Position numbers and translations under genes: made by a program. Below, piece after piece: positions 1 through 39,938 of a stretch of DNA of 39,938 nucleotides. The notes beneath the pieces are model-generated. The model was given only the letters and a program-made list of their open reading frames with translations, was not told where the DNA came from and did not search any database. The stretch spans positions 1-39,938 of the forward strand of contig JALTZZ010000100.1 in assembly GCA_027051165.1 (NCBI GenBank), in the 5' to 3' direction. The stretch comes from an archaeon. GTDB taxonomy: Archaea > Hydrothermarchaeota > Hydrothermarchaeia > JALTZZ01. Each line of letters opens with the position of its first letter. Within the stretch, counting starts at the first letter, position 1.

Positions 1-192
1 TTTTTACTCGAACATTTCAAAAATTTTTAACGAAGCGAACGTTTGTTCGATTGGGCTTTCGGGACCGCATGTTCTCGAACATTTTGTTTTTTGCTTATAA
101 AGTTTTTTGATATATGCTCGTGTTCAAGTAGTGCATGCTAAAACAAGTTTGTTTTATGCTGTTATACTTATACAAGTAATGTTAGTGTATCT
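1..192 (+). promoter_or_regulatory. CRISPR leader with promoter
   Basis: AT-rich, gene-free DNA directly before the first repeat. It is placed as the leader because the repeats at the opposite end are degenerate and each repeat ends ATTGAAAG, the usual archaeal crRNA 5' tag. A TATA-like box CTTATAAAG lies at 94-102, which would start transcription about 65-70 nt before repeat 1. The leader contains a perfect inverted repeat at 139-156 (TAAAACAA-GT-TTGTTTTA), a small one near 35-48 (CGAAC-GTTT-GTTCG) and a direct repeat CTCGAACATTT near 7 and 74. These may be sites for spacer integration or regulation, but that is inference. Confidence 0.75.
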
Positions 193-1939
193 GCTCCGAT
201 GAAAAGGAGATTGAAAGTCATGCACATAAGCTCCTTAAAAACATCTTCCAAAGTTATGCTCCGATGAAAAGGAGATTGAAAGAAGATACCTCGCTACTGC
301 CATACCTATCAAAGACTTACGCTCCGATGAAAAGGAGATTGAAAGTTTAAATGCTTTGTATAATATATAACCTAATGCAACCAGCTCCGATGAAAAGGAG
401 ATTGAAAGCAGTTAGGACACCTATAGGTTTCTAACTCTACTTCTTTGCTCCGATGAAAAGGAGATTGAAAGTTGTATGATAAAACACTATATGGGGTGCT
501 GGGAAATCGCTCCGATGAAAAGGAGATTGAAAGATTATACATTTTTTTTCATACACAGTAGGAACTATTACCCAGCTCCGATGAAAAGGAGATTGAAAGA
601 TCTTTGGTATAGCAGTAAACCTTAACAGTTGTAACATCAGCTCCGATGAAAAGGAGATTGAAAGGTTAACTGAAACACCACTAACAAGTCTTTCTTTCCG
701 AGCTTAGCTCCGATGAAAAGGAGATTGAAAGTCTAAAATGCTGCAGCAGTCCATATAAGCTTGTAAAAGGCTCCGATGAAAAGGAGATTGAAAGATTCCT
801 ACACCAGCTATAGCTTTATCAGCTGTTTTAGGCTCCGATGAAAAGGAGATTGAAAGAAATAAATTTCCCCTGCAACTCTCATTTTTTCACCCCGCTCCGA
901 TGAAAAGGAGATTGAAAGACGTATAGCTTATAAAAAACCAAAAGAATTAACCCGCTCCGATGAAAAGGAGATTGAAAGTTTGGAAAGTTGACCCAGAAAA
1001 AATAAAGCAACGGGTAAGCTCCGATGAAAAGGAGATTGAAAGATTAGCATTTTGTTTATCTCCTCGGCATGCTCCGACCTGCAGCTCCGATGAAAAGGAG
1101 ATTGAAAGATCTAAGGCATGACAACGGCGAGGCATCCACCAAAACAATTGAGCTCCGATGAAAAGGAGATTGAAAGTATACCCACAAGACAGAATAACAA
1201 AAATTGTTCAGTCCCTGAGCTCCGATGAAAAGGAGATTGAAAGGAAACAGCCTATTGAAGTAACCAGTGCCGTCATCTTTGCTCCGATGAAAAGGAGATT
1301 GAAAGAATATATGACCAAGCATCTATATGTGCATTCCAATTTTTGCTCCGATGAAAAGGAGATTGAAAGAAAAATAATCTGTTAACTCCTCTACCATAAT
1401 AATACAATGCTCCGATGAAAAGGAGATTGAAAGTTGTGTATATAATACACAACTATTTTTCCTTGTTCTTTGCTCCGATGAAAAGGAGATTGAAAGAAAG
1501 GTAAGTATGTTATAGAAGTAAAAAAGGATGGAAAGCTCCGATGAAAAGGAGATTGAAAGTAATTTGGGCGATATTAATGGCTGTGACAGTAGTATTAGCT
1601 CCGATGAAAAGGAGATTGAAAGTTTTACATGTCCCATCAGTCCAAAGTATAGCCTACTTGTGCTCCGATGAAAAGGAGATTGAAAGATTGGGTCGTCGTA
1701 TGTTCCCACTGTTTTGAAGTGTATGCTCCGATGAAAAGGAGATTGAAAGACAGTTAGGACACTTATAGGCCACTAACTCTACTTCCTTAGCTCCGATGAA
1801 AAGGAGATTGAAAGAATTCACGCATAACGTAGGGATACATGCTATTAACATGCTCCGATGAAAAGGAGATTGAAAGGCGATTGTCGGGTATACCTAACGA
1901 CAGTTGTCGGGTATGCTCCGATGAAAAGGAGATTGAAAG

Positions 1940-2040
1940 GTAAAATTCTCCGTCTTTTTCGGCTAAAATTTCCGTAGGCTCCGATGAAAAGGAGATTGAA
2001 AGGTAAAATTCTCCGTCTTTTTCGGCTAAAATTTCCGTAG
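1940..2040 (+). repeat. Adjacent duplicated CRISPR spacer
   Basis: The spacers at 1940-1977 and 2003-2040 are identical (38 nt, starting GTAAAATTCTCCG), separated by one repeat at 1978-2002. This is a single-unit duplication independent of the ten-unit one. Confidence 0.95.
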
Positions 2041-2253
2041 GCTCCGATGAAAAGGAGATTGAAAGGTGTCTATCCTTGCAATCTTTCTGCTGGCACTGGA
2101 TTATGCTCCGATGAAAAGGAGATTGAAAGTCTCATGAATGCTCCTACGAGTATTCCTATCACTAGGCTCCGATGAAAAGGAGATTGAAAGATAGATTTGT
2201 AGTAATATACTGTCAATCTCCTTTGCAAGCTCCGATGAAAAGGAGATTGAAAG

Positions 2254-3531
2254 GTTTCTGTTGCTGGGAATAGTTCAGTAACCGTGAGAGGCTCCGATGA
2301 AAAGGAGATTGAAAGTATACTTCCTATACTTAAGTAGTGATTTATCTACATTCTGCTCCGATGAAAAGGAGATTGAAAGCTTAGTATAGTTAGTATTTTC
2401 TTAGCTATCTCATCATCATGCTCCGATGAAAAGGAGATTGAAAGATGATTTCTATGATATTCTAACTCCATGTAGGCTCTATTCGCTCCGATGAAAAGGA
2501 GATTGAAAGACCGTATAGAATCCACTCTGATGTTTCTTCTTTCCACTCGCTCCGATGAAAAGGAGATTGAAAGACTCTACCAGTTTCTATTAACCACTTT
2601 ATAAATTCCAGACGCTCCGATGAAAAGGAGATTGAAAGGAGTTGGTTGGGAGTGTTAGCGGAGTAGGTTGGGCGGTGCTCCGATGAAAAGGAGATTGAAA
2701 GTGTTTGAATTTTGCTTTTGTCTTACCAAGCTAATTATGTGCTCCGATGAAAAGGAGATTGAAAGCCGTTTATTTTCACTTCCCCGCACCACTCACAATA
2801 TTCTGCTCCGATGAAAAGGAGATTGAAAGTTTCTTGTGAACCATTGTCCTTCTCCTACTTCATACTTGCTCCGATGAAAAGGAGATTGAAAGGTTTCTGT
2901 TGCTGGGAATAGTTCAGTAACCGTGAGAGGCTCCGATGAAAAGGAGATTGAAAGTATACTTCCTATACTTAAGTAGTGATTTATCTACATTCTGCTCCGA
3001 TGAAAAGGAGATTGAAAGCTTAGTATAGTTAGTATTTTCTTAGCTATCTCATCATCATGCTCCGATGAAAAGGAGATTGAAAGATGATTTCTATGATATT
3101 CTAACTCCATGTAGGCTCTATTCGCTCCGATGAAAAGGAGATTGAAAGACCGTATAGAATCCACTCTGATGTTTCTTCTTTCCACTCGCTCCGATGAAAA
3201 GGAGATTGAAAGACTCTACCAGTTTCTATTAACCACTTTATAAATTCCAGACGCTCCGATGAAAAGGAGATTGAAAGGAGTTGGTTGGGAGTGTTAGCGG
3301 AGTAGGTTGGGCGGTGCTCCGATGAAAAGGAGATTGAAAGTGTTTGAATTTTGCTTTTGTCTTACCAAGCTAATTATGTGCTCCGATGAAAAGGAGATTG
3401 AAAGCCGTTTATTTTCACTTCCCCGCACCACTCACAATATTCTGCTCCGATGAAAAGGAGATTGAAAGTTTCTTGTGAACCATTGTCCTTCTCCTACTTC
3501 ATACTTGCTCCGATGAAAAGGAGATTGAAAG
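2254..3531 (+). repeat. Perfect tandem duplication of ten spacer-repeat units
   Basis: Positions 2254-2892 and 2893-3531 (639 bp each) match over all ten spacers and repeats when read side by side. The first duplicated spacer starts GTTTCTGTTGCTGGG and the tenth ends CTTCATACTT. The junctions fall within the repeats, as expected for unequal recombination between repeat copies. No base difference was seen, so the event is recent or is an assembly artefact. Confidence 0.95.
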
Positions 3532-3901
3532 TACCGCTCCTCCTATCGCACCACCAGCGAAAAACGCAGGCTCCGATGAAAAGGAGATTGAAATTTATAG
3601 CATCCGCAACGATATGTCCGATATTTCCCATAAGTTCCGATGAAAAGGAGATTGAAAGTGCCTCCCGTGGCTCTTTTCGCACTGAACGGGGAGCTGTTCC
3701 GATGAAAAGGAGATTGAAAGTTTCCATCCTCTTACTAAAAGGAACGCTATTCTCAACAAGCTTCGATGAAAAGGATATGATAAAAAATCGAAGACCAAGT
3801 TTACTATGAGGGAAATCTTATAAAATCATTTAAAATTTCCGCATAAACAGGAGATTCTTTTTACAAAAAACTGTCTCGTTGATAACCTCTATAATACTAA
3901 T

Positions 3902-4243
3902 ATGGCTTCTAAGGTTTACTCTATTGAAAAAGGTGAAAGCTGGAATTCTCTTAAGGCTAAAATATTTAAGGTATTTTCGGATCCAAACAGATTAAGAATT
4001 ATAGAACTTATAGCTGAAGAAGAACTTAATGTTAGCGAAATCGTCAGAAGACTAAACATGAAACAGTCAACCGTATCTCAGCATTTAAGAATTCTGAAAG
4101 ACTGTGGACTCGTATCTACAAGAAGAAACGGAAAAGAAGTTTACTATAAAATAAAAAGTGAAAGAATAAAGGAACTCTTAAAGCTCGGGGATGAAATTCT
4201 CGTCGAAATCGTAGAAAGTTTTGTTTCATGCACCTGCGAATAG
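3902..4243 (+). CDS. ArsR-family winged-helix regulator
   Basis: 113 aa, full length for an ArsR/SmtB repressor. The conserved core DPNRLRIIELI lies near residue 27 and the recognition helix region SEIVRRLNMKQSTVSQHLRIL near 45-65; a wing with the motif NGKEVYYKI follows. The classic metal-binding ELCVCDL segment reads ELNVSEI, so the usual arsenic site is absent. Instead there are Cys68 and a C-terminal Cys110-Thr-Cys112, which could form a different metal or redox site (inference). It sits between the array end and a convergent PH-domain gene, with stop codons 1 bp apart. A link to CRISPR control is not shown. A TATA-like CTTATAAAAT lies near 3818. Confidence 0.85.
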   Translation: MASKVYSIEKGESWNSLKAKIFKVFSDPNRLRIIELIAEEELNVSEIVRRLNMKQSTVSQHLRILKDCGLVSTRRNGKEVYYKIKSERIKELLKLGDEILVEIVESFVSCTCE

Positions 4244-4244
4244 C

Positions 4245-4805
4245 TTATATCTTTTCGAGAAGTTTCCTCCTTTTTTCTTCATATTCATCCTCACTTATAA
4301 TTCCCATATCGTATAACTCTTTAAGCTTTTTCAACTTTTCAAAAACATCTTCTTCGCTTTTTCTTTCTTTTACCTTGCTTATAGTTCTTGAAATCGCTTC
4401 TCTTGGCTTGTGCAGTATCCATTCTTCGCCTAAAAAACCCTTTTTCTTCTCTATAGATATAGGTTCAACTGCAATTTTGTTTATAGCATTCTTTATGGTT
4501 TCTATAGCTTTTATAGCTTCATCCTTCTGAAGCCAAGCAATATTTATCTTTTTATTATCTTCAGATCTTATTAAAAAACTTGAGCCAATTTTGCTTTTTT
4601 TAAAATGAACATCTTCAAGCTTTTCATATGGTATTGCTACAAAATCGTATCTACCAAATATTTTTTCATCAAAGTATATTATTCTTTTATTTGTAACTAC
4701 AAGCCATTTTGGCTTCTCAATTCCCAAGACCTTCTTCAATAAGCACAAAATTTCTTCGTTAGGTTCAAGATTTTCCTCTAAACTTTTGGGAATCTCTACA
4801 GTCAT
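4245..4805 (-). CDS. PH-like domain protein with C-terminal SHOCT motif
   Basis: 186 aa from the ATG at 4805, chosen because GGTGAT lies 5 nt upstream; the longer reading back to 4937 adds a low-complexity, poorly coding extension. The middle (VTNKRIIYFDEK, then YEKLEDVHF) fits bacterial/archaeal pleckstrin-homology-like domains, which often sit on membranes or bind lipids or peptides. The end, KKLKELYDMGIISEDEYEEK, is a SHOCT motif, a short oligomerisation helix pair. There is no signal peptide or membrane helix, so it is probably cytosolic. The cellular role is unknown. It converges with the ArsR gene and ends beyond the 3' end of speD on the same strand. Confidence 0.75.
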   Translation of the reverse strand: MTVEIPKSLEENLEPNEEILCLLKKVLGIEKPKWLVVTNKRIIYFDEKIFGRYDFVAIPYEKLEDVHFKKSKIGSSFLIRSEDNKKINIAWLQKDEAIKAIETIKNAINKIAVEPISIEKKKGFLGEEWILHKPREAISRTISKVKERKSEEDVFEKLKKLKELYDMGIISEDEYEEKRRKLLEKI

Positions 4806-4915
4806 TAAAATCACCTTTACCATAAAACGTTTTCCTAACAAATTATTAATAAAATTAGATAATCTGTAAATTAAATCCGAAAAAGTGTAAATTTTGAAGA
4901 AAAGTTTTGACAAAT

Positions 4916-5293
4916 TTATGGAGAAACTTTTACACATTCCTCTTTAAATATCCCTCTTTTTATTTCAATTTTCTTTATATCTTTAGCTTTAAATTCTTTT
5001 ATCATCAGCTCAAGAGCTTTGTAAGCTTTTCTCTCATCACCACATGTAAATATATCAGCCGCTATGTAGTTATATTCTGGCCATGTATGAACAAAGAGAT
5101 GAGATTCCGCGAGAAGCATTAGAGATGTTACACCGTAGGGATGGAACTGATGATGGTAGGACTTTAACACGGTAAGCTCAGCTTCTTTTGCTATTTTCTC
5201 AATTTTTTCCTTAAAAACCTCTGCATCTGCAATTAACGATGGATCACACCCGTATAATTCCACTAAGAGATGCACCCCTACGATTTTCTCCAC
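4916..5293 (-). CDS. speD: S-adenosylmethionine decarboxylase proenzyme
   Basis: Decarboxylates S-adenosylmethionine to supply aminopropyl groups for polyamines such as spermidine. The protein is made as a proenzyme that cuts itself in AESHLFVHTWPE between Glu and Ser64 to form the pyruvoyl cofactor; the later TCGDE holds the conserved Cys. I chose the GTG at 5293 (125 aa) because GGAGG lies 8 nt before it and the family is about 124 aa. A GTG at 5302 would place the ribosome site inside the start. An inverted repeat overlapping a TATA-like sequence lies upstream at 5342-5368. Confidence 0.93.
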   Translation of the reverse strand: MEKIVGVHLLVELYGCDPSLIADAEVFKEKIEKIAKEAELTVLKSYHHQFHPYGVTSLMLLAESHLFVHTWPEYNYIAADIFTCGDERKAYKALELMIKEFKAKDIKKIEIKRGIFKEECVKVSP

Positions 5294-5341
5294 TTCCACC
5301 ACCTCCGAAACGTTTTTTGCAAATTATACCATGTTTCAAAG

Positions 5342-5368
5342 ATTCTTATAACTAAACTATATAAGAAT
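5342..5368 (-). promoter_or_regulatory. Inverted repeat over the speD promoter
   Basis: ATTCTTATA (5342-5350) and TATAAGAAT (5360-5368) are perfect 9-bp arms around a 9-nt spacer. On the - strand the TTATAAG part sits about 50 bp before the speD start, where a TATA box would lie. A repressor binding here would block TBP. This is inferred from position only. Confidence 0.5.
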
Positions 5369-5488
5369 TTTAGGCTACATGTGAATTAAAGTGTAACGTG
5401 CAAAAAATTTTAGAAATGGGTTATGCCAAACAAATCATATCAACGAAAATCTATAAAAAACGATAAAAAATTAAAAAAATCTGAAATT

Positions 5489-5650
5489 TTATTCTATTTT
5501 CTTAAATTTGCTCTTTGGAGCACCGCAATAGGGGCACGTCCAGTCTTCTGGTAACTCCTCAAATTTAGTTCCTGCTGGTATATTTCTGTCTGGATCTCCT
5601 TCATCTTCATCATAAATATAGCCACAAACGGTGCACTGCCATTTAGCCAA
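5489..5650 (-). CDS. Rubredoxin
   Basis: 53 aa, too short for most ORF filters. It has the two rubredoxin knuckles, [16 protein letters not shown] near the start and [15 protein letters not shown] near the end, which give the Cys4 iron site, plus the usual DP and PAGT segments. Start is TTG at 5650 with GGAGG 6 nt before it. It is a small cytosolic electron carrier, in sulfite-reducing anaerobes typically serving oxygen or superoxide detoxification or other redox enzymes. A zinc-ribbon gene lies 14 bp upstream on the same strand, so the two are probably cotranscribed. Confidence 0.95.
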
Positions 5651-5664
5651 ACGTGCACCTCCGC

Positions 5665-5808
5665 TTATAATATCTTTATTTTTTCACCGCAATTTTCACA
5701 TTCAACCTCTTCTTCATCACTGAAGTATTCAATTTCTTCTCCGCACTTAGGACAATTTATATAGCCTACATTTACCACTTCTCTCCTAAACAGACACTTT
5801 TCACCCAT
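5665..5808 (-). CDS. Small zinc-ribbon protein
   Basis: 47 aa from ATG 5808, preceded by GGTGAG. It reads [17 protein letters not shown], then [11 protein letters not shown], an acidic stretch, and [11 protein letters not shown]. The two CxxC pairs form a probable zinc (or rubredoxin-like iron) ribbon, with one extra Cys at residue 5. Its close linkage to rubredoxin suggests a redox or metal role. I do not recognise a named family. Codon use and the ribosome site support a real gene despite its size. Confidence 0.8.
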
Positions 5809-5946
5809 ACACTCACCGATTATATGTTATCTATCTAACATTAGTAAAAAAGGTTAGAATTGCTCTTAGAGGTTGACACTTAAAAAATATTTAATATTGT
5901 AAAATTTTATAATATACTGAGAGGTTAAACTAAGAGGTGTTACGGC

Positions 5947-6111
5947 ATGGTTAAGAAGAAGGATAAAATAAGTTTGCCAGCATCGGGAGCTGGACTCATT
6001 AGATATATGGAGATTGAAGGAAAAGGACCAAAGATAAAGCCTGAACATGTCTTATTTGGTGCTGGGGCTCTTGTTCTCATCGAAGCTATGATCAAGTTCG
6101 GCTTAATTTAG
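5947..6111 (+). CDS. secG: Preprotein translocase subunit SecG (Sec61 beta)
   Basis: 54 aa from ATG 5947, with GAGGTG about 8 nt before it. The family pattern is clear: a basic N-terminus, then LPASGAGLIRYMEIEG, then KIKPEHVLFGAGALVLIEAMI, a single C-terminal membrane helix. It is the non-essential beta subunit of the SecYEG/Sec61 channel at the cytoplasmic membrane. It leads a + strand run with hemD. A TATA-like TTTATAAT lies near 5907, in the space divergent from the zinc-ribbon gene. Confidence 0.93.
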   Translation: MVKKKDKISLPASGAGLIRYMEIEGKGPKIKPEHVLFGAGALVLIEAMIKFGLI

Positions 6112-6119
6112 TGATTTTC

Positions 6120-6830
6120 ATGATTATCGCAGTTACAAGACCAAAACTTAAAAGCAAGGATACTGAAGAGTTAATAAAAAATTATGGATTTGAACCTTTT
6201 ATAATACCAGCGGTTGAAATAGTCCCAAATTATGATGCGATAGAAAAGCTTGATCTTGATAAATACGATTGGGTTGTCTTAACGAGTTCTTTTGGTGCAG
6301 AGCTTCTTAAAGATAGAATTAAAGAAGTAAAAAAAATAAAAGTTGCATGTATAGGAGAAAAAACAAAGGAAACTCTTGAAAAATATGGGATTAAAGTTGA
6401 TTTGGTTCCAAAGAAATACAAAGCTGAAGAGCTTGCTGAAGAATTAAAAGAAGTTGCTAAAGGCAGGAGAATTCTTATTGCGAGAGCAAATATTGCCAGA
6501 GAGGTTTTGGTGGAGGAGCTTAGAAAGGTTGCGAATATAGAGGAGGTGAAGATATACAATATCGCAGAGCCGAGAGATACCGAAGCAATAGAGGAGTTCT
6601 ACAGACATCTAAGGAAAGGGGATGTATATGCCATAATATTTACAAGCTCGCAGAACGTAAGGAACTTGAAAAAAATTTTAAAAGATAGATTTTCCGATAT
6701 AAATAAAGTTAAAGTATGTGCCATAGGTCCTATAACGGCAAAAACTCTTGAAAAATATGGGATAAGGGTTGACATCGTTCCAGAAGTTTATACGGTAGAG
6801 GCTTGCCTGAAGGCTTTAATAAATAATTAG
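6120..6830 (+). CDS. hemD: Uroporphyrinogen-III synthase
   Basis: 236 aa from ATG 6120; a GTG at 6111 overlapping the secG stop is a possible longer start. The enzyme cyclises hydroxymethylbilane with inversion of ring D to uroporphyrinogen III, the branch point for siroheme, heme d1-type and F430/cobamide tetrapyrroles. Support: the two-lobed layout, with VVLTSSFGAELL in lobe one, IIFTSSQNVRNL in lobe two, and AIGPITAKTLEKYGI near the end. No other tetrapyrrole gene is adjacent. Siroheme for sulfite reductase would need this step, which fits the dsrC gene at the right end. Confidence 0.93.
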   Translation: MIIAVTRPKLKSKDTEELIKNYGFEPFIIPAVEIVPNYDAIEKLDLDKYDWVVLTSSFGAELLKDRIKEVKKIKVACIGEKTKETLEKYGIKVDLVPKKYKAEELAEELKEVAKGRRILIARANIAREVLVEELRKVANIEEVKIYNIAEPRDTEAIEEFYRHLRKGDVYAIIFTSSQNVRNLKKILKDRFSDINKVKVCAIGPITAKTLEKYGIRVDIVPEVYTVEACLKALINN

Positions 6831-6837
6831 CTTGTGA

Positions 6838-7473
6838 ATGTATAGGAAAAATTTTGTGATATCTGAAGAGGAGCTTAAAGAATTAGAAAAAAAGGTTGCA
6901 GAAAAAGAGAAGGATAAAATAAAATATCTGAACTTTGCTAAAGATTATAAGAGTAGTCTTCTCAGTGGTAACAAGCTTTCAACAATAAGGCTTGGCAAAA
7001 AAACTCACTTGAAAGAGGGAGATCTCGTATATATAAACTGTGCAAACGAGATACTCGGCGTAGCGAGAGTAAAGAAAGTTGAATTTAAAAAGCTTAAGGA
7101 AGTAACAAGAGAAGATGCGAAGCTTGATGGATTTAAAAGCAAAAAGAAGCTTAGAAATGCATTAAAGAAGCACTACAAGAAAGTTAGTGGAGAGAGCGAT
7201 GTAACTATAATTCAGTTTGAGTGGGTTGAAAGGTTTAAAAATCCGAAGGTAATAGAAGAAGAAAACCCGATAAAAATAGCTAAGCTCGCTCTTGAATTTG
7301 ATAAGCAGTTAACGCATGCGGAGAGAAGCTTGCTTAAGATGCTCATTCAAATGGGTAGCTTAAGAAAGGCGGCTTTAGCCTTAGGTGGGTTGGAAAAAAG
7401 GAGAATATTCAGATCCATATTGAGGGAGTGTAAGGAAAGATTAAAAAAACAAGGTATAGATGTTGATAATTAA
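6838..7473 (+). CDS. ASCH-domain protein with C-terminal helical extension
   Basis: 211 aa. Residues about 35-130 form an ASCH (PUA-like) domain: a YKSSLLSGNKLSTIRLGKK strand-loop, LKEGDLVYI and ILGVARVKKVEF, followed by an acidic and basic helical part. ASCH domains are RNA- or nucleotide-binding folds, and some members are RNA nucleases or cytidine amidohydrolases; the activity here is not known. The last 65 residues (LTHAERSLLKMLIQMGSLRKAALALGG) look like a helix-turn-helix. The gene lies 7 bp after hemD and overlaps the annotated start of metG, so translation coupling with MetRS is likely. An RNA-linked role is inferred from the fold and neighbour. Confidence 0.8.
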   Translation: MYRKNFVISEEELKELEKKVAEKEKDKIKYLNFAKDYKSSLLSGNKLSTIRLGKKTHLKEGDLVYINCANEILGVARVKKVEFKKLKEVTREDAKLDGFKSKKKLRNALKKHYKKVSGESDVTIIQFEWVERFKNPKVIEEENPIKIAKLALEFDKQLTHAERSLLKMLIQMGSLRKAALALGGLEKRRIFRSILRECKERLKKQGIDVDN

Positions 7474-9445
7474 GGAGGTGGTTGGGATTAGGATACTCAT
7501 CACGTGTGCATTGCCGTATGTGAACAACGTGCCCCATATAGGCAACATTGTCGGCTCTCATCTACCAGCCGATATATTCGCAAGGTTCTGTAGATTAGCA
7601 GGATACGAGGCTATTTTTGTTGGCGGGAGCGATGAGCATGGAACGCCTATAGAAGTTGCTGCGAGAAAGCTTGGAGTAAGCCCAAAGGAGCTTTGCGATA
7701 AGTATTACGAAATACATAAGGAAATTTATGAGTGGTTCAACATAAGCTATGACAACTTTTCAAGAACTTCGCTACCGCTTCACCACGAAACAACGAAGGA
7801 GTTCTTCCTTAAGATGTATGAGAACGGCTATATAAGCGAGGGCTACATGACACTACCCTACTGCGAGAAGGATGACATGGTTCTGCCAGACAGATACGTT
7901 GTAGGAAAGTGCCCGAAATGCGGATACGAAAATGCCCGCGGAGACCAGTGCGAGAAGTGTTCAACTCTTTTAAATCCAGAAGAGCTTATTGAGCCTCGCT
8001 GTGTTATCTGTGGTGAAAAACCTGTTTTTAAAAAGATAAAACATCTCTTCTTTGATTTAAATAAAGTTCAGGATGAGCTTGAGAGATGGATAAGGAGCAA
8101 GGAAAAGATATGGCCAAGCCAAGCGGTAAAGCAGGCTTTGGGAATGATAAAAGAGGGATTAAAGCCAAGGTGTATAACAAGGGACTTGAAATGGGGTGTT
8201 AAGGTTCCCATAAAAGGATACGAGGACAAGGTCTTTTACGTTTGGTTTGATGCACCTATAGGATACATAAGCTCTACAAAGGAATGGGCGATTAAGAAAA
8301 GAAAGCCAGATGCTTGGGAGAAGTTCTGGAAAGATAAGGAGGCGAGGATATACCACTTTATAGGAAAGGACAACATACCTTTCCACACAATATTCTGGCC
8401 GGGCATGCTCATAGCGAACGGCGAGTATAACCTGCCTTACATGGTTGCCGGCTTGCAGTATCTCAACTACGAAGGAGACAAAATATCTAAATCCAAAGGC
8501 TGGGGAGTTTTCTGCGAAAGACTTAAGGAAGCTGGTTTAGACAGCGATATATGGCGTTTCTATTTGACATACCTCATACCAGAAACAAGCGATACCGAAT
8601 TTAAGTGGAGGGAGTTCCAGGAGAGGGTAAACAACGAACTTGTTGCAAATCTTGGAAACTTCATATACAGAACCCTAAGCTTCATAGAGAAAAATTTTGA
8701 TTCAACCATACCAGAGCCCGTTCTGATGTATGACGATGCGGAGCTTTTAGAGCTGCCGAGGAAGTTTGCTGAAGAGATAAAGGAGCTTATGTTTAAAATA
8801 AGGATAAGAGATAGCTTAAAGAAAGTATTAGAGCTTTCAAGCATAGGGAACAAATACTTCCAAGACAACGAACCGTGGAAAGACAAGGAAAGGGCAAAAA
8901 CTGTGCTTTATGTTTGTGCAAATCTGTGCTACGACATAGCGATACTTCTAAGTCCCTTCATGCCAAAGAGTGCCGAGGAAATCGCAAAACAGCTAAACAT
9001 GAAGCTTGGTAAGCTTAGAGATGTTGGAAAAACCCTTGTTAAGCCGGGAAGGAAGATAAACAAGCCGAAGCCCATATTTCCAAAGCTTACTGATGAGGTA
9101 ATAGAAAGATTAAAGAAGATAACAACTAAGCCTACAGAGTTCGAGAAAATTTTTGGAAAAGAAAAGGAAAAAGAGGAAAAAGAAAAAGGGAAAGAGATAG
9201 ACTACGAGGAATTCTCAAAACACGAGTTTCTTATAGGAAGGGTTGTTGTAGTTGAGGAGAAGAATGGAAAAGTGGAGGCTACGATAGATCTCGGCAACAG
9301 AAGGATAAAAGCTGAGATAGAAACAACGGAAAAGAACCTTCTCGGAAAACTTGTGGCTATTCTCGATGGGAAGGTTCTAACAACGGAGGATAAGAAAGTT
9401 GTAACCGTTGATAGGGAAGTAAAGCCGGGGGCTAAGGTTAGATAA
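7460..9445 (+). CDS. metG: Methionyl-tRNA synthetase
   Basis: Up to 661 aa. Charges tRNA-Met. The class I signatures are VPHIGNIVG (HIGH) near the N-terminus and KISKSKG (KMSKS) near residue 345. CPKCGYENARGDQCEKC and CVICGEKP give the zinc knuckles of the connective peptide. The anticodon-binding helical domain follows. The last 85 residues (LIGRVVVVEEKNGKVEATI...NLLGKLVAIL) look like a divergent Trbp111/EMAP-II-type tRNA-binding beta-barrel behind a charged linker. The start is uncertain: ATG 7460 overlaps the ASCH gene by 14 bp, and a GGAGG at 7474-7478 argues for a start some 20 bp later, where only GTG or a non-standard ATT is in frame. Confidence 0.97.
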   Translation: MLIIKEVVGIRILITCALPYVNNVPHIGNIVGSHLPADIFARFCRLAGYEAIFVGGSDEHGTPIEVAARKLGVSPKELCDKYYEIHKEIYEWFNISYDNFSRTSLPLHHETTKEFFLKMYENGYISEGYMTLPYCEKDDMVLPDRYVVGKCPKCGYENARGDQCEKCSTLLNPEELIEPRCVICGEKPVFKKIKHLFFDLNKVQDELERWIRSKEKIWPSQAVKQALGMIKEGLKPRCITRDLKWGVKVPIKGYEDKVFYVWFDAPIGYISSTKEWAIKKRKPDAWEKFWKDKEARIYHFIGKDNIPFHTIFWPGMLIANGEYNLPYMVAGLQYLNYEGDKISKSKGWGVFCERLKEAGLDSDIWRFYLTYLIPETSDTEFKWREFQERVNNELVANLGNFIYRTLSFIEKNFDSTIPEPVLMYDDAELLELPRKFAEEIKELMFKIRIRDSLKKVLELSSIGNKYFQDNEPWKDKERAKTVLYVCANLCYDIAILLSPFMPKSAEEIAKQLNMKLGKLRDVGKTLVKPGRKINKPKPIFPKLTDEVIERLKKITTKPTEFEKIFGKEKEKEEKEKGKEIDYEEFSKHEFLIGRVVVVEEKNGKVEATIDLGNRRIKAEIETTEKNLLGKLVAILDGKVLTTEDKKVVTVDREVKPGAKVR

Positions 9446-9488
9446 AAGGTTTAAAATGATAAACTTCAAATAGTTCTCGGTGTTTCAC

Positions 9489-11195
9489 ATGGTCAAGATA
9501 ACTGACTTAACGCTGAGAGACGGACATCAAAGCCTAATTGCAACAAGAATGAGAACAAGAGATATGCTTCCAATTTTAGAAAAAATGGATGAAGTGGGTT
9601 TTTATGCCTTAGAGGTTTGGGGAGGAGCAACATTCGATGCCTGCATAAGATATTTGAACGAGGATCCTTGGGAGAGGCTCAGGGAGATAAAAAAGAGGGT
9701 TAAAAACACACCTCTTCAGATGCTTTTGAGGGGGCAGAATTTAGTTGGCTACAGGCACTATCCAGATGATATTGTTGAGAAGTTTGTTGTAAAGTCTATA
9801 GAGAACGGTATTGATATTATAAGGATTTTCGATGCTTTGAACGATATTAGAAATATGGAGTTTGCCATAAAAGTTGCTAAAAAGCATGATGCTCATGTTC
9901 AAGGTGCCTTCTGCTACACTATAAGCCCCGTTCATACAATAGAGAATTTTGTTGAGCTTGCCAAGAAATTAGAAGAGCTCGGCTGTGATTCTATATGTAT
10001 AAAGGATATGGCGGGCTTGATATCTCCAAAGGATGCCTATGAGCTTATAAAGAGTCTTAAAAAGGAGCTTAGTATACCTGTTGATCTGCACAGCCATACA
10101 ACGAGCGGAATGGCACCTATAGCACACTACGTTGCTTGCGAAGCTGGGGTTGATATACTCGATACGTGCTTTTCAGCATTCGCTTGGGGAACTTCGCACC
10201 CGCCAACTGAGAGTATAGTGGCTTCTCTTAAGGGAACGAAATACGATACCGGCTTAGACCTTGAGCTTCTTGCGGAGATTGGGGAATACTTCAGAAAAGT
10301 TAGGGAGAAGTATAGAGGGCTCTTCAGCGATCACTCGCAGATAGTTGATGTAAACGTCCTCGTCTATCAGGTGCCCGGTGGAATGCTGAGCAACCTCGTA
10401 TCCCAGCTTAAGGAGCAGAACGCCCTCGACAAGCTTGAAGAGGTTTTAAAAGAGGTTCCGAGGGTAAGAGAAGACCTCGGTTATCCGCCCTTAGTTACGC
10501 CCACGAGCCAGATAGTTGGAACCCAAGCGGTTATGAACGTTCTTCTTGGAGAGAGATATAAAGTCGTCCTCAAGGAAGTAAAGGACTACGTTAAGGGGCT
10601 CTACGGAAGACCGCCAGCTCCCATAAAGCCTGAGATAGCCAAGAAGATTCTTGGAGATGAGAAGCCGATAGATGTGAGACCAGCGGATCTGCTTGAGCCA
10701 GAGTATGAGAAGATGAAGATGGAAGCAGAGAAGCTTGGAATTGTTAAGAAGGAGGAAGATATACTTACTTATGCGCTATTTCCTCAAATTGCAGTTAAGT
10801 TTCTGCGCGGGGAGATTAAGGAGGAGCCTATACCGGAGCCTTGCAGGGAGGAAAAGAAGGAAGAAGGAATACCAACAGAGTTCAGAGTAGAGGTTGATGG
10901 CGAGATATACCACGTGAAGGTTGAGCCTGTAGGAGGCTATATAACAGAGATAAAAAAAGCTGAGGCTAAAAAAGAATTGAAAAATGCTGTTAAGTCTCCG
11001 CTTCAAGGTCTTATAGTGAAAATAAAGGTTAAAGTTGGAGATAAGGTGAAGAAGGGCGATGTTATAGCTGTTCTTGAGGCAATGAAAATGCAGAACGATA
11101 TAAATGCACCATGGGACGGTGTTGTTAAGGAGATTCTTGTCAGCGAAGGAAGCTCCGTAAACGCTGGTGATCCTATAATGATAATAGAGCCGTGA
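9489..11195 (+). CDS. pycB: Biotin-dependent carboxyltransferase subunit, PycB/OadA type
   Basis: 568 aa from ATG 9489. The N-terminal TIM barrel has TDLTLRDGHQSL and the metal-binding DLHSHTTSGMA, followed by the conserved carboxylase C-terminal region. A biotinyl domain at the end has EAMKMQ with the biotin-accepting Lys533. In archaea this protein pairs with a biotin carboxylase (PycA) as pyruvate carboxylase making oxaloacetate; in bacteria the same architecture serves as the oxaloacetate decarboxylase alpha chain. PycA is not here and there is no membrane beta subunit, so carboxylase is favoured by inference. A TATA-like TTTAAAAT at 9449-9456 suggests its own promoter and a short leader. 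Confidence 0.93.
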   Translation: MVKITDLTLRDGHQSLIATRMRTRDMLPILEKMDEVGFYALEVWGGATFDACIRYLNEDPWERLREIKKRVKNTPLQMLLRGQNLVGYRHYPDDIVEKFVVKSIENGIDIIRIFDALNDIRNMEFAIKVAKKHDAHVQGAFCYTISPVHTIENFVELAKKLEELGCDSICIKDMAGLISPKDAYELIKSLKKELSIPVDLHSHTTSGMAPIAHYVACEAGVDILDTCFSAFAWGTSHPPTESIVASLKGTKYDTGLDLELLAEIGEYFRKVREKYRGLFSDHSQIVDVNVLVYQVPGGMLSNLVSQLKEQNALDKLEEVLKEVPRVREDLGYPPLVTPTSQIVGTQAVMNVLLGERYKVVLKEVKDYVKGLYGRPPAPIKPEIAKKILGDEKPIDVRPADLLEPEYEKMKMEAEKLGIVKKEEDILTYALFPQIAVKFLRGEIKEEPIPEPCREEKKEEGIPTEFRVEVDGEIYHVKVEPVGGYITEIKKAEAKKELKNAVKSPLQGLIVKIKVKVGDKVKKGDVIAVLEAMKMQNDINAPWDGVVKEILVSEGSSVNAGDPIMIIEP

Positions 11196-12259
11196 ATGCG
11201 GAAGAAGAAATAAAAGGGATTATAAGAAAAAAAGGAAGGATAACTTTTAGAGATTTCATGGAAATTTCTTTAAAATATTATTATGAAAAAGCCACATTAG
11301 GTAAGCATGGCGATTACTACACAGCACCATATTTAACTGATTTCTTTGGAAAGTGCATTGCAGAGCAGATTATTGAAATGTGCGAGCCTTTTGAAAAGGT
11401 AAGAATAGCTGAGCTTGGAGCTGGAGAGGGCTTGCTTGCAAAGCAAATAACAAATTATTTTGAAGAAAAAGGCATAGATTATGAATATATAATCGTTGAA
11501 AAAAGCATGAGCATGATAAATAAGCAGAAGAAAGTTCTTAAAGGGAAAAATATATTTTGGGCTGATATCGAAGAAATAAAAAATTTTGAAGGGGTTTTTC
11601 TCTCAAACGAGTTCTTCGATGCACTTCCCGTGCATGTTGTGGAGAATGTGGGTGATGAACTTAGAGAGGTATATGTGGTTTACAGAGATAGCAGATTTTT
11701 GGAGGAGCTCGGAGAAGTTAGCAGAAAGGAAATTTTTGATTACCTTAAGAGATTGAAAATGGAAGCTCCAGAGGGTCATAGGATTGAGATATGTCTCGAT
11801 GCATTAGACTACATGAGGAAGATTTCAAAATCCCTCAGGAAGGGCTACGTAATAACTATAGACTATGGATACGATGCAGGAGAGTTTTGCAGAGAATACA
11901 GAAAGAGGGGAACGATAACATGCTATTACAAGCACAGAGTAAGCTTTAATCCCTATGAAAATATAGGAGAGCAGGATATAACGGCACATGTAAACTTCAG
12001 CGCATTAGCTACTTTTGGCGAGGATTATGGACTAAAATTAACCGGATTTACAACTTTAACATTCTTCCTCCTAAACGTTGGAATGGATTTACTAAAAAAT
12101 ATAAGAGATTACAGAGAAGTTCTCAAAATAAAAACTCTGCTTCTAAAAATAGGAGATATGCAAAAAGTTCTTGTTCAGCATAAAAATATCGAAAAAAAGA
12201 ATTTAAGATGTTTTAGAGAAGTTCCTGAAACAATAAAAAAATATAAATTGGTGATTTAG
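11192..12259 (+). CDS. MidA/NDUFAF7-family SAM-dependent methyltransferase
   Basis: 355 aa. It starts at GTG 11192, overlapping the TGA of pycB by 4 bp, so the two are coupled. A methyltransferase fold is marked by RIAELGAGEGLLAKQI near residue 70 and by FLSNEFFDALPVHVV, where the family usually has S/GNEL(F/L)DALPV. The family segment GDYYTAPYLTDFFGK is present. Eukaryotic NDUFAF7 dimethylates an arginine on a complex I subunit; archaeal substrates are not known. Its place after a carboxylase gene does not show the target. It converges with the lipoprotein gene, overlapping its end by 4 bp. Confidence 0.85.
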   Translation: MNAEEEIKGIIRKKGRITFRDFMEISLKYYYEKATLGKHGDYYTAPYLTDFFGKCIAEQIIEMCEPFEKVRIAELGAGEGLLAKQITNYFEEKGIDYEYIIVEKSMSMINKQKKVLKGKNIFWADIEEIKNFEGVFLSNEFFDALPVHVVENVGDELREVYVVYRDSRFLEELGEVSRKEIFDYLKRLKMEAPEGHRIEICLDALDYMRKISKSLRKGYVITIDYGYDAGEFCREYRKRGTITCYYKHRVSFNPYENIGEQDITAHVNFSALATFGEDYGLKLTGFTTLTFFLLNVGMDLLKNIRDYREVLKIKTLLLKIGDMQKVLVQHKNIEKKNLRCFREVPETIKKYKLVI

Positions 12260-12489
12260 CTGAGATTTATATCGAACTCTATGTCTGATAGGTTGAGCTC
12301 TTTCTCAAGGCTTTGGAGTTCATCCAACACCTGTGCTATTTCAGCAATATCTGTATCTATGTTTGTTGCGTTTGCACCTTCTGCAACCTTTTTCTCCTTA
12401 ACTTGCACAGCCTTCTCTTCCTTAACATTTTCTGCACATCCGGAAAAGAGCAAGAGAAGGGCAAAAGATATAACGAGCAGCTTCCTCAT
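12256..12489 (-). CDS. Small predicted lipoprotein
   Basis: 77 aa: a basic start, a hydrophobic segment and a lipobox-like LLLFSGCAE ending in Cys18, then an acidic helix-forming mature part rich in Glu, Lys and Asp. It would sit on the outer face of the membrane through Cys18. The start is 1 bp from the stop of the upstream coiled-coil gene, so both are made from one message and their products may work together. No known family is recognised. Confidence 0.8.
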   Translation of the reverse strand: MRKLLVISFALLLLFSGCAENVKEEKAVQVKEKKVAEGANATNIDTDIAEIAQVLDELQSLEKELNLSDIEFDINLS

Positions 12490-13986
12490 TTACTCTACCT
12501 CCTCAGGTATTCTTATCTCTCTGCCATCCCATTCTCCTTCTATGCACTCTCTATTGCAGACCTCGTATTCTCCAATTCCATTTAGCACTACAACTCCTCT
12601 ACCCTTAGCTTCAAGCTCTATTTCGAAGCCCTCTATTGTAACTGTTACGTTTGCACCAACTATTATTGCTGTTCCTTTTCCAGTGTATAACCACTTGTTC
12701 TTGCTTATTTCAGTTTTGTTTCCAAATCCGAAAATCCTCACTGTAGCATTTTTTGCTTCTACAGTCAAGTTGCCCTCTCCCTTAACGTATATTATACCGC
12801 TTCCATGAATGTATGCCTTTCCGCTACCTTCAGCTTCTATTTCACCAGCTCCTCTGAACATTGCTTTTCCTACGCTGTATTTCTTTATTTCTATAAGTAT
12901 CTTCCTTAGTTTTTTGTATGCTTTCTCAATATCTTTCCTTGCCTTTTTTAAATGCTTGTTTCCTTCAACTATAAGCTCAAAAGCTTCCTCCCTATCTTCT
13001 GCACTTATAGCCAAGTCGAACTTTTCTATTGCATTTTCTTTTTCAGCTTTTGCATCTTCAAGGTATTCCCTTACCTCGCTTAACATTTCCTCAAGCTCAT
13101 CCGTATCTATATTCCTATTCTTTAACACGTTTATTGCTCTCTCAACCTTTAATGTTGCGTTTTCAGCTTTATCTATAGCTATCTCTATCCTGTTTGCTAT
13201 TATTAATCCAGATATAGCACCTGTAGAGACCTTTATTTCATTCCATTCCTCTCTGATTTCTTTTGCAACACTGTTGAACTCTTTTTCATTTGTTATGTTT
13301 AAAACTTTTTCTTTTGTCTGATTCAGCTGATAGATATATTCGTCTATCATTCCTAAGAGTTTCTTTTTTTGCACATCGCTTAGATAGGGATCGTTTTCGA
13401 TGTAAGTTTTAAGGAACTCAAGGTATGTTGTTATAACATCTGTAGTTGCCGTTATATATTTCTTTCCAATTCTTATAGCTTTCTTTAACAGTTCTCTGTT
13501 CTTCTTAGTCATATATTCCTTTTTAACATTGATCCACTCTTTTTTAAAATCTTTGTAGAGTTCCTTGTATTCTTCAAGTTCCTTTTTCTTTATTTTTATT
13601 ATTTTTTTCTTATATTCTTCCTCGTATTCCTCTTCATACTCTTTTTCATGCTCTTCTTCGCGCTCCTCCTCGTGCTCTTCTTCATATTCCTCTTCGCTCT
13701 TTTCTATGTAAATTGATATATCGCTGCTCTTGTTCACTCCGGGAGTTGATGTTCTGTGTTCTTTCTCAATTTCAATTTCGATTTCTTTTTCTCCGTTTTC
13801 TTCTTCCTCCTCTATTTCCACTTCTATCTCTTTTTTAATGCTTATGCTATTTTTGTCTTCTTTAGTTATCTCCATCTTCATGTGCATCTCATCTGCTGCA
13901 ACACTGCCCACAAATGCCATCAACAGATACAATAGAAGTATTGCTCCACCAAACATCCTTAAATTCCTCCAAATTCTACTACCCAT
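12490..13986 (-). CDS. Secreted coiled-coil protein with Gly-rich beta end
   Basis: 498 aa from ATG 13986, with GAGGTGA 5 nt before it; a GTG at 13995 is possible. A signal peptide (LLLYLLMAFVGSVAADE) is followed by a very charged region with repeated EEEYEEEH-like units at about 100-140. A long helical, probably coiled-coil, part covers about 140-375. The last 110 residues are short Gly-rich strands (FRGAGEIEAEG, YIHGSGIIYVKGEG) that suggest a beta-helix or stacked-strand domain, ending with a Cys pair in EVCNRECIEG. It is likely cell-surface or envelope associated. I know no named family; repeated acidic units could bind cations (inference). Confidence 0.8.
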   Translation of the reverse strand: MGSRIWRNLRMFGGAILLLYLLMAFVGSVAADEMHMKMEITKEDKNSISIKKEIEVEIEEEEENGEKEIEIEIEKEHRTSTPGVNKSSDISIYIEKSEEEYEEEHEEEREEEHEKEYEEEYEEEYKKKIIKIKKKELEEYKELYKDFKKEWINVKKEYMTKKNRELLKKAIRIGKKYITATTDVITTYLEFLKTYIENDPYLSDVQKKKLLGMIDEYIYQLNQTKEKVLNITNEKEFNSVAKEIREEWNEIKVSTGAISGLIIANRIEIAIDKAENATLKVERAINVLKNRNIDTDELEEMLSEVREYLEDAKAEKENAIEKFDLAISAEDREEAFELIVEGNKHLKKARKDIEKAYKKLRKILIEIKKYSVGKAMFRGAGEIEAEGSGKAYIHGSGIIYVKGEGNLTVEAKNATVRIFGFGNKTEISKNKWLYTGKGTAIIVGANVTVTIEGFEIELEAKGRGVVVLNGIGEYEVCNRECIEGEWDGREIRIPEEVE

Positions 13987-14021
13987 TTTGCTCACCTCAT
14001 AGGGACACTTGAAAATACTAT

Positions 14022-14072
14022 TTTATAAATATTCTTTCCTAAAGCTTTCTAAAGCTTTACAAAACTTTAATA
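14022..14072. promoter_or_regulatory. Divergent promoter with tandem AAAGCTTT operator
   Basis: CTAAAGCTTT occurs twice end to end at 14039-14048 and 14049-14058, so the palindromic AAAGCTTT cores are 10 bp apart, one helical turn. To the left, ATTTATAAAA read on the - strand (14022-14030) is a TATA-like box for the secreted coiled-coil gene. To the right, TTTAATAAG (14065-14072) serves the membrane winged-helix gene. A regulator on the AAAGCTTT pair could control both directions. Confidence 0.6.
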
Positions 14073-14096
14073 AGGGAAATTGAGAGATATAGGATT

Positions 14097-14780
14097 ATGA
14101 AAGCTATCTATATTTCGATAGCTATCCTTGTAAACCTTAACTTAGCCTACGGAGCTATACTCCATGGAACAATATATGGTCCTGATTTGGAGATAATGAA
14201 AAATGTTATTGTTACCGTAAATTCCACACCAAAGCAAGTATATATATCGAAAGATGGAGACTATATGTTCAACCTTCCTCTGGGGAGCTACAGAATAGAG
14301 GCTAAGCACGTCTACCTCGACTACTATGCCACAGAAAATATTACAATAAAAAAGGATGGAATATATACTCTTGATTTAATTTTAATGCCAAAAATTGATG
14401 AAATAATTGAAATACAACCGAATATTGATGAAAAGATTTTTATAGAGGAAAAGAAAGGTTTCTCAAAGTTCCTTATATTAATTGTAGCAATTTTCCTGAT
14501 AAGCACGGCTCTTTCAATTTATATTTATAGAAATAGAATAAAGAAGGCTGAAAGGGATTTCGAAGAGGTTGAAGAAGAGCTTCCAGAAGATTTAAGAAGA
14601 GTTGTGGATCTCTTAGAGAGGCATGGAGGGAGGTTAACACAGAAAGAATTGAGAAAAATGCTCCCCTATTCTGAGGCAAAGGTAAGTCTAATGATAGCAG
14701 ATCTCGAAGAAAGAGGCATTGTTAAAAAAATTAAAAGAGGAAGAGGAAATATTATCATTCTTAAAAAGTTTAAACGTTGA
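14097..14780 (+). CDS. Membrane-anchored winged-helix protein with outer beta-sandwich domain
   Basis: 227 aa. A signal-like N-terminus is followed by an outer carboxypeptidase-regulatory-like beta domain (residues about 20-95; GTIYGPDLEIMKNVIVTV, SYRIEAKHVYLDYYATENI). A membrane helix, FLILIVAIFLISTALSIYIY, lies near 125-145. An acidic linker leads to an inner winged helix (DLLERHGGRLTQKELRKML, AKVSLMIADLEERGIV, wing RGRGNIIIL). The layout is that of a one-component sensor: outer ligand domain, membrane helix, DNA-binding domain. It faces the coiled-coil/lipoprotein pair across the AAAGCTTT site, making it their likely regulator. Ligand and target are not known. Confidence 0.85.
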   Translation: MKAIYISIAILVNLNLAYGAILHGTIYGPDLEIMKNVIVTVNSTPKQVYISKDGDYMFNLPLGSYRIEAKHVYLDYYATENITIKKDGIYTLDLILMPKIDEIIEIQPNIDEKIFIEEKKGFSKFLILIVAIFLISTALSIYIYRNRIKKAERDFEEVEEELPEDLRRVVDLLERHGGRLTQKELRKMLPYSEAKVSLMIADLEERGIVKKIKRGRGNIIILKKFKR

Positions 14781-14799
14781 TAGACTAATTACTGTTTAT

Positions 14800-15306
14800 A
14801 TGAAAGTTTTCAAAATAAAAACACCCATAAAAAATGTGGATATAAAAAAGCTTAAAGCTGGAGATATAGTTTACTTATCTGGCATAATAGCTACTGCACG
14901 AGATAGAGTTCACAAAAAGCTTGCCAAAGATTTCTTGGAAGATTTTCATAAAAAAATTGATGTTATATATCACTGCGGACCCGTTGTTAAAAGCGGTAGA
15001 GTTCTTTCTGCCGGCCCAACAACAAGTGTGAGGATGAACAGATACATGGAGAAAATTATGGAGAACTACGGAACAAAGATCGTTATTGGTAAGGGTGGAA
15101 TGAATAAGGAAATATTCAAGAACAGAGGAATATATTTATTATTTACAGGAGGCTGCGGTGTTCTTGCCGCAAGAAAAATAAAAAGAATTATAAAGGTATA
15201 CTTTGAAGAATTGGGTGCAGAAGCTATGTTCTTTTTTGAAGTTGAAAATTTCGGTCCTTGTGTAGTTGCAATAGATTACTACGGCAATTCTCTGTTTTTT
15301 GAATAG
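14800..15306 (+). CDS. Class I fumarase beta subunit (C-terminal domain)
   Basis: 168 aa from ATG 14800; a start at 14719 would overlap the winged-helix gene by 62 bp and is less likely. The conserved segments of the fumarase/tartrate dehydratase beta chain are present: GDIVYLSGIIATARDRVHK, HCGPVV, SAGPTTSVRMNRYME and VIGKGGM. With the iron-sulfur alpha chain it interconverts fumarate and malate. The alpha gene is usually next to beta in archaea but is not in this window, so it must be elsewhere if this is active. The gene converges with the histidine kinase, 8 bp between stops. Confidence 0.9.
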   Translation: MKVFKIKTPIKNVDIKKLKAGDIVYLSGIIATARDRVHKKLAKDFLEDFHKKIDVIYHCGPVVKSGRVLSAGPTTSVRMNRYMEKIMENYGTKIVIGKGGMNKEIFKNRGIYLLFTGGCGVLAARKIKRIIKVYFEELGAEAMFFFEVENFGPCVVAIDYYGNSLFFE

Positions 15307-15314
15307 ATATGATA

Positions 15315-16790
15315 TTATTTAGTTTCTGATAATGGGAGTTTTATAGTAAATTTTGTCCCTCTATCCAGCTCACTCTCAACGGATATGCTTCCCTTATGCA
15401 TTTCTATAACCCTTTTTACCAAAGCAAGACCCAAACCAGTGCCACCATATTTCCTTCTTATACTTGGATCAAGCTGTATCAATGGTTCAAAAATAGCATT
15501 AATTTTATCTTTCGGGATACCTATTCCTGTATCTTTAATTTCAATGGTTATACAGCCATTATCTTTAAAAGCTTTTATAAAAATTTTTCCTTTTTCTTTA
15601 TTAAATTTTATAGCATTATCTACAAGATTTAATAGTGCACGGTATAAGAGATTCCTATCGCAGACAATTTCCACAGGTTCTACTTCAATATTTATTTCAA
15701 TATTTCTTCTTTTTGCAAATTTTTCCTTTTCTAAAATGACTTCTTTTATTATTTCTTCAATATTTACTTTTTCAAGATTTAGATTTGATTTCCCAGCAGC
15801 AATCCTGCTTATTAATATCAGATCTTCAACAAGGTCGGATAATCTTTTAATATTTCTCTTGAGAACCCTAAAATCTTCAAGTTTATTTTTATCTTTTTCT
15901 TCCTCCATTATAATCTCAGTAAGCGTTTTTATTACAGATATCGGTGTCTTTAGCTCATGACTAACGTTTGCAATTATAGATGCCTTTAGGAAATCAAGCT
16001 CCATTAATTTATTATATGCTTTTTTAAGCTCGATATTCATTTTTCTTAATGTATTAACCATAGAACTTATAGATTTTGCAACTTCCTCCACCTCATCGCC
16101 GGTTTCTGGTATATTTATCTTGTGGTAGATATTTCCTGATGAAATCTCCTTTGCATCGCCTTTTAGTATATTTAAAGGCATAAGAATATTTTTATTTACA
16201 GTTCTCCAAATAGCAATATAAACTAATATGCTCATAAGAAATAGAGAAAGATACACGCTACTGAAGTATATCATCTTCTTCCTATACTCGCTGCTAAGAA
16301 TTTTTACAACTTTATCCATTTCAACAAGCAATATTTCGTTATTCTCAACTATATGGTTAAGTGCCCTTTCATATTCTTCGCTTTGGTCTGGATAATTAAG
16401 TAAAATAATGCTATTTCTTTTATAATCCTCCCAAAGATTTTTTACAATATTAAGCTGATCTATTAAATCTCTATTAGCCGGAGGTGGTATTTCTATTTCT
16501 TTTTTTTCATATACGATTTTACCACCATTCATTAAAGCATTCAGCGTTTTGTCAAATGTTTTTATAGATTGTAAGATATGGGATCTGTATTCTTCATGCC
16601 CTTGGGAAACCAAAAGAACATCCTTAGCTATATGCTGAATAAGCATTCTTTGCTTTCCTGCTATGTCAAGAATATATCCATCATTTTCCATATATTTTAT
16701 AAAAACAAATGCCGAAAAGACGAATGATATGTTTATCAGAAACAAGATGAGCAATCCAATAAAAAACCTTTTTCTGAGGGAATACCTCAT
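15315..16790 (-). CDS. Sensor histidine kinase with PilJ-type outer sensor
   Basis: 491 aa. It has an N-terminal membrane helix (about 10-31) and an outer domain with the PilJ/NIT-like motif LDIAGKQRMLIQHIAKD. A second helix at about 172-195 is followed by a HAMP linker (near 200-255), a dimerisation/phosphoacceptor region with NVSHELKTP (His278), and an ATPase domain with LVDNAIKFN, DTGIGIPKD and RRKYGGTGLGLALVK. All catalytic boxes are intact. PilJ-like domains sense nitrate or type IV pilus states in bacteria; the signal here is unknown. No response regulator gene is adjacent, so its partner lies elsewhere. Confidence 0.95.
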   Translation of the reverse strand: MRYSLRKRFFIGLLILFLINISFVFSAFVFIKYMENDGYILDIAGKQRMLIQHIAKDVLLVSQGHEEYRSHILQSIKTFDKTLNALMNGGKIVYEKKEIEIPPPANRDLIDQLNIVKNLWEDYKRNSIILLNYPDQSEEYERALNHIVENNEILLVEMDKVVKILSSEYRKKMIYFSSVYLSLFLMSILVYIAIWRTVNKNILMPLNILKGDAKEISSGNIYHKINIPETGDEVEEVAKSISSMVNTLRKMNIELKKAYNKLMELDFLKASIIANVSHELKTPISVIKTLTEIIMEEEKDKNKLEDFRVLKRNIKRLSDLVEDLILISRIAAGKSNLNLEKVNIEEIIKEVILEKEKFAKRRNIEINIEVEPVEIVCDRNLLYRALLNLVDNAIKFNKEKGKIFIKAFKDNGCITIEIKDTGIGIPKDKINAIFEPLIQLDPSIRRKYGGTGLGLALVKRVIEMHKGSISVESELDRGTKFTIKLPLSETK

Positions 16791-16903
16791 CTTCTACACC
16801 TTTCTAATACCCCTATATAATAATATTTTTTTACTAATAAAAAATTTAATGTAAACAAAATTATACATTCTACTTTAAATCAGGTAAAAATTGGGGGAAA
16901 TGA

Positions 16904-16975
16904 AGCCGGGGGTGAGATTCGAACTCACGTAGAGCGGATCTGCAGTCCGCCGCCTAACCCCTAGGCTACCCCGGC
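16904..16975 (-). tRNA. tRNA-Cys (GCA)
   Basis: A full cloverleaf on the - strand: acceptor GCCGGGG/CCCCGGC, D arm GCCT...AGGC, anticodon stem GCGGA/TCCGC around CTGCAGA (anticodon GCA), and T arm GTGAG-TTCGAAT-CTCAC. The discriminator base is T (U73), which is characteristic of tRNA-Cys. CCA is not encoded and there is no intron. In Archaeoglobi and many methanogens this tRNA is charged with O-phosphoserine and then converted to Cys (SepRS/SepCysS). Confidence 0.97.
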
Positions 16976-17001
16976 ACAGCTAATAATATGAAAATACCTT
17001 C

Positions 17002-17754
17002 TTAAATTTTTTTTGATTCAACCGCCTTTACAAATCTTCTGACGGTTTCCTCAACGTCCTTAGCTTTTTCAAGAACAGTCCCTGTTACAATAATTTTTGC
17101 ACCAGCTTCCGCGAGATCCCTTGCTTGCTCAGGAGCTTTTATGCCACCACCAGCTATCACCGGGATATCAACGTTTTCGCTAACAACCTTCACCATGCTA
17201 ACGGGTATAGGCTCTTCAGCACCGGAGCCTGCTTCGAGGTATACAAGCTTCATGCCCATAAACTGTGCAGCGAGTGCATAGCTAAGGGCAATTTCTGGCT
17301 TTTTTCTTGGAACAAGCCTCGCATCACCGACATATCCAACGGTTCCTCCCGGCTCAACGACAATGTAGCCCATAGGTATGGCTTCTATTCCGAGCTTTTT
17401 AATAAGTGGTGCCCCTAAGGCTTGTGCTCCAATAATGTAATATGGATTTCTCGAATTTAAAAGGCTCATAAAAAATATTGCATCAGCATGTCTGCTTATA
17501 CCGGATAAATCTCCGGGAAAAAGGATAACCGGTAGAGAGGAACTTGATTTAACCTCCTTAACTACCTCGTCTAAAAAACACTGCATAACTCCTATGCTCC
17601 CGCCCACCATGATCGCGCTGCTACCACCTTTTTCTATAGCTCTCGCTATCTTATCAACATCATTCAAACTTACCCTCTCCGGGTCTATAAGCGAAAGATG
17701 TATAGCTCCTTTTTCCTCTATCTCCTCCAAGAGATAGTTATAGATCTTCATCAT
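17002..17754 (-). CDS. Geranylgeranylglyceryl phosphate synthase
   Basis: 250 aa from ATG 17754, which overlaps the stop of L40e (ATGATGA). The frame stays open upstream to 17808, but that part is the L40e gene read in another frame. The enzyme joins geranylgeranyl diphosphate to sn-glycerol-1-phosphate, the first committed step of archaeal ether lipids. Motifs: HLSLIDPER near the start, [32 protein letters not shown] and [14 protein letters not shown] for phosphate binding. It is peripheral to the membrane. It is the last gene of the cofC-tsr3-L40e-GGGPS cluster. Confidence 0.96.
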
Positions 17755-17897
17755 CCCTTTGCTTCTCTTCTCATAGGTCTCAACGCTTTGCTTCCACATC
17801 TCCTGCACTTATCCGCACCTCTCGGGTTCTTCGTCTTGCACTTCCTGCAGACGAGAAATCTAAACAACCTTCGCTCAGCTTCTGGAAACCTCGCCAT
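17751..17897 (-). CDS. Ribosomal protein L40e
   Basis: 48 aa, easily missed because it lies under the N-terminal extension of the GGGPS frame. It reads [17 protein letters not shown], then [20 protein letters not shown], then [10 protein letters not shown]. The archaeal L40e start MARFPEAE and a Cys4 zinc site (CxxC...CxxC) are present. It is a component of the 50S subunit. In eukaryotes the same protein is fused to ubiquitin. The start is 5 bp after the tsr3 stop, and its stop overlaps the GGGPS start, so it is cotranslated with both. Confidence 0.96.
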
Positions 17898-17902
17898 ATT
17901 TA

Positions 17903-18415
17903 TCACCACTCGAAGTATTCTTTTTCTACTTCTATTATACCGTCTTTATCTTTATTTGAATAGTCCTCTAATAGATTTCTGTTCAGCTTTATAAAAGTTT
18001 CCCCCCATTTAAATTTTGAAAGAACCTCCTTAGCTTTCTCTTTATATCCAAGTATATACAATGCAGAGAAAAGAGCTTCTGCCGTGCTCAGCATTGCTAT
18101 TTTACCATAGTTAACAGGATTTGCAGCTACAAGAAGAGGTAGCCTCCTCTGAACAGTTCTCCTTGAAAGCCTACCAAAAACTTCCCTCGCAAACTTCCAT
18201 GAGCAGTCAAGTGCAACTATACCTCTGCTCGCAAACTTTCTATCTTCCATGGATAGAACAACATCGGAGAAAGGATTTAAAACAATAGAACCTTTTGGAA
18301 TTTTCCAGATAGAATAAACTATCTTAGCTAAACCAAATTTTTTTAGCTTTACGGCTGTGCATTGCCTTACATCGCACTGTTTTGCGTGGTATATTATTAT
18401 TTTAATATCTTCCAT
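17903..18415 (-). CDS. 16S rRNA aminocarboxypropyltransferase Tsr3
   Basis: 170 aa, usual length for the archaeal DUF367/Tsr3 family. Transfers the aminocarboxypropyl group of SAM to a hypermodified uridine in small-subunit rRNA. Motifs: an N-terminal [40 protein letters not shown], and [15 protein letters not shown] with a following [15 protein letters not shown]. It lies just before L40e, a known archaeal neighbour, which fits a ribosome assembly role. Its 5' end overlaps cofC by 14 bp. Confidence 0.95.
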
Positions 18416-19025
18416 GCCGCATGCTTTCCTTCAGCAGTTCATAAGTCCTCGTTCCCTTTCCATACTTTAAAAACATTTTTACATCTTCAATAGTATCTAT
18501 ATCAAGCCAAAAGCTGAATTTCTCCACAACCTTAGCCTTTATTCCAGTTTTCCTTAAATTTCTCATAATATCTATAAAGCTTCTGTTGGAAAAAGCAATC
18601 TCAAATACATCTGGTGGCTTCCTCAAAACGGCTGAAACACCGTCTTTACTCGATCTTGCCAAAACAACGTTGCTTTCTCTGCTGCATTCTATAATTTCTT
18701 TAATATCATCACTCTTTATTAGAGGTATGTCTGCTGGAAGGAAAATTGTTACCTCAGCTCCCTTTTTTATTGCAAATTTGTTTCCAATGCTAACAGCATG
18801 AGTTAATCCAGAGAGATCATCTTTAATAAAATAAAAATCGTGATCTATGCTTGGCTTTTCATTTCCAACAATAACAACATTTATATCGTCTACACTTTTA
18901 CATGCCGACAAAACGTCTTCGAGCATCGTTAAAACAAGCTTTCTTCTAATATCTTCATTAAAAAACCTTGATAATCTTGTCTTTGGATTTCTGAGTTTTA
19001 TCGGAATTACTGCGAATATACGCAT
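18402..19025 (-). CDS. cofC: 2-phospho-L-lactate (or phosphoenolpyruvate) guanylyltransferase CofC
   Basis: 207 aa nucleotidyltransferase fold. IPIKLRNPKTRLSRFF near the start is the family nucleotide-binding segment; GLTHAVSIGN, ITIFLPADIPL-like VTIFLPADIPLIK and FWLDIDTIEDV follow. It activates 2-phospho-L-lactate or PEP with GTP for coenzyme F420 synthesis, so the cell makes F420. It heads the - strand cluster and is divergent from apgM, with only 48 bp between starts. Which acid it uses cannot be read from the sequence alone. Confidence 0.94.
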   Translation of the reverse strand: MRIFAVIPIKLRNPKTRLSRFFNEDIRRKLVLTMLEDVLSACKSVDDINVVIVGNEKPSIDHDFYFIKDDLSGLTHAVSIGNKFAIKKGAEVTIFLPADIPLIKSDDIKEIIECSRESNVVLARSSKDGVSAVLRKPPDVFEIAFSNRSFIDIMRNLRKTGIKAKVVEKFSFWLDIDTIEDVKMFLKYGKGTRTYELLKESMRHGRY

Positions 19026-19041
19026 AATACTATAGCCTATA

Positions 19042-19058
19042 ATTTAACAAAGTTAAAT
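19042..19058. promoter_or_regulatory. Palindrome in the cofC-apgM divergent promoter
   Basis: ATTTAAC-AAA-GTTAAAT is a perfect 7-bp inverted repeat. It fills the centre of the 48-bp gap between the cofC and apgM starts, where the TATA boxes of both genes must fall; both arms resemble TATA elements. It may be a shared promoter or operator. Confidence 0.5.
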
Positions 19059-19073
19059 ACCTGTCTAAGTGCT

Positions 19074-20249
19074 ATGAAGTTTGTTGTCGTCATAGGCGAT
19101 GGAATGGCGGACTATCCAATACCAGAGCTTGGAAACAGAACACCGCTTGAAGTTGCAAATAAAGAAAATATGGATTTTTTATCAAAAAATGGAATTGTAG
19201 GGAAGGCAAAAACATTAAAAGAGGGTTTGGAAGCTGGAAGCGATGTGGCAAACTTGACGATTCTCGGCTACGATCCAAAGAGATTCTACACGGGTAGAGG
19301 TCCCCTCGAAGCAGCAAGCATCGGAGTAAATCTAAATGAAAAAGAGGTGGCATTTAGATGCAACCTAATAACGGTTAAGGATGAAAATGGCAGAAAAAAA
19401 ATTATAAGCTTCAACGCAGATCATATAACGTCTGAAGAAGCTAAAGAACTTATAAAAGCTTTAAACAAGGAATTTCACGAATACGGAAGATTCTACAGCG
19501 GTGTAGGGTATAGAAATATATTTGTAACGGAGTGCTGTGCAAACTTGAAAACAACGCCGCCACATGATATTGTTGGAGAGTTTATAGATAATCACCTGCC
19601 AAAAGGAGAAAATGCTGAAAAAATTTCTGAATTGATTATAAAATCTCAGAGCATTCTTGAGGAACATGAAATAAACATTAAAAGGGTAAGAGCTGGAAAG
19701 CTCAAAGCGAACATGATATGGCTCTGGGGACAAGGAAAAAAGCCGAAGTTGATACCATTTTATGAAAAATACGGGGTAAAAGGTGCTGTAATCTCGGCTG
19801 TTGATCTGATAAAGGGCATAGGATTCTATGCAAGAATGCATGTTGTGAACGTTCCGGGTGCGACTGGATACTACGACACGAGCTATGAGAACAAAGCAAA
19901 ATATGCCATAAAAATGCTCGAAAATAACGACTTCGTATATATACATGTTGAAGCACCAGACGAGGCTGGTCACGAGGGAGACTATAAAATGAAGATAAAA
20001 ACAATAGAAGATATTGATAAAAGGCTCTTAGGAAAACTCCTCGATGAATTGCCAAGCTTTAATGAGTATAGAATTCTCATAATGCCGGATCATGCAACTC
20101 CCGTTAGCGTAAGAACGCATACAAGAGACCCTGTTCCATACGCAATATACGACAGCAGAAAGAAGTTTAAAGGCTGCGTATTTAGCGAGAGAATAAAAGC
20201 AGAAGCCATAGACGGCTTGCTTCTGATGAAGCGGTTTATCAATTTTTAA
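19074..20249 (+). CDS. apgM: Cofactor-independent phosphoglycerate mutase, ApgM type
   Basis: 391 aa. Interconverts 3- and 2-phosphoglycerate in glycolysis/gluconeogenesis. It belongs to the alkaline phosphatase superfamily: metal and nucleophile segment VVVIGDGMADYP near the start, GSDVANLTILGYDP (the Ser nucleophile), YTGRGPLEAASIG, and the C-terminal metal sites VEAPDEAGHEGD and IMPDHATPVSVRTHTRDPVP. All are intact. The start ATG 19074 gives the family's usual N-terminus. It is monocistronic as far as can be seen, with an AT-rich tail beyond the stop. Confidence 0.97.
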   Translation: MKFVVVIGDGMADYPIPELGNRTPLEVANKENMDFLSKNGIVGKAKTLKEGLEAGSDVANLTILGYDPKRFYTGRGPLEAASIGVNLNEKEVAFRCNLITVKDENGRKKIISFNADHITSEEAKELIKALNKEFHEYGRFYSGVGYRNIFVTECCANLKTTPPHDIVGEFIDNHLPKGENAEKISELIIKSQSILEEHEINIKRVRAGKLKANMIWLWGQGKKPKLIPFYEKYGVKGAVISAVDLIKGIGFYARMHVVNVPGATGYYDTSYENKAKYAIKMLENNDFVYIHVEAPDEAGHEGDYKMKIKTIEDIDKRLLGKLLDELPSFNEYRILIMPDHATPVSVRTHTRDPVPYAIYDSRKKFKGCVFSERIKAEAIDGLLLMKRFINF

Positions 20250-20352
20250 AATAGTTCCAAATTTTTATATTTTAAAAATTTTTTTAATATCACGTTTATA
20301 TGTTAGTGTTTAGGATCAAATATATAGATGAATCTTTAAGGACAAAACTATG

Positions 20353-20371
20353 CACCACTGCACAAGTGGTG
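20353..20371 (+). promoter_or_regulatory. Inverted repeat in the leader of the Lrp-type gene
   Basis: CACCACT-GCACA-AGTGGTG is a perfect 7-bp inverted repeat ending inside the ribosome site GGTGAGGG of the gene starting at 20379. A TATA-like TATATAG lies near 20321, so the repeat falls close to the transcription start. It could be a protein operator (autoregulation is common for Lrp proteins) or an RNA hairpin that hides the ribosome site. Confidence 0.55.
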
Positions 20372-20378
20372 AGGGATT

Positions 20379-20957
20379 TTGAGAAGGAGCGTAGATATTG
20401 ACGATAAAGACAGAGCTATAATATCCCTTCTATCTGAGAATCCGGAACTGAGTCAAAGTGAAATTGCAGAAAAAATTGGTATTAGTCAGCCATCCGTAGG
20501 TATAAGAATAAAAAAGCTGAAAGAAAAAGGTGCACTTGCCTTTATTGTAGGAACAGATTTCAAAAAATCTGGACTTTATTTAGCAAAAATAGAGATATCG
20601 GCAAAAAATACTACAGAAATAATAGAAAAATTTAAGGATTGTCCATATTTTGTTAATGGATTGGTAACATCTGGAAGAAACAACCTCTGTTTCTTCTTCA
20701 TGGGTGAAGATATAGCAACAATAGACAGCATCGTTGACACCCATCTGAGAAACGATCCGAACGTAAAAGATGTTAAAATGGACATCGTAGTAGCCTATGC
20801 AAGAAGCTTCGTTTTACCAATAAAGGTAGAAGTTCCAAAAACAGATAAACCACCTTGCGGATCAAGTGTTGTTTGCAGAGAGTGCTTATATTATATAACG
20901 GAGAGATGCTTAGGCTGTCCATCCCAGAAAGCATATAGAGGTAGCTTTTGGAAGTAA
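20379..20957 (+). CDS. Lrp/AsnC-type regulator with C-terminal cysteine cluster
   Basis: 192 aa from TTG 20379, supported by GGTGAG upstream; no ATG fits the conserved DIDDKDRAIISLL start. A helix-turn-helix (LSQSEIAEKIGISQPSVGIRIKKL) is followed by the ligand/oligomer domain. The ordinary family ends near residue 150. Here a tail adds Cys160, Cys166, Cys169, Cys177 and Cys180 (motif CRECLYY...CLGCP) and ends YRGSFWK. The cluster could hold zinc or an iron-sulfur centre, making it a metal or redox sensor (inference). An inverted repeat overlaps its ribosome site. Confidence 0.88.
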   Translation: MRRSVDIDDKDRAIISLLSENPELSQSEIAEKIGISQPSVGIRIKKLKEKGALAFIVGTDFKKSGLYLAKIEISAKNTTEIIEKFKDCPYFVNGLVTSGRNNLCFFFMGEDIATIDSIVDTHLRNDPNVKDVKMDIVVAYARSFVLPIKVEVPKTDKPPCGSSVVCRECLYYITERCLGCPSQKAYRGSFWK

Positions 20958-21009
20958 TCTTCAGATTTTTCAAAAATTAATTCAATAATTAAATTATGAT
21001 GATTTAGGG

Positions 21010-21891
21010 ATGAAATGCGTAAAATGCGAAAAAAAGGCAATTATAAACATAAGGTATAGAAATTTGAGATTGTGTAGGGATCATTTCATAGAATACTTCG
21101 AAAAAACCGTTAAAGAAACTATAAGAAAATTTAAGATGTTTAGTAAAAAGGACAGAATCCTCGTAGCAGTTAGCGGTGGTAAGGACAGCTTAGCCCTCTG
21201 GAACGTTTTAAACGACCTTGGATACCGAGCTTCTGGACTGTATATAGATCTTGGCATAGGAAGTTATTCAAGAGTTTCAAGAGAAAAAGTTAAAAAATTC
21301 TCAAAAGAAAGTGGATTAGAACTTATAATACGTGACATAAAAGCAGAATATGGGAAAAGCTTAGAGGAAATAAAGGCAAGAAGAAAAACATGCTCAACAT
21401 GTGGAATCATAAAGAGGCACGAGATGAATGTGGTTGCACATGAACACGATTTCGATGTTATAGCAACTGGACACAACCTTGACGATGAATCAACAGTTCT
21501 GCTCAGCAACATTCTGAGGTGGCAGATTGATTTTTTGAGTAGGCAGCATCCAGTCTTAGAGCCTTGGCACGAAAAACTAAAGAAAAAAGTAAAACCTCTT
21601 TGTCTGTTGACAGAAAAAGAAACAAAAACCTATGTGATTCTAAAAAACATTGACCATGTAGAAGAAGAATGTCCATACTCGGTGGATGCAAGCACGCTCT
21701 TCATGAAATCAGTAATGAACAGCATAGAAGAAAGATTTAAGGGAACAAAATATTACTTTTATACACAGTTCCTCAAGAACATCGATATATTCAAAAATAA
21801 TAAAAAATGGAAAGAGGATCTAAAAGAGTGTAAACTGTGCGGCTTTCCAACCAATAAGGATTACTGCAGCTTTTGTCGTATTCTTAGATAG
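21010..21891 (+). CDS. tRNA 2-thiolation enzyme, TtuA/NcsA/Ctu1 family
   Basis: 293 aa. N-terminal zinc site Cys3, Cys6, Cys22, His25. An ATP-pyrophosphatase loop VAVSGGKDSLAL lies near residue 52. CSTCGIIKRHEMN gives the Cys pair used for an iron-sulfur cluster, with a further Cys at KKKVKPLCLL. GHNLDDE is present, and a C-terminal zinc finger has CKLCGFPT and YCSFC. It adenylates a tRNA uridine and inserts sulfur; either U54 (TtuA) or wobble U34 (NcsA/Ctu1) is possible and the sequence does not decide. It follows the Lrp gene by 52 bp and converges with the ribbon-helix-helix gene without a gap. Confidence 0.92.
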   Translation: MKCVKCEKKAIINIRYRNLRLCRDHFIEYFEKTVKETIRKFKMFSKKDRILVAVSGGKDSLALWNVLNDLGYRASGLYIDLGIGSYSRVSREKVKKFSKESGLELIIRDIKAEYGKSLEEIKARRKTCSTCGIIKRHEMNVVAHEHDFDVIATGHNLDDESTVLLSNILRWQIDFLSRQHPVLEPWHEKLKKKVKPLCLLTEKETKTYVILKNIDHVEEECPYSVDASTLFMKSVMNSIEERFKGTKYYFYTQFLKNIDIFKNNKKWKEDLKECKLCGFPTNKDYCSFCRILR

Positions 21892-22095
21892 TTACTTTTC
21901 TTCCTCTTTTTCCTTCTCTTTTTCTTTCTTATACTCGTTTACGAATCTTATCAGCGCTTGATAGCCAACATCGCTCTCGCTTGAGAAATCACCGCTTTTA
22001 ATCATTTCCTGTATCTCCCTATACAGATACGGGGACACATATACGGTGATCCTCTCCTTTCTCTTTACTGCTCTCGTGCCCTTCTTCCTCGCCAT
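21892..22095 (-). CDS. Ribbon-helix-helix DNA-binding protein
   Basis: 67 aa with a basic N-terminus (MARKKGTRAVKRKE). The beta strand RITVYVSPYLYREI and helices (MIKSGDFSSESDVGYQALIRFVNEY) are of ribbon-helix-helix type, and a highly charged KEKEKEKEEEK tail follows. Such small proteins are repressors or antitoxins; no toxin gene adjoins it. Its stop abuts the stop of the thiolase gene. GGTGA lies before ATG 22095. Confidence 0.8.
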   Translation of the reverse strand: MARKKGTRAVKRKERITVYVSPYLYREIQEMIKSGDFSSESDVGYQALIRFVNEYKKEKEKEKEEEK

Positions 22096-22408
22096 CGTTT
22101 CACCTCACAACAATCTTTCTAATGGAATTCTCCTATCTCTATTTTTAAATTTTATGTTGCGAACATATAATTTTCGAATTTCTCTTTTAATTTTTTAGTA
22201 TTTTTGTTATGCTATTTAGTGAATCTTATATTAACGTCCTTAAACTCTGTTAGGGTTGTAGAACAAGAAAATTTCTTTAAAACAGTGAAATAGTCCTTTT
22301 TATGAAATTATAAAGCACAAAACTTTTAGATCAGATATTGTTTTATTTTTTTAAAATTTAACATTAAAAATACTTTTAAAAAAATTAAAAACTTAATTAT
22401 ATCAGATA
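22096..22408. other. AT-rich intergenic stretch without a visible gene
   Basis: About 310 bp between two - strand genes. I see no open frame of note, no tRNA-like fold and no clear pseudogene. ATCAGATATT occurs twice (near 22331 and 22400), the second next to the stop of the CBS-ParB gene. The left part must hold the promoter of the ribbon-helix-helix gene. A short non-coding RNA cannot be excluded. Confidence 0.5.
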
Positions 22409-23188
22409 TTATATATCATCAACTTTTATTATTTCCGCAATCCCTATTTCGGAATTTACTATTTTAACGTCTTTTAAACTCTTTAATCCAAGAGATTTAG
22501 CCATTTTTTCCAAACCAAGCTCTATGTCCTTGCTAAGCTCTATTATATATGCATCTATTTCCTCTAAACCAAGCTTCATAGCCGCAAAGGCTCTGTGATG
22601 ACCGTCAACGAGTATGTATCTGTCAGCTTTCTTTATTACGATAATAGGCTCTGCTAATCCTCTTTTTATTTCGTATTCTCTTCCTCTGAACTCATCCGGA
22701 TATATCTTATCCTGTGTAGGAATAAGCTCGTTTATTTTAACCTTCCCTGTTGTAATTCTTGTTTTAATATTGTGCAACTTCTCAATGCTTCTTGCTATTT
22801 TCTCAACTTTTTCTGGTGTAGCTCTCTCTATATGAGACCTAACAACATCTGTATTCGTTATAATACCTATAAGACGTTTGTTTCCATCAACGACCGGCAA
22901 TCTTGAAATTCCCATGCGGAACATTACCCTTGCAACGTCTATTAAGTTTGTATCTGGAAATGTTACTATTACCTCCCTCTTCATAACGTCCTTTACGAGA
23001 GAATCCTTTTTAGCCTTTATAAGGTCTCTTGCAGTAATAATCCCTACAATTTTTCCATCTTTAATAACTGGAAAACCATCATGCCCAGTTTCTTCAATAA
23101 GCTTTATTACTTCTTCAATTTTCTGATACGGACTGACTGTAACGACATTTGTTGACATGTAGTCCTTGACTTTTGGCTTCATGAACAT
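22409..23188 (-). CDS. CBS-pair protein fused to ParB/Srx-fold domain
   Basis: 259 aa. Two CBS motifs (VKDYMSTNVVTVSP...GIITARDLI at 1-60; VKDVMKREVIVTFP...GIITNTDVV at 65-120) form a nucleotide-sensing Bateman module. Residues about 145-220 are ParB/sulfiredoxin-like, with KINELIPTQ, GLAEPIIVIKK and ILVDGHHRAFAAMKLG. The DGHHR signature is shared with archaeal free serine kinases (SerK), which make O-phosphoserine, so a nucleotide-regulated serine kinase is possible; classic DNA-binding ParB helices are missing. A TATA-like TTTATAAG sits about 25 bp before the ATG, so the mRNA is likely leaderless. Activity is inference. Confidence 0.85.
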   Translation of the reverse strand: MFMKPKVKDYMSTNVVTVSPYQKIEEVIKLIEETGHDGFPVIKDGKIVGIITARDLIKAKKDSLVKDVMKREVIVTFPDTNLIDVARVMFRMGISRLPVVDGNKRLIGIITNTDVVRSHIERATPEKVEKIARSIEKLHNIKTRITTGKVKINELIPTQDKIYPDEFRGREYEIKRGLAEPIIVIKKADRYILVDGHHRAFAAMKLGLEEIDAYIIELSKDIELGLEKMAKSLGLKSLKDVKIVNSEIGIAEIIKVDDI

Positions 23189-23236
23189 ATTATACGAATG
23201 ACTTATAAATAAATTTTTGCATATTATATTAACAGT

Positions 23237-23482
23237 ATGGCAAAGAAGATTCTCGATGAATATAAGTGGAGTCCCTACAAATCTTTAATGAATCTGAAAA
23301 TAAAATATATCCACAGAGGAGCAAAGGGAGATGTAAAAGTTATAGGTGGAAGGGATATAAAGTCTCTTGAGAAGTCATTCTTCGTAATAGAAAATGTGGG
23401 AAAGGAAGTCAGAATACCATATCACAGAATATTAGAAATATGGGATGGTGATAGGATAGTATGGAGGAAAAAATCAAGATAA
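23237..23482 (+). CDS. DUF504 family protein
   Basis: 81 aa, usual DUF504 length. The family markers are ILDEYKWSP near the start, a YIHRGAKGDVKVIGG strand pair, and IPYHRILEIWDGDRIVWRK at the end. It is an archaeal family sometimes found next to RNA ligase or RNA-processing genes, with no proven activity. It is divergent from the CBS-ParB gene, with 48 bp between starts. Its 3' end overlaps the next gene by 22 bp, so the two are likely coupled. Confidence 0.85.
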   Translation: MAKKILDEYKWSPYKSLMNLKIKYIHRGAKGDVKVIGGRDIKSLEKSFFVIENVGKEVRIPYHRILEIWDGDRIVWRKKSR

Positions 23483-23991
23483 AATTGCTCCTCTTATTAT
23501 TCTCCTTTATCTTAAGCTCAGCATGTATAGAGGAATCTGGCAAAGAAAAAAGCATAGACGATTTCATCTTAAATCCACAGAAAAACATAAGCGGATACAT
23601 TTTAATTTGGCATATATATGGGAAGAGTGCTCTTGAGGAATTGTATAAAATGCACGGCTTTTCTGAAGAACTGAAAAAACTAAAAAATGCTTCTATAATG
23701 GTATATCATGGAAAAGGAAATGTTGCATATATATGGCTCGGTGTTGCAGAGAATGAGATAAGTGCTAAAAGCATGATTGCAAAAATGGAAGAAATTATTT
23801 CAAAAAATAAAACTCCGTATAAAATTTCTGATAAATTTAAAATCAACAATGTATATGTTGTTCATGCAATAAGTAGAGATGGACACCACTACTTCTTTTA
23901 TATTAACCGAGAAACTATTTGGATATACTTAAAAAGGGAAGATAAGATATTTATTGAGAGTTTCATAGATACCATTAAAGAATATTCATGA
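23461..23991 (+). CDS. Predicted lipoprotein of unknown function
   Basis: 176 aa. A basic start, hydrophobic core and lipobox-like FILSSACIEESG predict export and lipid attachment at Cys22. The mature part mixes helices and strands (GYILIWHIYGKSALEELYKMHGF, NVAYIWLGVAE, DGHHYFFYINRETIWIYL) and resembles small archaeal surface lipoproteins of unknown role. It overlaps the DUF504 gene and converges with the next gene, overlapping its end by 6 bp. No named family is recognised. Confidence 0.72.
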   Translation: MEEKIKIKLLLLLFSFILSSACIEESGKEKSIDDFILNPQKNISGYILIWHIYGKSALEELYKMHGFSEELKKLKNASIMVYHGKGNVAYIWLGVAENEISAKSMIAKMEEIISKNKTPYKISDKFKINNVYVVHAISRDGHHYFFYINRETIWIYLKREDKIFIESFIDTIKEYS

Positions 23992-24435
23992 TCTCTCTAT
24001 ATTCAGCTTTTTTATTTTCATGCTTTTGATTTCATTGAGAACTTTTTCAATAAATTCATTTATTTCTTCTTTATTTACACCACGCTTCTTGGCAATATTT
24101 TTGACAATCTTCTCAACGACAAAATACCTCTTGTATTTTTCGTTTAATTTTCTCCATTTAATATTTTTCAATGCAATTGCAATTTTTTCGCTGTATGGGA
24201 GCTTTCCTTTGACCATCAAAAATGCTATTGCAGGATATCCCAAATAACCCTTGTAAATTGAGCCATTATCGTTACTGAATATTGCATTTTTCTCCTCATC
24301 GTATACAACTCTATACTCCCTATCTCCCATCGAAGAGACTACCTTAGCCTCATTATCTATGATTTTAATTTTTCCATCCGCAATGCATGTTAATGCCTCT
24401 AAGACTTTTATTCTTGGCGGAACTTTCCAGAACAT
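23986..24435 (-). CDS. Uncharacterised archaeal protein
   Basis: 149 aa, no signal peptide or membrane segment. An N-terminal helix-strand part (PPRIKVLEALTCIADGKIKI, YRVVYDEEKNAIFSND) is followed by a hydrophobic GYPAIAFLMVKGKLPYSE and a basic helical C-terminus (VEKIVKNIAKKRGVNKEEINEFIEKVL). Composition and codon use match its neighbours, so it is probably real. It could be transcribed separately from the beta-propeller gene upstream, which ends beyond its 5' end at 24468. No family is recognised. Confidence 0.7.
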   Translation of the reverse strand: MFWKVPPRIKVLEALTCIADGKIKIIDNEAKVVSSMGDREYRVVYDEEKNAIFSNDNGSIYKGYLGYPAIAFLMVKGKLPYSEKIAIALKNIKWRKLNEKYKRYFVVEKIVKNIAKKRGVNKEEINEFIEKVLNEIKSMKIKKLNIERS

Positions 24436-24467
24436 AATCTAAAATAGAAAGTTCACAACACCAAATA

Positions 24468-26405
24468 TTACTTTTTACCCCTTCTTTTAGAAAATCTTAA
24501 TCCATAAGTTACAATAAGCAGAAAAATTGAAGCAATAAAAAGGAACTTCGTCTTTTTTGGTTTTATTGTTAATACATCCTCTTGGGTTTTCACATATTTA
24601 TTGTCATACTCAACGATGGTTGGAGGTATAGTTATGTTTTTGCTTTTAAACCTTTTTATATCTATTTTTGCTCTCACAATAAAATTAAAGGTTTTCTTCT
24701 CATTGCCAAGCATAACATCTTCTATGCGAGTTTTTCCGTTTAAAATTTCGATTTCTTTTGGAAGACTTATCGTCAGATTAAAAGATGTCCTACCAGCTCC
24801 CTTGTTTACTAATATAATGCTGAAATTGAATTTATCTCCCTCGGTTACAGATGACCTATCAAATACTCTTTTTATTTCTAATTTCGCTGTGTTCTTGCTT
24901 ATGTTTACATTTAATTTTTCTTTATATGAAATATTTGCCGTCGAGGCATTTTTTACTGCACCTAAAGTGCTCTTATTTTCAGAATATCTCTTTTTTTCAC
25001 TAATTTCTATAGTGACGTTGTTGCTGAATGTTCTATATGTGTTTCTAAAAGTGTCCTCATATTCAACTTCTGCACTTGGAAATGTATAAGAACCGAGCAA
25101 TTTTTCTAATTCGTATGAAATTTCAACAGTTTTATGTCCTTCAATCCTACTTAAATGCCAGAAGAATGTTTTGTTTGAGATATTTTTCGGTGCTTTGTCG
25201 TATATCTTTATATTAAACGCATCTCCACCGCCTATATTTCTGATTCTAAGCTTTACTCTTATTATGTCACCTAAAACGCTCACAGACTTTTCAACCTTCA
25301 ACTTTGGAAGTTCTACAATCTCATGCTTATATGCAAAGACTGCATTATCTGCAATTATATAAATATCGTCAAGAATTCCATCTTTATCCAGATCTACCGA
25401 TATATGCTTTGTAATATTCCTTTTTACGTCGTAGCTCCATAGAAACTCTGGTTGCAATGAATTAGAAACTGCATAAATTTTTGTTCCGCTTGATACAAGG
25501 TAGTAGTCTATAACTCTGTCGTTGTTATAATCTACTGCGGTTACTGATGATATTTCATCATTAAACTCCAATTCCCATACTATATTGCTGTCAGAATTTA
25601 TTGCATAAAGTTTTTTTCCAGCGGAAACAATTATATCATCTTTTTCCTCGTTTCCATCCGTATCGCCAGCACAGATGTCAGAAATCTCACTACTCAAATC
25701 CTTTGACCACAGCTTCCTTCCATCTGGAAAGAGAACGTAAACCGTTTTTCCAGCTCCAACGACAATGTTATCTGCTATCGAATCTTCATCGAGATCTGCA
25801 ACTTCAAGAGATTTTACTGGTGCATTTGTCTGAAAGCTCCATACAACTTCTCCAGAGCTATTTAAAAGATAGACTTTTCCATTTTTCCTAAAGAATGCTC
25901 CAGTTCCAACAATAACATACTCCTTTATATTATCATGATCCAAATCGAGTGACAGAAGCGAGTATATGTCCTCCTCATACGAAGTTCCATCAAAGACCCA
26001 CCAAACGCCAGTGTAATCATCGCCAGAAAATAATCTCTTGTTCACCGTTCTCCAAGGGTCAAGCCTCCAAGTTGCATATACTCTACCGTCTTTAGCACCT
26101 ATCAGGACATCGTTTAGATACTTATCATTTCCGTAAGAAAACCCGCAAACCGCTGTAACACTACTTTTAACTTCGTATCTGCCAATATAGTCCCCATTGC
26201 TTAAAAATACATATGCTCTGTTGTCAACATTTCCAACTATGACATCGTTTGCTATGCCGTCGTTGTCGAAGTCTATCGCTGCAATTGATGTTGGTTCTTT
26301 TTGGAAAGTTTTAGACCAAGCTTGGATAAAAACATGATCATGCGCATGAACAGATGATAATGTTAGTATAACCACTGTTAATATTAGTATTGTCTTGTTC
26401 TTCAT
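24468..26405 (-). CDS. Secreted beta-propeller protein with C-terminal membrane anchor
   Basis: 645 aa from ATG 26405; upstream in-frame codons to 26435 lack a signal-like character. A signal peptide ends near SSVHAHDH. Residues about 30-370 hold repeats with DxDNDGIANDVIVG-like calcium loops (DFDNDGIAND, DLDHDNIKEY, DLDEDSIADN, DTDGNEEKDD, DYNNDRVIDY, DLDKDGILDD), an FG-GAP/VCBS-type propeller. Two DUF11/CARDB-like beta domains follow (about 380-470 and 540-625), then the anchor FLFIASIFLLIVTYGLRF and a basic end. It is displayed outside the cell; adhesion or binding is likely but not shown. Confidence 0.88.
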   Translation of the reverse strand: MKNKTILILTVVILTLSSVHAHDHVFIQAWSKTFQKEPTSIAAIDFDNDGIANDVIVGNVDNRAYVFLSNGDYIGRYEVKSSVTAVCGFSYGNDKYLNDVLIGAKDGRVYATWRLDPWRTVNKRLFSGDDYTGVWWVFDGTSYEEDIYSLLSLDLDHDNIKEYVIVGTGAFFRKNGKVYLLNSSGEVVWSFQTNAPVKSLEVADLDEDSIADNIVVGAGKTVYVLFPDGRKLWSKDLSSEISDICAGDTDGNEEKDDIIVSAGKKLYAINSDSNIVWELEFNDEISSVTAVDYNNDRVIDYYLVSSGTKIYAVSNSLQPEFLWSYDVKRNITKHISVDLDKDGILDDIYIIADNAVFAYKHEIVELPKLKVEKSVSVLGDIIRVKLRIRNIGGGDAFNIKIYDKAPKNISNKTFFWHLSRIEGHKTVEISYELEKLLGSYTFPSAEVEYEDTFRNTYRTFSNNVTIEISEKKRYSENKSTLGAVKNASTANISYKEKLNVNISKNTAKLEIKRVFDRSSVTEGDKFNFSIILVNKGAGRTSFNLTISLPKEIEILNGKTRIEDVMLGNEKKTFNFIVRAKIDIKRFKSKNITIPPTIVEYDNKYVKTQEDVLTIKPKKTKFLFIASIFLLIVTYGLRFSKRRGKK

Positions 26406-26532
26406 GGGACACAACGCCTCCCTTAGCGAATTCAAATTCTAACCTAATGCGACCATCTATAAAAATATTCCTTGTCAAAATTTGAAAATTGTCGAATGTT
26501 AATAAAAAATAATTAATTTCAAAAAGAAAAAC

Positions 26533-26970
26533 CTATGTTCTTGAAAATAAATCCCTAAGGCATTCAACAACTTTCTCCTTTCTGTGTGGATATGTTGAAA
26601 CTGTAAAGACTACCTGAATACCCTTTCCGAGCTTAAGTCTTCCATTATAAGCCTCAAATTTGTCAAATCTTAGAAAAAATCTTGATTTATCAACCCTATC
26701 ATCAAGCTCTGAGAGTATTCTATCTCTGTCCTCTTTTGAAAGCTTTCTGAGAATATTTTCTAAAATTTTTTTAATTTCTTTTTTTCTCTTAATTCTGACA
26801 TTTATTATCGTTATAGGATTTCCATAATACCCTTTTGCAGATGAAACATCAAATTTAAAATCAAAAGGAACAATAGATTTTATGCACTGTAAAACTTTTT
26901 CAAAGTCCTCCGTTGCATGGACAAATGCACTTATCTCTATAAGCGTTATTTCACTTACCCCTTCTTCCAT
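26533..26970 (-). CDS. RNA-binding protein, PF01877 (DUF54) family
   Basis: 145 aa. The archaeal family shows an N-terminal [19 protein letters not shown], then [16 protein letters not shown], an acidic-basic helix, and [16 protein letters not shown] near residue 90, all present here. It is predicted to bind RNA, and in archaea commonly follows the L15e gene near exosome genes. Its start overlaps the end of the L15e gene by 20 bp, so translation is coupled. Confidence 0.85.
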
Positions 26971-27541
26971 GTGCCCTTATGCTCGGTCTAATCTTTTCTG
27001 CACCTTTACCTTTGTTTCTTAAACCTCTGCTCTTCTTACCAGCGCTTGTTAATCCTCTGAAGACTCTTCCTCTATGCTTGTTTGAGCATATCCAGTTGAG
27101 CTCCTTATCGCTCTTTATAGCTGGGTGATGTGGATCAACAAGGATTACCTCAAAATATTTATACTGCCCATCCTCTCCTACCCAGTATGAATTTAAAACT
27201 TCAAGATTTGGATATTTTCTTGCTGCTTTTTCTTCTGCTATCCATCTTAAGCTCTTTTTTGGAGTATATGAGAGCTGACCCATCTTACTTGGAACTCTTC
27301 CACCTTTTGGTCTCGGTCTCTTTCTGCCACCTTTCTTTACCCTAACTCTTACAACTATAATCCCCTGCTTAGCCTTGTATCCCAAAGCCCTTGCTCTGTC
27401 GAGCCTCAGAGGTTTTTCAACCCTTACAACCGTCGGCTCCCTGCGCCATTGGCTGAGCCTTCTTTTAAGAAGAATTCCCATTTCTCCATCATAGGGTCTC
27501 TTCCAAGCCTTAGCCAAGTAGTGGTATAACCCTAAAGCCAT
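26951..27541 (-). CDS. Ribosomal protein L15e
   Basis: 196 aa from ATG 27541; the frame stays open to 27583, but [16 protein letters not shown] is the family start. A basic 50S protein of archaea and eukaryotes. Conserved parts: [75 protein letters not shown] and a Gly/Arg-rich tail. A TATA-like TTTAAATAG lies about 12-20 bp before the start, giving a very short leader. It begins a two-gene unit with the PF01877 gene. Confidence 0.96.
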
Positions 27542-27605
27542 GATGAACACCCTATTTAAATTAAACCAGTGCTCTTCTCCCAAAAGTTAACATTGCTAAA
27601 GTTTT

Positions 27606-27977
27606 CTAAAGCTTTGCAATTTCTTTTATTATATCACTCAGCTTTACTATTCCTACTATTTCTCCATTTTTCTCTACAAATACTCTCCTTATATTCCATT
27701 TATCCATAATTTTACATATTTCTATAATATCAGTTTCTTCTTCAACCGCTATTAGGCTCTTTGTTGCAACTTCCTTTGCAATTCTCGTCTTGTCGCATCC
27801 TCTCGCAATCTCTCTCAAGATATCTGTTTCCGAAATAACTCCAAGCGGCTTACCTTTATCTATTACAAGAACACTTGAAACATGCCTCTTTTCCATGATT
27901 TCGAGAATTTCCGCAAGTGTTGCTTCAGCATGAACCTTTATCGGTTCTTTCATAAGATCCTTCGCTTTAAGCTTCAT
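27606..27977 (-). CDS. CBS-pair protein (second of two)
   Basis: 123 aa, only a CBS pair: KAKDLMKEPIKVHAEATLAEI...PLGVISETDIL and a second motif ending EIVGIVKLSDIIKEI. Stand-alone CBS pairs bind adenosine nucleotides or SAM and modulate partner proteins. The gene begins 2 bp after its sister CBS gene, suggesting gene duplication and perhaps a hetero-oligomer. The partner is not evident; ThiI upstream is a candidate from context only. Confidence 0.88.
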   Translation of the reverse strand: MKLKAKDLMKEPIKVHAEATLAEILEIMEKRHVSSVLVIDKGKPLGVISETDILREIARGCDKTRIAKEVATKSLIAVEEETDIIEICKIMDKWNIRRVFVEKNGEIVGIVKLSDIIKEIAKL

Positions 27978-27979
27978 GG

Positions 27980-28408
27980 TTAACAGCTCCTTGAAAGTTC
28001 TACAACGATATCTCTCGATGTTATAATGCCAACAGGCTTAAATCTATATTTTGCACTCAAACTCTTAGGTTTTATTTCCTCCTGCTCAACTACAAAGAGT
28101 CTGTGCAATCCTTCGCTATACATGAGCTTCGCTGCATCCTCCAAGCTCTTATCCTTATCTATTGTAATTGGAATTGGTGCCATGAACTCCTTAACTTTGG
28201 CTTTTTTTAGATTTATACCTTTTGAAAAGGCTCTTATAATATCCCTGTCAGAGATCACACCCTCAAGTGATCCGTTCTCATCAACAACTCCTACGCCATT
28301 TATTCTGTGCTTGCTTAGAACTTTTGCTACATCTACGAGATTGTCTTCCATGGATACCGTTATAACACCAACCTTCATAACATCCTTTACTTTAACATCC
28401 TTCAGCAT
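27980..28408 (-). CDS. CBS-pair protein (first of two)
   Basis: 142 aa from ATG 28408; GTG codons at 28411 and 28417 are possible. Two CBS motifs: VKVKDVMKVGVITVSMED...LEGVISDRDIIRA and VKEFMAPIPITIDKDK...PVGIITSRDIVVEL. There is a short insert before the last strand (EQEEIKPKSLSAKYRFK). The start overlaps the thiI end by 17 bp and it is followed at 2 bp by the second CBS gene, so the three are cotranscribed. Ligand unknown. Confidence 0.88.
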   Translation of the reverse strand: MLKDVKVKDVMKVGVITVSMEDNLVDVAKVLSKHRINGVGVVDENGSLEGVISDRDIIRAFSKGINLKKAKVKEFMAPIPITIDKDKSLEDAAKLMYSEGLHRLFVVEQEEIKPKSLSAKYRFKPVGIITSRDIVVELSRSC

Positions 28409-29558
28409 CACTATCACTCTCTTTAAAGAACTTTTTAACTTCTTCCTTTATAATATCATTAAACCCACTTTCTTTTTCTATTTTTAGAACTTCATCTATA
28501 AAACTCTTTGTAGCTACTCTATCTGGCACTGCGGTGCAGGAGCCTGCATCGAGTGTTGAAACATCGTAGGTAGAGATTTTTCTCGCAAGTGCCATTATTT
28601 CGTCCTTATCGTAGGTAAGCAACGGTCTAAAAACTGGTAACGTTGTTGCATCTGTAATGGCAAGCATGTTGCTTAATGTTTGGCTTGCAACCTGACCGAG
28701 GTTCTCCCCGGTAACAATTCCTAAGCAGTTATTTCTCTTTGCAATTTCTTCTGCTATCTTAAGCATTCCCCGCTTACAAAAGACACATGTATATCTGCTT
28801 GGAATGTTTTTAACTATAAAGTCTGTTATTCTTCCGTATGGAAATATTATAAGCTCGAATTCTTCACCTATAGAATATTCTTTAAGTTTTTCATAAACCT
28901 TTTTAGCACGCTCCACGTATGCATCGCTTATATAAGGTCTTGAGTCAAAGAACACTGGAAGAACCTTGCATCCGCGCTTCATCATCAAGAAAATTGCTAC
29001 GGGGCTATCTATTCCACCAGAAAGCAATCCAACAACGCATCCCTGCGTTCCTAAGGGCAAGCCTTTAAGCCCTTCTATTATTTCCGTGAAAATATATGCT
29101 TTATTTTTTCTAACCTCAACATATATTTCCTTACCTTTTTTTAAGTCAACCTTTAAATTTTTCTCCTTAAATTCTTTTAGTATTGCTGCTCCGCACTTCT
29201 TCGCAACATCAACGCTTGTAAAGCTATGTCCGTTGCTTCTCCTTGCAACTATTCTGAAAGAATCACCCTCACTTAGGTATTCTTTAGCTACCTCAAGAAC
29301 CTTATTAACAATGACATCTAAATCTGGTTCAACCTCGTAGCACGGGCTGAAGGAAACAATACCAAATATCTTCTTTAGCTTTTCAAGAGCATCCTCAAAG
29401 TTCTCTGGATATAAAAATATCCTTCCTCTTTCTTTTTTTATTTTTCCATCAACTACTGTTTTTATATTGTTTATCAGCTTATTTTCAAATATTCTTCTTA
29501 TTCTTCTACTTTTCAAACCTATTTCTCCGTATCTTATTAAGATAACATCCCAGCTCAT
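28392..29558 (-). CDS. thiI: tRNA 4-thiouridine synthase ThiI (no rhodanese domain)
   Basis: 388 aa. An N-terminal ferredoxin-like part (ILIRYGEIGLKS) and a THUMP domain (to about 165) are followed by a PP-loop ATPase (VGLLSGGIDSPVAIFLMMKRG). ThiI makes 4-thiouridine at tRNA position 8 and can serve thiamine synthesis. The bacterial C-terminal rhodanese domain is absent, as is usual in archaea. TCVFCKRGML gives a CxxC used for sulfur handling or an iron-sulfur cluster. ATG 29558 follows the TGA of the PLP-enzyme gene directly, with GGTGA upstream. Confidence 0.95.
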   Translation of the reverse strand: MSWDVILIRYGEIGLKSRRIRRIFENKLINNIKTVVDGKIKKERGRIFLYPENFEDALEKLKKIFGIVSFSPCYEVEPDLDVIVNKVLEVAKEYLSEGDSFRIVARRSNGHSFTSVDVAKKCGAAILKEFKEKNLKVDLKKGKEIYVEVRKNKAYIFTEIIEGLKGLPLGTQGCVVGLLSGGIDSPVAIFLMMKRGCKVLPVFFDSRPYISDAYVERAKKVYEKLKEYSIGEEFELIIFPYGRITDFIVKNIPSRYTCVFCKRGMLKIAEEIAKRNNCLGIVTGENLGQVASQTLSNMLAITDATTLPVFRPLLTYDKDEIMALARKISTYDVSTLDAGSCTAVPDRVATKSFIDEVLKIEKESGFNDIIKEEVKKFFKESDSDAEGC

Positions 29559-30458
29559 TCAATCACCTAAGTGCTCCTTAAGAATTTCCGCAATTTTAAC
29601 TATATCAATTCTGCTTATCTTAAAAACATCAAGCTTTTTTATTTCAACGACAATTCCTTCCGCAAGAAATCTATCGTATCTTGGACAAGCTGTTATTAAG
29701 CTTGATCCCCTATCCGTTCTGAGCTTTTTCGTTAGCTCTTTTATATTTTCTGTTTTTGTTAAAATCCCAACGCATATTCCTCTTTTATCTTTATGAACAA
29801 TGTTAAAATTTTCAAGTTCTTTTTTAAGCATTTCTGCATATTTTAAAAGAATTTTTAACCTATTTTCAGCCTCTTCAAGCTTCCTGAACAGTGCATCGTA
29901 AAGAAAGGGGGGAAACTTGCATATTTTTTTAAATTTTCTCATATATTCCGCGACTTCTCTGTTGTTTGTCATCAAGAATCCGCCGAATCCGAGATTTATT
30001 ATTTTCGGCTCTCCAGTAGAGCATACAATCGTATCTCCGTATAGCTTCTCTGTGAAGAACCCGCTTGCATCCTCTACAAGCTCAACATCCCTATTTTCGC
30101 ATATTTCCTTTATCTCCTTCATCGGCTGCTCTGCAATGTATCCAGCTAAGGATGTAACAAAAAAGGCTTGTGGTTTCTCTTTTTTTAAAATTCTGTCGAG
30201 ATCTTCTAAATCAACTAAACCGAAATCTGTTTTTACTTTTACTACCCTTCTTCCAAGGAGCTTCGGATATTCTAAAAAGCCATTATAGGCTCCCTGATCT
30301 GGAACTGCTATTTTTTTGTAGAAATTGCAGAGGAAGAATATTATACAGCTTGCGCTTGAGAAAAATAAAATATTTTCTTTATCTACATATTTTCTCAAAA
30401 AATTAGATACTTCATTGTATCCTTTTCGAGAGGTAGGCAAGCTTGCATGTGGAAACAT
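29559..30458 (-). CDS. PLP-dependent fold-type I enzyme, DegT-like
   Basis: 299 aa, short for the superfamily. FFSSASCIIFFL near residue 33 would contact the cofactor phosphate. VELVEDASGFF supplies Asp130 for the pyridine nitrogen, and STGEPKIINLGFGGFL has Lys152 in the place of the Schiff-base lysine with the typical following Gly-rich turn. This matches DegT/DnrJ-type aminotransferases, but I cannot name the substrate. It lies between hexulose-phosphate isomerase (2 bp) and thiI (0 bp) in one operon, so a sulfur or sugar-amine role is possible. Confidence 0.78.
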   Translation of the reverse strand: MFPHASLPTSRKGYNEVSNFLRKYVDKENILFFSSASCIIFFLCNFYKKIAVPDQGAYNGFLEYPKLLGRRVVKVKTDFGLVDLEDLDRILKKEKPQAFFVTSLAGYIAEQPMKEIKEICENRDVELVEDASGFFTEKLYGDTIVCSTGEPKIINLGFGGFLMTNNREVAEYMRKFKKICKFPPFLYDALFRKLEEAENRLKILLKYAEMLKKELENFNIVHKDKRGICVGILTKTENIKELTKKLRTDRGSSLITACPRYDRFLAEGIVVEIKKLDVFKISRIDIVKIAEILKEHLGD

Positions 30459-30460
30459 CT

Positions 30461-31045
30461 TTACTCTATGGTTGCATGTCTTGCACGCATAATCTCCTCG
30501 CTTACCTTGAGCTCTTCCATGAGCTTTGGAACTATGCTATCGAGCAGTATCATTGCTGCTATCTCAAAGAGCGTGCCAAGCGGAGCTATTGGGTAGTGCT
30601 CGCCTTCCATCTGTCTTATGAAGAAGTCCCTCTCACCATCGAGTTTTGTTCTACCTTTAACGATAACTATAATGTCACTTAGCTTTGCTAAGCTTGAGTT
30701 CTCGTATGATGTTATGCATGCAACTTTTGCTCCTATCTTCTTAGCAATGCTCGCAGCATTCACAACGCTTGTTGTTTCTCCGCTTCCAGATATTGTTATG
30801 AGAAGGTCGTCTTTTTTCATAGATGGCGTTACTATCTCCCCTATAACGTAAACTGTTATTCCAAGATGCATCAATCTCATGGCAAAAGCCTTTGCTACCA
30901 AGCCGCTTCTTCCAGCTCCATAAACAAAAACTCTCTCCGCATTTAATATTGCATTCATGAACTCTTCTACTTGAGCTTCGTTTATTTCTTCAAGAGTATA
31001 TTCAACGTTTTTTATTATATGCATCATTGTTTTCTTAATTTCCAT
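30461..31045 (-). CDS. hxlB: 6-phospho-3-hexuloisomerase
   Basis: 194 aa SIS-domain protein. Interconverts 3-hexulose-6-phosphate and fructose-6-phosphate; in archaea without the oxidative pentose pathway it works with hexulose-phosphate synthase to make ribulose-5-phosphate, or fixes formaldehyde. Motifs: FVYGAGRSGLVAKAFAMRL, LITISGSGETTSVV and the C-terminal HYPIAPLGTLFEIAAMILLD. The partner synthase is not in the window. It heads the hxlB-PLP-thiI-CBS-CBS operon and is divergent from the methyltransferase gene. Confidence 0.95.
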   Translation of the reverse strand: MEIKKTMMHIIKNVEYTLEEINEAQVEEFMNAILNAERVFVYGAGRSGLVAKAFAMRLMHLGITVYVIGEIVTPSMKKDDLLITISGSGETTSVVNAASIAKKIGAKVACITSYENSSLAKLSDIIVIVKGRTKLDGERDFFIRQMEGEHYPIAPLGTLFEIAAMILLDSIVPKLMEELKVSEEIMRARHATIE

Positions 31046-31129
31046 ATCAGCTCACCCATTATATGGGATTACTATTTTTATTTCTAACATTTTAAAATAT
31101 TTTCTTTCGGCAAGCGATAGGTTAACAAC

Positions 31130-31639
31130 ATGCTTCCCGAATACGAATCCAGAGAAAGAATACTTAAAAAAGTAGCAGAAAAAGTTTACGGTTCTATATT
31201 AGACCTTGCAACAGGTTCTGGATACCTCGTTAGAAATTTTATATCGAAAGATGTAAGCGTTGTCTGCACGGATATTGACTGCAAATCACTTTTAATGCTG
31301 AAAAAAGAGATAAAAAAGTTTAATTATGTATGCTGCAGCATAGATGCTCTTCCTTTTAAGGAAAACAGCTTCGATTTTGTAGTTGGATGGAGTGCACTTG
31401 TTCATGTAAAAAATTGGAAAAAAGCCATAGTTGAGTCTCTCAGAGTTGCAGACAGCCTTATATTTGCTGAACCCAACAACAAAATTTCTCTGCTTGCGTT
31501 TAGAGACTTTAAAATAAAATTTGAAGCACCAAGCATAAATGATATCATTGACTTCTGTCTAAAAAATAATTTGAAAGTGGAAAGAGAAGATTTTGAGCTC
31601 ATAACAGTCCTAACCATTAAAAAATGCAGGTTTTCATAA
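31130..31639 (+). CDS. Class I SAM-dependent methyltransferase
   Basis: 169 aa, small. Motif I is SILDLATGSGYLVRNF near residue 23, and VCTDIDCKSLLML is the acidic loop. ALPFKENSFDFVVGWSALVHVKNWKKAI resembles the UbiE/COQ5-like small-molecule methyltransferases. The substrate is unknown. The end (VLTIKKCRFS) overlaps the 3' end of a decayed gene on the other strand. It stands alone on the + strand. Confidence 0.85.
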   Translation: MLPEYESRERILKKVAEKVYGSILDLATGSGYLVRNFISKDVSVVCTDIDCKSLLMLKKEIKKFNYVCCSIDALPFKENSFDFVVGWSALVHVKNWKKAIVESLRVADSLIFAEPNNKISLLAFRDFKIKFEAPSINDIIDFCLKNNLKVEREDFELITVLTIKKCRFS

Positions 31640-31900
31640 GTTAAGAAAATTTTCGATGTAAACAACTATAGCGATAAGCAAGAGATCGTCAATCCTTTTG
31701 TTCAAAGCATCGAATCTCGCATCTACATAACTTTTCCATATTTTTTATTTCGTTTCTTAATCTATTTTCCACCCAATTTCGTTGCAGGGGTTTTAAGGCT
31801 TTTTTCAACAAGAAGAAGCTTGCTATTTCTGAAACGATGCCTTTTCCTGAGCTCCTCATCTCCTTCAAGTGCTTTGATGATCTCTATAAAAATTTATCAT
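31634..31900 (-). pseudogene. Decayed coiled-coil protein gene with frameshifts
   Basis: On the - strand three consecutive frames read as one protein: ATG at 31900 with MINF, shifted at a run of five T to IEIIKALEGDEELRKR, then GIVSEIASFFLLKKALKPL...LRNEIKNMEK, then SYVDARFDALNKRIDDLLLIAIVVYIENF and a TGA at 31634. The pattern (acidic start, SEIAS..L, coiled coil, ARFDALNKRIDDL, hydrophobic tail) resembles small coiled-coil proteins with a C-terminal membrane helix that are common in Archaeoglobi and other archaea. At least three frameshifts are needed, so it is not functional as read. It fills most of the 350-bp gap before the nickel operon. Confidence 0.7.
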
Positions 31901-31933
31901 TGTATACACTATTTTTTCAAATATTATTACTAT

Positions 31934-31960
31934 GTAACATTTTTACTAAAACTGTGTTAC
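31934..31960. promoter_or_regulatory. NikR-like inverted repeat before the transporter operon
   Basis: GTAACA (31934-31939) and TGTTAC (31955-31960) are perfect 6-bp arms separated by 15 bp, so their centres are two helical turns apart. The half-site sequence GTAACA/TGTTAC and the spacing resemble known NikR boxes. It lies 31-57 bp before the TTG start at 31991, over the likely transcription start. Nickel-responsive repression of the whole operon, including cdhC, is inferred. Confidence 0.6.
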
Positions 31961-31990
31961 TAAAGGAAGAAAAATTGTGAGGTGGTGTGT

Positions 31991-32578
31991 TTGCACATAC
32001 CAGATGGTTACCTCGATCTCCACATCGCAGTGCTACTCTACATCGCTGCATTCCTTGCATTGGCTTATTCGCTGAGAAAAGCTGTGATTGATGAAAGCAT
32101 GGTTCCAAAAGTAGGAATCGTAGCCGCTGGAATATTTGCAGCCCAGATGCTCAACTGGCCGATACCATTTGGCACCTCTGCACACTTCGTGGGTGGTGCG
32201 CTAAGTGCAATAGTTCTCAAGCCTTACCTCGGCAGCATCGCAATGGCAAGCGTGCTTTTAATACAAGCCCTAATATTCGGAGATGGAGGGATAACAACAC
32301 TCGGAGCGAATATATGGAACATGGCTATCGTAAACGTTTTTGTAGCCTATGCTTTATTTAAAATCTTTAAAAAGAGTATAATAGGAGCATTTTTAGCAGG
32401 GTGGCTTGGAATAACTGCAGCAGCAGTATTTGCTGGAATAGAAATAGGGCTTTCCTCGAGCTTTGGATACAGCATAAATGTAACTGTTCCAGTAATGGGG
32501 ATATGGCACGCTGTGCTGGGAATTATAGAGGGTATTATCACAGCCTTAGCTTACGCATATATAAGGAGGGGTGCCTAA
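31991..32578 (+). CDS. nikM: ECF nickel/cobalt transporter substrate-binding membrane subunit
   Basis: 195 aa from TTG 31991. This start gives the N-terminus Met-His-Ile-Pro-Asp, whose Met1-His2 region binds the metal in CbiM/NikM; GAGGTGGT lies before it, and the longer in-frame reading from GTG 31982 would bury it. Several membrane helices follow, with PIPFGTSAHFVGGAL, a second conserved His region (GIWHAVLGIIEGI) and many Gly-rich helices. It is the S component of an energy-coupling-factor importer. Nickel is preferred over cobalt because the operon runs into the nickel enzyme gene cdhC; that is inference. Confidence 0.93.
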   Translation: MHIPDGYLDLHIAVLLYIAAFLALAYSLRKAVIDESMVPKVGIVAAGIFAAQMLNWPIPFGTSAHFVGGALSAIVLKPYLGSIAMASVLLIQALIFGDGGITTLGANIWNMAIVNVFVAYALFKIFKKSIIGAFLAGWLGITAAAVFAGIEIGLSSSFGYSINVTVPVMGIWHAVLGIIEGIITALAYAYIRRGA

Positions 32579-32854
32579 ATGAAAGCCGGCTACATAGCTA
32601 TAATCATAATGATTCTGCTTGCACCAGTCTTTGCATACTTAGCTGAACTCGTTGGCTATGCAGAGCCTTTGGAAAACGTTGCAGAAATGCTGAACGTTGA
32701 AGAAAAGCCAATATACAGCGGAATATTGCCGGACTACACTGTAGAAGGGGTAAATCCCTACATAGGAACGCTTATATCCGGTGCTGTTGGAGCATTATTA
32801 ACGTTTTTGCTTGCTGGAGGTGTTATTAAACTTGCTCGAAAGAGCCGTAAATAA
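32579..32854 (+). CDS. nikN: PDGLE/CbiN-like small transporter subunit
   Basis: 91 aa, with an N-terminal membrane helix (AIIIMILLAPVFAYLAELVGY), an outer loop YAEPLENVAEML...GILPDYTVEG and a C-terminal helix (TLISGAVGALLTFLLAGGVI). This is the pattern of PDGLE/NikN subunits, which are needed with the M subunit for metal uptake and may be fused to it in other genomes. It begins directly at the stop of nikM, and its end overlaps the start of the Q subunit. Confidence 0.88.
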   Translation: MKAGYIAIIIMILLAPVFAYLAELVGYAEPLENVAEMLNVEEKPIYSGILPDYTVEGVNPYIGTLISGAVGALLTFLLAGGVIKLARKSRK

Positions 32855-33506
32855 AACTCTGCTTACAGTTTCAAGTTTTTTTGCCGATCTTCTTTATGCT
32901 GAGGCTTATTCAAGAAAAAATGGAAAAATGCAAAATTTATCCGCAGAACTTAAAATAATATTTATTTTTTTAGCTGTATCAGCCGTAGTTCTTCTCAAAA
33001 ATCCATTCTTCTCAGCTGCGCTTTTCCTTCTTTCTCTGCTCCTTGTATATTCTTCAAAAATACCAATAAAAGATCATATAAAGAGATGTGCTCCTATTCC
33101 AGCTTTTTCCTTTGTAGTTTATATTCCGCTTGCCGTTGAGAACGCAATGCTCGGTGTAGAGTTCTTCCTTAGAATATTAGCCTCAGTATCATTTCTGCTT
33201 CTTCTGATCTCAACAACAAAAATTGAAGATATCGTAAAAGCTATGGAAAAGTTCGGCATGCCAAAAAAATTCGCTGGTATAGTGGTAATAACATACAGAT
33301 ACTCCTCGCTTTTTGTGAGAGAGCTCGTAAAGCTTGCGATTGCAAGGCGTTGCAGGGTTGTGAAGAACGACTACAAATTCGTCTACAGAACACAAATATC
33401 TGCACTCGGCACGCTTTATATAAGAGCGTTGGAGAGAGGTGAGAGGGTATACTTAGCAATGAAGGCGCGTGGCTATGGTGCTTGCTGTAGAGGCAAAGAA
33501 CGTTAA
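32832..33506 (+). CDS. nikQ: ECF transporter T component, CbiQ/NikQ
   Basis: About 224 aa from TTG 32832, placed 10 nt after GGAGG; an earlier TTG at 32811 is also possible. It has four or five hydrophobic helices and the two coupling motifs: ARRCRVVKNDY (second-last) and YLAMKARGYG near the C-terminus (Ala-Arg-Gly type signature of EcfT), which contact the ATPase. It links the metal-binding subunit to the ABC ATPase. It overlaps nikN by 23 bp and nikO by 32 bp. Confidence 0.93.
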   Translation: MLERAVNKTLLTVSSFFADLLYAEAYSRKNGKMQNLSAELKIIFIFLAVSAVVLLKNPFFSAALFLLSLLLVYSSKIPIKDHIKRCAPIPAFSFVVYIPLAVENAMLGVEFFLRILASVSFLLLLISTTKIEDIVKAMEKFGMPKKFAGIVVITYRYSSLFVRELVKLAIARRCRVVKNDYKFVYRTQISALGTLYIRALERGERVYLAMKARGYGACCRGKER

Positions 33507-34266
33507 ATACGTATATCCGGACGGAACTGTAGGTATAGAATGTGCGGATATTGAAGTTAAGGAAAAAGAAAGCTTAGCTGTTCTTGGACCTAATGGATCT
33601 GGGAAATCCACACTCTTAATGCTTATTGCTGGATTATTAAAGCCAAAAAAAGGTTATATAAAAATTTTTGGTGTAGATATTGATAGATATGAGAACTTAA
33701 GGAAAGACATCGGCATAGTCTTCCAAAATGCAGACGATTATCTTTTCAATCCTACTGTTAGGGATGAGCTCGAATTCACCCTTGTTCAGCTTGGATACGA
33801 AGATTACAGCGAGAAAGTGATAGAGGTTGCTGAAGAGTTCGGAATTTCTCATCTCCTTGAAAAACCTCCATTTAGACTCAGCGAAGGAGAAAAAAAGAAA
33901 GTTGCGATAGCTTCAATGCTTACCCTTAATCCAAGAATAGTTCTCCTTGATGAACCAACTTCTTTCCTTGATTATGACAGCAAGATTGAAATTATAGAAT
34001 TTATAAGAAAAATTAAAGGAAAAAAGACAATAATAACTGTAACTCATGAATCAGGTATAGTTCCATATATTGCTGATAAAGTTGTTCTTTTAAGTAAAGA
34101 AAAAAAGACTTTTGCCGAAGGGAATGTTAGAGATATATTTTATAGCAATTTGCTTGAAAAAGCTGGTGTTGAACCTCCAGACGTAGTAAAACTATTTAAA
34201 AAGCTCAAAATAGGTAAACCGACAACTGTGGAGGAAGCCTTCGATATATTTAAGCATGTTATCTGA
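33475..34266 (+). CDS. nikO: ECF transporter ATPase, CbiO/NikO
   Basis: 263 aa from ATG 33475. ABC ATPase signatures: Walker A GPNGSGKST, Q-loop IVFQNADDYLFNP, signature LSEGEKKKVAIA (LSEGE for LSGGQ), Walker B RIVLLDEPTSFLD, and the switch His in ITVTHESG. Q-loop and signature are typical of the CbiO family. It drives nickel/cobalt uptake with the M, N and Q subunits and is followed at 12 bp by cdhC. Confidence 0.95.
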   Translation: MVLAVEAKNVKYVYPDGTVGIECADIEVKEKESLAVLGPNGSGKSTLLMLIAGLLKPKKGYIKIFGVDIDRYENLRKDIGIVFQNADDYLFNPTVRDELEFTLVQLGYEDYSEKVIEVAEEFGISHLLEKPPFRLSEGEKKKVAIASMLTLNPRIVLLDEPTSFLDYDSKIEIIEFIRKIKGKKTIITVTHESGIVPYIADKVVLLSKEKKTFAEGNVRDIFYSNLLEKAGVEPPDVVKLFKKLKIGKPTTVEEAFDIFKHVI

Positions 34267-34278
34267 GAGGTATAGGGC

Positions 34279-35589
34279 ATGTATCCCGTTGACGTGAGCA
34301 GGATTTATGAGGGAGAAAGAATTTCAAAGGAAGATGCATACGCAAGCTTTGGAAGTCCAAAAACTGGTATCCTTCTTCTCAGAGTTTTCGATGAGGAAGA
34401 GGTAGAGGACTATAGAGTAACTGTTGACAGAGAGCCGGAAGAAGGAAAGGAGCATAGCATAGCGGTTCTAATTAAAATATACGGTAAGAGGCTTGAAAGC
34501 GATGTTGAAGGTTTTTTTGAGAGAAAAATTCACGAATTAGCCAATTATATACAGGGTTTCATGCTCGAAGGTTCAAGAGACAACCTGCAGATAAGGATAA
34601 GCAAAGAATCCTACAAAAAAGGTCTTGATCTCAAGACAGCGGGGAAAATTATAATAGATTTATTTAAAAAGCAGTATAGAGCTATAGAAAAAATGGAAAT
34701 AAACTTTTTCATAGACGAGAACAATGTAAGGGATATTGCCACGATTGCAAAGAAGATATTTGAGGAAAGGGAGGATAGGCTAAAATCTTTGAGCGACGAA
34801 TCCGTTGATGTATTCTACATATGCACACTCTGCCAGAGCCATGCACCAACGCATGCATGCGTAATAGCTCCGAGCAGACCGTCAAACTGCGGCTCTATTT
34901 CTTGGCTCGAAGGAAAGGCAGCTGTAGCGATGGATCCCGATGGCGGCATCTTTGAAGCTAAAAAGGGTGATACACTAAATGAAGTTAAGGGAGAGTTTAA
35001 AGGCGTAAACAAGGTATACAGCGAGAAAACTGATAAGAAGAGAGTGTATCTGCACAGCATATTTGAGTTTCCGCACACATCATGCTCCTGCTCAGAAGCA
35101 ATTGCCTTCTATATACCAGAGGTTGATGGAATAGGAGTTGTGGACAAGGACTTCAAGGGAAGCACACCGCTTGGCTTAGACTTCAAGAGCATGCTCTATC
35201 AGGTATCAACTGGTGCACAGCTCGAGGGTTTTGTGGGAATAGGATACGGCTACCTTAAATCCCCAAAGTTCCTTCAAGGCGATGGGGGCTGGCAAAGAGT
35301 TGTCTGGCTCCCAAAGGCTCTAAAGGAGAAAATCTACAGCTACATACCAAGCGATATGAGGGATAAAATTGCAACCGAGGGCGAGGCTACAGATGTAGAG
35401 AGTTTAAAGAAGTTTTTAATAGAGAAGAACCATCCAATTGTAAAGAGGTGGAAAGAAGGCAGGGAAGTGGAGAGAAAGGAAAAGAAAGAGGGTAGAGAAC
35501 AGAAAGCTAAAGTATTAGCCTCTGCTGGATTTAAGGTTGTCTTTGAGGACGTTGACATATACATAGGAAAGATTATATTTAAAGAGTAA
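34279..35589 (+). CDS. cdhC: Acetyl-CoA decarbonylase/synthase beta subunit
   Basis: 436 aa. Carries the A-cluster (nickel-nickel site bridged to a 4Fe-4S cluster) where acetyl-CoA is made or split. Cluster cysteines: Cys182 and Cys185 (ICTLC), Cys194 (THAC), Cys204 (SNCG) and Cys269-Ser-Cys271 (HTSCSC). The C-terminus is full length. In Archaeoglobales the complex oxidises acetyl units, or fixes CO2, with tetrahydromethanopterin and F420. The other Cdh subunits are not in the window. It follows nikO at 12 bp with GAGAGGTATAGGGC between, so nickel import and nickel enzyme look cotranscribed. Confidence 0.97.
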   Translation: MYPVDVSRIYEGERISKEDAYASFGSPKTGILLLRVFDEEEVEDYRVTVDREPEEGKEHSIAVLIKIYGKRLESDVEGFFERKIHELANYIQGFMLEGSRDNLQIRISKESYKKGLDLKTAGKIIIDLFKKQYRAIEKMEINFFIDENNVRDIATIAKKIFEEREDRLKSLSDESVDVFYICTLCQSHAPTHACVIAPSRPSNCGSISWLEGKAAVAMDPDGGIFEAKKGDTLNEVKGEFKGVNKVYSEKTDKKRVYLHSIFEFPHTSCSCSEAIAFYIPEVDGIGVVDKDFKGSTPLGLDFKSMLYQVSTGAQLEGFVGIGYGYLKSPKFLQGDGGWQRVVWLPKALKEKIYSYIPSDMRDKIATEGEATDVESLKKFLIEKNHPIVKRWKEGREVERKEKKEGREQKAKVLASAGFKVVFEDVDIYIGKIIFKE

Positions 35590-35901
35590 ATTTTAAACTT
35601 TGTCGTAGTATCAGAAGAAGATATTGCAGAATTTGAAAAGGAAGCAGGAATCTCAGATAGAAAGCTCTAAAACGTTAGGAAGCAAAACAAGGATATGGGT
35701 AAAATTATACAAACAGAGGTTCCAGAATAGGTCGATGATGAATTTATGAATAAACTTAAAGACATGTTGATAGAAAAGCTACAAGAAGGAATAGGAAAAG
35801 ATTATGCAGACATCAGACAGCACAACCTATACTTCACGTTAAAATTCCCAGAAATGAAAAATTTAGATTTTAATCTTAATAAAGAATTGAAACTTCAATG
35901 A
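35590..35901 (+). pseudogene. Remnant coding frame with two internal stops
   Basis: Directly after the cdhC stop, and in its frame, 103 codons read as protein except for TAA at 35668 and TAG at 35728, closing at TGA 35899. Readable parts: VVVSEEDIAEFEKEAGISDRKL, then NVRKQNKDMGKIIQTEVPE, then VDDEFMNKLKDMLIEKLQ, DYADIRQHNLYFTLKFPEM and NLDFNLNKELKLQ. The composition is clearly coding, and no frameshift is needed. It has no obvious start. I do not recognise the family. Decay by point mutation is likeliest; readthrough cannot be excluded by sequence alone. Confidence 0.6.
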
Positions 35902-35976
35902 AGAATTAAGAATTATTGGTAAACCAAGTTTTTTCAAGATTTCTTGGATATAGCAAAAATATCTGAAAAATAGGAT

Positions 35977-36048
35977 TTTATAACTCCCTTGCTGAGTCAT
36001 GACTCAGCAAGGGAGTTATAAATTTTATGAATTGTTCATAAAATTTAT
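35977..36048. repeat. 46-bp perfect palindrome overlapping a second inverted repeat
   Basis: Left element: arms of 23 bp, 35977-35999 and 36000-36022, meeting at TCATGA with no loop (TTTATAACTCCCTTGC... and its complement). Right element: arms of 14 bp at 36018-36031 and 36035-36048 around TTG (ATAAATTTTATGAA...). They share 5 bp. They lie between the remnant gene and amt. Possible roles are a terminator-like RNA hairpin, an operator pair, or the footprint of a mobile element; the sequence does not decide. Confidence 0.9.
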
Positions 36049-36062
36049 GCATTCCTCTTATC

Positions 36063-36105
36063 TGTTCTTATTTCTTCATATTTGTTCTTAAATACCTTTA
36101 TAAAT
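36063..36105 (+). promoter_or_regulatory. Promoter of amt-glnK with direct repeat
   Basis: TTTATAAAT (36097-36105) is a TATA box about 34-42 bp before the amt ATG. Just upstream TGTTCTTA occurs at 36063-36070 and again at 36083-36090, 20 bp apart or two helical turns, a fit for an activator or repressor dimer controlling nitrogen uptake. Confidence 0.6.
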
Positions 36106-36138
36106 CTCTTCTTTTGCTTAAAATATGGGGGTAATGCA

Positions 36139-37741
<1,603 letters not shown>

Positions 37742-37756
37742 CAAAATAATAAAATT

Positions 37757-38959
37757 TTAGAGATATTTTGAAAGTTCTTTGATATCTGGTTCTATTTCAA
37801 CTGGCTTCTCGTAAGCCTTAAATACTATTTCTGGATCTTTTAGTGCATGTCCAGTTACGACACATACTATTCTTTCATCTTTATCAACAACACCCTGCTC
37901 AACGAGCTTCTTTAGTCCAGCGATGCTTGTTGCAGAAGCAGGTTCTACGCCTATGCCCTCTCTTCTTGCAAGGAGCTTCTGTGCTTCGATAATTTCCTCA
38001 TCGCTCACACTCTCTGCATACCCATTGCTCTCGTAGAGTGCCTTAAGAGCCTTTGGAGCATTTACCGGCTTTCCAATTCTTATAGCCGTGGCAATTGTTT
38101 CCGGATTTTCTTCTGGCTCAATTTCCTTTTTACCCTTTTTAAAAGCTTTAACAACGGGACTTGCACCGCTTGCTTGAATGCCAGTCATCATTGGTAGCTC
38201 ATCTATAAGCCCGGCTTCTTTAAACTCTTTAAATCCCTTCCATATGGCTGAGATGTTTCCGCAGTTCCCCATAGGCACCACTACTCTGTCAGGAACTTCA
38301 AAGTTCAGCTGATCAACTATCTCAAAAGCCTCACTTTTCTGCCCTTCAAGTCTAAAGGGGTTTACAGAATTAAGCAGATAAATATTAAAACGCTCACTCG
38401 CTTCTCTTATCAGCTTAAGAGCAACATCAAAGTTCCCTTTTATTCCTATAACCTTTGCACCGTGAAGAATGGCTTGTGCAAGCTTTCCTAAGGCAATTTT
38501 GCCAGCTGGAAGCAGAACATAGCATTTTATTCCAGCCTTTGCCGCATATGCCGCCAAGCTTGCTGAAGTGTTTCCCGTAGAGGCACAACCAACCGCTTTT
38601 GCGTTTAGTTCAAGAGCCTTTGTAACTCCAACAGTCATACCTCTATCCTTAAAAGAGCCTGTAGGATTTGCTCCCTCGTTTTTTATGTAAAGCTCCTTAA
38701 CGCCTATCTCTTCTGCAAGTCTCTTCGCATTGTAGAGCGGTGTTCCTCCTTCATTAAGAGTAACAATGCTGTCTCCCTTTATTGGCATAAATTCCCTATA
38801 TCTCCAAAGGTTAAATGGTCTTTTTCTTAAGTCTTCTCTGCTCAACTCTATGCTGTCTATATCAAGAACAACTTCGAGAACGCTTCCGCAAGCCTTGCAA
38901 GTATACACAATTTCCTCGGTGCTGTATTCCCTCTTACAATTTACGCATCTCAGCTTCAT
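37757..38959 (-). CDS. thrC: Threonine synthase
   Basis: 400 aa. Converts O-phosphohomoserine to threonine with PLP. An N-terminal zinc ribbon (Cys5, Cys8, Cys21, Cys24) is followed by the PLP site NPTGSFKDRGMTVG (Lys104), STGNTSASLAAYAAKAG, and the phosphate-binding VPMGNCGNI. The end, GIGVEPASATSIAGL and VVTGHALKDPEI, matches the archaeal/plant-like type. It is convergent with glnK, 15 bp apart, and stands alone. Confidence 0.96.
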   Translation of the reverse strand: MKLRCVNCKREYSTEEIVYTCKACGSVLEVVLDIDSIELSREDLRKRPFNLWRYREFMPIKGDSIVTLNEGGTPLYNAKRLAEEIGVKELYIKNEGANPTGSFKDRGMTVGVTKALELNAKAVGCASTGNTSASLAAYAAKAGIKCYVLLPAGKIALGKLAQAILHGAKVIGIKGNFDVALKLIREASERFNIYLLNSVNPFRLEGQKSEAFEIVDQLNFEVPDRVVVPMGNCGNISAIWKGFKEFKEAGLIDELPMMTGIQASGASPVVKAFKKGKKEIEPEENPETIATAIRIGKPVNAPKALKALYESNGYAESVSDEEIIEAQKLLARREGIGVEPASATSIAGLKKLVEQGVVDKDERIVCVVTGHALKDPEIVFKAYEKPVEIEPDIKELSKYL

Positions 38960-38992
38960 GGTTTAAATTCTGCACAGCATATATAAATCTTT

Positions 38993-39529
38993 TTAGAAAA
39001 CCTTTACCCTTAGCTTTGAAAAATCTTCTTTTATTTCAACATTGTAATTCAAATCCTTAAGAAGCTCCTCTATAAAAACTTTTATAAAATTCTTACTCAA
39101 CTCTGAGAGAAGAACAAGCGTATATTCATTGTTAGAGGTTTTAACAAGCTTAAAGAAGTTGCACGCCTCAAGCCTTTTAAGGAGGTCCTCAACACTTCTT
39201 ATTCTATGCCCAAGCTGATCCGCATGCGATTTTGCAATTTTTTTATGAAGCTCGTAGTATTCATCTTTTTTTTCAGAAGATTCAAGAAGCTTTAAAAACA
39301 TTATCCAGTGATCAACGTCGAGAATTATATGCTCACCCTCAAGAAGCATCTCAACATACGTCTCTATTTTTTCTTTATCCGATATTATATCCTTGTTTTC
39401 AGCATAAAACTTCAATGCTCTTCTTATTATTTCACTATTTGAAAGTTTAGTCTCATTTTTCAACTTCTCAAGAAGCTCTGAGGTCTCCTTATCCAAGGCT
39501 ATCGTTATTCTTGTAGGTATTTTTGGCAT
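38993..39529 (-). CDS. Ribbon-helix-helix regulator with C-terminal sensing domain
   Basis: 178 aa. Residues 1-45 (IPTRITIALDKETSELLEKL, SNSEIIRRALKFYAENK) are a ribbon-helix-helix DNA-binding unit. Residues 55-178 form an alpha/beta domain (EHIILDVDHWIMFLKLL, LLKRLEACNFFKLVKTSNNEYTLVLLSE, VEIKEDFSKLRVKVF) resembling extended archaeal regulators of this type. Ligand unknown. It lies 47 bp downstream of dsrC on the same strand, so control of dsrC or cotranscription with it is possible. Confidence 0.82.
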   Translation of the reverse strand: MPKIPTRITIALDKETSELLEKLKNETKLSNSEIIRRALKFYAENKDIISDKEKIETYVEMLLEGEHIILDVDHWIMFLKLLESSEKKDEYYELHKKIAKSHADQLGHRIRSVEDLLKRLEACNFFKLVKTSNNEYTLVLLSELSKNFIKVFIEELLKDLNYNVEIKEDFSKLRVKVF

Positions 39530-39576
39530 AGAAAAAATATAAAAATTAATGTGTGTAAAAAATTAAAAGTAATGCA

Positions 39577-39906
39577 TTATACGCAGCCCGTAGGTTTAGG
39601 AGCGCCAGCTATTTTGCAGGCACCCTTGGCTGGACCGCTTGGGAAAAGCTTGTATATGTATTTTAAATCAAATCCCGTCTCCTTAACGAGCTGTCTTATC
39701 GGTGGGCATATCTGGAACTTCTTGTAGTAATCTCTTAGGTAGTTTATAACCTTCCAGTGTTCTTCGGTAAGCTCCTTTATACCCTCTTTCTCAGCAAGAT
39801 ACTTTGCAACCTCCTCGTCCCAGGAATCGAAGTCCATCAGAAAGCCATCGTCATCAAGCTTTATCTTCTTCCCGCTTGGTAGTGTTACCTCTTCTGGCAT
39901 TTCCAT
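39577..39906 (-). CDS. dsrC: Sulfur-carrier protein DsrC
   Basis: 109 aa. Carries sulfite-derived sulfur as a trisulfide from dissimilatory sulfite reductase. Family features: DDDGFLMDFDSWDEEVAKYLAEKEGI, LTEEHWKVINYLRDYY, CPPIRQLVKETGFDLKYIYKLFPSGPAKGACKIAG. The two functional C-terminal cysteines are present, Cys97 and Cys108 with the C-x10-C spacing, which separates true DsrC from TusE and other homologues with one Cys. Start ATG 39906 has GGAGGTG upstream. It implies a sulfite/sulfate-reducing metabolism. Confidence 0.96.
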   Translation of the reverse strand: MEMPEEVTLPSGKKIKLDDDGFLMDFDSWDEEVAKYLAEKEGIKELTEEHWKVINYLRDYYKKFQICPPIRQLVKETGFDLKYIYKLFPSGPAKGACKIAGAPKPTGCV

Positions 39907-39938
39907 ACACCTCCATTAATTTCTACATGGTTTTATAG

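Follow-up and report, generated by a model that had tools for sequence, protein, structure and literature searches.

A perfect palindrome upstream of amt in a hydrothermarchaeon is a probable insertion sequence scar abutting an unrelated, probable nitrogen-control array

INTRODUCTION

What is a 46-bp palindrome without a single mismatch doing in front of an ammonium transporter gene, and does it belong with the smaller hairpin that shares its edge? We addressed these questions in a 39,938-nucleotide stretch of archaeal DNA (the window) from a genome of the Hydrothermarchaeota type: the named matches to its amt product, 76 to 85% identical, lie in Hydrothermarchaeota and Candidatus Pyrohabitans. 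A preliminary description had treated the palindrome and the hairpin as one joined structure. We put the probability at roughly three in four that they are instead two unrelated features that abut, the palindrome being the scar of an insertion sequence (IS) and the hairpin the edge of a nitrogen-control array.

RESULTS

Geometry of the two inverted repeats

The palindrome and the second inverted repeat were both present as first described (Table 1). The arms of the palindrome (35977-35999 and 36000-36022) are 23 bp each, with loop 0 and mismatches 0, while those of the second repeat (36018-36031 and 36035-36048) are 14 bp each around a 3-nt loop, and positions 36018-36022 are common to both. 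The palindrome was thought very unlikely to be a product of chance, and our calculations extend this to the second repeat: given the base composition of the window, about 2.5e-9 zero-loop perfect palindromes of 23-bp arms and about 0.008 inverted repeats of 14-bp arms with loops of 0 to 20 would be expected in it. The predicted RNA hairpins are strong, as had been supposed, at -33.3 kcal/mol (z -11) for the palindrome and -11.1 kcal/mol (z -6) for the second repeat. The gene upstream, correctly recognized as dead, is a decayed VapBC-like toxin-antitoxin pair whose antitoxin remnant has 77% DNA identity to a copy at C124; better-preserved VapBC-like copies are found at C124 (L065) and C119 (L066). 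Elsewhere in the window, at 2112-2386 and 2947-2966, we observed TGAAAAGGAGATTGAAAG-type repeated units in direct and inverted orientation.

Table 1. Positions of the features around amt in the window
Feature	Position	Strand	Remarks
VapBC-like remnant	35657..35967	+	antitoxin with internal stop 35657-35892, short PIN toxin pieces to 35967
Palindrome, 46 bp, perfect: solo right-end hairpin of the IS	35977..36022	.	comparison with IS copies
38-bp unit TAACTCCCTTGC-TGAGTCATGACTCA-GCAAGGGAGTTA, an IS end	35981..36018	.	compared with full IS copies
Second inverted repeat: longer version of the conserved dyad, with no relation to the IS	36018..36048	.	
Core dyad TATGAA-N3-TTCATA, candidate nitrogen operator	36026..36040	.	
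Array of TTC(A/T)TA half-sites in 10-bp register	36035..36091	+	half-sites at 36035, 36065, 36075 and 36085, a weaker one at 36055
Likely amt TATA box TTTATAAA, directly after the array	36097..36104	+	inferred from sequence and alignment with relatives
amt, ammonium transporter	36139..37377	+	Pfam PF00909
glnK, P-II protein	37382..37741	+	PF00543
Ribbon-helix-helix protein with conserved C-terminal domain, candidate array-binding regulator	38993..39529	-	

The palindrome is the end of a multicopy IS

A search for other copies of the palindrome, proposed at the outset as a check, gave many matches. One half-arm has 39 matches on both strands of its own genome with at most 2 mismatches and 0 when read backwards, and the 28-bp core occurs at 33 places with at most 3 mismatches. 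The same core was absent from all 60 of the 60 other genomes searched, and an exact search of viral contigs gave no match. Altogether the core hairpin is present about 36 times in the genome; some 30 of these copies run on one side into the same DNA, whereas 5 stand without an IS body. The shared DNA is the 3' end of an IS of about 1.2 kb, the coding strand of which reads ...KEKLQALAES-stop at the right end, its TGA lying at the centre of the palindrome. The 38-bp unit thus consists of terminal-repeat arms around a centre that in full copies holds the transposase stop codon; outside it, but still within the palindrome arms, lie 4 symmetric flanking bases per side (TTTA/TAAA).

An inverted chimeric read had been named as what would refute the palindrome, and a sequencing or assembly artefact of this kind, or a collapsed repeat, might be suspected in a draft genome of 171 contigs with IS copies that look mosaic, as repeat assembly can make them. 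We regard it as very unlikely, since more than 30 places, differing in their flanks, have the palindrome core, which also forms part of a coding gene.

The transposase (343 aa) carries a DDE_Tnp_1 domain (PF01609, 70.5 bits against a cut-off of 23). It stays below the NCBIfam equivalog cut-offs of the named families IS1634, IS4, IS5 and IS1182, the best scores being 43 bits against 100 for IS1634 and 42 against 115 for IS4, and a search of plasmids returned at best weak Methanosphaera matches. There are 20 full copies, 82 to 97% identical, 3 of them with an intact reading frame. Their right end is a hairpin, TAACCCCCTTGC-TGAGTCATGACTCA-GCAAGGG, and so is their left end, TAACCTCCTTGC-ATCACTCATCCC-GCAAGGGGGTTA, with TAACCCCCTTGC and GCAAGGGGGTTA as the terminal inverted repeats. 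Each end therefore contains a terminal repeat and an inverted copy of that repeat. In G003 a homologous IS with 46% identity ends differently (TAGGGTCCTC); it lacks a comparable palindrome and may have a 7-bp duplication, TATGTAT. Hairpin ends are thus not common to the wider family.

Among 22 IS copies, the flanks of which seem to have been shuffled by recombination, no offset or length of target-site duplication rose above chance. Some copies have flanks in common (L050/L100; L055/L058/L061/L139), an indication that they recombined with each other or that their targets are repeated. The right flank AAAAGACTTCTTATCCCAAGAGACTC is identical in four copies (L055, L058, L061 and L139), possibly reflecting insertion into or beside another repeat, which could be another transposase gene. 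The copies themselves are mosaic (for example L036, L050, L055 and L100), the four-gamete test being failed by 80 to 90% of distant site pairs against 51% within 50 bp; this may reflect gene conversion between copies or an assembly artefact. In one copy (L060, 6927-6964, in C33) the loop of the left-end hairpin is inverted, as if flipped in place, and the 3203-bp contig C85 (L131) is bounded by two inverted left ends, as would be seen in a compound element or where a contig spans the interval from one IS copy to the next.

How the IS body was probably lost

Since each end is a hairpin, its inner arm matches, in direct orientation, the outer arm at the opposite end, giving short direct repeats on either side of the IS body. 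Deletion between these would remove the body and leave one of two hairpins of about 36 to 38 bp. Both kinds of solo hairpin predicted from this layout are present without an IS body, namely, five right-type (the window, C149, C17, C65 and C98) and three left-type (C77, C36 and C7). The right arm in the window ends GGGAGTTA, as the far IS end does, rather than CTTGGAG, the ending of the inner arm of the same end in full copies; this supports a deletion across the IS body. AACTCCC arms occur in solos and were absent from the full IS copies examined, among which the direct parent copy was not seen. While the IS copies, their two hairpin ends and both solo types can be read directly from the genome, we infer the deletion step itself. 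The suggestion of a mobile-element footprint holds for the 46-bp palindrome, a solo end of a multicopy IS, and fails for the smaller hairpin.

It is doubtful, if conceivable, that the solo hairpins are instead miniature transposable elements of 36 to 38 bp moved by the IS transposase, in which case the window copy would have been inserted here by transposition rather than produced on the spot by deletion. The solo units match the terminal repeats of the IS and lack a transposase gene, the left-type solos have a complete terminal repeat on either side, the variant arm AACTCCC is common to the solos in the window, C149 and C7, and prokaryotic MITEs down to 39 bp have been described (PMC10969869). 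However, the solo copies are few (8), each with its own sequence and with no burst of near-identical copies, a target-site duplication was not found, and the inner arm of the right end finishes in CTTGGAG, not GGTTA, such that right-type solos would in any case have to be joined to the left end. Like prokaryotic MITEs and other IS-derived mini-elements (PMC10969869), they are short, noncoding, intergenic, set in AT-rich surroundings and endowed with terminal inverted repeats common to a full IS of the same genome. They differ in being one IS end only, without a spacer, in having two kinds that match the two ends, in their low copy number and in showing no evident target duplication, and they are better explained as deletion products.

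The perfection of the window copy could also point to snap-back replication of one IS arm by template switching, with flanking bases copied too. This would explain the symmetric TTTA/TAAA outside the unit, the matching variant CTCCC/GGGAG, arms that are perfect over 23 bp including flanking bases and the extended flank symmetry of the C17 copy. We nevertheless think it improbable, as in other solos the arms are imperfect and end like the left end of the IS, and the nonpalindromic centres of left-type solos are not what snap-back would give.

Similarly slim are the odds that the palindrome has been kept because it terminates transcription in both directions between cdhC/vapBC and amt. The hairpin is strong (predicted energy, -33 kcal/mol) with moderately T-rich tails on both strands, and a scan with a bacterial consensus returned 4 terminator-like sites against 0.1 in shuffles, although the host is archaeal. 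Archaeal termination depends mainly on T-runs. The tails here (TTTTATGAAT and ATCCTATTTT) are weak, other copies of the palindrome form IS ends, and a terminator role is unnecessary to account for the palindrome.

Loss of a body by recombination between end repeats, with one end staying behind, resembles by analogy only the formation of a solo LTR, the repeats here being hairpin arms of 7 to 12 bp and the element a DDE IS. REP elements with RAYT tyrosine transposases (PMC3733652) likewise place short palindromic repeats at many intergenic sites. Such an identity was ruled out because the associated transposase is DDE_Tnp_1; moreover, the element has terminal inverted repeats and lacks an IS200/IS605-type tyrosine transposase and a GTAG tag.

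The smaller hairpin heads a conserved array

Comparison of the amt upstream region in relatives, another check that had been proposed, separated the two features. In the alignments the dyad and the T-rich stretch behind it are conserved before amt, whereas DNA further upstream is not, the upstream neighbours of amt differ and offer no orthologous empty site, and the palindrome is absent. Of 23 genomes of the class, 14 contain the exact dyad, with 20 sites in all, compared with 2 sites for the reversed pattern. Most of the 20 lie directly before amt, glnA or a gene for a ribbon-helix-helix (RHH) protein beside nifH. Among the 63 regions preceding amt, glnA and RHH genes, the exact dyad is present in 16 (0.02 expected), the dyad with at most 1 mismatch in 29 (0.1 expected) and with at most 2 in 39 (2.5 expected). 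Genomes of one genus are not independent in these counts, although the amt protein of the window has just about 32% identity with some of the others involved. Some of the 63 regions are common to divergent genes, and removal of duplicates leaves 33 dyad sites.

Chains of at least 3 strict TTCWTA sites were too few to count, and pair distances were therefore used. In 62 upstream regions, same-strand TTC(A/T/C)TA pairs numbered 31, 24, 13 and 8 at 10, 20, 30 and 40 bp, respectively, and zero at 9, 11, 19, 21, 29, 31, 39 and 41 bp, with shuffled controls giving well under 0.1 each. A spacing of 10 was not special in all other sequence analysed. Such phasing suggests sites on nearly the same helix face and cooperative binding.

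This conservation across the class makes nitrogen control the most likely role of the smaller hairpin, as had been proposed for the joined structure, the palindrome being unrelated to it. In the genome of the window the only good dyad near these genes is the one before amt-glnK, as those before glnA, the RHH gene and a second amt have at least 3 mismatches, and the regulon here may consequently be only amt-glnK. A second exact dyad (C5) lies inside a kinase gene and was taken as chance.

A candidate regulator near amt-glnK

The RHH gene of the window lies about 1.3 kb beyond glnK, and its product matches the RHH_1 domain (CopG/Arc/MetJ) with 36.5 bits against a gathering score of 20.5. Relatives are found in 19 of 23 class genomes, including 14 of the 14 of good quality, and, of 26 loci, 18 have the gene at most 1.5 kb from amt, glnA, glnK or nifH, often divergent with the dyad between. 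Members of the family (the window protein and L175-L200) have a C-terminal domain with invariant GEH.I.D.DH and R.E.CN motifs and are linked to nitrogen genes across Hydrothermarchaeia. A PDB sequence search with the protein alone gave no significant match; searching with the family profile gave CopG and SeqA chains as matches to the N terminus. In the predicted model (mean pLDDT, 82), the C-terminal domain (residues ~51 to 178) has Z scores of 7 to 8 to YslB, TRAPP Bet3, DmpR and H-NOX chains, a range that a common arrangement can produce, and we liken it weakly to the H-NOX/Bet3/DmpR-sensor group.

DISCUSSION

Our results lead us to propose that the RHH protein likely binds the array, although the identity of the binder and the direction of control are what we infer from sequence. 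It would bind cooperatively on one helix face and adjust amt-glnK expression to nitrogen supply. It is possible, with appreciably lower odds, that another protein, such as an Lrp/AsnC-type regulator, occupies the array and that the RHH gene is a mere neighbour. Some genomes (G003 and G005) have the RHH gene without a good dyad. Against this, a variety of layouts link RHH genes to amt, glnA and nifH, the dyad lying between genes that diverge; the R-x-T-I of the first strand is conserved, and the RHH protein NikR uses a TATGA half-site.

The NikR site is GTATGA-N16-TCATAC (PMC7055735), and NikR also combines an N-terminal RHH with a C-terminal domain; the protein described here differs in its N3 spacing and 10-bp tandem array, in a C-terminal domain not recognized as nickel-binding and in its nitrogen-gene targets. 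The curated NikR model was approached by one relative only, and weakly, at 16 bits against 83. The first strands of the two proteins are alike.

The open-access papers that we searched describe NrpR, which has a different operator, as the nitrogen regulator of Euryarchaeota. In methanogens this is GGAA-N6-TTCC (PMC2723118), likewise a dyad upstream of glnK-amtB, glnA and nif, yet different in sequence and spacing and without the 10-bp tandem array behind the dyad that is seen here. GGAA-N6-TTCC was found in 1 of 63 upstream regions, not the one before the amt of the window. Our survey of open-access work on RHH nitrogen regulators in archaea, NrpR regulons and Hydrothermarchaeota mobile elements, with subscription papers outside its scope, found neither the operator nor the IS described, and the conserved array is apparently undescribed. 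Taken somewhat beyond an even bet, we favour the view that Hydrothermarchaeia use an undescribed RHH nitrogen regulator with a sensor-like C-terminal domain, acting on a dyad-headed 10-bp array before amt-glnK, glnA and nif and doing the work that falls to NrpR in methanogens.

As an IS scar the palindrome itself is ordinary, though neat; the adjoining array is the more important of the two. The scar illustrates how a perfect palindrome can be what is left of an IS whose two ends are hairpins, and such palindromes need therefore not be regulatory. The exact 10-bp register yields a directly testable prediction, namely, cooperative binding along one DNA face. If true, the class-wide operator array and its candidate RHH regulator would mean that an uncultured archaeal class controls nitrogen by separate means.
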